Source of the DNA: Malachius bipustulatus
Taxonomy: Eukaryota; Arthropoda; Insecta; Coleoptera; Melyridae
DNA: 64,000 nucleotides
Direction: 5' to 3'
NCBI GenBank assembly: GCA_910589415.1
Contig: OU342630.1
Coordinates: 80,906,186 to 80,970,185, forward strand
Shown: positions 1 through 64,000 of the stretch, in pieces
Position numbering within the stretch: the first letter of the stretch is position 1
Layout of the letters: each line of letters begins with the position of its first letter
Made by a program: the position numbers and the translations under genes
The notes under the pieces: generated by a model
The model's input: the letters and a program-made list of their open reading frames with translations, nothing else
Told to the model about the DNA's origin: nothing
The model's database searches: none

Positions 1-1
1 G

Positions 2-151
2 CCGAAACACGATGACGTCCAGGAAGTTGAAAATATATATATATATTATGGTCCGATAATTTTACAGGGAGCTGGCCCATTTACTTTATTAGAATCTGCG
101 AGAGCGTCAGTGATAAATATTTTCAAAGACATTAAACGAAAATATAAGTAG
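2..151 (+). CDS. possible 3' coding tail of an unknown protein (partial)
   Basis: An open frame enters from the left edge and runs 49 codons to a TAG. Its predicted end, ...SVINIFKDIKRKYK, is lysine-rich and looks like a plausible protein C-terminus, but no family is recognised. There is no start in the window. AT-rich repeats follow directly. It could be the last exon of a plus-strand gene, an old transposon end, or chance. Confidence 0.3.
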   Translation, partial: PKHDDVQEVENIYIYYGPIILQGAGPFTLLESARASVINIFKDIKRKYK

Positions 152-344
152 CATGTTATTTATATTTAGTACAAAAGTCTATTGAAAAAGTTAAGAATAC
201 TTATTTGTTATTTAATTTTAGAATAAGCCGGAATTTATTTTTTTCGTTTGGTATTAATAATAATTGTTCGAGGTATCGTTATATTTCTTAGGAGAAACCA
301 AGTAGTTTTTTTTTGTGTTTACTATTGATATAGTTTAGAATATT

Positions 345-700
345 TGTTATTTTCTCCGTTATTTTATTAATTTTATATAGGTAGCAAACGAGGTAGCAAC
401 AATGTTTTTTAATTTTGCATAAATGAAGAATTCTATTGATTTAGTTACGAGTATATGTTATTTTATTAATTTTATATTAGTCAATATTTTTTTTGTTATG
501 AATTGTTATTTTTCCGTTATGAATTATTGTTATAATAAAACCCATTTTTATTTTCCATGAATGAAGAATCTATTGATTTAGTTACGAATATTTGCTATTT
601 TATTAATTTTATATTAGCCAATTTTTTTGTTATGAATTGTTATTGTTATATCAATTATTTATAATAAAACTCTTTTTTTATTTTGCATAAATGAAGTATT
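345..700. repeat. three AT-rich tandem units of about 110-137 bp
   Basis: The block TATTTTATTAATTTTATA followed by (T)TTGTTATGAATTG and ATAAATGAAGAAT-CTATTGATTTAGTTACGA recurs three times, near 355, 460 and 598. Units differ by small indels, so the duplication is old. No coding potential is seen. Confidence 0.75.
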
Positions 701-762
701 TTATTTAAATTAATAACTTTTCCCCATCATCAAATATAAAAATTCAAGAACTGGAAATCAGA

Positions 763-935
763 TGGAAGTATGTGGAAGTATGTGGAAGTTTGGTGGAAGT
801 ATGTGGAAGTATGTGGAAGTATGTGGAAGTAAGTGGAAGTATGTGGAAGTATATGTGGAAGTATGTGGAAGTAAGTGGAAGTATGTGGAAGTTTTGTGGA
901 AGTATGGTGGAAGTTTTTTCAAATGTGGAAGTAGG
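763..935. repeat. decamer minisatellite (TGGAAGTATG)n
   Basis: About sixteen head-to-tail copies of a 10-bp unit GTGGAAGTAT with single-base variants (GTGGAAGTAA, GTGGAAGTTT). It creates two long artificial open frames, which are not genes. The pure array decays towards the right end. Confidence 0.92.
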
Positions 936-1073
936 TGTACAAGATTTTTGCCGGCGGTTTACCCCTCGGCTGATAGTTGAGGAATTGAATTTCGAATTCT
1001 GTTTTCCATACCCATTCGTGTTGTTGGTGGAGTTTGAAAAACAATGTCTTTTAAGCGTCCCCAGAAGTAAAAA

Positions 1074-2160
1074 TCAAGACGTGTCAAGTCGGGAGATCTT
1101 GCCGGCCAAGGAAATAGGCTTCCCCCTTCCTATCCAGCGTCCTCGAAAGGTCCCGTAAATATGGTTTCGGACCTTAATTGAATAATGTGCCGGACAACCA
1201 TCTAATTGCAGAAGCATAGTTCTCCTAGTTTCGAGTGGCACATCTTCCAACAAAATTGGCAAGTCGTTGATCAAAAACTCTAAGAAGCGGTTACCAGTTA
1301 AAGCTTGATCAAAAAAGTAAGGTCCAATACTTCTGTCCCCAATGATACCGCACCACACATTTAGGCTCCAGCGTCCCTGGTGCTGCATTTCTCTCTCTTA
1401 ACCAACGCGGATTTTCAGCGGACCAATAATGCATTATGAACGTTTACTCTACCATCACTATTAAAGGTAGCCTCGTCGGTCCAGAGAATTTCCTTTAAGG
1501 AATTTCTGTTTTCCTCAAGCATGCCTAGCATCCATTGACAATAATTTAATCTATTATCGAAATCTTGTTCATTTAGCGCCTGGTGCAAGACTATGTGGTA
1601 AGGATGTAATATAAAAGTAAAAAACAACATTATCAGTAGTAAAAAATAATATAACCAGAATAACACTGAATTTGTATTTGAGGGTATAGTCGACCAAGAG
1701 ATATAACGAAATGATCTAATTATTAAATTGCCATATTTTATCACTTCAACAATATATCAATAATCCAAAAATTGATAAAATGACAGAAGTCGTTTCGTTG
1801 TATTTCTGGGCCAACTATATATGTGCTAAGATACTTGGAATAAGATAAAATTATTCACCTATAATCTTTCAAAATATTTCTAACAGTTGTTCGTGCTATT
1901 CCCAAGTCTAGAGACAATGTTCTAGTTTCTACATGTCTATAAAATTCTGTGTAAGCCAAGACATTGATAATATTTTCTTCGGTCCTTCCATTGCGACAAC
2001 TGCGACTTTTAGGACAACAAAAACTTCCAGTATCGCGTAATCGCTGTACCAAGCGCGGAAACATTCTTCCGTAATGAAAGGCGATCTGAATACCGTGCCG
2101 CGTACTGTCTTGCAGCTATAACTGCATTTTGAAAACACTCGAAATAAATCGCAATCATGT
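1074..2160 (-). pseudogene. decayed Tc1/mariner-like (DDE_3 type) transposase
   Basis: Read on the minus strand from about 2160, three frames together cover an insect transposase of the type with an N-terminal helix-turn-helix (DUF4817-like) and a DDE catalytic half. The HTH part (RTEENIINVLAYTEF, then IARTTVRNILKDY) lies at 1858-2064. The catalytic part resumes near 1610 (LHPYHIVLHQALNEQDF, ILWTDEATF) and continues at 1074-1388 (WCGIIGD, LQLDGCPAHY, WIGRG). Function in an intact copy: cut-and-paste DNA transposition. It is dead: a stretch of unrelated AT-rich sequence sits between HTH and catalytic parts (about 1625-1850), there is a frameshift near 1400, and the C-terminal end is missing. 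Family assignment is from motif recognition. Confidence 0.8.
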
Positions 2161-2164
2161 CAAC

Positions 2165-5100
2165 GGCTTCATTATTTGTTAGAGACATTTTGATTAAAAA
2201 GTACTCAAATTATATGCAATCAACAATAATAGTGGGCTGCGTGTGACAGAAGTTTGACGTTACTTGCCAAAATTTGAGTTAGGAGTCTGTCTTTTATTTC
2301 CATGGCCTACTACTTGCCTTCTTATCGAAAGCGACCGATGCATTTTTAAATGGGGATGTATGAATTTTCTTGGTTTGGTATTTTTTTAATAATTTGAGTT
2401 AGGAAAAAGATATTAAGATGCGGTTTACGCAGGCTTATTGGTTGATCATTTGTCTATTTTCTAGTCAAAAAAAGTCATATCATTGCATTTAAATTTTTTG
2501 AGAAAATCCAATATTTTGGTTATAATATCGAATAACGCCCTCTATCGGCGACCGTGTAAGTGACAATTGTCATTATCACAAAAAACTTAAAAGCACAAGA
2601 AATGCTCTTTCCTATGATACCAAATTTATCCAATCCATTGAAGCCGTTTCGAAGTTACAGGCATTTGTTTAAAACAACATTCAAATACCCCCCACCACTT
2701 TATTTCGAAAGATAGAGAAAAATTGTTTTTACAAAAAATATTCGACTTTAAGTTGACATTAAAACGCAAATACTTTTTTGTTACATTCATTGGGGAAAAT
2801 CACAAGAAATGTAACTTTATGCAATTCAAGATGGTGCAAACGCCCTCTGGCAGCCATCTTGGAAACTTGAAAATAATTTCCAGCATTTTCCCTTGCCCAC
2901 TTAACCTATAAAATTTTTTACCGTAACTCTCTACGATTATTAGTTTCTGAGATACAGCCGCTTACCTCGCTTATTGGCCCACCCTGTACAGAAATATCAA
3001 AAAACCTTATTACAAGCCTTTAATTAGGTAAATAAAATAGGTACATAAAATATGAAAATGACAGGTATAATAATTAATTAATAATATACGGTCGTATTAA
3101 AAGTGGTCAAGGAACGGGGTTGGTATAGCATAAAGCCTTAAACATCCTAGGTAAACAGACATAAAGGAATCCCCATTCGAGTTCATGCAATTGCACACTA
3201 TAATGGGCATTCTTTTGACTGCTCAAGTATTTATGATAGCTAACTACCCTCTTCAGATTATTGGTCAGTTTTATTACTACCATAATAATATATCAATCAT
3301 TCTACCTGTGGTTTTTATATTTTATGTATTTTATTAAATTAAATCTTAGTAATTAGTTTTTTGATATTTATTTTCAGCGATTTAAATTTTATTATTCGAT
3401 TTCTACCGATGAATTGAAGAAAAATCGTTTTTTCGCCACTTTACTACCAAAAAAGAGTTTTTAATCGCTGGTGGCTCAATAAAAAAAATTATTTAACTGA
3501 TTATGTCAATTTATGGTCCAATATTAATTACATGAATCCCCAAAGTTTCAATTTTTTTATCCTTAAAATTAACATCTATTTCGGGGGTGGATACAAGTGA
3601 TGGACCATCCTGTACAAGTGGGAGAGAGAAAAGAGCGATTTTGAAAAAGAAGTGCATCCTGTTAAGGCTGAGGGAAGATGGTGGGGATTACAACTAAGAG
3701 TCTGCCATATTTTTGACACGTTATATAATTCAATTAGCAATGGGGGGGTGGGGGGTTGGATACCTTTTCAAAATCTCTTTACTCTGTACCATCTTGTAAA
3801 CTATGTAGCATTACGTTTATTGTCGGGTATACTTCTACTGGAAACTCAACATGAATCACCCTGTATACAAGCGGTATTCTTTCAGTTTCTCCCCCTCTCT
3901 ATTCGGCAGAGTCTCTATCGCTCATGATAGAAAGGGTAGAGTACATCTGGGCTTGTTATTGTTATAGTTATTTCCGAAATTATTGCCAAGAATCCCAACA
4001 TAAAAGACAAGGTAAAAAAATTAACATAAAATTTAAAAAAAATATTATAAAGCATAATTAAATTTAAATAATAAATAATACATAGCTTGTAAAAATGAAA
4101 ACAAAAAGTGTTTTTTATACAACACATTTATTTTTTAATTTTTATTTTCACACTTAATAGGATACAACATAAATTTACACTCTTGGTGTATGAATAAACT
4201 TATATACCTTTAACAATTAAAAAATTATGACGAGAAATCAATATTGCTATATCGCTATCAGTTCAGATTCAGAAAGTGAATAAAACGTAATTTTACGGAA
4301 ATAAGAAAAAAATACGGTAAATAGGTACGCACCTTGCTCTGTAAGGGATGTTAATGTTACTCCATTGTATACAGTTTGTAAAAAGTACCGAAATGATAAC
4401 AATTTTAAAAAATTAAAAAAAAATACAATAAAGAATATTTTATATCTTATATTATCTACAATGATTAATGATTCTTGGGGATTTATAGGTCTTTTAGATA
4501 AGAAGACGAAATGAAGTTGGGACGTTACAATAATATTCAGCTATTATTTCACTTTTATCTTTTTAACTCCTTCAATTTTATTAGAAAAATAAAAAGCACA
4601 CTCAGTGAAGAGCAGAACCTCAAAATGATTGAATTAAATTAATTTTTCCAAATTGAATTATTATTTAATTCAATTGACATGGCAACCAAGCGAAATGCTG
4701 CCAACATGACAGCTGTCTTAAAATCATTTTAATAAGCATAAATCATAGAACCTTTAGAACCTTTGAACTTGTATCATTGATATTATTAATTTAATATTAG
4801 TAACCAGACGACTCGCCAGACGAGACGATTATGATGCAACTTAATTTCGCTCGTAATTTCGTCTACTTATTTGAAAGATCTTTACATTTTACTTTGTGGT
4901 AGGTGTTAAAATTTGTATCATCTACTCACGATTTTCTTTGGAATGCAACAACCCCAGTAATAATTGTGTATCTACTTAAAAAAAAAAAACATATCTACCC
5001 ACATACTTATCAGCTAAAGCTAAAACATTATATTATCTAAGAAAAGAACACAAAATTAACGCATAAAATAACAGGAACGATAACAAGAACAAGCATATTA

Positions 5101-6470
5101 AATCACAACAAATCAACATCACATAATAATTATGAAAATGTAATTCCTGTAAAAGACTACTCTAAGACAGAACATAATAAAATAATAAATTCTGAAGAAG
5201 AGTCTTCTAGCCTCTAGCACCGATCGGTAATAACTTAAGAAAACTCTTTGGTTAGGTAGTTTCACATTTTGATTTAATGTATACAGTAAAAATGTACCTA
5301 CAGCCGTTAAATTAAATAAAAATTATCCTTCATTGTCCTATGTACATTCAGCTTATTTTAAATGTCCACGTTACCTGTTTTACGTGTTAACTTGTAGATA
5401 ACCCAACTGACAACCGATGCGTTTCGATGGTAGTTTACAAGTAAAAGGACATGATCAAGAATAATTGCGTAAAAAATTAGAATTTGATTATAAAAAAATA
5501 AAAAAAAAATAAAAAAGACAACAGTAAAAACGATTAAATGCGTAAATTCGGGCCAGGAAATTGCATAGGTATCCTAGGCAGTAAAACTCCTAAAACTCCG
5601 TCAAGAATTTATGAAGATTAAAGAACAACTCAACTATTTAGCCTCGTATAGCACCAGCACATCAAAATCTGTATCTTCATAAAAAACTGGTACCTACATA
5701 GTTTTTTTTTTGAAGATGCATTGGTCAAGTAAGTTCAAAACATGAATCTGAGAGCAATATAAAATTTATGTCTGAATAAAGGTATCTTTCGGAATTCCTT
5801 TTAAAAATCGAAAGAAATGCCGGTAGGTATTGAAAAATCGGTAACTTCTTATACCATTCTGTTTAAGAAAGAGGAGTCCTTTTATAAATTATAATATTTA
5901 TAACACATAATTTAAAATCGATTTAATAGGAACAACTTTCCTTTTTTAAAGGAGATGCATCTTTAAATAGTACACCTCGTAATCCACCCTGTACGTAAAT
6001 AAAAATAATTGCTTTGGAAAACGGATATCTTGGAATATGGTTGTCTATAAAAAATAGAGTCTCGTACACAAAGTGGTGCACCGAAAACGAAACGCAGCGA
6101 GAGAAACAGATTTGTTTTGGTTTTGAGGCACTATCGTTATAGTTTAAAAAATGGCTTTACCTATTATAAAGGGAGTTGATGTACAGTTTGTTGTGTTTTT
6201 GTTTTATACAGAACATCTCCATTTTTATTATATAATCTGATTTATTATTAAATTTGGAATAATCTCGGAATAATATTAATCTCTTATTATATTTATCGCT
6301 AAACTTGATCATTTTGCAAATGAGGCATTTGGAAAAATTTTGAAACGTAACAGTAGTATGACATTTTAATGTAGTAAATAAAAATAATAGTTATATTGCA
6401 GACGAGGCCGCTTGAAAGAATTGATTGTTACGTCAAAGCCTACTATGCATATGTGTCGTCTCTGAGTTAT
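2165..6470. other. AT-rich non-genic stretch with solo transposon ends
   Basis: No supported gene. Isolated outward-facing CACCCTG termini, the signature of the palindromic elements described below, end near 2986, 3863 and 5991, so this stretch probably holds decayed single arms of such elements. A variant CATCCTG lies near 3610. The remainder is A/T-rich sequence without recognisable structure. Confidence 0.5.
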
Positions 6471-6477
6471 ATTCAAT

Positions 6478-7196
6478 ACGGGGGTGAAAAAGTTTCGTCC
6501 ACGATATCGATAAATTTTGAGTTATGAGAAAAATAATTGGGTCAATTTTATAATAAAATTTACTTGCTATTGACGGAATTTTTTTATATATAGTGTTCTT
6601 TCTTTGGCTCAGTAATGAAATGATGAAATCGTCTGTTTTTTTTTTAAATATAACATCCTGTATGTTATTTTTCCTGAGGAAATGCAATAAGAGTGGTTTT
6701 TACAGTTGCAGTTTCAACTGTTTTGAATTAGGTATAATAAAAACGTGTAAGCTTTTTTTCAATTTTGAAAGCAATGTGCATCGGAAACGACTCAACTTGC
6801 GACTCAAAATATCGCAAAAGCAAAAGGCTTACATGTTCCTATCTTAACTTTTAATCTGTTACCTTACTACAGTCTAGGTAGGTAGTTGAAATTTTTACAC
6901 AGGGTGATGAAAAATATCAGATTTTTCATCACCCTGTATAAAAATTTCATCTACCTACATCATAGGAGAAGTATAATAGGTACATGAAAAGTGAAAATAT
7001 GAACATGTAAGCAGGTTTCCAATATCTTGAGCCGTTTTTATGTACCTAAACGACTTTGCAAATTGAAACTAGCGTTTTTCGTTTGTTTATAACTCCTAAA
7101 CTAGGTAGGTAATTATTTTAAACTGCAACTGTAAAACCATCGTTATTGCATTTTTTTAGGAAATATGAAAATTCAATAATATACTAATAATATACA
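6478..7196. mobile_element. palindromic (foldback) non-autonomous DNA element, right arm truncated
   Basis: Two long inverted arms meet at a perfect small palindrome at 6900-6936 (CAGGGTGATGAAAAAT...ATTTTTCATCACCCTG). Matching arm segments include GGCTTACATGTTCCTATC on the left against its degenerate complement near 7000-7010, and TTTTTACAGTTGCAGTTT near 6700 against AAACTGCAACTGTAAAA near 7122. The right arm stops at an internal CAGGGTGTC, where the next element begins. No transposase frame. Confidence 0.75.
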
Positions 7197-8007
7197 CAGG
7201 GTGTCAATTTGAAAACTTGCCACCCCCGAGTTCCCCTTAAAAATGTTTCTCAAAGAAATCCCGAAACAGGCCAATTTTGCCTTTTTACGTTCTATTGACG
7301 TAACCTTTTTTTATAGATTATGCTCCTTGGCTGAGTAATGACGACATTGTCTATTTTTTTTTAATTGGATACTATGTATATTATTACGTTTTCAGATTGT
7401 CTGAGAAAATCCAGTAAGAATGGTTTTTACAGTTGCAGTTTAAATTGAGTAGGATGTGAGTTAAAAGCAAATAAAAATAGCAATTTTTCATTTTAAAAGC
7501 AGTGTACATGGGAAACGGCTCTAAATATCTAAAAACGGCTTACATGTGCATACTTTAACTTTTCATGTACTCTCCTATGATGTAGATGAATTTTTTTATA
7601 GGGTGATGAAAAATCTTTACACTGTACGACTGTACGAAAGTTAAGATAGGGACATGTGAGCCGTTTTCCAATATTTTGAGCCGTTTCCAATGTACACTGC
7701 TTTCAAAATGGATATATAATTGCGATTTTCAATTGTTTATAACTAATAACCTACTCAATTTTAACTGTAACTGTAACAACCATTCTTACTGGATTTTCTA
7801 AGACCATTCTGTCGAGTAATAATATACAGGGTGTCCAATAATAATAAAAAAGTTGTAATTACTCAGCCAAAGAACATCCCGTATAAAAGAATATTACGTC
7901 AATAGAACATAAATTAAAAGACAAAATGGACCTCTGTTTCGGGATTTATTTGAGAAACATTTTTTAAGAGGAATTCGGGGGTGGCAAGTTTTCAAATTGT
8001 CACCCTG
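7197..8007. mobile_element. palindromic DNA element, CAGGGTG ends
   Basis: The left end CAGGGTGTCAATTTGAAAAC is mirrored by the right end GTTTTCAAATTGTCACCCTG. The arms continue inward (ACTTGCCACCCCCGAGTTCC / its complement at about 7965). The flanking dinucleotide is CA on both sides, either a target duplication or mutated TA. The inner sequences resemble those of the preceding and the 9956-10820 elements. It is non-coding and presumably mobilised in trans. Confidence 0.8.
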
Positions 8008-8510
8008 CATAATAAAAATATATTCAATATATAATATTTTTTCAAAAAATTAGCAATGTCTTCATTACTGAGCAAAGGCACACGCTTGACGTATTAAAAA
8101 ATTACATCATCAATAGAAAATAGAAAGTAGGTAGGTACATAAGAAAGTACATACATCAAATTATAAAAGTAACCTGTTTTAATTTTTTTTTCAAGACTCA
8201 AAATTAAGGGAGTTATTGCTGGGTACCTCAAACACGGTGTATAATACTTAAAATTAGGTAAGTCCTAGGATTTAATTTAAATGTAATAATAATGTGTAAA
8301 CAATGTGCATTATAGTTACCAATTTGTCTAGGATGTCTTCAAAATTTTTTTATTAATGAAATCCCTCTGTAAATCTAATAAATGTTCTGTAATAATAATT
8401 AAGGAAACGTCCTGTACAATGATGAGTTCCTAATCAATAAATTTTTTTATTTAACTCGAATCCATCTGTTAGTTAACAGACACTGCTGGCAACGTCGCCT
8501 CGGAACTCAC

Positions 8511-8600
8511 CTGAATCAGCTGATTGACAAAACAAGAGGAGCGCGTAGGTTGAAGAACTCGTACTCACTCACGTTGCCAAATTGTGCTAGTGCTCCTACC
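8511..8600 (-). other. possible first exon with strong 5' splice site (minus strand)
   Basis: On the minus strand the sequence GCTGATTCAG is followed by GTGAGTTCCG, a near-ideal 5' splice site at 8511/8510. The preceding 90 bases are less AT-rich and hold several CpG, unlike the surroundings. No open frame or recognisable protein supports it, so it would be a non-coding first exon. Chance cannot be excluded. Confidence 0.25.
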
Positions 8601-9049
8601 TACAGTTGTTATTGAATTTACACCATTACCATTTTTATTTCGTAAGTATTCATCCACAACCCATCGAACAGAATGACTTTGATGATTAGAATGATTTACT
8701 TATTTATTCCAGCATCTAATCAATCAATTCCTAAAAAAACATGAATTCGGATAAATATCATTTTATTCAATTCTGTTCTTGTCAAACTGTAAACTGAAAA
8801 CAAAAATGTTTTCGGAAAGTGAGTTTTTAGTGAAAGTCGACTCTTTTAAAAAAAAAAAAAAAAACACTTAGGTAGGTATTAGAAGTTTTCCAATTCCAAA
8901 ACATTAACAATCATCATTGCTAAATGTAAAAAGCGGTCTGGCCATGTAATATCCCGAAAATAATTAAATAAATGATATGGAGTGGAGATAGGTAGGTATA
9001 CAGTTTAGATTCATTAGACTGAGATGGAGATAACTGATTGATTAGGTGC

Positions 9050-9353
9050 TGATGGATAATAAATAATAATAAACAGCAATGTTTTAAAAATTGTACTGTA
9101 TACCTACTACGATGGATATTATCAATGTTACACGTGTTTCACTACTTTTAAAAAGACCATTTTCAGACATACCATGTAAATGAATAAAATTAAAATAATT
9201 GATATATGTAGTAGGTTTTTATTTACATAATACCTGAAGATGATACGTTAAAAGTAGTGAAACCCGTGTAACATTGATAATATCCATCGTAGTAGGTAGT
9301 AGGTTTTTATACAGTACAATTTTTAAAATTTTAGTGTTTTATTTATCCATCAT
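9050..9353. repeat. inverted repeat element (MITE-like)
   Basis: GATGGATAATAAATAATAAT at the left is mirrored by ATTTATCCATC at the right, and inner arms TACGATGGATATTATCAATG / CATTGATAATATCCATCGTA match exactly. The flank on the right (GATTCTACAAAGTA-GGGTTGAAA-CATAA) also follows the palindrome at 37726-37868, so both belong to one family. Confidence 0.75.
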
Positions 9354-9955
9354 TTATGCAGAGATTCTACCGAGGATTCTACAAAGTAAGGGTTGAAAAC
9401 ATAAATTATATAACTGATTACATAATTATTTAGGAAATTATCGTTTATGAATACGGGCGTAAAGTTATTAAGTGACGCCATAGATCTTTTGTTAGTTTAT
9501 GCGAATATGAAATTAAATTGAACACAGTTTGGCAACGTCGGCACAGTAGGAATTCCTTTTACAGTATTTACACGCGCTCCTTAAAACATGTGCATATCTC
9601 GACGTTCTAAAATGTAATAATAATGTTAATGTTAATAATAAAAAAAAATGTTAATAATTTAATTATTATTATTATTTATGATGAATGGAAGCTTAGAAGT
9701 CGAAGAAAATGAAATGAAGTATTTTTTATTGGATTATTATACCGGCTATCGCCTGGTATAAATAGGCATACCGTTGATAGGAAATCCCATGCAAATTTTA
9801 ATACCCCTTAATATTAGGTATCTCCCCGATTCATTTTAAAACAAAATTGTATCAGACTTTCTTGAAGACCCTTGTATGATGCACTCACGTGCAAAATGCG
9901 AATAATTATCATCCAGCGAATTAAGAGATATTTTGAAAAACGCTTTCTTAAATTT

Positions 9956-10820
9956 GTACCGGGTGGGCATTTAAGAATGAACAGCGGCCATATCTTGGGA
10001 AATATTGATCCTACAGTTTCAAAATGAAAATTTTCCTGACATAAGTGACTATGCGAAATGCAATGAAAATATTTTCAAGATGGTCGCACTTCCGGAAATA
10101 CCGGAAGTTGACACCTACTTCGTTATTTTAACGGGGACACCCAGTAAAATATTATATTTTTTAAATGTCTGAAGAAATCGAATACAGGTGGTTTTCACCA
10201 CAGGAATTTAGATTGAGCGGTTTATGAGTTATAAACAAGTGAAAATCGCAATTTTCCAACTTCAAAGCAGTGTAGAACTAGAACGGCTCAATATATCTAA
10301 AAACGGCTTACATGTCCCTATCTTAACTTTTTACAAGGTACCTATTGTATTATGTAGTTTAGATTTTTCTACAGGGTGATGAAAAATCTGGTAATTTTCA
10401 TCACCCTGTATAAAAATTCAAACCACATGGTATGATACCTTGTAAAAAGTTAAGATAGGGACATGTAAGCCGTTTTTAGATATATTGAGCCGTTCTAGTT
10501 CTACACTGCTTTGAAGTTGGAAAATTGCGATTTTCACTTGTTTATAACTCATAAACCGCTCAATCTAAATTCCAATGGTGAAAACCACCTGTATTCGATT
10601 TCTTCAGACATTTAAAAAATATAATATTTTACAGGGTGTCCCCGTTAAAATAACGAAGTAGGTGTCAACTTCCGGTATTTCCGGAAGTGCGACCATCTTG
10701 AAAATATTTTCATTGCATTTCGCATAGTCACTTATGTCAGGAAAATTTTCATTTTGAAACTGTAGGATCAATATTTCCCAAGATATGGCCGCTGTTCATT
10801 CTTAAATGCCCACCCGGTAC
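9956..10820. mobile_element. 865-bp near-perfect palindromic element, CCGGGTG ends, TA-flanked
   Basis: Arms of about 430 bp each are almost identical over their whole length, from GTACCGGGTGGGCATTTAAG to CTTAAATGCCCACCCGGTAC. The centre is the same CAGGGTGATGAAAAAT / ATTTTCATCACCCTG core seen at 6900-6936. TA flanks both ends, consistent with the TA target duplication of Tc1/mariner-type cut-and-paste elements. The high arm identity suggests recent activity or arm homogenisation. No frame. Confidence 0.9.
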
Positions 10821-10894
10821 AATAAAAATTCTGTTTTAGAAATGTTTTTTAAATTAATTTCCAATAGGTAATGCAAAGATATGGAAAAAATAAG

Positions 10895-11080
10895 AAATCT
10901 CGATTTTTCAGTATAGGTATTTTAGGAACAGTCACAGTATCTTGTATGTTTTGACGGATTCGAGATGGCTACAAAATATCGTAACTTTTCCGTAATTTAA
11001 CCAACCCACCAGTATCTTTTACCGTTTAGGTTTAGGAGATACCCATGGTGAGTTCTGAAATAAGGGATGACCTGTATGGC
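10895..11080. repeat. solo outer arm of a CAGGGTG palindromic element
   Basis: GACGGATTCGAGATGGCTAC and AGTATCTTTTACCGTTTAGG match, with drift, the outer arms of the complete elements at 11609, 25372 and 45101; the arm ends at CCTGTAT. The partner arm is absent. Confidence 0.65.
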
Positions 11081-11524
11081 GGACGAACATAACCTCCGGT
11101 TCTCTCTACTGAAGCCTGCATGGAGTACCTACCACCTACTAATAAATACTTAAAGAGTAAAACTGTTAATATCTAAATAACAGCAAGAAGTATTAGGCAG
11201 TTTTCGTCGCCTGCACCAGAACGCACCAGAATTGTCATTTACAGCCCTTCCTGATGTTTTGTATTCAATATTCAAGTTTTTTATTTGCACTTCAGTTGAA
11301 GATTTTCTGACACGTTTGACAACAAAGTTGTCAACAGTAATAAAATAAAGTGTTTTGATTATTTTGTCTCATTTTAGCAGTGATATATTCTGGCTACAAT
11401 CATTTGTCGAAAATATTGTAGACGTGACATCACTGTACTTTTTCAAATGACTTTCCAACGGACTATCTTAATTACTCGCTTAATTATTATTATTATTTTT
11501 TCGTAAAAGGAGGGAGCGAGGGAG

Positions 11525-11605
11525 GGAGCATCGATCTCAACTATGTAGGTAAGACAAAGTCGCTCCACTCCAGTAATTATGGGCTGCGAGAACTTGCTAA
11601 TATAC
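11525..11605 (-). mobile_element. 3' fragment of a tRNA-derived SINE
   Basis: On the minus strand AGTGGAGCGACTTTGTCTTACCTAC and the preceding AGTTCTCGCAGCCCATAATT match the tail of the full-length SINE at 23404-23630 with scattered changes. The tRNA-like head is missing. The palindromic element starting at 11609 directly abuts it and may have displaced the head. Confidence 0.65.
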
Positions 11606-11608
11606 CTA

Positions 11609-12605
11609 CAGGTGGTTAACAATTCGATGCTCACCATTAGGATCTCGGAAACGGTAAAAGATCCAGGGTGGGCAGGGTGTGTTAAATTAGAGAAAAGTTG
11701 CAAAATTCTATGCTTATTATGAATTTGAAAGAAAATTTATAGAAACTTCAGGCGTTGCTGAAATATCCTGAAAAAACTTGAAAATGGAGATTTCTTATTT
11801 CAATCATATCATTTTCATTATTAAAAAGAAATTGAAATATTTTTCTAGGCTTACATAAGTCATCAAAAGGTATCATCTGTCATTTCCAATATTTTCAAGG
11901 ACTACTAGATCCCAGAGTTTTCATAGCCAACTTTTGTTTTTCTTGTGGCCGCCCTATTGTTTTTTCGTGTCATTCGCTATTAAAAAAAATCACGAAAATA
12001 AATAATCTATCAAATTAAAAATCTTAAAAATTTTTGTTATTTAGTCGAAAAAAATAACCTTTGTTTAACCGAATGTCATAAAAAACCTATAAAACCTATA
12101 AGGCAAGCAATGTCAAGTGGCGAAGTCATATTGACGTGATTTTGTGAAACCATTTTTTTTTCAAATAAAGAATAAAATTTTTAAGAAATTTGATTTGAGA
12201 TAAGAAATTTTAATTTGATAGATTGTTTCCTTGATTTTTTTAATAGCGAATGACACGAAAAAACAATATGGCGGCCATAAGAAAAACAAAATTTGACTAT
12301 GAAAACTCTGGGATCTAGTAGTCCTTGGAAATTTTGGAAATGACAGATGATACCTTTTGATGACTTATGTAAACCTAGAAAAATATTTCAATTTCTTTTC
12401 AATAATAAAAAAGAAATGATTGAAATAAGAAATCTCCATTTTCAAGTTTTTTCAGGATATTTCAACAACGCCTGAAGTTTCTATAAATTTTCTTTCAGAT
12501 TTTAATAAGCATAAAATTGTGCAACTTTTCTCAAATTTAACCCACCCTGTATCTTTTACCGTTTCCGAGATCCCAATGGTGAGCATCGAATTGTTAACCA
12601 CCCTG
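11609..12605. mobile_element. palindromic DNA element (997 bp), CAGG(G)TGG ends
   Basis: Left end CAGGTGGTTAACAATTCGAT and right end ATCGAATTGTTAACCACCCTG are mirror images apart from one missing G. TA flanks both ends. Inside is a second nested CAGGGTGGG / CCCACCCTG pair, and deeper a shared core (ATGGCGGCCATAAGAAAAAC) also present at 25372 and 45101. Non-coding. Confidence 0.88.
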
Positions 12606-13403
12606 TATATTCAAGTAAACCAAATAAATAGTCAAATAGACGCCATAATTTCACCATAATTTCACCATAAGTTCACCATAATTGTTAATCTGCCCTTAAT
12701 AAACAAGACAACTAATTTTTGACAGATACAGATATCCTCAAGAATATTTACATGACATTGACAAAATGCACTATAATAAAATGACATTTCAAAATAAAAC
12801 CCAGCATTAATAAACAATCAAAATTCAATGTCAATTTTTATTTCCCCATGATCAGGAGGTACGAGCAAAAAATAAAAATAAAATATTTGAAGCCGACCAA
12901 GTGCACAGGGTGCGTAGGCCATTGAATATAATAACAATAAGAACTAGTTTGACAGGTTAGAAGTAAGGTTAAGGATCTAAGATCGGAAATGTAAATATTT
13001 ACCTAAATTAGGATTAGAAAATCTTTTAATCTCGCGAAAGACTCTTTATGAAAATTATTATGACGATGGGAACAACATAATAATAATAGGCTAGGAACCA
13101 AATAAATAAAATTACATGAGACATATTAAACGATTCCAGTTATTTTCAAGATTCCAGATATATAACAACACATGGCAGCGATGTAAACAAACATCAAACA
13201 TGGTCATGATTTAATAATGATGATATTGGTAATAAGTACCTAATTATTGTTGTTTACTTCTTTCTTCATCCTTCATCCGCATAACATCACATAATAAAAA
13301 GTGGAGTAGGAGCAAGCGGACTTGAAATAAAAGCTAAGCAAGTAGTTCGCCAGTTCGCCACGTGGACTCGAGAAATAGAAAATAAATAACTTATCAACTT
13401 ACT

Positions 13404-13870
13404 GAAACCATCTCAGATCAGGCGGTTGAGTTGACCATATTTCTTTGAAAACTTCCTAAGCCTCCAAGTCACTCATCACTCATTTTATTCAACACTTAAC
13501 CTCATTACACAAACACAGTAAACACAGGTGACCTCGACACGATTAAGAAATTAACGAGCCGAACTTGAACTTCTTCGCTATGTACCTATTCGTGACTCAC
13601 TGACACTGACTTGGACTGGCAAGTGGTTAGGTAAAGGAAAGGAAAGAAAATGTAAAAGAACGACCACGTTCAACGTTGAATTGAAACTTCTAACCTCGAC
13701 CGGAGTTAGCCGTAGCCGAATCGGAGTCGAGTTCGAGTAGGTAGGTATAAAGGAAAGACGTCTCCGTAGCCCGTACTCCGTTGTTAACTTGAATATTTCA
13801 TCGGCTTTTACTGGGTTACCGGTTTCCCGCCAATACTTCCATCTTTCATCAGCTGGCCGCGAGTTGCAGA
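13404..13870 (-). promoter_or_regulatory. candidate promoter/first exon of a minus-strand gene
   Basis: A 460-base stretch with many CpG and balanced base composition stands out from the AT-rich surroundings. On the minus strand it ends GATGGTTTCA|GTAAGTTG, a good 5' splice site at 13403/13402. No start codon with a convincing frame is seen, so it would be 5' UTR. If real, the gene would continue to lower coordinates, away from the zinc-finger array. Support is compositional only. Confidence 0.3.
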
Positions 13871-14029
13871 GTTGCCAGTTTTCATTTCAATCGTGAACTT
13901 TGAAACCATCAAGTGGAAAGTTTTCAAGTGGACATTAATAGTTTTTTTTTTTTTTTGGAATTACTTCAAAATATCATTAGGTATAGGTATACAGGTAGCC
14001 CGTTTATAATGAGATGCATAAAAACTAAT

Positions 14030-14477
14030 AAACTGCAAAAAATAAATTTCAAAATTTTTTATTCTTCTTTTTCCTTAAAAAAATACAATTTTTTAGATAG
14101 AATATCATAGAGAAATTAAAAAACACCATGAGGCAAGCAGTATGACTTCATATTGAAGTATTTCAGCGAATTTTTTTTTGTTTTTCTTCGAAAAAAGAAG
14201 AATAAAAATTTTTGAAATTTACTTTTTGAAGTTTATTGGTTTTTGGTTTCCATTATTTTTTTCATACCGAATTACATAGAAAAACAATATGGCGGCCATA
14301 AGAAAAACAAAAGTTGGCTATGAAAACTTTGAGATCTAGTTGCGGCTTTGAAAATTTTTGAAAAATCAAATTCCTATTAAGCATCAAATTGTGCAACTTT
14401 TCTCTTATTTAACCGACCCTGTATCTTTTACAGTTCCCGAGATCCCAATGGTGAGCATCGAATTGTTAACCACCGTG
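14030..14477. repeat. half (right arm) of the 11609-12605 element family
   Basis: Contains the core ATGGCGGCCATAAGAAAAAC near 14289 and the outer arm AATGGTGAGCATCGAATTGT ending CACCGTGTATAC, i.e. the same right end as the complete element with one substitution. The left arm is missing. Confidence 0.75.
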
Positions 14478-14636
14478 TATACGTACCCGGAAAGATATCC
14501 TAACTGAGCTAGCAGCATTTGAAATTTTAGATAAGAATTCCCCCACTAATTTAAAAACCTAATTTATAAAAAAAAATTTAAAAATAAATCGCTTTATTGA
14601 ATTAGTTGCTAAAAATGTCCACCCAGTTGCTGTATA

Positions 14637-15430
14637 TGTATGTTAGACTCGTATACCGAATTCGCCCCTTTGCCGAAATAATTACTCAGTTCGCGAAATG
14701 ATCAAAGCCAAATGATCGATTGCCGAAAATATTTCGGAATATGTTTAAACTGATTTGCTCATTTCGCGAACTGAGCTATCCGGAGTTGCTCATATGCCGA
14801 ATATGAATGTATGTATGTCGGCAGATTATCATTTTTAGTTTAGCATTTCACCGATTGTGCAATTTAGAAATGAGCAATTCCCGATATGTTGTACGTGTTC
14901 CCTGTCTGTGGAATTTTCAACTTATTGTTTCGGTTAGTTTTGTAAAACGAATGAAGCAAGTGGTGTCTTATGTGTCTTGTGTGAGTTTAGCAGTAAACTA
15001 GTTCCTTTTTTGGGCGATACCGAGTTGGGCCAAAAAAAGAGGTCTTTGGTCAGGGTAGGTTTTTTTCTTTCAAATGTCCCTAAAATGAAAAAAAACCTAC
15101 CCTGACTAAATACCTGACTTATACCGGTGAGTTTTAGTGCGGAAAAAATACCCATCGCATAAATAAACAGCTACATATCGGGAATTGCTCATTTTTAAAT
15201 GGCACGATCGGCGAAATGATGAAACTAAAAATGATAATCTGCCCAAATACATTCATTTTCGACATTTGAGCAACTCCGGATGGTTCAGTTCGCGAAATGA
15301 GCAAATCAGTTTGAACAGATTCCAAAATAGGATCTATTTTCGGCAATCGATCATTTGGCATTGATCATTTCGCGAACTGAGTACTAATTTCGGCGAAGAG
15401 GCGAATTCGGCATATGAGTCTAACATATAT
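14637..15430. mobile_element. palindromic element with a second hairpin element in its loop
   Basis: ATGTTAGACTCGTATACCGA at the left is mirrored by TCGGCATATGAGTCTAACAT at the right. Further paired blocks are GCTCATTTCGCGAACTGA / TCAGTTCGCGAAATGAGC. The central loop contains an unrelated 79-bp hairpin at 15040-15118. The termini are not of the CAGGGTG type, so this is another family. No transposase. Confidence 0.8.
15040..15118. repeat. short hairpin element, copy 1
   Basis: AGGTCTTTGGTCAGGGTAGG is followed after a short loop by CCTACCCTGACTAAATACCT. A second copy with the same arms is at 29994-30077, showing that it moves or is amplified independently. Confidence 0.75.
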
Positions 15431-15479
15431 GAGTCTAGCTCTTCTTAGAATTGAAGTGGTAGCTCTGCGAAGAGTATCA

Positions 15480-15900
15480 GGATCAGCACGAATATGTAGT
15501 TTCTGCGGCATCCATGATTCTAGCTACTAGTTGTTCTCTGTTTTCAATATTTCCTGCATAAACTAAACTTTTCAGTCTTCCCCATAAAAAGTAATCTAGG
15601 GGATTTCTTTGCTGGCCAAGGAACTGCAAAATCTCTTCCAATCCACCGGTTTGTATAATTTTGATTAAGTAATTCTATTACTTTTCGACAAAAGTGTGGA
15701 GGTGCGCCATCGTGCTGAATCCACATTCGTTGTCTTACACTAATAGAAACTTCATCCAGTAATATTGGAAGATGATTTTCAATGAAACGTAAAAAAATGG
15801 CTAAGAGACGATTTAAGATTTTTTTATTTAACACACGCAAATAATGGTGATTCACAGCCACCTGGCTTTTTAATAATAACAAAACCAACAGCCGAACCTA
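15480..15900 (-). pseudogene. fragment of a second Tc1/mariner-like transposase
   Basis: The minus-strand frame shows LPILLDEVSISVRQRMW, IQHDGAPPHF (around the second catalytic Asp) and WIGR. In the neighbouring frame DYFLWGRLKSLVY continues the family's C-terminal part and ends at a stop near 15490. A deletion/frameshift near 15600 separates them and the N-terminal half is absent. It is the same superfamily as the relic at 1074-2160 but a different copy: the two differ in most aligned residues. Confidence 0.75.
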
Positions 15901-16539
15901 ATACCTGCATTAGTGGGCTTATTTAAAATTTAAAATGCATCTAGTTCAGTTGGGATAGCGTTTCGGGTAGGTATATGTTTATTAGACATTCTTGACTTGA
16001 AATCACCTCAGCAACAAAGTCCCAGGCTATGACAGTCATGTTAAGGCGTAACAACAATCAAGTGACACCAATAAATGCAGAAAGTCAAGCAATGTCAATA
16101 CTGTGACGGTACAGGGTACAGAATGCAACTTCTATTTTTAAGTAAATAAAACACACAATTCCCAAGGAGTGGAGCATATTATTTAAGAAAGAAGCGATCG
16201 TGACATAGACTGGATGTAATTAAAATTAAAAAAATCAGCGACACAGCATGTGTGTTTTCGACTAAAATTCTTTAGAATGTAGAATGCATCACCTCGGAAA
16301 ATCACGCATATCCGATGTGATTGCAGCGTGTAAGCAGGGGCTTCCCGCAAGACAGTAGGCCAAGGGGAAGAAGCGAGAGAACCGGTAGTAGTAGCAGTAC
16401 CAGTTTTACGTTCTTTATTTTTAATCGCCGTTCTTATTTCATGACGCAGGAGTGTGTCTTATCCTGAAGGTGAGGCAGAAAAACGTCTCAATACGTCAAC
16501 TTTCAAATTTAAAATCAAATAATACTTAGGAGCTATTGA

Positions 16540-16735
16540 GAAAAAAATGGGAGCTTTCCAGTTTTTTCATGATATTTCAGGAACCGTACAGACATCTTTG
16601 TGTCTCCGCGATTTCGAGATGGCTCCAAAATGGCGCATATTTTCTGTAAAATAATCAGCTCTATATCTCTTAGGATTTACGAGGTTATACCTATCCATAG
16701 TGAGCTTTGAAATAAGGGACATCATATAGAAGTTG
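16540..16735. repeat. solo arm of a CAGGGTG palindromic element
   Basis: CGATTTCGAGATGGCTCCAAAATGGCGCA and the TATCTCTTAGGATTTACGAG stretch match outer arms of the 25372/45101 family with many substitutions. The minus-strand open frame crossing it is a by-product. Confidence 0.55.
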
Positions 16736-16739
16736 TTGT

Positions 16740-19700
16740 GATAATGGAGTTTATTAAAACATCCGAAAAAGTCTAATGCCATATTTTGGCCGTTCTGGTG
16801 AAAACGACGTAAACCACCATTTTGAACCCCCAAATAGACTCTTTTTGTTGTTTAGACCATGATAGGACGCATAAGAAAAATTTCGTCCTGCGTACATAGA
16901 TTCATCTGGATCTGGTGCTTCCAAAGCGTCACGCGCGCCTTGACTGCTATGGTTATAGGGTCACCTCAGGGACCCTTATTGAACCATAAGGAGCTTAATA
17001 ATTCGCAACCCCCCCTCCTGATGGTAATATTTTTGATACGTTATGATTATATTATAAATACCTATCTGTGTTTGGTGTAGTTTGGAAAATTAAGAAAGGG
17101 GTTTTCGTAACAGAAGTCGGAGTTCCAAATTTATAATCAAAGATATGACTTATGGAATTAACGCCACATTATAAAGAAACATTAAACTGTATATATTGGC
17201 TTATTTAAAACTAGACTGAAAATAGTAGGTGCGAGTCTGCAAAAATGAAACTAAATAAAAGTTCAAGTAATGAAGGAATCCTACATATTAATAATTTTAA
17301 ATTTGTAGGTTACATAAAGCGAAAAGCGTTTTAATCTGTTATTTTATAAGAAGAATGCAGCCGGTTGCACGTTGCAAGCTTTTTATAAAAATCTACCTGT
17401 ATGGAAATCCTCTAAAAATGTACCTAAAATACTGAACGTTATCCACCCTAGACTATTAACTAGTCAAAGTTATCTACAACTACAAATTATATCTAAAACG
17501 ACAGTACATATTATTCATATTATTTTATAGTATCTATTATGACATGCGAACACAATATGCATCACCACTACCTACTTCTTAAAACCTAGTAGGTATATTA
17601 TAATCTATCTAATGTAATTTGATAACATCATTATATTAATCACATTATACAATGATAGCGTATTAGATATATCAGGTACAAGTAATTCGAATATATCATA
17701 CCTACTTATCAATCTTATTACACACTAACATATAAAACTGCATGATATTTAAATAAGAGGTAGCTCACGTTTATCTTTAGATACAATATTTTGCTTTTCT
17801 TTTTGCATTTAACAAAACAAGAACGGATCGTTTGAATTTCAGGACACTTGCTCATTTAGACCAAATTTTAAATCAATTGGAATACTGTTACCGAGACGTC
17901 TACATTCTACAAAACTTACACGTAGGTATGAAAAAATTGTCAGATTACCTATTGGTGAAAAATACTTACATTCCAAAACGTCACAGGTGTCAATAATTGA
18001 CAGTTTAACACTACGTTAAAAGTTTCATAAGACCGGCTAGTATTTGTTTTATATTAAACTGTCATTAATATGACGTTAGCCCTAGCGGTATATGGTCTAT
18101 AAGTACATTAATTTTAATCTGAAAAAATATATTTCTGAATAGCATTACATTTACGAAATGTCAAATATCTAGCTTAAAATATTTGGAAATGGTTTGGTGT
18201 TTTAATAATTATTAGTTTTTTCGGCGTTAATATTAGATATACAAGAATTGTTGAAAAATGCGGTGCGCTGTGTACAATATTGTAATAGCGATAAAAGAGC
18301 GAAATATAAGACCGACAATGTTTTTTTTTTATTGTCCGAGTGATCCATTGTCATAAAAGGCAGGGCAAAATGCGTATATGTTCTCGTAAAGACAAAATAA
18401 ATAGAGCAAATAAATGTGTCCGTTCGTAATGTCCGACACGAACTGTTAGATATACAGTGAAGAAAAATTGTAGAAATCATGTTGAACAAAATACTAAATA
18501 TCTTTTTTACATACTGCAACTAGAATAAAAAAGATTGTCTCGATAAAAATTATATTAGTTTAAAAATACTCACATTTCAATACCCATTATCCCTTTGCAT
18601 TATTGCATTGAATGATTGAAAATTTGATCCTTAAAGTGATATTACTTCATACAAACTGCCTTGCTAAATGTGCACATGTAGTTAAAATTTTATAAACACT
18701 TGAAGAAAACCTTCAAAAGCGGAATTCATCCATGCACAAGTCAATTAAATTTCAAATTTCGCGCGCTTATGAGATCCTGATGACGTCATTGCGCCTACTT
18801 GACGAAAATAAGACTGGTAGATGCATAGTATGTATCTCTGTATGTCATTGTACCATGTGTAAATATGAGTGAATTTCATTGAATTATACTTATATACAGC
18901 ATGTTTAATTGATCAGTGTACAGAAAATTTTCTTGAGAAGAGCAGGGGGAGGTTCAATTTAAAAATACAAGTTTCGGGTCTTCCCTGAGAAGTTACAGCT
19001 CCTTTAGATGCCGAAAACATTGTATTTAACTATGTTTTTCTGAAACGAATTAATATAAAAAATAAATTTTGACACTCACATAGATACTACACCCAAAATG
19101 TTTCTTTTTTAAAGTTCCATGTTCAAGTCAAGCTAAAGTTTTTTAAAGATGAAACTAATTCTAAATAAATTGGACCCTTTAAGGGTGAATTTAAATATTG
19201 TGAGTTTAAATGAGTGAGGTATGGTTCAACTCAATGAGGGGTACCTATACCTATAAAATTGCATGATCCTGTACAAACTGACTACCTCTTGTATATTTGG
19301 TAGTCTTTAAATGTAGATATATCTTTTGTTTTATTTTTTTTCAAGTCGTTTCATGCGAAAATGGATTAATATCATTTTTTACCATATTTTAAGGGAGTGA
19401 CGTTTCCAGGAATGGTCTAAAACCCCTTTTTATGAAAACCTCCCCTAAAAATGTATCAATAACTCTTCACTTGATTTGTCTGTATTGACGGAGGAAAACC
19501 CTGCATATTAATAATTATTATAAAAAAATATTATTTTGTGGGCCTTAACAGTATAAGTTGAATATCAGGGTCACTCTTTACTATACAATTTTACTTAGTT
19601 TCCCTTAAAAACTATGTTGGTATGTGAAACTGAAAAAAAATATTTTTTTGATTGCCTGTATTTCGAAGATTGGCGGACCCATGTTAATAGGAACTTCAGA

Positions 19701-19920
19701 ATGCACCATGGAGTCACACGCACCTTTCATTTGCCGATACGCATGTTTTGAAACGTCCTCTATAAAATGATTATTCGCCCTAACCGGCGGTTCCGGTTCT
19801 TTGAAAAGAAGTTTTCCTCAATTAATTTTAATTTAATTTTTTTCGTTTAAATGTCGCTCTTCAAACTGGTTTTCGAGAAATTAACACTTCTTGTAGAATT
19901 TTTTGGAATGCTATACACAT
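16740..19920. other. no gene recognised
   Basis: AT-rich sequence with short open frames only; the longest, on the minus strand at 18202-18519, has no recognisable motif and A/T-driven composition. No repeat family was recognised with confidence. Confidence 0.5.
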
Positions 19921-19934
19921 AAAGCGCTTTGAAG

Positions 19935-20155
19935 GTTCATTCTCTCTCTCTACCTTCCTCCCTCTCTATTTTTTTTTCTCCCTCCCTCTCCCAGTCCGTT
20001 TCGTTCCCTCTCCCTCTACCCCTCCACACCCTTCATTTTCTTTCTCCGTCTCTCTCTACCTCTCTCCCTCTCTATATTTTCCTACCTCCTTATCAAACTT
20101 CGTTTCATTTCCTCTCTCTGTACCCCTCCACATCCCTCTTCGCTCCTCCTTTTCA
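19935..20155. repeat. polypyrimidine (C/T) tract
   Basis: Roughly 220 bases almost purely C and T on the plus strand, with an internal imperfect duplication of CTACCCCTCCACA-CCCT. A further C-run lies near 20357-20367. The plus-strand open frame across it is a low-complexity artefact. It lies about 0.8 kb beyond the last exon of the array in the direction of transcription, where the RNA would be purine-rich. Confidence 0.85.
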
Positions 20156-20940
20156 GCATATTATTGAATGTTGTATAATTTCAGTCGTTAGATTTCATTT
20201 GCCTAAGTCACTAAGTTTCCGACAAATCAATATGCTTATAAGTATGTTGGTTTTCTTTCTGTTCGGCACCAGTGAAACATCGATGTCTCTGTCTTTATCA
20301 TACCATTAGGGATGTGTGGTTCAGAAAACGTTATTTCTCTACAATCTTCAATATCCCCCCCCCCCCTTCCCTCTATTGATGTTCTACAGACGTTTTGCTT
20401 CATTCTAAAAATGCACAAATTGGACTGAGCTCAGAAAAGTCAAAGTTATTTCATGCACTTCTACTCAAAGCTTTGCATATTTTTTACTAGTTTTGGAAAC
20501 GAATCTCTAAGATTCCTTTACTCCCTAAAATTAATGTACTTATAGACAACAGAATATCCCGCTTTTCAAGTAAAAAAAAAATTATATTAGGATCACGAAT
20601 TTCCCAATTGAAACGTTTTCCATTTAAATCGTTTAAAAATAGAATGTTTTTAAACAATACAAGTAGCTAAATAGAATTATAAAGAAAACCTAAATGAACG
20701 TGTCAAAATCTGCCAAGTACGTCGAAAGAATATCATTAACATAATATTATATCCTATCCACATAAAATTGATAAGTTTTTTCGTTCAGAAACGATAATAG
20801 TTACATTTTTAAAAATATTTTTTGAACACAATAATTCAGAAAAAATTCAGTGTCGCATATCCAACTCACATAATGTTATGTTTAGTAGATTTGCTGAAAC
20901 ACTAAATTTGAGATCTCTGAAAAAAATTCATTCACTGAAA

Positions 20941-21143
20941 TTAGGTATCATGCTGTAAAAGATGTGATATCAGATTTTCTCGATTATTCGTAGAAAAATT
21001 GCAGTTTTCCGACAGGCATTTGAACTGATGTTCTTTTTCGTATTTGATTTGTTGATTGTACAGGTATTGCTTCTTCGGATGTTTCCTGTTACAGTCATCG
21101 CATTTACATCCGATAAGAGATGTCGTTTGAGGCCTTACAAAAC
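20941..21143 (-). CDS. lola: lola-like isoform exon, most distal, degenerate first finger
   Basis: Minus-strand exon from a TTTTTCAG acceptor to TAA, 66 residues. The first finger keeps CKCDDC but lacks the His and final Cys that complete the zinc site in all other members; the region reads KKQYLYNQQIKYEKEHQ. The second finger is FKCLSENC followed after 12 residues by HLLQH, so its cysteine pair has four residues between instead of two. It is therefore the most divergent member, at the far end of the array. The frame stays open and the phase agrees with the other exons, arguing for selection. Start chosen by splice site, not by the upstream ATG, which is intronic. Confidence 0.75.
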
Positions 21144-21407
21144 CTGAAAAACAATTACATTTATTAGAAACAAAATCAAATATATACAAGTAGGACATTA
21201 ACATCGAGCGCGGTTACAAAGACGTTATTTATTGTACAAAATTGTTTGGAAACTATATTACATTTTTTTTATTTCTTTCTTTTACTGAAAGCAAACTTAT
21301 GGTCCCCTTTCTCTTCATTACATTGATTCAACAGTATTCGCGTGCATGGAACATTTCTTCTCAACTTCACTCAATTGGTAAATATACTTCACGTTGTAGA
21401 AGTAGAC

Positions 21408-21481
21408 TTCGATTTACTAATATGATTTTGTCATTCTAGGGTGGTTCGATTTACTAATATGATTTTGTCATTCTAGGGTGG
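21408..21481. repeat. perfect 37-bp tandem duplication
   Basis: The 37-base unit beginning TTCGATTTACTAATATGATT and ending GGGTGG occurs twice without a mismatch, so the duplication is young or an assembly artefact. It lies in the intron just upstream (in transcription sense) of the 20941-21143 exon. Confidence 0.95.
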
Positions 21482-22022
21482 TATTCGCAATCGTGGGATG
21501 CCAAAGTGGTTTAAACAAAAAACACTTTTGCCCTTTCAACCATTTTAAATGAAGAAAGCAGATTTTAACAGTCGAGGTTGAGAGTTCATAAGTTTTATTA
21601 GGGACTCTGCAGGGACTAACAATGAGTTGACGATTGTGCTTTATTAGAGGTCTATTAAGAGGTACAGGGTTTTTATAGATGTACCAACACTAGTGTCCAC
21701 CCTCCGTCCACGACTCCGTTAATAATTTTCGTGTTCGTTGATTTATTGAAATTTTTAATTTTTTCATGATCAAGACACGTGTCATGTCATCATAAACAGG
21801 ATAAAAAAAAACAAATTTTCTCTTTAATTCGCTTTAAAAATCAAAGAAAATGCAGAACTTACACCATAATTTATGGACTCTAATTCGGAAATCGTAAATT
21901 AAATCGGTCATGAAGAAAATAATGAAACTTACGTCACAACGAAATGAAAACAATGAAAATGACGTCATACGCATATTGTATACGTTTGCCCGATATTATA
22001 GAAAATGGCTTAGTAGACTAAT

Positions 22023-22180
22023 GCCCGTATTCAAAAAGAGTTTCTGCCCTCTGTAATACCTCTAAAATAATTAAATAAATGGGATGGAGATATATAGTTT
22101 AGATGCATCAGAATGAGATGGAATTATGTATCCATATGATTACGTAATTATTTAGGAAATTATCGTTTGTGAATACGGGG
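22023..22180. repeat. MITE-like element with CCCGTATTC ends
   Basis: GCCCGTATTC at the left is mirrored by GAATACGGGG at the right. The body (AAATAATTAAATAAATGGGATGGAGATATA...GAATGAGATGGA...ACGTAATTATTTAGGAAATT) recurs in diverged form at 8950-9060/9410-9460 and 34262-34390. No coding capacity. Confidence 0.65.
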
Positions 22181-22552
22181 ATTAGAATTAAGTTAACGAA
22201 TTATTAATTTCACATTCCTCTTTCAAACATAATATAAGGACGCCAATAATTCAATCGTCGGCCAATGAAGCACCCTGTATACCTACAACAGTACGTTTTA
22301 TAAATACATGTGGCATATGTTTCAAAAAATAAACATAAAAAATATACGTAATTAAAGCCATAACTTGATTCGTTAGCATTTTTGTGAACAGGTACCTGAA
22401 AAAAGCTCCACATATTCAGGTTAATCTAATTCAGCCTGGTGAAACTTAATTTTTATTCAAAATAGGAAACAATTCAAAATTTTAAAGTTATTAACAGTAA
22501 ACAAATAAATGAACTTTTCGCTAGTAATAATGAATATTAATAATAACTATCA

Positions 22553-22749
22553 TCATTCTGCCGCAACAGGTTGCAGCTGGTCCCTGTGGTGTTTCTTCAT
22601 ATGTAGCATCATGCTAAACTTCCTCTTGCAGGTATAATCACAATGTTGGCACACGTGCTTCTGAGAATTTGAACAATCTTGATAGAAATGAGCTTTCATT
22701 GTTTTTATATTCTTATACTTCTTATTGCAACGAGGACAGTTAATTTTAT
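22553..22749 (-). CDS. lola: lola-like isoform exon, C2HC + C2H2 fingers
   Basis: Exon of 64 residues from a TTTCGCAG acceptor to TGA. Finger 1 runs CPRCNKKYKNIKTMKAHFYQ then DC (complete C2HC). Finger 2 runs CQHCDYTCKRKFSMMLHMKK then H, with one extra Cys inside. The tail is HRDQLQPVAAE. AATAAA on the minus strand lies about 100 bases past the stop. No start codon of its own, so it must be spliced to upstream exons. Confidence 0.85.
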
Positions 22750-23403
22750 CTGCGAAAAATAAATAAGATGTAACTTTAATTATTATAAACTAATACTTAC
22801 ATAGTCCAAGAATAGTGGTATTAAATTCGATTGTTTAAGGATCCTTTAAGTTATGTTTTTATGATAAAAAGTTTATATTATCTTGAACTACTTTGGGATA
22901 TTATAAATTAATATTATTTTATTTTCAGGAAATTTTGTAAGCCAGGAATCAGGTAAATTTTGCATCCGAAACCAACACCAGCCCGAGATTAATAAAAGAG
23001 CTAGAACTGAAAACGAAATGCAACTTCTCTGGAAAAAATAGACACCGAAGGAATCTCCCTCTGACCTCCGACTGCATTCCTCCGCTTCCCAGCCGTTAGG
23101 ATTTATTGACAACCGGGAGTTCAACTCTTTAACCCAAATCATTGAGCAGTGATTTTCAGATATCCCGGTTTTTCCAGTTGCAGGCGTCACGCAACCAAAG
23201 ACCGGGATTAGCAACGAGCGTCGTGGCGAGCTATAAGAGAGACACCGCCAATGTGTACAATGTCCATAGTAACACCGAAACTCGTAAAAGAAGCTACCAC
23301 AACGTCGAATGCCTGGCATTAAATTTTTTATGGGAAAGTAAATAAACTTTTTTTTTCCTCAGATTAAATTGTTTTCACAATAAATAATAAAAAATAGGAA
23401 ACA

Positions 23404-23630
23404 TCAGTCTACTGTGTAGGTAAGATAGAGTCGCTCCACTCTGGCTATTTCGGCTTCAAGAACTAGCTCATTTAGCCCCATACGCATATTATTTTTACGA
23501 TATAAATAGGTAAATAGACTAACAATAACATACCTGACGAGACTGGGATTCGAACCCAGTCGGTGGATGACATAATGACTTATAGTCGCAAACACGCTAA
23601 TAAACCCGTTGCGCTACCAAACGATTCTTG
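23404..23630 (-). mobile_element. full-length tRNA-derived SINE
   Basis: The minus strand begins with a tRNA-like head: A box TGGTAGCGCAACGGG near 23606-23620 and an exact B box GGTTCGAATCC at 23546-23556, the internal RNA polymerase III promoter. After it comes a non-tRNA body ending AGAGTGGAGCGACTCTATCTTACCTAC. The same tail at 11525-11605 shows a dispersed family. The head does not fold as a proper tRNA in the anticodon arm as far as can be judged by eye, so a functional tRNA gene is not claimed. Confidence 0.8.
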
Positions 23631-24125
23631 GATTAGGTACTTAGATCCTTATACTTATTGTAAGTAAAGAAGGTATTATACCTACACACTTATGATTAAT
23701 TTCAGAAATTTATCACTAAAATTTTCTAAAGCTGTTTGAATTAATTCAGCGACAGCATTTTGTCCAATGAACACATTGTCTCAAATAACTTGTTGCCGGC
23801 ACCTTTTTAAAGAACATTCTTTTTAATTTTTTGAATATAGAAATGACAAATGACACGTGCTGTCACGTTTTGCAACATGGCGAATTTTCTTTTTTTTTCC
23901 CACGGCAGGTCCTATCATATTACATCGGCTCGTTAGAAAACACTTACAAACAACTTCAATGACATCTTACAATATGAGATTGAAAAATCATTAAAAATGT
24001 ATTCATTATAAACAATCATTTGAATTTTTTTGGGGATTTAGGTGTTAATTCAATTGCCACTAAATTCTAATTCCTTTTACAGAACGAATTAGAAAACTTT
24101 TGCACAGCATGTGAGGTGAAACACA

Positions 24126-24172
24126 GACATGGACGGTACCGTTTCGTCCTTATTTGGACTCATCAGCATGTC
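24126..24172 (-). ncRNA. type I hammerhead ribozyme motif
   Basis: On the minus strand all conserved parts are present in order and spacing: stem I 5' strand GACATG, core CTGATGA, stem II GTCC-AAATAA-GGAC, core GAAA, short stem III ACG-GTAC-CGT, cleavage triplet GTC, stem I 3' strand CATGTC. Stem I pairs over 6 bp, stem II over 4, stem III over 3-4 with a tiny loop, the compact form typical of ribozymes in Penelope-like elements, retrozymes and SINE-like satellites. Cleavage would fall after position 24132. No reverse transcriptase frame is adjacent. A 9-bp hairpin (TTCTAATTC...GAATTAGAA, 24065-24094) follows it on the minus strand. Not assignable to a host element from this copy alone. Confidence 0.85.
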
Positions 24173-25371
24173 ACATCAGTCAGGAACACACTACACATAC
24201 TATGCGAAATTTTGGAACGAAAATTTAGTCTTAACTGGTGCTTGATAGTTGTAGTTGTAGTGGCACCCTAAGTGGTTCAATATTACTTAATATAAAATAT
24301 CTATGCGATATACATACACGATATGAACATATACGATATGAACATATCTATACAAATTAGTAATTTATTTTGACCGTGTTATACCATGTCCAGTTATACC
24401 GTGCGAATACTGTGTCTTTATACATGCACAGGAACATTGTTAGGCTCTATTTCAATGAGTTACTATAGAGATCTACTTAATTGTTGGTATAGTTACAAAC
24501 AATATAATTGAAGCAGCTTACCGTATAGACATTATGAAATGCAATTCGCCTAAGTATAAAGAAAGACTCAGTAGGTACTTACAAAGTATACTATACATAT
24601 ATTAGGAATTAATTAATTCGGAAAGTATTTAGTTTAATAAAAGCACACTATTTTTCCTACGCCAAACAGATGAACTTTATTTTTTGTTCTTCCGCAGGGG
24701 TTTCTACAATATGATTAATTTAACAATACGGAAATTTAGTAAACAGGTGTTATATCGATGTTAACTTTATACTTACAGAATTTGAGTTTACAATAGAAAC
24801 CAAGAGTAATATCAACAGGAGGTAGAAAGGCTATAATCACATCAAAAATACAAACGATTTCTTCTTCTAATTTGGGCAAAAATACTTAAAAGTTAAGAAT
24901 AGTTCTAATATCTGGCTGAAATGATGGACACAAATACTTTTTTTTAATTTTTAAATGAATAACAGATGATTTAGAAATTGTTTTTTGACGAGTTTATTAT
25001 TATGTAAGTTTTCTATTATTACCTTTTGTAATTATAAAGAAAAATCTCTATTAGAATCCAACAAAATTTAAATACTACGAGCTCTATGACAGACAAAGAA
25101 AACTAAAACCTAAAGTAGCATTACACATTTTTTTTAATTGATCAAGAAAATAGCCAATAATATAACTTTATTCCGCTTTAAGTAGAGATTTTCCCCAAAT
25201 AATTAGTGTGTCTGCTTTTTTTTTAAATTATTCTAATTACTTCGTCACAAAGATTTAAAAAAAGTCTTCACTAATAATTGTATTCATTTACTACTCGCCT
25301 CTTCCTAAGCTTTCTTCTTTCTGATGTGAATATTCCTATTATGTACTAATAATATTTTGTATTCCTATATA

Positions 25372-26366
25372 CAGGGTGCACCATATATCCTTCTCTATAT
25401 TGCTCTTAACGCTAACAGATACAAGGTCGGTAAACAAGTCCAAAGAAGCGCAATTTTGTGGCCATCTCGAATCAGTCAAGACATACCAAATATCTGTGAC
25501 CGTTTCTGAAATATCCTGAAAAAACTGAAAAATCGAGATTTCTTATTTTTTCCATATCTTTTTTATTATTGGAGATTAATAAATAATTTTTTGTGGGCTT
25601 ACATAAGTCGGCAAGAGCTACCCATATGACATTTCAAAAATTTTCAAAGCCGACTAATCCCAGAGTTTTCATAGTCAACTTTCGTTTTTCTTATGGCCAC
25701 CATATTGTTTTTTTATGTTGTTGGATATAAAAAAAATAATAAAAACCAAAAATTGTTGAACTTCAACAAAATAATTAAACATTTTTTTATTCTTCTTTAT
25801 TCTTTACAAAAAAGACAACTTTTTAGACCGAATTTCATAGATAAATTAAAAAACCATAAGACAAGCACTATTTCGGCGTATTTCAACAATATTGACGTAT
25901 TTCGACGATTTTTTTTAGGTATTTTCTTTGAAAAAAGAAGAATAAAAAAAAAAATCTTTTTTTTTTTGAAATTTATTAATTTTTGGTTTCCATTATTTTT
26001 TTCATATCGACGACATAAAAAAATAATATGGCGGCCATAAGAAAAACGAAAGTTGACTGTGAAAACTCTTGGATCTAGTCGGCCTTGAAAATTTTTGTAA
26101 TGACAGGTGGGTAGCTCTTGACGGCTTATGTAAACCTCGAAAAAATTATTCATTAATTTCCAATAATAAGAAAGATATGACAAAAATAAGAAATCTCGAT
26201 TTTTCAGTTTTTTCAGGATATTTCAGGAGCTGTCACAGATATCTTGTATGTCTTGACGGATTGGAGATGGTCACAATACTGCGCATCTTTTCTCTAATTT
26301 AACCGACTCTGTATCTCTTAGCGTTCAGGAGATAGCAATATAGAGAAGGATACATGGTGCACCCTG
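25372..26366. mobile_element. palindromic DNA element (995 bp), CAGGGTGCACCAT ends, TA-flanked
   Basis: CAGGGTGCACCATATATCCT at the left mirrors TACATGGTGCACCCTG at the right, and the arms pair nearly to the centre. It is a close relative of the element at 45101-46088. Two opposed open frames inside are caused by the arms and are not genes. It lies in the intron about 100 bp beyond the 26464-26636 exon in transcription sense. Confidence 0.9.
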
Positions 26367-26463
26367 TATTTAAAACAGTATCAAAAAATTATATTAAATT
26401 TTTTCTCGGTCTTGGTACTCTAGTTTACGAATTTTGCAGTCCCCTATATGATTTCAGCATTAT

Positions 26464-26636
26464 TCAATGCCTCGAACAGTGTGTAAGAAAGTTGAATTTT
26501 CTTTTAAATTTTTTTCCACAAATTTTACAGTCATAAGTAGCTTCTTTTCCACAATCGATACTCAAGTGAGTATTAAGGCTGCCCTTATTCTTATAAGTTT
26601 TGTTGCATTTCAAACATTTAACACCAGCACCATCAC
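26464..26636 (-). CDS. lola: lola-like isoform exon, C2HC + C2H2 fingers
   Basis: Exon of 56 residues after a TTTTTTGTAG acceptor, ending at TGA directly after the last His. Finger 1: CLKCNKTYKNKGSLNTHLSI then DC. Finger 2: CKICGKKFKRKFNFLTHCSR then H. The SLNTHLSIDCGKE segment is nearly the same as in the 28975-29141 exon, marking the two as a duplicated pair. No clear AATAAA before the transposon that begins about 100 bp downstream, so its poly(A) site may have been affected by that insertion. Confidence 0.85.
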
Positions 26637-26699
26637 CTACAAAAAATGTTAATCAATGAAAATGATTCAGCTTATTTATAAATATACACCGTGTTGCAT

Positions 26700-28970
26700 A
26701 GAAAAGGTAACATAGGAAATACGTGTCTGTGTAAAGATTATTTCAACAATGCTTTTAAAATAAATACAGTTTCCTAGGAAACTATCAGCTTTTGAAACAG
26801 AGTGGCTTGAATCCTCAATAATAGTGACTGTAGTGCTTTCCCTATGTTACCTTTCCTATGCAACGCATTGTGAACAGAATAAATACGCAAACATTTCTAA
26901 ATTTTGAAACTTAAACTTTGAAAAGTCTAAATAATTACAATGTTTACCCGTACCTAGAATAGTTTAGCCAAATTTATCTGGGAATGCAGGAATGTGCGTA
27001 TAAGATATACATGGCGACTCGCTCATGAACCACTCAGTTAAAATTATTTTCACAACTAACTTCCAAATAGCGCCACAGGAAAGGAACGACCCAAACGCGA
27101 ATAGCCATAGCAGTCATGGGTATAAGAATTAATAAGACATCTGTGCCATTTTTTAAAATTTACCTGCAATCACGTTTTCGCTTGATTGGTTATTATTAGC
27201 GATGGCTATTTTGTGCAAGAAGGAGAGGAAACAACAACGTTGGTGGGCAAATTGATCTGTATAAACAACGCACTGGTCTGATGCTCGCGGGTATAAGAAA
27301 AGCAACTAACTTCTCAATACAAAGCCCCAATCTGGATTGATAATGCTTTTGCATTCCTCAGAAAAAGCGACACGAGATGGCTCGCCGCGAGCGGTTCGCG
27401 AGCAGTTCGTTCGGTGCTCCAAGGTTATCGCGGTTTTAGTCTTGCATCTGCTCATCTCTACTCAATCCTTTATTATTCAATACTCTATCAGGAAATTTAA
27501 TTCAACTGTTCATAGTAGCAAAGCGTGGTGATCCAAAAAGCAGGAGTGGATTTTAGGGTATGAAGGGATCTCTAGGTCTCTTGCTATCTATTACTTATCT
27601 ATAAGAGGTATACTACACTATTTAGAGTATTAAGTAAGACCCTTTGAAGTAGTTACTTATCTTATCATTCTACACAATATTATTTCTATATCACCACTTG
27701 TGATTCCAAAAATGTATTTTGACGTCCATGTTCTAACTTGATTTCACAGACCCAAATAAAATGTAAGACTTTAAAATTTAAAATCGTACTCTAAAAGGAT
27801 TAGCTGAGCGAACGGAAGGTGGATATGATAATAATTGGGATGGTGCTGGTGCTTCTGAGTCTCTACTTTCGGGGCTCATGCCCTATTTTATCCCCCTTGT
27901 CTTTTTTTGCGCTGCGCCGCTGGTGGATTCTAAAAACTTTCTGTTTTGATTGGAATTTTTTGTTATCTTGTAGTTTTTTTTGTGTTTGAGGTCATTTTCG
28001 ATACTTCGTTAGACGAAATTAAGTTTTCTAAAACCGTAGTTGCTCTCTCTTTTGGCTAATCTCAAGTTTCCAATAATTTTGACAGTTCAGTCCGTTTGAA
28101 TTTTGAACAGACTAAAATTTGACTAACTACAGGAGCTATAAAGAAAAAACTTGCGGACCGGACCACGAATCTTTAGTCATGGAAAAAGGTAAAGAATTAG
28201 GTACCTTCTTCGGTATGTACATAATATTTATGAACACTCTGTACAGTATACAATGAAAAAAAAATAAATAAAATGGCAAGCAAGTCCTTGCGACCGATTG
28301 AAAGGTTTTATAACAAAGAATATTTTCCCAAATTTTTAGAATGCAATTTGGAGTTAGAACCAAATGGCAGTAAAATATTAATTCAAAAATAATGCCGCCA
28401 TTTTGTTTGCATTCCTAAGTGCCGCCTGAAATGTTGGGATAAGATTCTGTGTTGTGAGATCTTTCCAATAGCAAGACCATACTTTCCATTAAAAAAACCT
28501 CCATCTTGATTTTTGATAACCATTTTGTTAACGTCAAAAGATAGTATTTTATACATAACTGACGTATACCGAGCTTCAATTATTTATCTTAATGGTACAA
28601 AAACTAAAGAGGGAGGAGGGCACTAAAGATTCGTACTGGGTGAAGGAAACTCATGTAAATTTAATAATTTTGACAAACGATAAAAAAATCTAAGGGTACT
28701 GCTTTTGGTTAACTTAGAAAGCAACACTCTCTACAGGTCAGCATATGCCAAGAACTTACTTCAGTTTATATAAGCAACAATAGAGGGGCAAAATGTTTCG
28801 CTAACTTTGATAAGTAGGTTACTCTTGCGTTTAAATATTGACTCATCTTGTGAAGATTATAATGTTCTTCAATAATAGAATAAAATAAGGAACAGAAATA
28901 TCCACTCAGTGCAGAAAAATTTTCAGTTTATTAACATCGTTCAAAACATGCTCAATAACATCAGTGATAA
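26700..28970. other. intronic, no gene recognised
   Basis: AT-rich intron between two array exons. A short inverted pair (CGAATCTTTAGT at 28167 and ACTAAAGATTCG at 28623) may mark a decayed element. Positions 27340-27440 are CpG-richer, without a convincing frame. Confidence 0.45.
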
Positions 28971-28974
28971 TAAA

Positions 28975-29141
28975 TTAATAGTGCCTGTTAATGTGCACTG
29001 AGAGGTCATACTTTCTTCTGAATGACTTATGACAAATTTCACATCTATGACTTTTCTCTTTTCCACAATCAATAGACAGGTGAGCATTTAGACTTTTTTT
29101 ATTCTTATAGGTTTTGCTACACCTCAAGCATTTATTGTCAC
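28975..29141 (-). CDS. lola: lola-like isoform exon, C2HC + C2H2 fingers
   Basis: Exon of 54 residues from a TTTTTTCAG acceptor to TAA two residues after the last zinc ligand region (HINRHY). Finger 1: CLRCSKTYKNKKSLNAHLSI then DC. Finger 2: CEICHKSFRRKYDLSVHINR then H. An AATAAA (plus-strand TTTATT at 28927-28932) lies about 43 bases past the stop, giving a very compact terminal exon. Confidence 0.88.
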
Positions 29142-29993
29142 CTGAAAAAATATGCATTAGATTTATAAATAGATAAAAATATTCGTAAAGGAATAATAAT
29201 TAGTTACATTCAAAATTCTCTACCACCGGACGAGGAGCATGTCGACATTCATTTCATAGTTTCAGAAAGTTTCAACGCTAACAGAGTAAATTAAAGGACA
29301 TATTTTTTTATAATCACTGATATCAGAGGTGGATTTAAAAACACAGGATGTTTCAAAAAAAGATGGTCCCGTTGCTAGGATAATGGAGGTATAAAACCAT
29401 AAAACTCCATTAAACTACGAAAATAATTTCCGGGGTACCGCATTCACAAAAACTACCCATTTGGTGAAAGAAGCAACATTTAGCTAATATAATCTCTCGT
29501 TGACCGTTGAAAATACCAAAGCCTACCTAAGGGTCGAAAACATAAATTTTACCAAAAAATCTCTTCTTATAAAAAAAAGTTCTATTAATTTCCCAAACAA
29601 GAACCTACTCTTGTACTTTCTTGAGAAAAAACGATATTTCGTAAAAAATACCAACAATTTTTCTTTAAGTACCACCCTGGCTCCTAGATCTGGCAACAGG
29701 TCATCCTGTAAATTCGTAGTACAACAGCTTTTGAAATGATTGTCAATTAATTTTGAGGGACATTGGAAATAATTCATACGTCAAAATTCAAAATCGAAGT
29801 TTAGGTAGGTACAATAATGGTGCTCTATCGCGACGGTTTTACCCCTACGCTGGCTCCCCTCCACTTTCTCTGCTTGCTCCGAGCCGACAGGCCTCAGCGT
29901 TGCCACATTAAATCCTTGTGTCCGTTCTCCTACGGCCTTAAAGTGTCATTTTTGGTTACAAATAATATTAAAACACTTATTTGCTGCAGTTAA

Positions 29994-30077
29994 GTCAGGT
30001 CTTTGGTCAGGGTAGGTTTTTTTTTCTTCAAATGTTCGTAAAATGAAAAAAAAAACTACCCTGCCCAAAGACCTGAC
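29994..30077. repeat. short hairpin element, copy 2
   Basis: GTCAGGTCTTTGGTCAGGGT pairs with CCCTGCCCAAAGACCTGAC across a short T-rich/A-rich loop. Same family as 15040-15118. Confidence 0.8.
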
Positions 30078-30280
30078 GGAACCGCTCTCATGTCGAAGCG
30101 GGTAGGAAGCGCGCAGGATTGTCTGCAGAACGTAGAAGGGCTTGCATATGGCAACGCTGAGAACGTGTTGGAGCGTAGCAAGCAGAGAAAGTGTGCTCGG
30201 ATCCTGTTTTTCAAAAGTCAATCAGAAAATGTGATTTTCTGTAAAAAAAGTGCAAAACATTTCTTTTCAAGTACGGTCCT

Positions 30281-30553
30281 GGATAGCTCAGTGAAGTTGG
30301 CACCCCTAAATGCAAATTTTTATAATTTAAACGAAATTCGTTTTTCCACCGTTTGTCCACGTTTGTCCAATCAACATTTTCGCTAACCCACCCTTCAAAA
30401 ATAATAATATATAATTCGATTTTTAAAATCTTTTTCAGAAGGGTGGACAAACGAAAATTTTGGTTGGACAATCGTGGACAAACCGTGGACAAACGAATGC
30501 CGTCTAAATTTAAAAAAATTCGCACTTAGGGGTGAAAACTTCACTAAGCTGTC
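30281..30553. repeat. palindromic element with TTTGTCCACG repeats
   Basis: GGATAGCTCAGTGAAGTT at the left mirrors AACTTCACTAAGCTGTCC at the right. Each arm carries repeated GTTTGTCCACG(G). Part of its end sequence (CTGGATAGCTC) recurs at 62275, and the GGACAAACG motif recurs in the 48.3-49.1 kb region. Confidence 0.7.
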
Positions 30554-31895
30554 CTGGATTTAGATTTAGATTTGCCTCGATTTCCCTTACCTGGCATTTA
30601 ACGCATACGTCGCATTGGTCATTAATCCCCACTATAAGTAACTACTAAAAATATCAAAAATATAAGTTTTTATATCCTCTTCAAATATTATTTTGACTTT
30701 TTTCTTAGCTTGCTTGGTTTTTGAGATATTCAATTTTGCCATAAGCCAAAAAAAAAAAGAGTTTTTTTGAAGAAATTAGTCATGTAGGTATTCTTTTTTA
30801 CAATGAGAAATTTTTTGATATGTACCTATCTTCAACGGTTAACGAGTTACTAGCGAAATAAGATTTTCTTCACCAAAGGGGAGTTTTATAGGGGAGGCGG
30901 AACCCCCAGAATTGGATTTTTGTGGTTTTATGATTTAAGATACCTCCACTAACAGTTTCTGAAGAAGAAATTAATCCAAATTTTTCTGAACTTGTGTGCG
31001 TGTTATATTTGCGTATTTTTACTTTACAAGACTAGACTATCATTAGGGCCCGGCGACTCGGGGCCCACCGGGAAATGCCCGGCCAGCACACGCCTGAGTA
31101 CACAGTAACGAGTTTTACGAAGAATACCTTTTAGGTGTAAAATTAACTGATGCTTAAAGTCCACTTAAAATTACATTAGAAAATCTAACCGTTTGGAACT
31201 ACTCGGAACGAGGCGCGGTACTTGCGCCCTCTATGATAGTCAGATAATAAAAACAAGTTCGTGGACTATGTCAGCTCCAAAATATGAATACAAAATTTCA
31301 TTACAATGTTGCCAGTAGTTTCAATTTAATAATAATAATGTGTTTAATATCTTGAATCCGGTTGCCTTACTAATTTTCTTTACTAACCTAACCACACTTA
31401 TTTTTCATAGTTCTACCTATCCTAGCAACGGAGGTACTTTTTTAAACATCCTGTATATATCCTGTATAATAAAAGTCCAATTTGATTGAATGTTGCAGTT
31501 ATGCATGTACTAGTCCAGTAATATAGAATTCCGTACATAACGTGACAACGTGTCTTGTGCCTTAACAATAACACGAACATGGAAATACCCTTTTCAATAT
31601 GATTGGAAGAATATAATTTTTCTACGACCACCTCCAAGGAAACCAGCTACGTATATGTATTTTTCTAAACCTACAATAAAAATGGAAGTAGGTTATATAC
31701 AAACAAGAATACAAGTAGGTAGAAACAATAAATCTTTACAAGAATTCAATACAAAAATTATTAAAAACACAAGAATACACAAATACACATAGGTACACCT
31801 AAAATTGACATTATGTGTCAATATTAAAATACGAAAATCGGACTTTCTAGACAATCCTTAATTCCGTAATTTTTTTGTGACCTATCGGATTCATA

Positions 31896-32743
31896 CAGGG
31901 TGATCCATTTTAATTATTTTTTGAAATCATTGGAAAAGTGCATTATTTCTGGAAAGAAAGTTTTAGACACAAGTTATCTAGTTTAGAGTGTGACATCGTT
32001 TGGGGGCGAAAAGTAGCCCCCACCCTTAACCCCCTCCCTATGCATGGGGGTGATTTTGATTTCTTAAATAGAAACCCCAATTTTTTTTTGGGCATTATGA
32101 TTTTTCATTTAAGTATACATTTCTTCATGCAATGCAACCCTCGTCCCATAAAAATGTAATCAAAAAATCGATTTTTCGATATCCATTCAATATCTTGTAC
32201 CTAAAAACCGGTCTGCAGGGGAAAATTGAAAAAGGCAGAAGTTGTTTCAAAAGGCAGAAGGGGACGAGTTTGGTTTGGAAAGTGCCATCGGTTGGACATA
32301 AAAACTACCCTCCTCCCGCAATCTTCAGGGGTGATTTTGAAATTTGTATTGGAATGGGGGGGGGGGGGTAGTTTTTAACCGATGACCCTTTCCAAGCCAA
32401 ACAATTTTTTCCTTTTACAATTTTCCCCTGGAGACCGGTTTTTAGGCACAAGAAAGTAACTGGATATCGAACAATCAATTTTTGGATTGCATTTTAGGGG
32501 ACGAGTGTTGCATTACATGAAAAATCGATTCAGACAAAAGTATCTTATTGTATGAAAAAATGGGGGTTCCTATTTAAGATGTGGAATCAGTCCCATCCTT
32601 AGGCAGGGGGTTAAGGTTGGGGTGGTATTTTGGCTCCAAACGATGTCCCCCTCCAAAATGGATCACTTGTGTCTGAAACTCTTTCTCCAGAAATGATGCC
32701 CCTTCCCAATGATTTCAAAAAAATATTAATATGCATCACACTG
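31896..32743. mobile_element. palindromic DNA element (848 bp), CAGGGTGATCC ends, TA-flanked
   Basis: CAGGGTGATCCATTTTAAT at the left is matched by the right end ATGCATCACACTG in diverged form; inner arms are better (CATTGGAAAAGTGCATTATTTC / GAAATGATGCCCCTTCCCAATG; AAAACCGGTCTGCAGGGG / CCCCTGGAGACCGGTTTTT). It contains a run of G at 32357-32368. No transposase. Confidence 0.8.
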
Positions 32744-32799
32744 TATATGAATCTATACTAGACTATTTAATGGCAAGGTTCAATAATTGAAAAAAACGA

Positions 32800-34430
32800 A
32801 AACAGAACGAAAGTTCAGAGCTGGTTGGGGGCCAAATGTCCCAGGTCGAATTCATGTAGTGTTGGCTATTCAAATATTACATAAACAGCAGCCTATGACA
32901 AAATCTATTAACTTACTATAAGTTCTTTTCTGAAGATGCAAAACTTATGCACCATAGGTATTTATATAAAGTGAAGTCAGGATGTATCTTTCATATTAAA
33001 AAAAATTACCAAATAAAAAGTTCTGTTCTTTGACAATGTTTAACAGCCTTTTAGCTAAAGTTTTTGCTACTAGTTTTTTAAGGTTAACGAGAATACCCCA
33101 AACTTGTATAGATGTTCTATCAGTCGCATGACTGTTCTTTTAGATTTTTAAAGTCTCGGTGTGGTGAAGGAGATCTTGTACCTAGAGCCTATATAGATAG
33201 TCTTGCTCCTTCAGATGAGGTTTCCATATTCTAAGAACTTCATCAACACGTTAATCTAGTCTCTCTTTAATCTAATATTCAGAAAGATTATAGTCATATT
33301 GGTCTAAACGGTCGTATTTCTGCTCCCTACATGCTTCTTAGCTTTCTTGAAGAGCAATCGTGCTTTCTGTCTAATTTTCGGAAGTTTTGAATTCCACTAG
33401 ATTACAATTTCACCTTTGGATAAGTTGTCTGGCTGACTAGCTCTCTTCCACCATTTCTTTTCTTATTACGCCTTCAGGTTACGGGAAAACGTTTAACCCT
33501 CTTCCGGCGAGATCTCATACGATTTAATCTTTCAACAATCGTGTATAGCACAAAAGTGAAATCTTTAATACCTCTCTTTGTGCTTCATGCCTTGTGATGA
33601 AATATTTGCTTGATTTTAGCGACAAGATCTGGTTATCCAGCAATCGTATAGATTCCTACAGATCCTCCAGGTCTAGTCGTTTCTTCGGCATAAAGACCAC
33701 GACAATAGTGGTCTTGACCACTTCTCTGGAGGTACAGGACTAGTACTTACCACTCCCTTCTAAGACTCTTAGTTTAAAAGTAACGAACCGCGCCCTTATC
33801 GGTCTGATGTTTTTCTACTGGGGTCTTGTTCCTGCGGTTCGCACTCTTGAGAGGTCTTGAGACTACAGTCTCCCTTCCTTGAGTAAAATTTTATGGAAAA
33901 GCAGATATTGAATCTATGATAAGTCTTACTCTCTCGTACTCGTAACCTTCTAGGTTTGATTGGTTTTACAACGATCTTAAGGGATTTTTTCTAATAGGGA
34001 TTTTAAATTTTTTAACATTAGATATTGTGACTCCGAGGCTACGTTTTATGAAGGTAGGTATATTCCCTATTGGACCGGCAGCTCTGCTTCCCTGAAAATT
34101 TCTGATTTTGACAGTTACTCACTTTGGTTGGTATCAATTTTAATTCCATGAGTATGGAGGACATATAATTACTGTGCCATAGTCCTGTATGGATACAAAT
34201 TGTACTTTCTTAAAACATATTTAAAAAATAATTGCCCTTTTCCCAAAGCTTTGCGATTGGTGGTAGCTCCAAAATAATTATATAAATGAGATCAAGGGGG
34301 ATACACAGTTATAAGTATGAGTATGAGATGGGGACTGTTTATTACATAATTAAGTTGACAAAGTTTTCTTGGAATTGCGGGCGTTAATTTGAAACAAAAT
34401 TATTTTGAATTACTCAGCGGGCATGAGCGT
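32800..34430. other. intronic, no gene recognised; unusual composition
   Basis: Positions about 33060-33960 are less A-rich and more C/T-rich than the rest of the intron and contain no frame of note. It may be a thoroughly decayed retroelement on the minus strand, but no motif supports this. Confidence 0.4.
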
Positions 34431-34438
34431 TACATTAG

Positions 34439-34630
34439 TATCGGGTGATCCACAAAATTTTTCATCAACTAGTGCCTTGGAAAAAATGAAGCATGTCTGC
34501 CAGGCTATCAGATAAAAAGCAAACTATTGGTAGGTGTGCTCAGGTGCAATGAGCTCAGATATGACTGCAATAGCTATCTCTCTCTTCCAAGGCACTAGTT
34601 GATGAAACATTTGGTGGATCACAGTGTATA
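34439..34630. repeat. 190-bp MITE, inverted repeats
   Basis: GGGTGATCCACAAAATTTTT...CATCAACTAGTGCCTTGGAA is mirrored by TTCCAAGGCACTAGTTGATG...GGATCACAGTG. The arms are about 40 bp. TA flanks both sides. Non-coding. Confidence 0.85.
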
Positions 34631-34933
34631 AATTTTACGGATAGGCAATAAAACGATCAGGTAGTAATAATATTTACATCAAAAATAAAATTATTTACTT
34701 TATGATTTAATAAATACCGGTTTATTATCAAAATAATCAAATCATTTACATTTATAGATATACACTTATATACACTTCATTCTTGAAGAAAATTCAGTCA
34801 GCATTTTCAAAGAAATTTGAAGAAAAATTTGGCTATACCAACACAAAGCCATATAAGCCATACATTGAACATAAATGGTAAAAATTTATTAGCAATATGA
34901 CAGGCCCAGATAAATATTTTCCATTTTCTAGAT

Positions 34934-35130
34934 TCAAGAAAACTCCGTCTCAAGAGTGGGATGAGCTAACATGTGCTTCTTGAGATTATATCTTCTTTTG
35001 AACGTCTTTTTACATGTTGGACAAACATGACGTTTGGAGCGAATACAGTCTTGTGCTAAATGCGCACTCAAAGTGTTCTTATTTTTATATTCTTTAAAAC
35101 AGCCTGGACATGTAATATTGTTCCTATGAT
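34934..35130 (-). CDS. lola: lola-like isoform exon, C2HC + C2H2 fingers
   Basis: Exon of 64 residues from an AATTTCAG acceptor to TGA. Finger 1: CPGCFKEYKNKNTLSAHLAQ then DC. Finger 2: CPTCKKTFKRRYNLKKHMLA then H, followed by a short acidic tail PTLETEFS. The KNKNTL.AHL.QDC segment is shared with the 42671-42852 exon. AATAAA (plus TTTATT at 34885-34890) lies about 44 bases past the stop. Confidence 0.88.
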
Positions 35131-35543
35131 CTGAAATTAAACATTCATTAAAAATGAAACTTAATTGTCAAGAGCTACCTATTTTACACAAGAATTACTA
35201 TTAGTAAACGTCTTTTCATGTGTCTTTTATGGCAACCATGTTGAGAGAACAAGAAAATGTCACCTGGTCACCATATAGAGGTCTAATGCCATCCTCCCTC
35301 TTCAATAACAAACAATCACGTGTGTAATTAAAATAACGAAAAAAACTCTACCTTGTGAGGAACCTCTGACTATGGCAACAATGGCCCTCAATTCTTTCTG
35401 ACCCCAATAATACTAGTCTTCGGAAATGATATACCTGAATAAGGAATTGTCAAAAGCGACCTGAATGTCAGAAAAAAGGCTGGTTCAAGGTTCCAAATTT
35501 TTTCTCTACTTTCTCTTATTTTATATTACTTCAACAGTTTATT

Positions 35544-35755
35544 ATACCTCACGGCCGAAACAACGTGCAGTAACTGACCAAAACAGCAATTTTGGAGAAA
35601 CAGCAAGCAAAAACTTACCTTTGAAGGAACATTTCTATTTGCCTCTTCTCGGTCAGTGAAAATGTTCCTCCAAACGTAAGTTTCTGCTTGCCGTCTCTCC
35701 GAAATTTTTTTTTTAGTAACGCCAGTTACTGCACATTATTTCGGCCATGAGGTAT
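35544..35755. repeat. 212-bp MITE, long inverted repeats
   Basis: ATACCTCACGGCCGAAACAA...CGTGCAGTAACTG is mirrored by CAGTTACTGCACATTATTTC...GGCCATGAGGTAT; the inner arms continue (GGAGAAACAGCAAGCAAAAACTTAC). TA flanks the ends. Confidence 0.85.
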
Positions 35756-35945
35756 AGGTAGACACATTAAAGAAACATCATATTATTTGCCGAAATTAAT
35801 TAATTTATTTGTACAATATTTACAAGTGTATAAGTACAAAACTCTAATTAATTTTGACTAGAGTATTTGGTGAGGACAACACAAATAAAAGGTGTATTTT
35901 ACAATATTAATTCCAGTCAAAAGAATGTTTATAATGTTTGGGGAA

Positions 35946-36175
35946 CTAAACCAAAGGATCGTTACAAGAATCTTCCTCCTCATCATCCTCCTGCTCCACA
36001 AATTGATGTGCAAATCGTATAATGTGCCTTTTCAGGTCGTGTTTTCTTCTAAATTTGACATTGCATACAAGACACGCATATTCCTTGGACCGTCCGCAGT
36101 CTAGATGCTGATGGGACTGCAAAGCCGTTTTGGATACATATCTTTTCTTACAGTTTTTACACAAAAACGGAAACC
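35946..36175 (-). CDS. lola: lola-like isoform exon, acidic tail
   Basis: Exon of 75 residues, the longest of the array, from an AATTTTTAG acceptor to TAG. Finger 1: CKNCKKRYVSKTALQSHQHL then DC. Finger 2: CLVCNVKFRRKHDLKRHIIR then FAH, i.e. five residues between the two His instead of three or four. It carries a distinctive acidic C-terminus, VEQEDDEEEDSCNDPLV, seen in no other member. AATAAA lies about 140 bases past the stop. Confidence 0.86.
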
Positions 36176-36403
36176 CTAAAAATTTAACAGTTAGTAAATG
36201 ACAATCAGTAGTAATGCCTCAGAATTTGATACGACATGCACGATAATTTTATTTTATGTTTATTTTTTGTTAGGACCATAATCTTATTAGCAGGGTATAG
36301 GGTGACTATGGACGTTTAACTATCGTCTGAATTCAGATAATCTGAATAATCGGAGAAGAATCTAATCCTAAGCAACATATTTTAGACCGCACTCAGAAGA
36401 AGA

Positions 36404-36682
36404 CTATGATCGCTTTTGCCCTAAACTCTTAACGAGTAGTAACTTATAAACAAGATACTGTGCAAGGCATGATCTTAGAATTTTGTTCCATAGGAAGTGC
36501 CAGGTTATTATTCGTTAAGCAAATGTAAAGCAGGGTTCACAGGGTGCTTATGCACTTTTTATGAAACAGGTCAAGACAAAAGACCAGAACTAAGGCCAGG
36601 TTGTGTTCTTTTATCTAGTCTGCTTCATAAAAAGTGTCTAGTGCAAGTTACTCGAGTTTAAGGGTTAAAGCGATTATGAACT
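36404..36682. repeat. inverted repeat element
   Basis: GATCGCTTTTGCCCTAAACTCTTAACGAG is mirrored by CTCGAGTTTAAGGGTTAAAGCGATTATG; the inner arms CACTTTTTATGAAACAG / CTGCTTCATAAAAAGTG also pair. Confidence 0.7.
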
Positions 36683-37506
36683 TCTCTTGATATGCTTCGA
36701 GTATTTTTTTCGTCCCTAGTCACACACTATATACACCACTACAAACCTACTACTCTTGTTCCATAGCAAATAATCGACGCTTGACGATGAAGGATTGACG
36801 TTTCAGATAGAGGGCATCAATACCTTTAATTTTTTGATACCTCATGTTTAGGGTAAAACTCTGTGGATGTAAGGTGTAGTTCTTCTAGAACAAACATCCC
36901 TTTAGCGCACCCTAGTCAGGGTTGCGCGACCTACCCTGCATTCCATCAACTAGTCAGGCCAGCGACAAGTATTATAGCAATAAAAGTGAGCAGTAAATTT
37001 TACGATCCAGGTAAGCACTTCTTGTGCTTAATACAGTCCCTCTTGTTGATTATCTTAGGCCGGTACTCACAGTCGATACTTAAGTAATACTTGGGCGAAG
37101 TACTTCTCAAGTATCGATATTTCATCTCACAGTCAATACTCAAGTTGAAGCAGTACTCGGCGCACGCGTGATCGTCCGCCAAACTGAGTATTGACCGAGT
37201 AGCCGTTTGACCAACCTTGAGTATTACTTGGCTTGTCTTGTGAGGTTATGTGTGAACAGCTGTCAGCTGTACTATTTGTAAACAACATAAACATCATTAG
37301 AACATAACGAGTATATCATTAAAACATAATTACTTGATCATTAAACATAATTATTATAAAAATATAGAGGTCACTGATGACTGTGAACATGTTTTCCGTA
37401 TTACCTATACCTATTCTCATTCCATTATTCTACTATTTTAGTTTGCCACATTGCTCTAGGCTAGGACGGAAGAAGGAATGAACTCGCGGTACTTTCATCA
37501 TAGAAA

Positions 37507-37655
37507 TGGATCGGGAAGATAATTTCGAATTTGCGGAAATTGCTTTCAATGAAGACGAAATTGATGAAATACCAGAGTGCAGAAAACATATTGGAATTTT
37601 ACGATGAGAGACAATAATTTCGTCGCCGATATACATTTAATAAACTTTTTGATCC
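37507..37655 (+). pseudogene. remnant of a PIF/Harbinger transposase N-terminus
   Basis: The plus strand starts ATGGATCGGGAAGATAATTT (MDREDNFEFAEIAFNEDE...) and, after one frameshift and one stop, reads EFYDERQ / FRRRYTFNK, resembling the N-terminal FYDDEEFRRRYRF-type segment of Harbinger nucleases. The rest of the protein is absent. The minus-strand open frame over the same bases is a shadow. Confidence 0.5.
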
Positions 37656-37725
37656 TTGTTAATAAGGCATTTAACAAGAATTTTAATATTTAATTAACCT
37701 TTTTAAACAATAATTATTATTATGC

Positions 37726-37868
37726 TGATTGATGATTAATAAAACGCTGTTTTAAAAAATTCTACTGTATATTGATGAAAAATATACAGTAATATTATAT
37801 AATATTATTCATCAATATACAGTAGAATTTTTTAAAACATTAGTGTTTTATTTATCATCAATCAGTGT
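37726..37868. repeat. nested palindrome, same family as 9050-9353
   Basis: TGATTGATGATTAATAAAAC and TTCTACTGTATATTGATGAA are mirrored by TTCATCAATATACAGTAGAA and TTTATCATCAATCA. The right flank GATTCTACAAAGTAGGGGTT matches that of the 9050-9353 copy. Confidence 0.8.
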
Positions 37869-38990
37869 GAGGAGATTCTACAAAGTAGGGGTTGAAAGCA
37901 TAATTTTTTTAAATAATCATTATTATTGTGTTGTCTGGCGTGTGATGTATGCGAATAATACGGAGGTTAGCTCGTTAGTTCTTCTTTTTTATTTTATTTT
38001 AGCAGAATTTTAGCCTTCGTTCAGGGCGGCAACCTGAAAACCATAAAAGTTACTAGAAACTAATACTCAAGCCGTTACTCGCCTGAGTATTGCTTGAGGT
38101 TTGTCTCTGGCATAGCAGCCGCTTTACTCAGCTGAGTATTACTTCGCGGAGAACGCCTCAAGTATGAGTTTGAGAATCGACTATGAGTACCGGCCTTAAC
38201 CAGATACCCAATAAGAAGGGTCGACGCTAATCACAAAGCGTGCTTACCTGGGCATAAAATTTATTGCGCACTTTTTTACATTGTTCACTGGCCCGATTTT
38301 AGTTAGACTATCGACGGTCCCGACTCCATACGTCCTAGGTGTGCAACTAAGAATGGACGCGGGACATATTTTAGGAACTATTGATCCTAGAGCCTAAAAA
38401 AAATTACGCGTAAGTGATCAAGAAAAATTCAATGAAAGTATATTCAAGATAACTATTTCGCTGATTGAACTAATTTTTTTTACATAAATCAGCAACATGT
38501 ATATTATGTGATTTCATAGTAAAAGTAAATACTGTTTTAAAAGCGACTGTTTTACCCATCCCATTACTATTGTTGTCATCCAATGTTGTCTATTTAGGTG
38601 ATCCTACATAGCGATTACGCTATGGTTAGGATTATTGATGACTCTTTATGTCAGCGTTACCATCATAACTGCAAAACTGTACGATAATGAACTTTGCGTA
38701 TGCATTATATCACTTTCCCGCACACTTTTATAAACGTGAGAAATCATACAGTTTGCGTATAAATAACGATGCGCAAAGTGGTACTTTGTATTATAGTGAT
38801 CGTAGGAAAAAAAAACCTAAATAAAAATACCAAAATGAATGCTGTTGAATTTGTTTATTGAACAAGTATTATTTAGACAAATTAAACAAGTAATTTATTG
38901 ATTTACCAACTTTCTCATGGTGTAATGATAATACTTTCGAAAATGACACACTAGAACTAAAAAATTTCACTCTAACTCAACACTTATATA

Positions 38991-39690
38991 CAGGGTGGCA
39001 TAACAAAAACATAACAGGCCTAATAACTTGTAGACTGAAGATGTACGCGAAAAACGTCGAAACATTCGATTTTGTTATCGAGGGGGACATATTTGGGGGA
39101 CAAATTCAACTATCCAACTTCATTCCTTGGCAGCGGTAGCTAGCAGCTATCCCTTTGCTTTTATCATCATAGGGAACAGATATCGAGTGATACATCGTTG
39201 GAAAACTACTTCAATTTTCTTTACAACGATATCTCATTTTTGAGTTTCGGCTAAAAGAATATTACAGGGTGAGTCGATAAAACAGGCTTTCTCAACAATT
39301 ACTTTATTTCCTTCGAAAATATACGAGAACAAAATTAATCACAATGTAAATGATCAAATGTGTAAATATGATCAAAGTAGTAACCATGGTAAAGTGCATT
39401 GTGTATTAAAGTTTTATTTCTCCGAAAATTTTCACAAGGAATATTATAGTAACAATTGTCAAGAAAACCTTTTTTATCGATTCACCCTGTAATATTTTTT
39501 AGGGGAAACCCGAAAAGTAAGATATCGTTGTAAGTAAAGAGAATTCAAGTGCTTTCAAATGACAAATCACTCGATTTCCGTTCCCTATGATATTATAAGC
39601 AAAGGGGTAACTAGCCCTGTCAAGGTGATGAACTTGGATAGTTCAATTTTTCACCCAAACATGTCCCCCTCGATAACAAAGTGTGCAATT
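38991..39690. mobile_element. layered palindromic element, right end truncated
   Basis: The left end CAGGGTGGCATAAC lies at a TA. Outer arms pair (ATCGAGGGGGACATATTTGG / GTCCCCCTCGAT; AGGGAACAGATATCGAGTGA / TCACTCGATTTCCGTTCCCT). An inner complete CAGGGTGAGTCGAT...ATCGATTCACCCTG unit occupies 39265-39489 at the exact centre. The last part of the right arm is missing. Confidence 0.78.
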
Positions 39691-39699
39691 AACCGCTCT

Positions 39700-41085
39700 T
39701 TTACAAGAAAAATAAGCAAAACAATGGCACCTAAGTTTACTAATATTAATACATAGGTACAATAATTTGTCTTCTGGGAATTAAACCGTTTTTTTATTTA
39801 TTTACTTATTCAACATTTATTTTTTATTTATATAAATTACAAGAACTGTAGTACACTTACACAGTGTGTTTCAATTTTCATTGTCCATCGTATAAGTACG
39901 AAGTATCTGATGGAATGTTGAAGGTTCTAATTAGAAACTCGTTAATAAACAAAATTCGATCTAAAAAATGGCGTCAGCAATTTTATGCGAAATCCTAGCA
40001 GATAGATATGATAAACCGAAATTATACATTTTTACAATATTTATACACAGTGTGAGTCGAGCGAGTTCAGTTAGTAAAAAAATATTTTTTGAAAAACTGT
40101 TAGTACTATTCGATGAGTATTTTCAGTCGCGCTCTTTTTTATTAAATAATAAGTTGAATTTGCAATTGCTTAAGAAATATGTAAAAAAATCATAAAAAAA
40201 ATTAATTGACATTCGAAAGAATAGGCAATTCTACATAAAAAAATGAATCTAAAGTTTTTTCTAAAATGAAAACTGTAAGCCGGAGATTTTTTCTCTAGCA
40301 CCCGAAAATTCTAGCACGCCCCATGAGCGCGCTGCCACGGCGCTGATCTAAATTATTATAACTTTTGATCTAATTGATCAAATTGAGCTCAAAAAAATTT
40401 AAATGGGAAGATAGTCTTGCAGCTAACACGATATCATGTTTTCAAACGTGAAAAAAATATTACAAGAATAAGACATATTATACAAATTAAAAATTTTTAA
40501 CGAAATCAATTAAATAACACTCTTACAATTAACATCTGAAACTTTAATAACACTTCACTCTTAAGATGACATTTAAACAGGTCAGTGATATAAAAAAATC
40601 TTAAAATTTTAGTTCGAAAAATACAATACGAGTCCAAAATATTTATTTCAAACTAATAAAAAGTGATAAATTTGATTTTGTAGGTCATTTTGCAAAGGCA
40701 ACTAGCTTAAGTTAAAAACGTGATACCTACCAAGTGAAATTTTACATATGCAATTTTTTAAACTTGAAATCTTAACGTTCAGATGGTGTATTTAATTTTA
40801 TCAGAAAAAATTAAAAAATTTGGCCAAGTTGGATCAGACATTCGAAATTATATTTTTTTACATTTTATTTTTGATCAGCTATCTCAAAAACATACATACA
40901 GGGTGAGTTTTTTTCAATGTTTAGTACAGGGATCTCGTAAACTACTGCAGTTAGAGGAACGGTTAAATGGGGAAAGAAGTGCAGTTTTATGAGCTTAATT
41001 CGAAACAGCTTTTGTTTTTTTGGACTGAATCTGACGTTTAAAAAATTTTCAAAGAAAAACAGAAATTTTTCGGCTGAAATAGGTT
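39700..41085. other. intronic, no gene recognised
   Basis: AT-rich intron with short open frames of no recognisable content. A solo CAGGGTGAG terminus lies near 40900. Confidence 0.45.
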
Positions 41086-41089
41086 AATA

Positions 41090-41580
41090 TGAAGTCATAC
41101 TGCTTGCATTAGAGTGTTTTAATTTCTCAATGACATTCGGTCTAAAAAGTTCTTTTTTTTTTAGAAAAAAAAGAACAATTTTTTTTTCATTTATTTTTTG
41201 AAGTTTATTAGTTTTTGGTTTCCATTATTTTTTTCATAACGAACGAAATAAAAAAAACAATATGGCGGCCATAAGAAAAACGAAAGTTGACTATGAAAAC
41301 TCTGAGATCTAGTCGGCTTTGAAAATTTTTGAAACGTCAGATGACTAGCTCTTAACGGCTTATGTAAGCCTACGAAAAATTATTTATTAATTTCCAATGG
41401 TAAGAAAGATATGGCCAAAATAAAATTTCTCGATTTTTCAGTTTTTTCAGGATATTTCTGGAACCGTCACAGATATCTTGCATGTTTTGACGGATTCGAG
41501 ATGGCCACAAAATAGCGCAACTTTTATCTAATTTAACCGACCTCGTATCTTCAATGGTTTAGGATATTCCTGTAGTGGCC
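41090..41580. repeat. single arm of the 25372/45101 palindrome family
   Basis: Shares the core ATGGCGGCCATAAGAAAAAC (41262-41281), GTTTTGACGGATTCGAGATGG and AACCGACCTCGTATCTT in the same order as the right arms of complete copies, and stops just before the next element at 41606. Confidence 0.75.
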
Positions 41581-41605
41581 CTTTAAATAGTTCTAAGCCT
41601 GTATA

Positions 41606-42371
41606 CAGGGTGATTCAAAATTGAGTGCAAATATTTTAAGGGCTTATTTACCAGCCAAAAATAAGAAGTTTTTTTCATATAATCGTATGTCCTAACTTAC
41701 TTCGTTTTCTAGATACAGGGTGTAAAATTTTGAAAAAAAAAATCGATTTTTTATTAATTACTCAAAAACCTTTCAGCCGATTTAAATAAAATTTGGTAGG
41801 GTTATTTGTCGTTATAAGGAACTTCCTTTGATGGGAATAACATAAATTTATTAATTCGAGTGGCGTCTCCGAGGGCTACCTACTTGATACTTCTAGGTAA
41901 AATTATGGTACGCCACTGCTCTTTTGACAATTTATATTTTTTTTTAGATTAAGCGGTCAATATTGTAACTTTCTTGCCTCTTGAGCTTCACTCGTCTCTA
42001 GCTTTGTTTCCAAGAAAAAAATCAAAATCTGTGCCAGACCCTATTAAAACAAGTAATAAATTCACATCGATTATTGAGATTCATTTAATTTAATTCAGGT
42101 AGCCCCCTGAGACGCCACTGGAATTAATAAATTCATGTTATTCCCATCAAAGGAAGGCCCTTATGATAACAAATAAGCTTATAAAATTTTATTTAAATCG
42201 GCTGAGAGGTTTATGAGAAATTGATAAAAATCGATTTTTTTTTTCAAAATTTTACACCCTGTATCTAGAAAACGAAGCAAGTTAGGACATACGATTATAT
42301 GAAAAAAACTTCTTATTTTTGGCTGGTAAATAAGCCCTTAAAATATTTGCAGTCAATTTTGACTCACCCTG
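41606..42371. mobile_element. palindromic DNA element (766 bp), layered, TA-flanked
   Basis: The left end CAGGGTGATTCAAAATTGA is mirrored by TCAATTTTGACTCACCCTG. A second pair of ends, CAGGGTGTAAAATTTTG (41715) and CAAAATTTTACACCCTG (near 42240), sits symmetrically inside. The arms pair almost to the centre (GATGGGAATAACATAAATTT / GAATTTATTCATGTTATTCCCATC-like). No transposase. Confidence 0.9.
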
Positions 42372-42670
42372 TATATTTTTTTGGTTTAGGTACCTACTGA
42401 ATTTATTCCTAGTTATGCTAGTTATACCTAAAGCGACTCGCATTGTATTATAGTATTTTTTAATGCGGGAAATTAATGTCACACATCTTACTGTAACATT
42501 TTTTCCCCAATAAAATAGGTTTGTATTTTATAAGGAACATCACGCCGTTTATTAGATCGATTTTTGGTTGAGTTTTCCCATACAATAATATACTTTTAAA
42601 TTTTAATTACAATACTCTTTTATTTTGTTGCAGGCATTTTCGACTAGCTTAGGTATTTGTTATCGTGTCT

Positions 42671-42852
42671 TCAACATTTCTCGCTTTCGTGCTTTTTAAT
42701 AAAATGCGTTTTTAAGTCATATTTTCTCCTAAAAGTTAGCTGACAAACTGCACACGAAAACCGTTTTCCACGTCCACAATCCTGGCCTAAATGTGCATTC
42801 AAAGTGTTCTTATTTTTGTATATTTTGTCGCATTTTGGGCAGATTATCACAC
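42671..42852 (-). CDS. lola: lola-like isoform exon, C2HC + C2H2 fingers
   Basis: Exon of 59 residues from a TTATTTCAG acceptor to TGA. Finger 1: CPKCDKIYKNKNTLNAHLGQ then DC. Finger 2: CAVCQLTFRRKYDLKTHFIK then KH, with four residues between the His. The tail is ESEKC. AATAAA (plus TTTATT at 42619-42624) is about 47 bases past the stop. Confidence 0.88.
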
Positions 42853-42859
42853 CTGAAAT

Positions 42860-45040
42860 AAATGGAAATTAAAAAAAATGTCATGGACAAGAAAATAGGA
42901 AATATTAAAAATAGTGGAACTACCTAAGTTACTTTTGAATACTATCAATTTAAACAGTTTCTATTTAAAATCCCCTATAGCCTATAGCTACATACATTGA
43001 GAAGCTTTGTAAGTATAAAAAATGTTGTTGAATTTAACAATAATTAATATTTGGTAGTTACACATAAAATTTAATCAATTAAAATAATTAATGTAAAGAA
43101 TACATTTTCTTACAACGGCTGTGAATAGTTACAATTTGCAATTACGTTTGAAAACTTACGTGCGTTTTCTGCTGAGCAATCGGCGTTTTTTGTTGTCATG
43201 GACGACAATCGGAAACAAAATAAGTGTTATCTATTTTGTCTCATTATAATATTAATCAAAATAATATTATAATTAAGTGTATAGTGTATAGTTTTGTTCA
43301 TGCGTGTATAACAAAGCACTGAACCGTTTTGATTTTTATGATATCAGATCTTTATACATTTTTAAAGGGGGCATCCTATTTAAGGTAAATAAGTTATTGA
43401 AAAAAATTAATATAGTTAAATTCAAACCTTGAAGAAAATCATCATGCAGGTGTCCTTTATTTCAGACCTCACTCGGTCACTTCCTGAAATATCTTGAAAA
43501 AACTGAAAAATTTCACTTGTTTATTTTCTCAACAACTCCTTCATTCAACAACTCAGTCTAAACTCAATATGAAAGTTCATGAATTGACATTGAATAGCAT
43601 TTTGCATTTATTGATGTCACTTGATTATTTATACGTCTACTACTTTCGAAGATAATGTTTTTGATTTCCATAAGATTGTCATAAGTGAACTTTTGTTTTC
43701 TTATAAACGTTGTATTGGATTTTTCTTTGGAAAAGTACCTACAGAAAATTATTCTGTGGACAACCGCACACCTAATTATCATTTTTGTCAAATAATATGC
43801 TAAATGGTAAACATGACAAAAAAATAACTGACCGATGTGACGTCAATGTAATTAAATACATAAATCCAAAATTCCGTATTGTATGCCTTCCGTATCCCCC
43901 CTTGCTTCCATATTATGTCATTAAAATAAAAACTGTGACTTATATCTGATGTTTTGGCTGCTAAACCTGTTTAAAAACATCGAACATTTTACTGACAAAA
44001 ATGATATTAGGTATAAGGTTGTAAGCAGAATAAATTTCTGTACTTTTTCAAAAAAATAGATAAAGAAAACAACGGAAACAATTTCTTTACAGTTTCAAGG
44101 ATAGGGGTAGGAAAAGTTACCCCCTATAAATTGTTTCGCAAGCATTTTTTTCTTACAGCTCTACTTCCATTTAAACATTATTTTGTATAGGTAGTTAAGT
44201 TTATTCTAAACAAAAAAGTTTTTTTTCGGTAATTTGAAAATACTGTTCAAGGAAAAAGGAATTTAACTTAGGCAAGGTGTTACGATTTTGATCGAAATGT
44301 CCACTCTATACCAACCAGGTTATTTATGTCCTTGAATTCAATTTATTATTTCCTTGATAATCATTAAATTTACAAAAAAATCAAGCTATCAAAATGCGTT
44401 TTAAATGAGGGTACATTTTATGTGCGAAAAAAAGTTGTAGGGGTTGCTTTTTATACCCCTAAAAATATACTTTTAAGTATTTTTTCATTTATTAAACTTT
44501 AAAATAAGGAACACTACTTAAGCTATTTTGCAATACTTGATCCGTTTTTGATGTAAATTGCTTAGAAATTGGAAAATTCCGAATGCATTAATATTAAATT
44601 TATAATTAATGAAGATTTTAATCATTGGGTTATTCTACCTTTGATTTATTCCAAGAGCATATGATTTTTGTTTTTTTTCCTGTAATCTTGATTCAAGTAA
44701 TTGGTAAGTAAGGAATGGTGGTTGTATTTTTTTACAATTAGGATAATATAGTATATAGGATAATATTATAATAATTTAAGTATTATAGTAGTAAAAGTAT
44801 TAAAGTATTAACTAGTAGGTAAAATATATTAATAGGATAAGGATAATAATCAATTCAGTTCAATTCATTTTATTTAACAATATTATATAATATATCAGTA
44901 AGATATTTGTAGTCTATAGTTTATTAGTTATCGATACGTATTAACATAATTCACGAATCAAAATTATAATCGAAGATATCAAAGTAATTTATAGAATTAA
45001 ACATACTGCACATCAGGTTTTTTTAAATTTGTTAAGTTTA
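42860..45040. other. intronic, no gene recognised
   Basis: AT-rich intron. A short fragment of a palindromic-element arm (TCCTGAAATATCTTGAAAAA) lies near 43484. From about 44930 the sequence begins to resemble the downstream flank of the neighbouring array exons. Confidence 0.45.
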
Positions 45041-45044
45041 AAAA

Positions 45045-46133
45045 TGTTTATTTTATTATGATTTACATGTTTCGGTAAGTCATGTTTCCTTTTCGATCTA
45101 CAGGGTGCACCATGTATCCTTCTCTATATTGCTATCTCCTAACGCTAACAGATACAGGGTCGGTTAAACAAATCCAAAGGAGCGCAATTTTGTGGCCATC
45201 TCGATTCCGTCGAGACATACAAGATATCTGTGACCGTTCCTGAAATATCCTGAAAAAACTGAAAAATCGAGATTTCTTATTTTCGTCATATCTTTTTTAT
45301 TATTGGAGATTAATGAATAATTTTTTGTGGGCTTACATAAGTCGTTAAGAGCTACCCATCTGACATTTCAAAAATTTTCAAAGCCGACTAGATCCCAGAA
45401 TTTCAATAGTCAACTTTCGTTTTTCTTATGGCCACCATAGTGTTTTTTTATGTTGTTCGGTATAAAAAAAATTATAAAAACTAAAAATTGTTAAACTTCA
45501 AAAAATAAATTAAAAAATCTTTTATTCTTCTTTTTTCTTTACAAAAAAGACACATTTTTAGACCGAATTTCATAGATAAATTGAAAAACCATAAGGCAAG
45601 CACTATTTCGGCGTATTTTACAAATGTTGACGTTTTTCGACGATTTTTTATTAAGTTTTTCTTTGAAAAAAGAAGAATAAAAATTAAAAAAAAAATTTCT
45701 TAAGTTTATTAATTTTTGGTTTCTAACCAAAAAATATGAAAAAAATAATATGGCGGCCATAAGAAAAACGAAAGTTGACTGTGAAAACTCTTGGATCTAG
45801 TAGGCCTTAAAAATTTTTGAAATGTCAGATGGATAGCTCTTAACGGCTTATGTAAGCCTACGAAAAATTATTTATTCATTTCCAGTAGTAAAAAAGATAT
45901 GAGGAAAATAAGAAATCTCGATTTTTCAGTTTTTTCAGGATATTTCAGGAACGGTCACAGATATCTTGCATGTTTTGACGAATTCGAGATGGCCACAAAA
46001 CTGCGCATCTTTTCTCTAATTTAACCGAGCCTGTATCTCTTAGCGTTCAGGAGATAGCAATATAGAGAAGGATACATGGTGCACCCTGTATAAGGACACA
46101 GAGCACACCTGAACTTCTTTGGTTTCCCGCAAT
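45045..46133 (-). pseudogene. lola: lola-like isoform exon destroyed by transposon insertion and deletion
   Basis: The two flanks of the 45101-46088 transposon are halves of a finger 2 closely related to that of the 46317-46501 exon: CGKPKKF.CALCPY on the right flank, RSKRKHDL then KHV.H on the left flank. The junction falls exactly at the codon for the Arg/Tyr boundary, with TA duplicated. The first finger is missing: after the CCCGCAAT segment the sequence jumps straight to material matching the upstream intron of the neighbouring exon, so there is no acceptor and no C2HC part. The last His spacing is also altered. Its intron (46134-46316) aligns with 46502-46680, showing origin by tandem duplication of exon plus intron. 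Confidence 0.85.
45101..46088. mobile_element. palindromic DNA element (988 bp) inserted in a zinc-finger exon
   Basis: CAGGGTGCACCATGTATCCTT at the left mirrors AAGGATACATGGTGCACCCTG at the right; arms pair nearly throughout. TA occurs at both junctions and only once in the intact homologous exon (GATCTATAAGGG near 46379-46390), a directly visible TA target-site duplication. Sister copy at 25372-26366. The open frame on the minus strand at 45539-45760 is a by-product of the arms. Confidence 0.93.
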
Positions 46134-46316
46134 TGTAAAAAACACAGCCTAATCAAGCAAAACAACAACATTTTTATATTCATATTTCCATCACATCTAT
46201 AATTTATCCGTTATCCATAGATACAAATAAATAACAATTAACTTCATTTTAGGTATAAGAATTGTCATCAAAAAGACCAAAGCATTTCAATGACTAAAAA
46301 TATTAAACATATCATT

Positions 46317-46501
46317 TCATAATTTATTTTTCTGATGGAGATTAATCGCATGCTTCTGTAGATCATGTTTCCTTTTCGATCTATAAGGGCACAGAGCACA
46401 ACTGAATTTCTTTGGTTTCCCGCAATCTTGATATACATGATTATTAAGGGATGTATGATGTTTGTATTGCTTTTTACATTTAGGGCATTCCATTTTTGGA
46501 C
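46317..46501 (-). CDS. lola: lola-like isoform exon, CPYRSKRK subfamily
   Basis: Exon of 60 residues from a TTTTTCTAG acceptor to TGA. Finger 1: CPKCKKQYKHHTSLNNHVYQ then DC. Finger 2: CALCPYRSKRKHDLQKHAIN then LH. The nearest relatives are the broken exon to its left and the 46686-46876 exon, only 184 bases upstream in transcription sense. No clear AATAAA nearby. Confidence 0.88.
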
Positions 46502-46685
46502 CTAGAAAAATACATCCTAATGAAGCAAAACTACAAAATTTTACTATCACATCCATAATTTAGCAATCATCCATAGGCAGGTACAGGTACAAATAAATAT
46601 AATTAACTTCATTTTACGTATAAGAATTGTCATCGAAAAGATAAAAGCATTTTAATGGCTAAAAAAATATTATATGTACATATTA

Positions 46686-46876
46686 TTATTTCAATACATT
46701 ATTTTTCTGATGGAGCTTAATCGCATGCTTCTGTAGATCATATTTCCTTTTTGATCTGTACGGACAAAGGTCGCATATGAAATTTTTCTGTTTTCCACAA
46801 TCTTTACTTAAATGAGTGTATAATGAATTGCTGTTCTTGTATTTCTTGTTACAAACAGGACACTCCAGAAGTTCAC
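46686..46876 (-). CDS. lola: lola-like isoform exon, CPYRSKRK subfamily
   Basis: Exon of 62 residues from a TTTTTTAG acceptor to TAA. Finger 1: CPVCNKKYKNSNSLYTHLSK then DC. Finger 2: CDLCPYRSKRKYDLQKHAIK then LH. The DNA around the finger 2 helix (GATCTACAGAAGCATGCGATTAA) is almost unchanged from the 46317-46501 exon, so the duplication is recent. The short 184-base gap between the two exons means competing 3' splice sites lie very close together. Confidence 0.88.
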
Positions 46877-47099
46877 CTAAAAAATTGTCTCATTAGGCAA
46901 AACCATACAATATTGAACCATCATCATCTATAATCCGGCAAAGCTACCAACACCATTCCTTATTACAGAACATTCTGTACAGACATTTGAGTCTTGTAAA
47001 ATCAAAGCAAAACTTACGGCTGGTAATAACCGGGTTCCTTCTTTTATCATTCACGACTGCGCTGCTTCATTCGTTCATCGTTTGACCATGCTCTCTAGA

Positions 47100-47420
47100 A
47101 ATAAGTGCCGGAGATTGGAAAACGTGCAAAATTACCGCCCAATATATAAAAAGGGCGATGAACCTTCCAACAATATGGTTGCGGGATTCTGGATAAGGGT
47201 GATGGATAACTTCACGTTGTTTCCATGGCAAAGGCATTTGATCGGATAGACCATGGTCTAATTCATTTTGGTCTCAGTGGGCTCACCAAAAAACATTACA
47301 TTCATTTCCAGTCATTTGCATAAGAATTTGTTTGTTGTCGATGTTATACACTGAGTCACATATTTGAACTTCCAGAGTATACCACAAGGCTTTGTGCCCG
47401 ACTCGCCGTTTTCAATGCAG
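47100..47420 (+). pseudogene. LINE reverse transcriptase fragment
   Basis: In shifting plus-strand frames the sequence shows PIYKKGDEPSNN, then MAKAFDRIDHG (47224-47256, corresponding to the DFSKAFDRVDH block) and IPQGFVP (47379 on, corresponding to GVPQGSVLGP). These are successive reverse-transcriptase blocks of Jockey/CR1-like non-LTR retrotransposons. Several stops and frame changes show it is dead. Confidence 0.65.
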
Positions 47421-47819
47421 GTATACATAATTTAATATAATATGGCTTGAAAATAGGTGAAGTACACCTTGTGGTAATTTTTGATAACAGATCATCGTTT
47501 AGCTCACATGTTAGACATGTTATTTTGGGGGTTCACAGAAATTAGGGTTTTGTTTTTTGGTTAAGAAACACTCATAAGTTTGGAGTTCCAAACTTTGTTA
47601 AATAGTTATAAACAATTCTCTCTTAAGAATTGCAGTGGAATAGAGGTGTATCTATTTAATACATTTAACTATTTAACCTAATTTAATACATTCAAAAAAA
47701 GATAGACATTTACTCGAGAAAATTTAACCGACAATTGGTTTTCCACACGACTAGCTACTGCTGAATAAATTAATTTCACAATTCTGGAGTTCATAATTCA
47801 ATAAGGCGAGAGTTTCATG

Positions 47820-49110
47820 TCTTCATATTCTTGAACAAACCGCTAAATGGCCTGGTGGTTGCTCAGGATACTGAGAAAGGTGTGTGAATTATCCAAGTCA
47901 TAACCACTGAATAATTTTTTTTGACCACTTTTTGCTTCGTTGTAATTGGTCAACTTCAAATAATAACTAAATTTGTTTTCCAAAAAAGACTGAAATTTTA
48001 TATAATTCATTAGTTTGATCGTCGATTTCACCAAGTCCAGTAAAAAGTAGAATTTTTTCATCTTTTTTCCCGTCTAACTTCACGAGGGGTTGCCGAAACT
48101 TGCTTACCGCGTCTGACCATCGCCTCTGAAAACGAATCGCCAAATTATTGTTTAATCCCCGCTCGAAAAAAATTGGAGTTAAGCTAACGAATGCTCGCCG
48201 GTCCCGGAACTCCATGTCCATTTGAAAGTTAATGGGTTCATTTCCGGGGGTCGAAATTTGTTCACCCCCTTTAACCATCACCTGCATGAAAAAGAATGTG
48301 TTTTATTTAAATCGCCAAATTTTAATAAGCAGGCGAAAAACGAGGGCAAACAGTTTCCAAGAATGGACAAACGTAAAAAATTGTTTTCAGCCCCCTCAAA
48401 ACCACTTCAATAATTATTATAGAGTTATGAGAAGTAAGCCGAAACTGGCGAGAAGTTATTTTATGTTTCTTAGAGGAGAAGTACCTTCGAGGGGGCGTAA
48501 AATCCAAAAACGAGTGTAGACAAACGAGGAAAACAGTTTTCGACCCCAAGAGCCAACCGTTTAGATTTCAGAGGGACGTGAAGCTACCCGGGACCGGTGA
48601 AAAATCATTGTATTACTCACTGTAAACTTTTTCGGGCCCTGTAAATGAACCCTTCCGCTTTCAGAAACACACGAAGTTACTGAGACCGAGGATTCGGTGT
48701 TTACTCAAAGTTCCTTCGAAGGGTAGTAAAATGATTTCAACGGCTGGCCATACTCATTTTCAGAAAATGATCAAACGTGGTGAGTAAGTTTCAACCCCGG
48801 GAACGGCCTCTTTGAATTTCAGCCGAACATGAAGATAACCGGGATCAAAAAGGTGATTGATTGTTGATTTTTTTCTGGACGTGGTGAAATTTTTTCTTTT
48901 GATTTATTTTTAAAATTGTCAAACGATGGCCAAATAAATGCGCAATAAAACGTCACTAATTACACAATTTTGAATTTACGTGAAGTTGGCCAACAATTCT
49001 TTTTGAAATTACACAAAAACAAAAGGTGCCAAAAGGTGCCAAAACGAAGTTATTCGGTGGCAAACGTGGTCAAACGATGGTCAAACGAATCGACTATAGC
49101 ATTTTTATAT
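47820..49110. repeat. unassigned repetitive region with degenerate ~240-bp repeats
   Basis: Two blocks starting CCTTCGA(G/A)GGG near 48486 and 48714 and both ending GGGA(C/T)C...AAA...ATTG are diverged copies of one unit. Across the region GACAAACG/GTCAAACG-type motifs recur (about 48362, 48515, 48768, 48918, 49058-49081). Base composition is more GC-rich than the intron around it. Many overlapping short open frames lie on both strands; none is recognisable. It separates two fragments of LINE reverse transcriptase of the same orientation. Confidence 0.5.
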
Positions 49111-49264
49111 AATTTTCCTGACTTACTTACTTCACACGTCTTCTTGAGAGTATGGTTGGTAAATATGTTTTCACTACGGAGGAGTTACAACAATTCTTCA
49201 AATATAATATCCTCCACACCCAGAACGAACGCATTGAAACCCTCTCCCATGAAATTTAATTTAT

Positions 49265-49680
49265 TATAATTAAGTTTTGTAGCGTCGACGCTATTTATCT
49301 CGACTTCCAAAACGCTTTGGAGCAGTTCGATTATTCTATCGAATTTTCCCTCGGTTTTTCCAACTCATTTCAGATACTCCTTCGGTTCTAGCTATAGCCA
49401 ACAAGAAGCAGCGCGTCAAATATCAGTGTGCAATCTTGAAAGCTATTGTACCTGGATCAAGAGTTCCTCGCGGTGCTCGAATCTGGGACCTTTTCTTGTT
49501 TCACTGTTTATAAACGATATGTAGTTGATAAGGTTGATGAGGCTTTATGTTTGCCGACGACCTTAAGCTTTCTCAACTGTTTATTCTGTTGCGGTTTATG
49601 CGAAACTTTAATGTCATCACTGAGTGTTGCGTAAATAATCGATTGCACTTGAAAAATTATATACATCTTTTAACTTAATG
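49265..49680 (+). pseudogene. LINE reverse transcriptase fragment
   Basis: Plus-strand frames show VDAIYLDFQNALEQFDYSI (the catalytic DFSKAFD block, degenerate), then NLGPFLVSLFIND and LCFADDLK (the FADD active-site block). It has internal stops and frameshifts. Same orientation as 47100-47420; possibly the same or a related insertion. Confidence 0.7.
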
Positions 49681-49774
49681 GTCTGTCTTAAATCTTAAAA
49701 AGAAATTGTCATCGGGAATATCAAATCAATTTATTGACTAAACATTTTTACAGATTTTAGGTTTTCTAGCTTCA

Positions 49775-49956
49775 TTATTCATTTTTCTGATGGCAAGTAA
49801 TAAAATGTCTCTCTAAATTATGTTTTCTTTTCGATCTATAGGGACATATATCACACGTGAAATTTTTCTGTTTTCCACAATCTTTACTTAAATGAGCACT
49901 TAATGAATTATGGTTCCTGTACTTCTTGTTACACATATGACACTCAAATGTTTCAC
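49775..49956 (-). CDS. lola: lola-like isoform exon, CPYRSKRK subfamily
   Basis: Exon of 59 residues from a TTTTTTTAG acceptor to TAA. Finger 1: CHMCNKKYRNHNSLSAHLSK then DC. Finger 2: CDICPYRSKRKHNLERHFIT then CH. AATAAA (plus TTTATT at 49730-49735) lies about 40 bases past the stop. Confidence 0.88.
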
Positions 49957-50228
49957 CTAAAAAAAGTAGTCTAATTAGCAAAACCACATGATATTCATCC
50001 CCCATATTGTCTTGACGAACGTGTAGGTACGTTCTCTAAAGCTATGTTTAAAAACTAAATACAGTGTAAATTTTATAGGAAGGCGAAAGTTTTACGAGAA
50101 TTTGTTAATGCGAAGATACGTTAGTTATTACCTCCGAATCCATAAATATTTGTTGTCCAATATCAACCATGTTATTAGTCGGTGTCAACCTTACAAAAAC
50201 AACCAACCAGATATAAGGATGATAAGAG

Positions 50229-51194
50229 CAAATACACTACACTATAATACGTCCAACTCCGGCAATTTTACATGCATTTCGAAGGCAGCCGCTGTGGCAG
50301 CGCCATCTAGTGTCGCGAGTTGTAACTAACACACTGCACCATAGTGATGTGCAACAGATAACAGTATCGAGTAGATATTGATACATTAGTCACAAGTATC
50401 TGATACGTTGAGTTGATTACTTGATTACTTTTGCTTGCTTGATACTTAATCATTATACCCAGACCCCGGACCCGATATTTCTCTATGGGATCGTTGAGTA
50501 CCTACTGACTAGTTATGCAAGGCTACTTCGGTCCTCTAAGAAAATTAAAAAAAGTAAAAATTTCAAGCCAGAAAACAAAAAAGGAATAATTATTATAGGT
50601 ATACTTGACTCTTTAAAAATTATAAGTAATAACATAATAATTATCAAATAAAAATGTAAATATGTAACTGTATTACATATAATGAAAAAATACTTGAGAT
50701 GGAATGTGAAATAAGCAAAAAAAAAATTTTTTCATTGACATCAGTCTTGTAAGAAAAAAAAATGAAGATACCTACATAGGTATACGTACCGAACCGAAGT
50801 ACGGACAGAGATGCAATACAAGATACAAGGCCATATGGGCTAAAACATCACGTGGAACAAGGAACTATGATTATACATAATTCAGTTCCAGCACTCCAGG
50901 AGCAGGAGTTTATAGTAGAGATACCGTTCCGAGCGTGTCGCGATTACGGCTCCGCTCCAGTCGGCGATGTGGCTATGGCTAAACAGTTCCAAAATACCGG
51001 TATTTTGTCGCGGTATTTTTCTGTCGCGGTACCAGTTGGATTGGAACGGTCGTACTCTTCGGTAACAGTATTTCCCATCTCTATTCCGGGCCCAGTAGAA
51101 CAACTGTAGCCGTCCTCGAGCCGCCAGGTTCGCTAGCGTCGCCTCGCTGCCGGTTTTCAGTCGAAGTTGGACGTATTATAGTCTAGCGTATTTG
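50229..51194. mobile_element. non-autonomous hAT-like element (966 bp)
   Basis: The left end CAAATACACTACACTATAAT-ACGTCCAACT is mirrored by the complement of the right end (CAAATACGCTAGACTATAAT-ACGTCCAACT), 30 bp with two differences. It is flanked by ATAAGAG on both sides (7 bp; 8 bp GATAAGAG if the last G is counted), fitting the 8-bp target duplication of hAT elements. The interior has no recognisable transposase; the opposed open frames at 50852-51109 are not convincing genes. Confidence 0.75.
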
Positions 51195-51776
51195 ATAAGA
51201 GTATCTCCGCCGTTCATCGAACATGTAAAATCTCAGTGATGGTGCTGCGTTACCTCGTATCGTATTTACTTGAAATACCTTCATACTTATCATTTAATAA
51301 CATATTATTTAATATTATGTGCACTGCGCTACTGAATTAATTTCTAGTCTAATAAGGTGAAACAATTATAAAGCTCGCAAGATGCACAGTTCAGGCCTAG
51401 CCTCTCGCCTTCTTACAAAAATTGGACGGTATATAAACATTCTTAGCAAATTGTTTAAGGTAAAAAAAAGTTGTGGTAATAGATAAATAAGTATTTTAAT
51501 CCAAACAGTGAAGCAGACATGCAACAAGCATATTTAGAAATGGAATATTTAGTAAATTAAAATGAGGACGTTGATGTAAACATGTAAAAGTTGATAAAAG
51601 AAGTCACTCTCTAATTCGGGGGGATTCGCACTCTGCCAAGAGGTGAGTACTGGCACTTCACAAGTTAACCAGGGTGTTGGAGAACTAGGGGGGGTTACCT
51701 GTGGAGCTAGTGAAGTGATTAAGTAAAGAGTCTAAAGAAGCTAAAGAGAACTAAAGAGGTTAATGTTAAATTATAC

Positions 51777-53802
51777 CAGTGACGGCTCGTGCTTCAAAAA
51801 ATTGGGTCGGCCAGCCAATGGTGGAAATAAAATGTACGACGTTATAATTATGTGGTGGGGGAGGGGGGGGGATCCGGGGATAAGGCCCCCGCGGAAAATG
51901 CAATGCAGGCGATTTTTTTACGGTTCAAGGTCACGCGAATTCCCCTAAGTTCAAAATTTACTTATACAGGGTGTATCTAAATAACACCGAAAAAATTTAA
52001 GAGCTGATTCTTTGGTCAAAAATAAACAAAAAATTTCGTATAAACGTGTGTCTAGAAATGCACCCTTTTTGAGATACAGGGTGTCAGAAAAAAGATTATT
52101 TTACCAGTTTTTTGAAGATATTTGGGGAACCGTTTGAGATATGAAACTCACCTTTTGTAAATGTCATATCATTGCTATTTATAGCTACTTTTTTAATACT
52201 GAGTTTTTCATGTGCCATTATAGCGGAGATCTCAGAAATGAGCAAAGTTTTTTTGCCGTTAATTTTTCGACACTTTGTCTTGAAACATTCAAAGCGAGTT
52301 TTTCATCGTAAATGCCCGTTTTTCTCGAAAATGGCTCACGTTAGCAGTTATAACCAAGAGTATCTTTTTGTGTAGAAAACATTGACGGTTGAAAGTGTGC
52401 TTTTAAAATATCAATTTGCCCAGTGTCGTAGATATTAGGGGAAAAAAATCCCCCCAACCCTAAAAATCTCCGGCACTGGCATACTTAAAGAAGGTAGTTA
52501 GCATTAAAATAGTTGCTAATATCAATGATAAGATCTGTACAAAAGCTGAATTCTGTGTCTTATACGGTTCCCGAGACATCTTCAAAAAACTCGAAAAAAA
52601 ATCTTTTTTTGACACCCTGTATCTCAAAAAGGGTGCATATTCAGACACACGTTAATAGGAAATTTTTTGTTTATTTTTTATCAAAGAATCATCCCCTAAA
52701 TTTTTTCGGTGTTATTTAGATACACCCTGTATGTAAAAATAGGAAAAATCGTCGAATAGGAAAAATAGATGAAGAAAGTAATAAAATAAAAATGTGCTTT
52801 TGCTTGAGTCACTGAATGAATGCAATATTATGCTATGCATGCATTGACACCATATGGATGGATAACACGCGCGGTACGGCTAGCCGACCCTGGCCCTGCA
52901 TGGCTACTAAACTAACTGGCGCTGGCTGGTAGGTATAAGGATAAAGAAGTACAGGCATTGAAGATTTCATTATTATTTTCCGTTCTAGGAATTTATATCT
53001 ATTGAATCCCTTCCGTAAAACGGTATTTTTAGTTTATTTTTTATTCAAAAAATATTAATGAAAGTGTAGTAGGTGCGCAGTTGACTTGACAATATCGGTA
53101 GTTTGCGAATTCTAATACCTAGTTATTTTTTTTTAATTGCATAAAATAGGTAAACAAACTCGCACACTGAGATTAAATAAATAAATTAATAAATTAATCT
53201 TAAATAATTAATTAATAAATAATAAAGTCTACTAAATTAATTAAATAAATCTCTAAAAAGCAATTTGGCAAGCAAGAAACACATTTTTTGTTTCTGTTAC
53301 TACAAGTTGCATTTTCTTAAAAAAATATTAATAAAAATGCGTTCGACACCATCCCAATAATGCAGCGAGGATCACCCAAGAGAAGAGCGCCTGATAGAGA
53401 CCCAAGTACGGCCAGGAGGCTCTCGGCCGTGCCTGTGTGGAATACGCTACGCCGGCCGTGCACTGTAACTCTGCGGTTTGGAAGCGACACAGTTTGTGTG
53501 CCGTATGTCTTCGATTAACCAGCACTCTCGCGCCCAGCATCGGCCAGCCGACCTTAGCATTTATTTTCAACTTATGGATGGATCACTCGCCACTCGCGCT
53601 ATTCACTATAATAGCTGTACACTACACTTTTGCTTTTTGCTTAGATTTTTAGGCAAGAAAAAACATTAAAGGGTATTATTGAAACCTCTCAGAAATTAAA
53701 ATCAAGTTTATTTTATTATTTTCTAAAAAATAATGTTATTTTACTGGTGCAGTGGTTTGGGTCGGCCGGGCCGACCTTGCCGTCCCTGACGAGCCGTCAC
53801 TG
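51777..53802. mobile_element. hAT-type non-autonomous DNA transposon (2.0 kb)
   Basis: Terminal inverted repeats CAGTGACGGCTCGT and ACGAGCCGTCACTG are perfect over 14 bp. A perfect 8-bp duplication AATTATAC flanks it (51769-51776 and 53803-53810), diagnostic of hAT-like transposition. Another palindromic element is nested at 51967-52729. The interior right half contains short frames on both strands around 53330-53650 without recognisable transposase motifs. It lies about 200 bp past the 54005-54186 exon in transcription sense. Confidence 0.9.
51967..52729. mobile_element. palindromic DNA element nested in the hAT element, layered
   Basis: Left end CAGGGTGTATCTAAATAACA and right end TGTTATTTAGATACACCCTG mirror each other, with TA on both sides. 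A second pair CAGGGTGTCAGAAAAAAG / TTTTTTTGACACCCTG sits symmetrically inside. Insertion inside the hAT element shows it arrived later. Confidence 0.9.
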
Positions 53803-54004
53803 AATTATACGTAATCTATAATTTCTTTTTATATCAGTTATCCATGCAAATACACTTCTTATTAACTTCATTTTATGTACAAATGTAAAAATTATCAACG
53901 GAAATTTCAAAGTAATTTAATGGCTTAAAATATTAAACATTTTATTTATAAAGTTTCATATCATGGTATTGGTACCAATACCAAATACCTTCATATCATG
54001 GGGT

Positions 54005-54186
54005 TTAAAAGTTTTTCAGATGGCGATTATTCACGTGCTTCTGTAGATCATATTTCCTTTTCGATTTGTACGGACATATCTCACATGTGAAATTTTTCTG
54101 TTTTCCGCAATCTTTATTTAAATGAGTAGATAATGAAATGTAGTTCTTGTACATCTTGTTACAATTGGGACACTCCTTCGGCTCAC
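54005..54186 (-). CDS. lola: lola-like isoform exon, CPYRSKRK subfamily
   Basis: Exon of 59 residues from a TTTTTTTAG acceptor to TAA. Finger 1: CPNCNKMYKNYISLSTHLNK then DC. Finger 2: CEICPYKSKRKYDLQKHVNN then RH. AATAAA (plus TTTATT at 53941-53946) lies about 60 bases past the stop; between them is the perfect palindrome GGTATTGGTACCAATACC. Confidence 0.88.
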
Positions 54187-55398
54187 CTAAAAAAATAGTC
54201 TAATTATGCAAAACAACATTACTTTATCCGTACACAATAATTATTAACAAAATTTTAATATAATTATTATTAAATACATAATATTAAGGTCATAATATTA
54301 AATTAATGAGCACCAACAATACAAAGAGACATCTAATAAGAAGAGAAGGGCGAGGAGCGCTTCACAATATTTAAATCAAATAAAACTACAAGATGCAATA
54401 TGATACTTAGATGTTTATTAATCTCTGCCTGAAATTCTACTAACTCGTTCTGTGGTCGCTTGTTGAAATAAAATTTTCTTGTGTCAATGGACGGCCATAG
54501 ATGAATTGAAAATATCTACCTACAGTTGTTTTAAGTTAGATATGTTAATATTGTTAATATTGAAATTTAGTAAGTTTTTTTTTCTTTAGTAAGCATTAGC
54601 ACACGCTAGATGGCATGGAGCTATACAGATTACTTGTGAAACTGTAGAAGCAGACTGTCTGTTTCAATACTTATCTCTGCGAAGAGAGGAAGATGTGCGA
54701 AACGGTGGCGCATCTGTTTCCAGACTAGAAGAATTTCTATTTATCAAAGGAATTGATAATTTTACCCTTATTTCCAGGAAAAATATATGTAGGTCATACC
54801 TGACCTGACCTGAATTGCTAAAAGAAATTCCATGAATACAAAATCCTGTCATGGGTGAGGATTTAATTTGGGAAATTGTGGAGGGATACTTTTCTCTCTA
54901 CCCCGATCTCCCTCTTCCTAGATTTTTACAATAACTTTAATAAAAAATAACAATTAGGTATCTTACGTTTATTAATATGAAATAAATAATACACAGCATT
55001 CAAGAAATTAGATTCTCTATTAAATAAGAATAATTGGGAATAATTTGATGCCGTCATGATAAAAAGACGTAAGTATACTTACTTAATATTACATTATGCA
55101 AGGTAACTAATTAAAGAGAAGATTATCTACGTCTAAGATTATGTTACAGCAAAACTGTCAATAATTCGTTTTAGGAAATATTCCAATTCAAACCTGAGTA
55201 AGCGACAATTTTGCGGCCATATTTAAGTAATGAGAATCAGTAAGCGCTAATGATCATTCAGATTGATTGTGAAATTGCAGTTACGTCTTTCAATAATAAT
55301 GTGTTTGTGTTTCATTTCTGCCTTCGGTAAAAGTGAGAAAGAGAAATTTCCTGTGCATTATCAACTCATTTTTCAAAACACATGAATTTCAAAAAATC

Positions 55399-55693
55399 AT
55401 GGCGGCCGTTTTGGGCCCGGAGAAGACGAGTTTTCGAAGAGCATGATAGTGTTGATATTTGTCCTTGCTATCGAAAAATAAAAAGCTCAGCAACGCATCA
55501 AGGGCAGTTTTTATAGCCGAAAATTGAAAATTATAACACCTGAACATACGGATTCGGAATTTTAAAAAATAATGGTGGCCTTGATGCGTTGCTGGGCTTT
55601 TTATTTTTCCAAACCAAGGACAAATATCAACCCTATCATGCCCTTTTGAAAACTCGTCTTGTCCGGGCCCAAAACGGCCCCCGTGGTTTTTTG
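55399..55693. repeat. inverted repeat element
   Basis: Blocks GGCCGTTTTGGGCCCGG, ACGAGTTTTCGAAGAGCATG and CAGCAACGCATCAAGG on the left are mirrored by CCTTGATGCGTTGCTGGGCT, CATGCCCTTTTGAAAACTCGT and CCGGGCCCAAAACGGCC on the right. An outer direct similarity (AATTCGGAATC...) extends beyond. Non-coding. Confidence 0.75.
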
Positions 55694-55954
55694 AAATTCC
55701 GAATCCGCATATTCAGGTGTTGTAATTTTCGATTTTGGGCTATAAGGAGAAAGATCAATCCCGTTCAAGCAATGATAGCAGATTATTTATGTAATTAAAT
55801 TATCATCGTACCGGAGCCGGATGCTTAGCCACTCTCGTTGCTAAGTTTTCGTTGATAGCTTCACCCGAATGACAGATTGAGGGAAAATTAATTAGATTAT
55901 TATAATAAAATCTCTTAATACTTTGACCAAAATAAATAAATTACTCTAATCTTC

Positions 55955-56843
55955 AAGGTGTACCTACCATAAGTTGGAGGACGTGCAGGTAAAGCAAAAA
56001 TATTAGGTAAATTAATTTTTTTTCTAAAATGTTTTTTAATCGAGTTATAGGGTGTTTAAGTGTTGGTTTACAAAACTGGTTTTTATTGTATCTTTCTACA
56101 AAGTGGACCAATAATTTTGGATTTTTGTATAGAGGTTTTCTATTTAAAAACCCGTACTTACTTGGAAAGATTCTGAGTACAATTGAAGCACCCAGTGGCG
56201 TAGAATTCGGGGCCACAGGACATCACGTTTTGTCCCGTAAAAAATTAAAAACTGTATTTTTTTTACCTTTTTTCGGAAAGCCAGTAAAATTACTATAAAA
56301 GAGCCATAGTTATCAATTTTCGATAAAAATTCGAATGTAGCGTTTTTAACATTAAATTATTTTAATTATTTTTATGCAATAGTCTAAGATAAATACCATA
56401 AATTGAAGGGCTTGTAGACAAAGCCAAAACACGAAGAATATTCAAATAATTTTTTTCCCGAAATTAACTGAGATACAGGAAGTTCAAAAGTGTCATTTAC
56501 ATTTTTATCGGTTATAATACATTTTCGAAAAAAAGTTTATTTTAACTTTCTTTGTATTTTAGGGTAATCTACAAGCCGTTCAAATTTTGGTGCTTACCTT
56601 AGGTTATTAAATAAAAAAATGAATTAAAATAAAAATTGGTAAAAACGCTACATTTGCATTTTTATTGAAAACGGTCCTATCGATTATTTTACAAATAGAC
56701 TATTAAATACAAAAGCTGCACACAAAAATTCAGAATAATTGATCCTTTTGTTGCTTTTTAATAAATAAATTAATTTTTTGATTTTAATAGTTTTGTTCTA
56801 TCCACATGTCCTCCAACTTATGGTACTCTCTCAGGAACACCTT
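55955..56843. mobile_element. DNA element with AAGGTGT...CATAAGTTGGAGGAC inverted ends
   Basis: TACCATAAGTTGGAGGACGTG at the left is mirrored by ACATGTCCTCCAACTTATGGTA at the right, and AAGGTGT / ACACCTT mark the outer ends. No target duplication could be identified. The two overlapping open frames at 55953-56298 show no recognisable domain. Confidence 0.65.
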
Positions 56844-57136
56844 ATGATCTTGATAATAATATGAAAATTTTTTGACCAAACCAATAAAAAATGTGTACGT
56901 ATCTATTAGTTTAGCCTAAAATCAGTGTCAACAATACTAAGGTGTAAGCTGCAATTAAAATTACAGGATTAAACACTATCAAAATTATCTATCTGCGTCA
57001 ACAGTTGTTGTTCATTTGTTCAGCAGTTTGAATTTTGAACCGCTTACGCCTTTTTGTCATGACAGCATCGAATTGTTTCTTATCATTTGTTAGGCGACTA
57101 ATGTAATATAAAATTTTCACCAATAAGACTCTTCTG

Positions 57137-57309
57137 CTAGATGATGCGATGACAAATCCTCACATGTTTCATTAGATTATACTTTCGTTGGGATTTATAT
57201 GGACATGAGAGGCATTTGAATTTTTTTCGTTTTCCGCAGTCTTTATACAAGTGATTAGCTAATGAATTCATGTGCATGTATTTCTTTTGACAGTTTGGAC
57301 ACTCCACTC
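57137..57309 (-). CDS. lola: lola-like isoform exon, CPNCQKKY subfamily
   Basis: Exon of 56 residues from a TTATTTCAG acceptor to TAG. Finger 1: CPNCQKKYMHMNSLANHLYK then DC. Finger 2: CLSCPYKSQRKYNLMKHVRI then CH. It combines finger 1 of the upstream subfamily with a CPYKS-type finger 2, so it sits between the two subfamilies in both position and sequence. No AATAAA close by. Confidence 0.88.
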
Positions 57310-58518
57310 CTGAAATAAGTATGGACACTCAATAATAAATAAAATTCAAATATAAATACCTACAAAAAATTACAGTTTACAAATTACGATTTGTTCAGAA
57401 AAAAATATAATTTCATAGAAGGCTATTGATAATTCTTATAATCAATGGCGCGTTAGCCCATAAATACTGCATGAGAAATCCTTTTTCCTACGACCACTAT
57501 ACAAAACACTACTTTGCGCATCGTTTTTTGTGCGCAAACTAGCAGATTTCTCACGTATCCAAAACTGTGCGACAAAGTGACATAACGCATAGCCAAAAAT
57601 CGTTTCCGTACAGTTTTAATGTAAACAATAGTGATGGGCGGTAACTGAGAACTCAACTGTTACTTATTGTTAATGGAATAACTATTCATTTAAAGCTTCA
57701 AGGTAATAAAATAAACACAAATGGGATAACATAGAACCAGACAAGACTATAAAATATACTCATTATTCTCTTGTGGCAGTAATTATTAAAATTTACGAGT
57801 TGATCGCTAATAACAGTAGTTATCAAATCGTAGCGTTCAAATCAAATTCACGAACGTGAAAATAACTCGCACACCTCTACAGTATCCTCTACTAACTTCA
57901 ATCGACGACGCGCAGCGCCTGCGTTGTGTAGAAGTTGCATATCAATGATATACTAACCTCTCTTAAATCATTGTTATTATCTACCACGTCTCCACGCTCA
58001 CGTCACTTATTTTTAGTTTATACGGAGTCTAATAATAAACAATAATAATATTGTCGGTAGAATTCAATGATTTAACAGTATATAATAGTAATATTAAAAA
58101 GTCATTGGTAGAATTGAAAATAATACCTACCTAGGTAGTCTGAAAAAATAATCTTTAGTTAGGTACCTATCATTATAATGGATTTTGATTCCAAAAAGTA
58201 CTGTGTGTATCACGTGCGGAAAAGAAATTTCACACTCGTGTGAATTGTGACACTCGATTTCCGCACTTGTTTCACAATATACTATTTCCTACGGTCAGTC
58301 GTAAAGCGAAGATTAGGACAGGGTAGAAGTCGAGAAAATCGACTTATGGCTAAGGGCGACCTGGTTGACCAGAAAGATGGTACTCGGATTAATCACCCAT
58401 TAATAGCGAATCGAATGTTAGAAATTCGGTCCGTTCTTAAATAATAATTGATAATGTAGGTAGGTATATCAATTTATTCTCGTTTGTTAGGCAACTATAA
58501 AACATTATTACAAACATC

Positions 58519-58718
58519 TTATCCATCATTATTGACAACACGCAGTTTTCGTTGAGGATTATGACGATTATACATATGTTTTTGTAAATTTTGTTTCCTG
58601 CAGGACTTATAGGAACAGAAATCGCACTTGACTTCTGGTTTTCCGCAGTCTTTACGTAAATGAGATCCTAATGAATTGCTATTTTTATATTTCTTTCGGC
58701 AATTTGGACACTCCACTC
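58519..58718 (-). CDS. lola: lola-like isoform exon, CPNC..KKY / CSYKS subfamily
   Basis: Exon of 65 residues from a TTATTTCAG acceptor to a stop at 58519. Finger 1: CPNCRKKYKNSNSLGSHLRK then DC. Finger 2: CDFCSYKSCRKQNLQKHMYN then RH. The linker is one residue shorter than in the CPYRSKRK exons (CGKPEVKC). It has a longer basic tail, NPQRKLRVVNNDG. AATAAA (plus TTTATT at 58473-58478) is about 40 bases downstream. Confidence 0.88.
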
Positions 58719-59278
58719 CTGAAATAATTGAGTTATTTTATAAGTTCAGACAATATTATAGATAAGTAATATTCGCATATAAATTCTGATTGCATTAAGT
58801 TTGATTTATTCTCTAATAATTATTATTTCATATTATGACCATCGACAATAATTATTAACCGCAGCAGCCGACATATTATATTGAATGGCCTTTCCACGCA
58901 GTTAGTCGAAAGCGAAGAATTGGACAGGGAAGGAGTCGCGAAAAATGACTAGCAAAGGGCGACGATTGATCATCATAATCATTTCATCAATAATTACATA
59001 AAACATTGGATGAGAAACCCTTTTCCCCCACAATACTGGCCCATGTTAGGATTTGAATTTGAGAGAGATGGTTACCAAGTTATAGGGATCATTCGACAGA
59101 CCAGCTGGGACCAACAATATCCCCGCTCCCATCATCTTGTGACAAGATTAATGTAAGGTAATAAAAAGTAACAGAAATTTAACATTTATTACTAAATTAC
59201 ATACAATTCAGAAATTCGATCGCTCTCAAATTAGAATTGACAATATTAGTTTCTTCACGTTTATTCGGCAAAAGACGG

Positions 59279-59457
59279 TCAAGGCGAGGTTCCATGACGC
59301 TTATTCATATGTTTCAGTACATTATGTCTCCTGGTAGATTTATAGGAACATAAATCGCACTTGATTTTCGGTTTTCCGCAGTCTTTAGTTAAATGATTAA
59401 CTAATGAATTATTTTTCTGGTATTTTTTTTGACAATTTGGACACTTAACTCCTACTC
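59279..59457 (-). CDS. lola: lola-like isoform exon, CPNCQKKY / CSYKS subfamily
   Basis: Exon of 58 residues from a TTATTTCAG acceptor to TGA. Finger 1: CPNCQKKYQKNNSLVNHLTK then DC. Finger 2: CDLCSYKSTRRHNVLKHMNK then RH. Linker CGKPKIKC. AATAAA occurs only 14 bases past the stop (plus 59260-59265) and again near 59185. It lies 560 bases from the 58519-58718 exon, with similar intron sequence between. Confidence 0.88.
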
Positions 59458-60481
59458 CTGAAATAATTATGACGAAGTTAAATTAAAATAATAAACAAAT
59501 TTGTGCCTCTATAAAGCTCAACGCTGCTCTATTTATTATTTTATATCAAGTAAAACACTCCAATCAAAACAGGACAAATAATTAATAGGTATATAGAAAT
59601 GACATTTTTTAAGCACCTACTTCCAAATGGCATATTTTTTTTTTTTTTGCAAAATAAAAACTCAATAAACATGGGCAATTTTAAAATAAAATGGTGGATA
59701 AAAGATAAAACTGTATTAATCATGCGAACAATATTCAGCGATGACAAATCCCTGTTAGACAACATGTTAACGACTGAAAGTAACATTTTTTTCACAAAGA
59801 TTTCCATACAAAACCGAATAACATTATTCTTCAAGGCTGCTTCAAAACTGAGGAGTACCTACTTTGTAGTTGCAGAAAAATTAATCTCAGATCTACTGGA
59901 TTTTAGACGGTTCACTAAAGCACCAAATTTATAATTAAAAGTAGTTTTGTCATAGGCGAATCTAATTCGCGGAATTTTCCCTGTTATATAAACCTGGGTA
60001 ACATGTGATACTTTTTTGGTATCCTTGTCACTGGATGCATTTAGACAGAATCTACCATTGCTAAGCAATAGGATATAAAATGCGCTCTCCTATAGGTTGT
60101 TGTTAATTGCTGGTAGGGTTTGTACACGCTTTGCGTTTGGACCTACAACAAACTTATGTATACATATAATCTGCTCCAAAAATCATCCTATTTGACTGAA
60201 GCCAACATAATTCAAATTGACAAATACTTAATATGTAACTTTCCAGTACCCAATAAATGGTACCTTAGTGTGAATAACAATTTTATGATATTGACATGAG
60301 CATTGAACATGTAGTAGGGGAAACCTATGAAAACTGTGTAAGCATCATGCTGCAGTGTTTTATTTTTATTCTGATCCCGTCGCACCTGCGGCAAAACTTT
60401 TTTTTAATTCAATTATCGTGCCTCGACTGCATAGGTCATTGGCACAACTGCAAAACGATTAACAAATAATTCCTAATCATG

Positions 60482-62096
60482 CTATGATGTATGACTGTAC
60501 ATTTCAGTATCACGAAGGAAAGTAATAACTGCGGCGGTATTTCCGGATGAACTGAGGCTTTCCTTGAGGTCGGTCCCCAGCTTGTAACCCCGGAGGACTT
60601 CAGCATATTGTGGGAATTCTGTCAGGATGTGCGAAACAGTAACGAGGGTATTGCAGTACTGGCAGAAGGGTGGGTTGCTAGATTCCATTAGATAGACGTG
60701 CGTGGTGCGGGTGTGTCCAATTCTCAACCTACTTATTATGGTTTTGTCTCGTGTCGACATTGACGGCAATTGGCTTGAGTTCATTCTTGGTTGGTTGGTT
60801 TAGCTTTGGATGGATAGCTTTAGCTCTTGCCTGGATCCAGTGATTTTGCCACTCTAACAAGACGGTTTTCTTCAAGAGGTTGTTTAGAACCGAACGGGGT
60901 TGATTCTCGTTGACGAGCAGGCCAGAACTTGAAGCTTCACGAGCGGCCCAATCAGCTTTCCGTTGCAGATGATGCCAACTTGGGATGGTACCCAGGCGAT
61001 GATTAGAGAAATACCTTGGGTGGCAAGTTGCCGGCATCTTTCATGCACTCGTTGGACCAGCGCGCTTTGCGTGTACCTACATTATTGCTTATTACAAGGA
61101 CAAATGATAGTTAGTCTGTGTTTATACCGAATTTTTGATTTACTGCTGTTATGCTCTTGTGTGCCTAAAGAATCGCATATAGCTCCACTATATGTATGCT
61201 GCAGTGAGAGGAGACCTTATGTCCTGATATTATGATATCTGACGTGGTGACAGAGCAGTCAACTCCACTTTCGGCTTTAGCGACGTCAGTGTATATAATT
61301 TTGTCAAAATTGTGAGTGAGTTTTAAGAAAGCTTGTTTGAGGATAACAAGTTCTAAGAAAACTTGTTTGAGGTTGGTGTCAGAAGTTTGCTTTTTGGTCG
61401 GAACAGAGAGATATTGATGGAAGGTAACGCTTTGTTTCAAGGTGGTAGGTATGATATAAATGGGGTTGGAATGGTTTTGCAAAGGTTATTGTCTCCTAAT
61501 AATGGTTTTAGGGTTTTTGGTATAGATAGGTAGCAGCTTTTTTGGGCGATAGTAACTGATTGGGCAATATTTCAGCGCATGAAAAATGGAAGCCTGTTGT
61601 ATGTGCATGACCTATGAGTCAGGTGGTTTATGCAGTGTTGGAGTAAATCGCACGTAGTCGAAGAAATTTTGTCCTGAACAATAAAGAATAATGTCATCTG
61701 CATACAGTAAATGTTTAACTGGTGGTCTAATACTGGAGCCAATATCACTAATTGCTAAGATAAACAAGGTAGTACTCAGCACTGAACTTTGGGGGACCCC
61801 GTTCTCAAGTATAAAAGGATGAGACTGCTTTCCATTCGCAAGCACTGTGGAGTATTTCCTGATAGGTATATTTCTTCAAGTCTTTTATGGATCTCCAGGT
61901 AGCATCGAATGCACTCTATATGCCCAAAATTACAGCTACTATATCTTGTTGCGGAAATTGAAGAGGTTAACGTTAAATGGAAAAGGAATTTGATCGATTG
62001 CTCCTTGAAACAAAATCCAGTTACGAAATTCATCCTGCACCAAGTGCACTCTCCTTGCCTGCAGGTCGACCAGCTACTGGTGAAAAAATAAATCAC
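60482..62096 (-). pseudogene. fragmented LINE ORF2 with RT, RNase H and C-terminal region
   Basis: In minus-strand order: a reverse-transcriptase part (ENGVPQSSVLSTTLFILAIS, then LLYADDIILYCSG with the YADD active site, 61612-61845), an RNase H part (IIYTDVAKAESGVDCSV, VELYAIL, 61165-61482), then the post-RNase H region (LLVNENQPRSV, 60729-61037; ISRLRIGHTRTTHVYLM, CQYCNTLVTVSHIL, 60482-60784). This order is that of RNase H-bearing non-LTR retrotransposons of the I-like group. The parts lie in different frames and the N-terminal end before about 62096 is lost. Same orientation as the host exons. Confidence 0.85.
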
Positions 62097-62099
62097 AAA

Positions 62100-62920
62100 A
62101 TAAAAAGGAACATTTTTGTTTAATATAACAAAAAAGATACAAATAAAGTCTTTGTTTTGTAGTAAATTCTCTTAATTTTCTGTATCACCAATCTTTCCGC
62201 AATTAGCAACAACCAATCAGAGAACAAAATTTTGGCCTATCGCTAATCAATGATAAGTTCTTCCTAAATGGTCCCTGGATAGCTCAAAGGAGAATTGCCA
62301 GGGGTCATTTCTAGTTATTACCAGTCAAATTTTACAGCGAGCAGGTGGACCATGATCGCGGCAGTGTACCTATATTGTAGGGGAGGGATTCTGGAGAAAT
62401 TATTCTGACACATGATACTGACACACGTATAGAAAGATTACAATATACTTATTTATTGACCAAACAAGAAATCATATGCAAATACATATAAAATCTAGAA
62501 ATGAACAGGCAGATTACCCATCAAAACTATATCGTTGTATGTAATCTACAGACATTCAGTTATAAATATTAATATACAAATAAATATAAATGCAGAAAAC
62601 GAGATGTTTACAGGACGATTAATCCGGTACAATAATAATAATTTCTTAAATTTTTGAAACATTCTTATATAATATCCCTAATATTAATGGACAAAGAAGG
62701 ACGACATGATTCCAGATGGGGCTTGAATTACTTGTCATTAACTGTGGCTATTGATAATTTATTTACCACGTCAGTCGACATAGGTATATTGGATGATAAA
62801 CACTTTTTTCCCATGCACAATAAGGTCGTCGGTGAAGATTTGGTTTGGGGAAGCGTGGAGAGATATGCTTTCCTAGTTAGAGATCATGAAATTTGATGGC
62901 TCCTAATATAAATGACAATA
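62100..62920. other. intronic stretch with a segment related to 54660-54890
   Basis: Positions 62690-62876 align with 54660-54890 at GATTCCAGAT/GTTTCCAGAC, ATTGATAATTT and GGTGA-GATTT--TTTGGG. The CTGGATAGCTC motif of the 30281-30553 palindrome occurs near 62275. No recognised gene. Confidence 0.4.
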
Positions 62921-63114
62921 TTAAATTCTTGTCGAGTTTTGCAGTCTTCGAGGTTCCATATGTTTTTTCATATGTAAAAGTATATTATTCCTCCTGGTGG
63001 ATTCATAGGAACATAAATGACAACTGATTTTTGGTTTCCCGCAATCTCTTCTTAAATAAGCAGCTAATGATTGATAGCTCTTGTATTTCTTTTGACAGTT
63101 TGGACACTCGATCT
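62921..63114 (-). CDS. lola: lola-like isoform exon, first zinc site lacks its His
   Basis: Exon of 63 residues from a GATTTCAG acceptor to the stop at 62921; first of the array in transcription order. Finger 1 reads CPNCQKKYKSYQSLAAYLRR then DC: the zinc-binding His is replaced by Tyr (TAT for CAT), leaving C-C-Y-C. Finger 2 is complete: CHLCSYESTRRNNILLHMKK then H. Linker CGKPKISC. The tail is MEPRRLQNSTRI. The frame is otherwise intact, so the exon may still encode a one-finger protein or may be at the start of decay. Confidence 0.84.
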
Positions 63115-64000
63115 CTGAAATCATTTATGATAAAGTGAAATTTTTTATGATAAAAAATATAATAATAAACATATTATTGTGTGTTTCAATAAAGCTCACC
63201 CCTGTTCCACCCGTTTACACTACACAATTATGCCGCGGGTGAGGATTTGGATTCTTGCGCGCCAAGCAACAGAGCTCTGAAAAAAAAAGTAACGGACCGC
63301 GGGTGCCAGCACACGCAACAGAATATGCCACCAGATCTCCTAACGGCTTTTTTCTAATCGAGTTTACCATTTTCTTTTGTTTTTATTACCACTTTAGTGC
63401 AAAACTCGCTTCTTTTTTATTGCTTATAAAAAAAATAGAGCAGTCTAAATGGTCCCAATAGACGAATTATTGTATTAGAGAATTGAAATACCTACGAAAA
63501 AAATGAAAGTTGAAACAACCCGATGGATTCATGACTAAGCGAGAAAAAAATGAACAAAATAGCATTTTTTCAAAAATTCGTAACATCGCCATTTTGTGAG
63601 TTGCAGTGCAGGCTTTTTGTGACAGATAATCGATAGTGATAGCTACTTCTTGTATTCTAAACCCAGATGCTGTCGGATTAGTTTTTCCGAAGTTGGAATC
63701 ACAATAATATCTTCATACCATATTTTGCAGCGAGGCTGTACCTATGCTCTGGAGGTCATCCGATTCGAATTCATCAAACGGATTTGGAAAGTAGAAGTGT
63801 TCAGCTACTAGACGTCAATTTTAATTTTCCATTTAAATGCAAAACGGCCGAGCGAGCGTCAATGGTCGTCGAGTGGGGATAGATGAGGCGAAGGCGCATA
63901 AAAAAGTAATACAAACGCGCTGCACGCAAGTAATGAATTTTCAAATTTGATTATCTCAGCAACTAGCTAGACTATCTTAACTACTGTACTATTTGTAGGT
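63115..64000. other. intronic, no gene recognised
   Basis: Expected to be intron leading towards the shared upstream exons of the locus. Slightly GC-richer near 63840-63900. No BTB or linker exon was recognised. Confidence 0.4.

Follow-up and report, generated by a model that had tools for sequence, protein, structure and literature searches.

A hammerhead ribozyme motif in an intron of a lola-type zinc-finger array is probably the relic of a non-autonomous retroelement

The window (the whole 64-kb stretch of DNA analysed, C1:80906186-80970185) carries a type I hammerhead ribozyme motif on its minus strand, between two zinc-finger-pair exons of what is very probably the lola gene. The motif lies within a 5'-truncated copy of a dispersed repeat, next to an inverted tail piece of the same family. 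We consider it probable that it is the hammerhead of a non-autonomous ribozyme retroelement, preserved in an old, 5'-truncated copy in an expanded lola intron; it would be a real hammerhead of ordinary origin, the relic of a mobile element, in an unusual place. A literature search joining the hammerhead ribozyme with longitudinals lacking found no paper, and a further search listed six, none of which deals with this subject to judge by the titles. The motif and its predicted parts are the following.

24126..24172, minus strand: type I hammerhead ribozyme motif (RF00163, 35.1 bits, E 4.8e-5; strict descriptor)
24131..24132, minus strand: predicted self-cleavage site, between 24132 (C17) and 24131, from the GTC position in the hammerhead alignment
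24194..24205, minus strand: 5' arm of a 12-bp distal stem I helix (in the majority sequence of the other loci all 12 pairs are standard)
24102..24113, minus strand: 3' arm of this helix, pairing with 24194-24205

The motif (C1:80930311-80930357) contains the invariant core CUGANGA / GAA / A15.1-U16.1 / H17 and three stems; the letters and coordinates are those claimed in the original prediction, which had described the invariant blocks and stems of 6, 4 and 3-4 bp on the minus strand. Stem I pairs 24172-24167 with 24131-24126 (6 bp), the core CTGATGA occupies 24166-24160, and stem II pairs 24159-24156 with 24149-24146 (4 bp, loop AAATAA) and is followed by GAA. Stem III can be read as ACG/CGT (3 bp, loop GTAC) or as ACGG/CCGT (4 bp, 2-nt loop), its sequence being palindromic (ACGGTACCGT), and the scissile C is 24132, with the predicted cut between this position and 24131. 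A covariance-model search, suggested as a check on the motif, bore it out: cmscan aligned it with model positions 1-45 of 45 of RF00163 at 35.1 bits, only 1.1 bits over the gathering cut-off of 34, with an E-value of 4.8e-5 computed for 64 kb and 4227 families. The hammerhead was the sole Rfam family above its gathering score in the 64-kb window, and the same scan found no second hammerhead above the cut-off. The strict descriptor (core, stem I of at least 5 bp, stem II of at least 4 bp and stem III of at least 3 bp) retrieved one locus in the window, in two overlapping readings, and none in 300 dinucleotide-shuffled windows on both strands; pattern scans for the motif in viral and genome contig collections gave 0 matches. 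The narrow margin of 1.1 bits might suggest a motif arisen by chance in an AT-rich intron. However, given the E-value, the absence from the 300 shuffles and the presence of the same motif at the same place across a repeat family, which refutes this reading, its probability is practically nil.

Past an internal loop, stem I is prolonged by the 12-bp distal helix (24205-24194/24113-24102). As controls, 1000 shuffles gave a helix this long in 9, 27 and 45 cases, and 2000 random places in the window gave one in 26, 80 and 153, with flanks of 40, 60 and 80 nt, respectively. With this internal loop and the distal stem I, a tertiary contact between loop I and loop II, as in canonical motifs, is a candidate only. 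The original prediction had taken the motif for one of the minimal ribozymes found, among others, in Penelope-like elements; this did not hold, and a minimal Penelope hammerhead was rejected, since helix III is present (3-4 bp) and stem I is extended. In energy-only folding, which leaves out the tertiary contacts and terms of hammerheads, a competing fold was preferred both for the 47-nt RNA (-12.2 vs -10.1 kcal/mol for the hammerhead, a gap of 2.1) and for a 123-nt RNA (-40.7 vs -32.5 kcal/mol, a gap of 8.2); because these models omit such contacts, we regard the preference as a caution and not as a refutation. Together with a stem III that is tiny and palindromic, it is a point in favor of a dead relic, which would not cleave as a monomer but only as a dimer or with the help of a protein. 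Cleavage that is better in dimers, or confined to them, is described for the motifs of viroids, newts and amphibians, and may apply to Penelope motifs (PMC7761336, PMC6155905); for the PAc Penelope hammerhead, cleavage was seen only when its protein was present (PMC11167929), and the window has no second hammerhead above the cut-off. On the other hand, helix III is present, monomer cleavage is ascribed to most invertebrate type I motifs (PMC7761336), and stem I is extended, with an internal loop. We give a dead motif clearly less credit than a working one, without dismissing it, and we lean towards expecting the window hammerhead to be active in vitro.

The surrounding sequence belongs to a repeat family, of which the window holds two pieces.

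24018..24255, minus strand: 5'-truncated body of the dispersed hammerhead element (element about -10 to +222; own-genome matches and alignments)
24268..24296, plus strand: 29-nt tail piece, inverted relative to the body (in seven places it matches the strand opposite to the adjoining body)

The genome search for copies of 24060-24240 that had been proposed as a check returned dispersed copies. The host genome (544,256,285 bp in 52 contigs) gave 1445 first-look candidates for the query 24240-24060 and 1554 for the query 24600-23900, 40 of them being scored in each case, and main-place identity to the window copy was 86-94% in the first genome search and 80-91% in the second. The 40 scored copies are a lower bound; estimated from the first-look candidates, the family probably has over a thousand copies in the 544 Mb genome. 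We studied 39 loci (L001-L039, the window copy being L001), picked by similarity to the window copy. The second of these genome searches gave 30 loci (L040-L069) that stand outside the analysis: 26 are places already in the set, and the new loci L050, L063, L067 and L069 were left out of every count.

With element coordinates counted from window position 24240, the 39 loci share a unit from about -265 to +227. Their 5' ends differ from copy to copy, the furthest lying at about -275, and their 3' ends are clustered, with 8 loci at +170-195, 18 at +205-240, 12 at +250-275 and 1 at +299, the two main clusters being about 35 nt apart. In four near-complete units the longest frame has 54-72 codons and the G+C content is 32-37%. 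Junctions of head-to-tail units are crossed in L003 and L036 only, and from them we infer a unit length of about 521 nt and a template in the form of multimeric or circular RNA. A complete second direct copy was found in none of the 39 loci; on this ground the satellite reading was rejected, and with it the satellite-like membership that the original prediction had allowed for. The 29-nt tail piece, which corresponds to query 305-333, sits upstream of the window body on the minus strand, inverted. At seven other places it lies 6-30 nt beyond the 3' end, and in these seven cases the tail and the adjoining body match opposite strands. An inverted second piece occurs in 16 of the 39 loci (L002, L003, L007, L011, L013, L018, L020, L024, L027, L029, L031, L032, L034, L036, L038 and L039), although those of L013, L027 and L031, at least 700 nt away from the body, may have inserted separately. 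Five of the 39 loci are bordered by exact repeats of 9-13 nt (L009, 9 nt; L011, 13; L018, 11; L019, 10; L028, 13). In controls drawn from random pairs of flanks, up to 50 for each locus, the longest repeat was 11 nt, so that only the two 13-nt repeats (L011 and L028) exceed every control, and for the window copy no flanking repeat longer than 6 nt was found. Own-genome copies, inverted pieces and flanking repeats support the proposal that the motif is one monomer, left behind by a repeat that bears a ribozyme and resembles a retroelement.

Several copies are flanked by inverted copies of the same end sequence, as might be expected if the family were a DNA transposon, or a foldback element, bounded by terminal inverted repeats and carrying a hammerhead by chance. 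This was rejected as very improbable, since the flanking repeats vary in length from 9 to 13 nt, the two ends are unequal, the 5' ends vary and there are head-to-tail junctions. Two known retroelement systems invite comparison. Like the animal non-LTR retrozymes described in PMC7229834, the family is dispersed, lacks a long frame, has a G+C content of 32-37%, bears a type I hammerhead with helix III and shows, where visible, flanking repeats longer than 4 bp. Unlike them, as they are presented there, its unit measures about 521 nt instead of 150-450 bp, full units in tandem occur in 0 of 39 loci, and it has inverted pieces and alternative tails. These last features fit the hallmarks of Penelope elements. 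Penelope pLTRs are described as inverted, most often head to head, with an optional tail of ~31 bp and TSDs of 8-10 bp (PMC3846280), and the Penelope enzyme cuts and extends both DNA strands and initiates reverse transcription internally (PMC11167929); the family has inverted pieces, an optional tail of ~30-40 nt, target-site repeats and a hammerhead within the repeat, as reported for pLTRs (PMC11167929, PMC3846280). Against the Penelope-type pattern, the 8 of 39 3' ends at +170-195 and the one at +299 fall outside the two main clusters. Further differences are that the shared sequence has no RT or GIY-YIG frame, and that the family hammerhead has a helix III, which Penelope hammerheads, described as minimal, usually lack (PMC7761336).

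Penelope-like frames are present in the host genome. In a search that scored 150 of 775 candidates, GIY-YIG domains sat in open frames, most with lengths of up to 823-855 aa; many form tandem arrays with a period of 3.1-3.5 kb, or inverted pairs. We take them for Penelope-like elements from the GIY-YIG domain, the frame length and the arrangement. Examples are found on C11, at C2:60.81-60.83 Mb, C3:53.64 Mb and C6:1.07 Mb, and elsewhere, in tandem at ~3.3 kb. Six of the many Penelope-like 3' regions (L074-L079) were compared with the family; they share no significant sequence with it (best E 0.039), and an autonomous partner was not found among these six. Five of the six contain a CTGANGA...CGAAAC core on the strand of the ORF, one having it on the opposite strand as well; each strand of the 64-kb window contains a single match to this pattern, the hammerhead itself among them. 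None of the L074-L079 cores reaches E 0.5 with RF00163.

The same genome also harbors a tandem family of 320-bp units whose type I hammerheads score 58.7 bits (L070, C1:2205850-2207250, at positions 166, 486, 806 and 1126). Successive units are identical at 320/320 and 320/320 positions and at 255/270 in the stretch ending at the edge of the fetched piece, and we regard the family as one of young retrozymes. At L034:2633-2677 a hammerhead of the 320-bp type lies between two pieces of a window-family copy. Both pieces include element positions 183-195, an overlap like that of a target-site duplication, which suggests the later insertion of a 320-type unit into that copy. Three types of hammerhead repeat thus occur side by side in one genome, namely young 320-bp tandem retrozymes, tandem Penelope-like elements carrying hammerhead-like cores, and the old, non-autonomous 521-nt family, whose insertions look Penelope-made, and this coexistence lends circumstantial support to the idea that Penelope enzymes move retrozymes. 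Our preferred account is that Penelope-type target-primed reverse transcription would have copied the element from an RNA, multimeric or circular, whose processing the hammerhead helped, and that one 5'-truncated copy would have inserted long ago, in sense orientation, between two alternative zinc-finger exons of lola, its ribozyme staying intact by happenstance. We have slightly lowered our support for this account because only two flanking repeats exceed all controls and the Penelope-like frames were recognized from GIY-YIG, length and arrangement.

The window contains 14 zinc-finger-pair exons of the lola type.

22553..22749, minus strand: first lola-type zinc-finger-pair exon downstream of the ribozyme (77 bits; acceptor, phase)
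26464..26636, minus strand: last such exon upstream of the ribozyme (Pfam zf-C2H2, 33.2 bits, cut-off 25.2)
28975..29141, minus strand: lola-type zinc-finger-pair exon (exon-model search; acceptor, phase)
34934..35130, minus strand: lola-type zinc-finger-pair exon (exon-model search; acceptor, phase)
35946..36175, minus strand: lola-type zinc-finger-pair exon (Pfam zf-C2H2, 32.5 bits; exon model; acceptor, phase)
42671..42852, minus strand: lola-type zinc-finger-pair exon (exon-model search; acceptor, phase)
46317..46516, minus strand: lola-type zinc-finger-pair exon (second in-frame acceptor 15 nt further in)
46686..46876, minus strand: lola-type zinc-finger-pair exon (exon-model search; acceptor, phase)
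49775..49956, minus strand: lola-type zinc-finger-pair exon (exon-model search; acceptor, phase)
54005..54186, minus strand: lola-type zinc-finger-pair exon (exon-model search; acceptor, phase)
57137..57309, minus strand: lola-type zinc-finger-pair exon (exon-model search; acceptor, phase)
58519..58718, minus strand: lola-type zinc-finger-pair exon (exon-model search; acceptor, phase)
59279..59457, minus strand: lola-type zinc-finger-pair exon (exon-model search; acceptor, phase)
62921..63114, minus strand: lola-type zinc-finger-pair exon (67.7 bits; outside the 13 exons of the model)

All 14 are on the minus strand, like the motif, which upholds the claim that the ribozyme lies on the strand of the host gene, and all 14 have an acceptor of one phase. 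The 77 bits of the exon at 22553-22749 come from a model built from 13 window exons, itself included, and its fingers fall below the Pfam cut-offs; Pfam was run on three window exons, two of which pass zf-C2H2. Four more zinc-finger pairs lie in the next 10 kb upstream of the window (L080), and 49 further zinc-finger matches, obtained in the genome search with an aphid lola protein (P0079; 88 of 560 candidates scored), extend from C1:80793330 to 81554903, all on the minus strand; 9 of these 49 have stop codons inside the aligned stretch, and some may be decayed or over-extended. There are thus at least 67 zinc-finger-pair matches (49 + 14 + 4) on one strand over about 762 kb, the single splice phase covering the 14 window exons while the L080 pairs and the 49 matches were counted by match alone. 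With the same query, the best genome match was a BTB exon at C1:81565432-81566196 on the minus strand (E 8.5e-46, 49%), and another BTB exon at C1:81568422-81568598, also minus, shows 69% over 59 aa of aphid lola. On the ground of these BTB exons and zinc-finger-pair matches, all on one strand, we call the host gene lola, which it very probably is, with a locus spanning C1:80793330-81568598. A homologue search with the exon downstream of the ribozyme gave nothing informative; a search with joined exons retrieved 91 proteins, the best being a leafhopper 'zinc finger protein 425-like' and one being named lola (P0079, E 2.8e-8).

About 635 kb separate the ribozyme from the BTB exon upstream of it, and at least five zinc-finger matches follow it downstream. 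A position just before the 3'-most lola exon was considered and is refuted by four matches downstream of the window (C1:80880668, 80824888, 80798330 and 80793330). This layout resembles that described for Nasonia and Apis lola, in which one 5' hub serves scores of 3' alternatives spread through hundreds of kb, with over 180 alternatives in Nasonia and 58 in Apis (PMC5000498). It differs from that description in having a ribozyme element in one intron, and its at least 67 zinc-finger-pair matches over ~762 kb are known from the genome sequence alone.

From the sequence and position of the motif, cleavage of the lola pre-mRNA is possible: the motif can probably fold in this RNA and would cut some nascent transcripts after 24132. 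The predicted cut is 1383 nt from the next acceptor. At 0.8 per min, the rate given for a coral retrozyme (PMC7229834), we calculated that 24-67% of nascent RNAs would be cut before this acceptor is reached, and at 0.1 per min 3-13%, for assumed polymerase speeds of 4-1 kb/min. According to PMC10919898, splicing is blocked by synthetic intronic ribozymes that are fast but not by those that are slow. Since the zinc-finger exons upstream would be untouched and slow intronic ribozymes are reported to be splicing-neutral, the effect on lola mRNA would probably be small, and we think it unlikely that the ribozyme has a measurable effect on lola. The original prediction had raised the possibility that distal exons are separated from the transcript; in such a case the hammerhead would cut the lola pre-mRNA ~635 kb from the BTB exon and partition the locus at the RNA level, the proximal part being made in cis and the distal part, with at least five zinc-finger exons, through exon tethering, internal promoters or trans-splicing. 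In Drosophila, at least one 3' exon of lola is described as trans-spliced, the 3'-most exon coming from its own precursor (PMC4528330), so that the gene could in principle tolerate being partitioned. We hold such a partition in this beetle to be very improbable; if true, a mobile ribozyme would act as an RNA-level divide in a gene known for trans-splicing in Drosophila. The lola copy may in any case serve as a natural test of a self-cleaving motif on the sense strand of a very long gene of the trans-splicing kind.

The other copies of the family tell how such a motif decays. Among 44 hammerhead regions aligned in the 39 loci, the core is kept in 22, and core plus stems, by our own criteria, in 9, including the window copy; the family hammerhead passes the Rfam cut-off in 4 of 39 loci (L001, L013, L016 and L036), of which L013 reaches 37.2 bits yet is classed as core-broken by the alignment criteria. 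In the majority letters of the other loci all 25 pairs (12 in distal stem I, 13 in stems I, II and III) are standard, which suggests that the ancestral element probably carried a type I hammerhead whose stem I was extended and whose helix III was short. Covariation across copies was not found: for distal stem I and stems I, II and III, respectively, 422, 216, 140 and 107 paired cells were observed vs 421.7, 216.4, 138.6 and 107.0 expected. The pooled substitution rate in the other copies is 5.9% in the hammerhead, not far below the 7.0 and 8.3% of the flanks. The window copy has changes in 0 of 47 hammerhead columns vs 18 of 194 flank columns (Fisher p 0.010, gaps counted), none of the 45 other aligned copies being free of hammerhead changes, and its longest substitution-free run spans 86 columns (permutation p 0.006).

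Such a pattern could hint at constraint, as if the host used the ribozyme, the insertion having been kept because cleavage in the intron regulates which distal lola exons arise in cis. The sense orientation in lola and the 24-67% predicted cut before the next acceptor at 0.8 per min point the same way, and there is precedent in the mammalian CPEB3 ribozyme, whose role is described as supported by inhibition experiments (PMC10919898), while a role for intronic hammerheads of amniotes has been proposed (PMC6155905). The lola motif resembles these cases in being a self-cleaving-type motif in an intron, in sense, and of type I as in the amniote hammerheads; those are reported as conserved between species (PMC6155905, PMC10919898), whereas the window copy looks like a repeat relic in the one genome examined. 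Moreover, this copy was picked because its motif was intact, and 7 of the 45 other copies also have clustered substitutions at p below 0.05; for these two reasons we do not read the pattern as selection. With 8.1% mismatch per hammerhead column in the others, a few per cent of copies would be intact by chance, which by our estimate makes about 30 of the 1445. Use by the host seems to us highly unlikely. As the other copies decay without covariation, the window copy is probably a relic that happened to stay intact.

The window contains other repeats. MicroRNA matches were all below the cut-off and were set aside. Five copies of one foldback repeat, which reaches about 1 kb, lie at 25349-26392, 45096-46091, 41097-41550, 14031-14360 and 12225-12563, and further long palindromes at 9954-10822 (96% self-complementary), 7197-8007, 39071-39680, 55384-55699, 30277-30558 and 37725-37865. 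At 21408-21482 there are two perfect tandem copies of 37 nt, each with CATTCTAGGGTGG, which resembles a splice acceptor.
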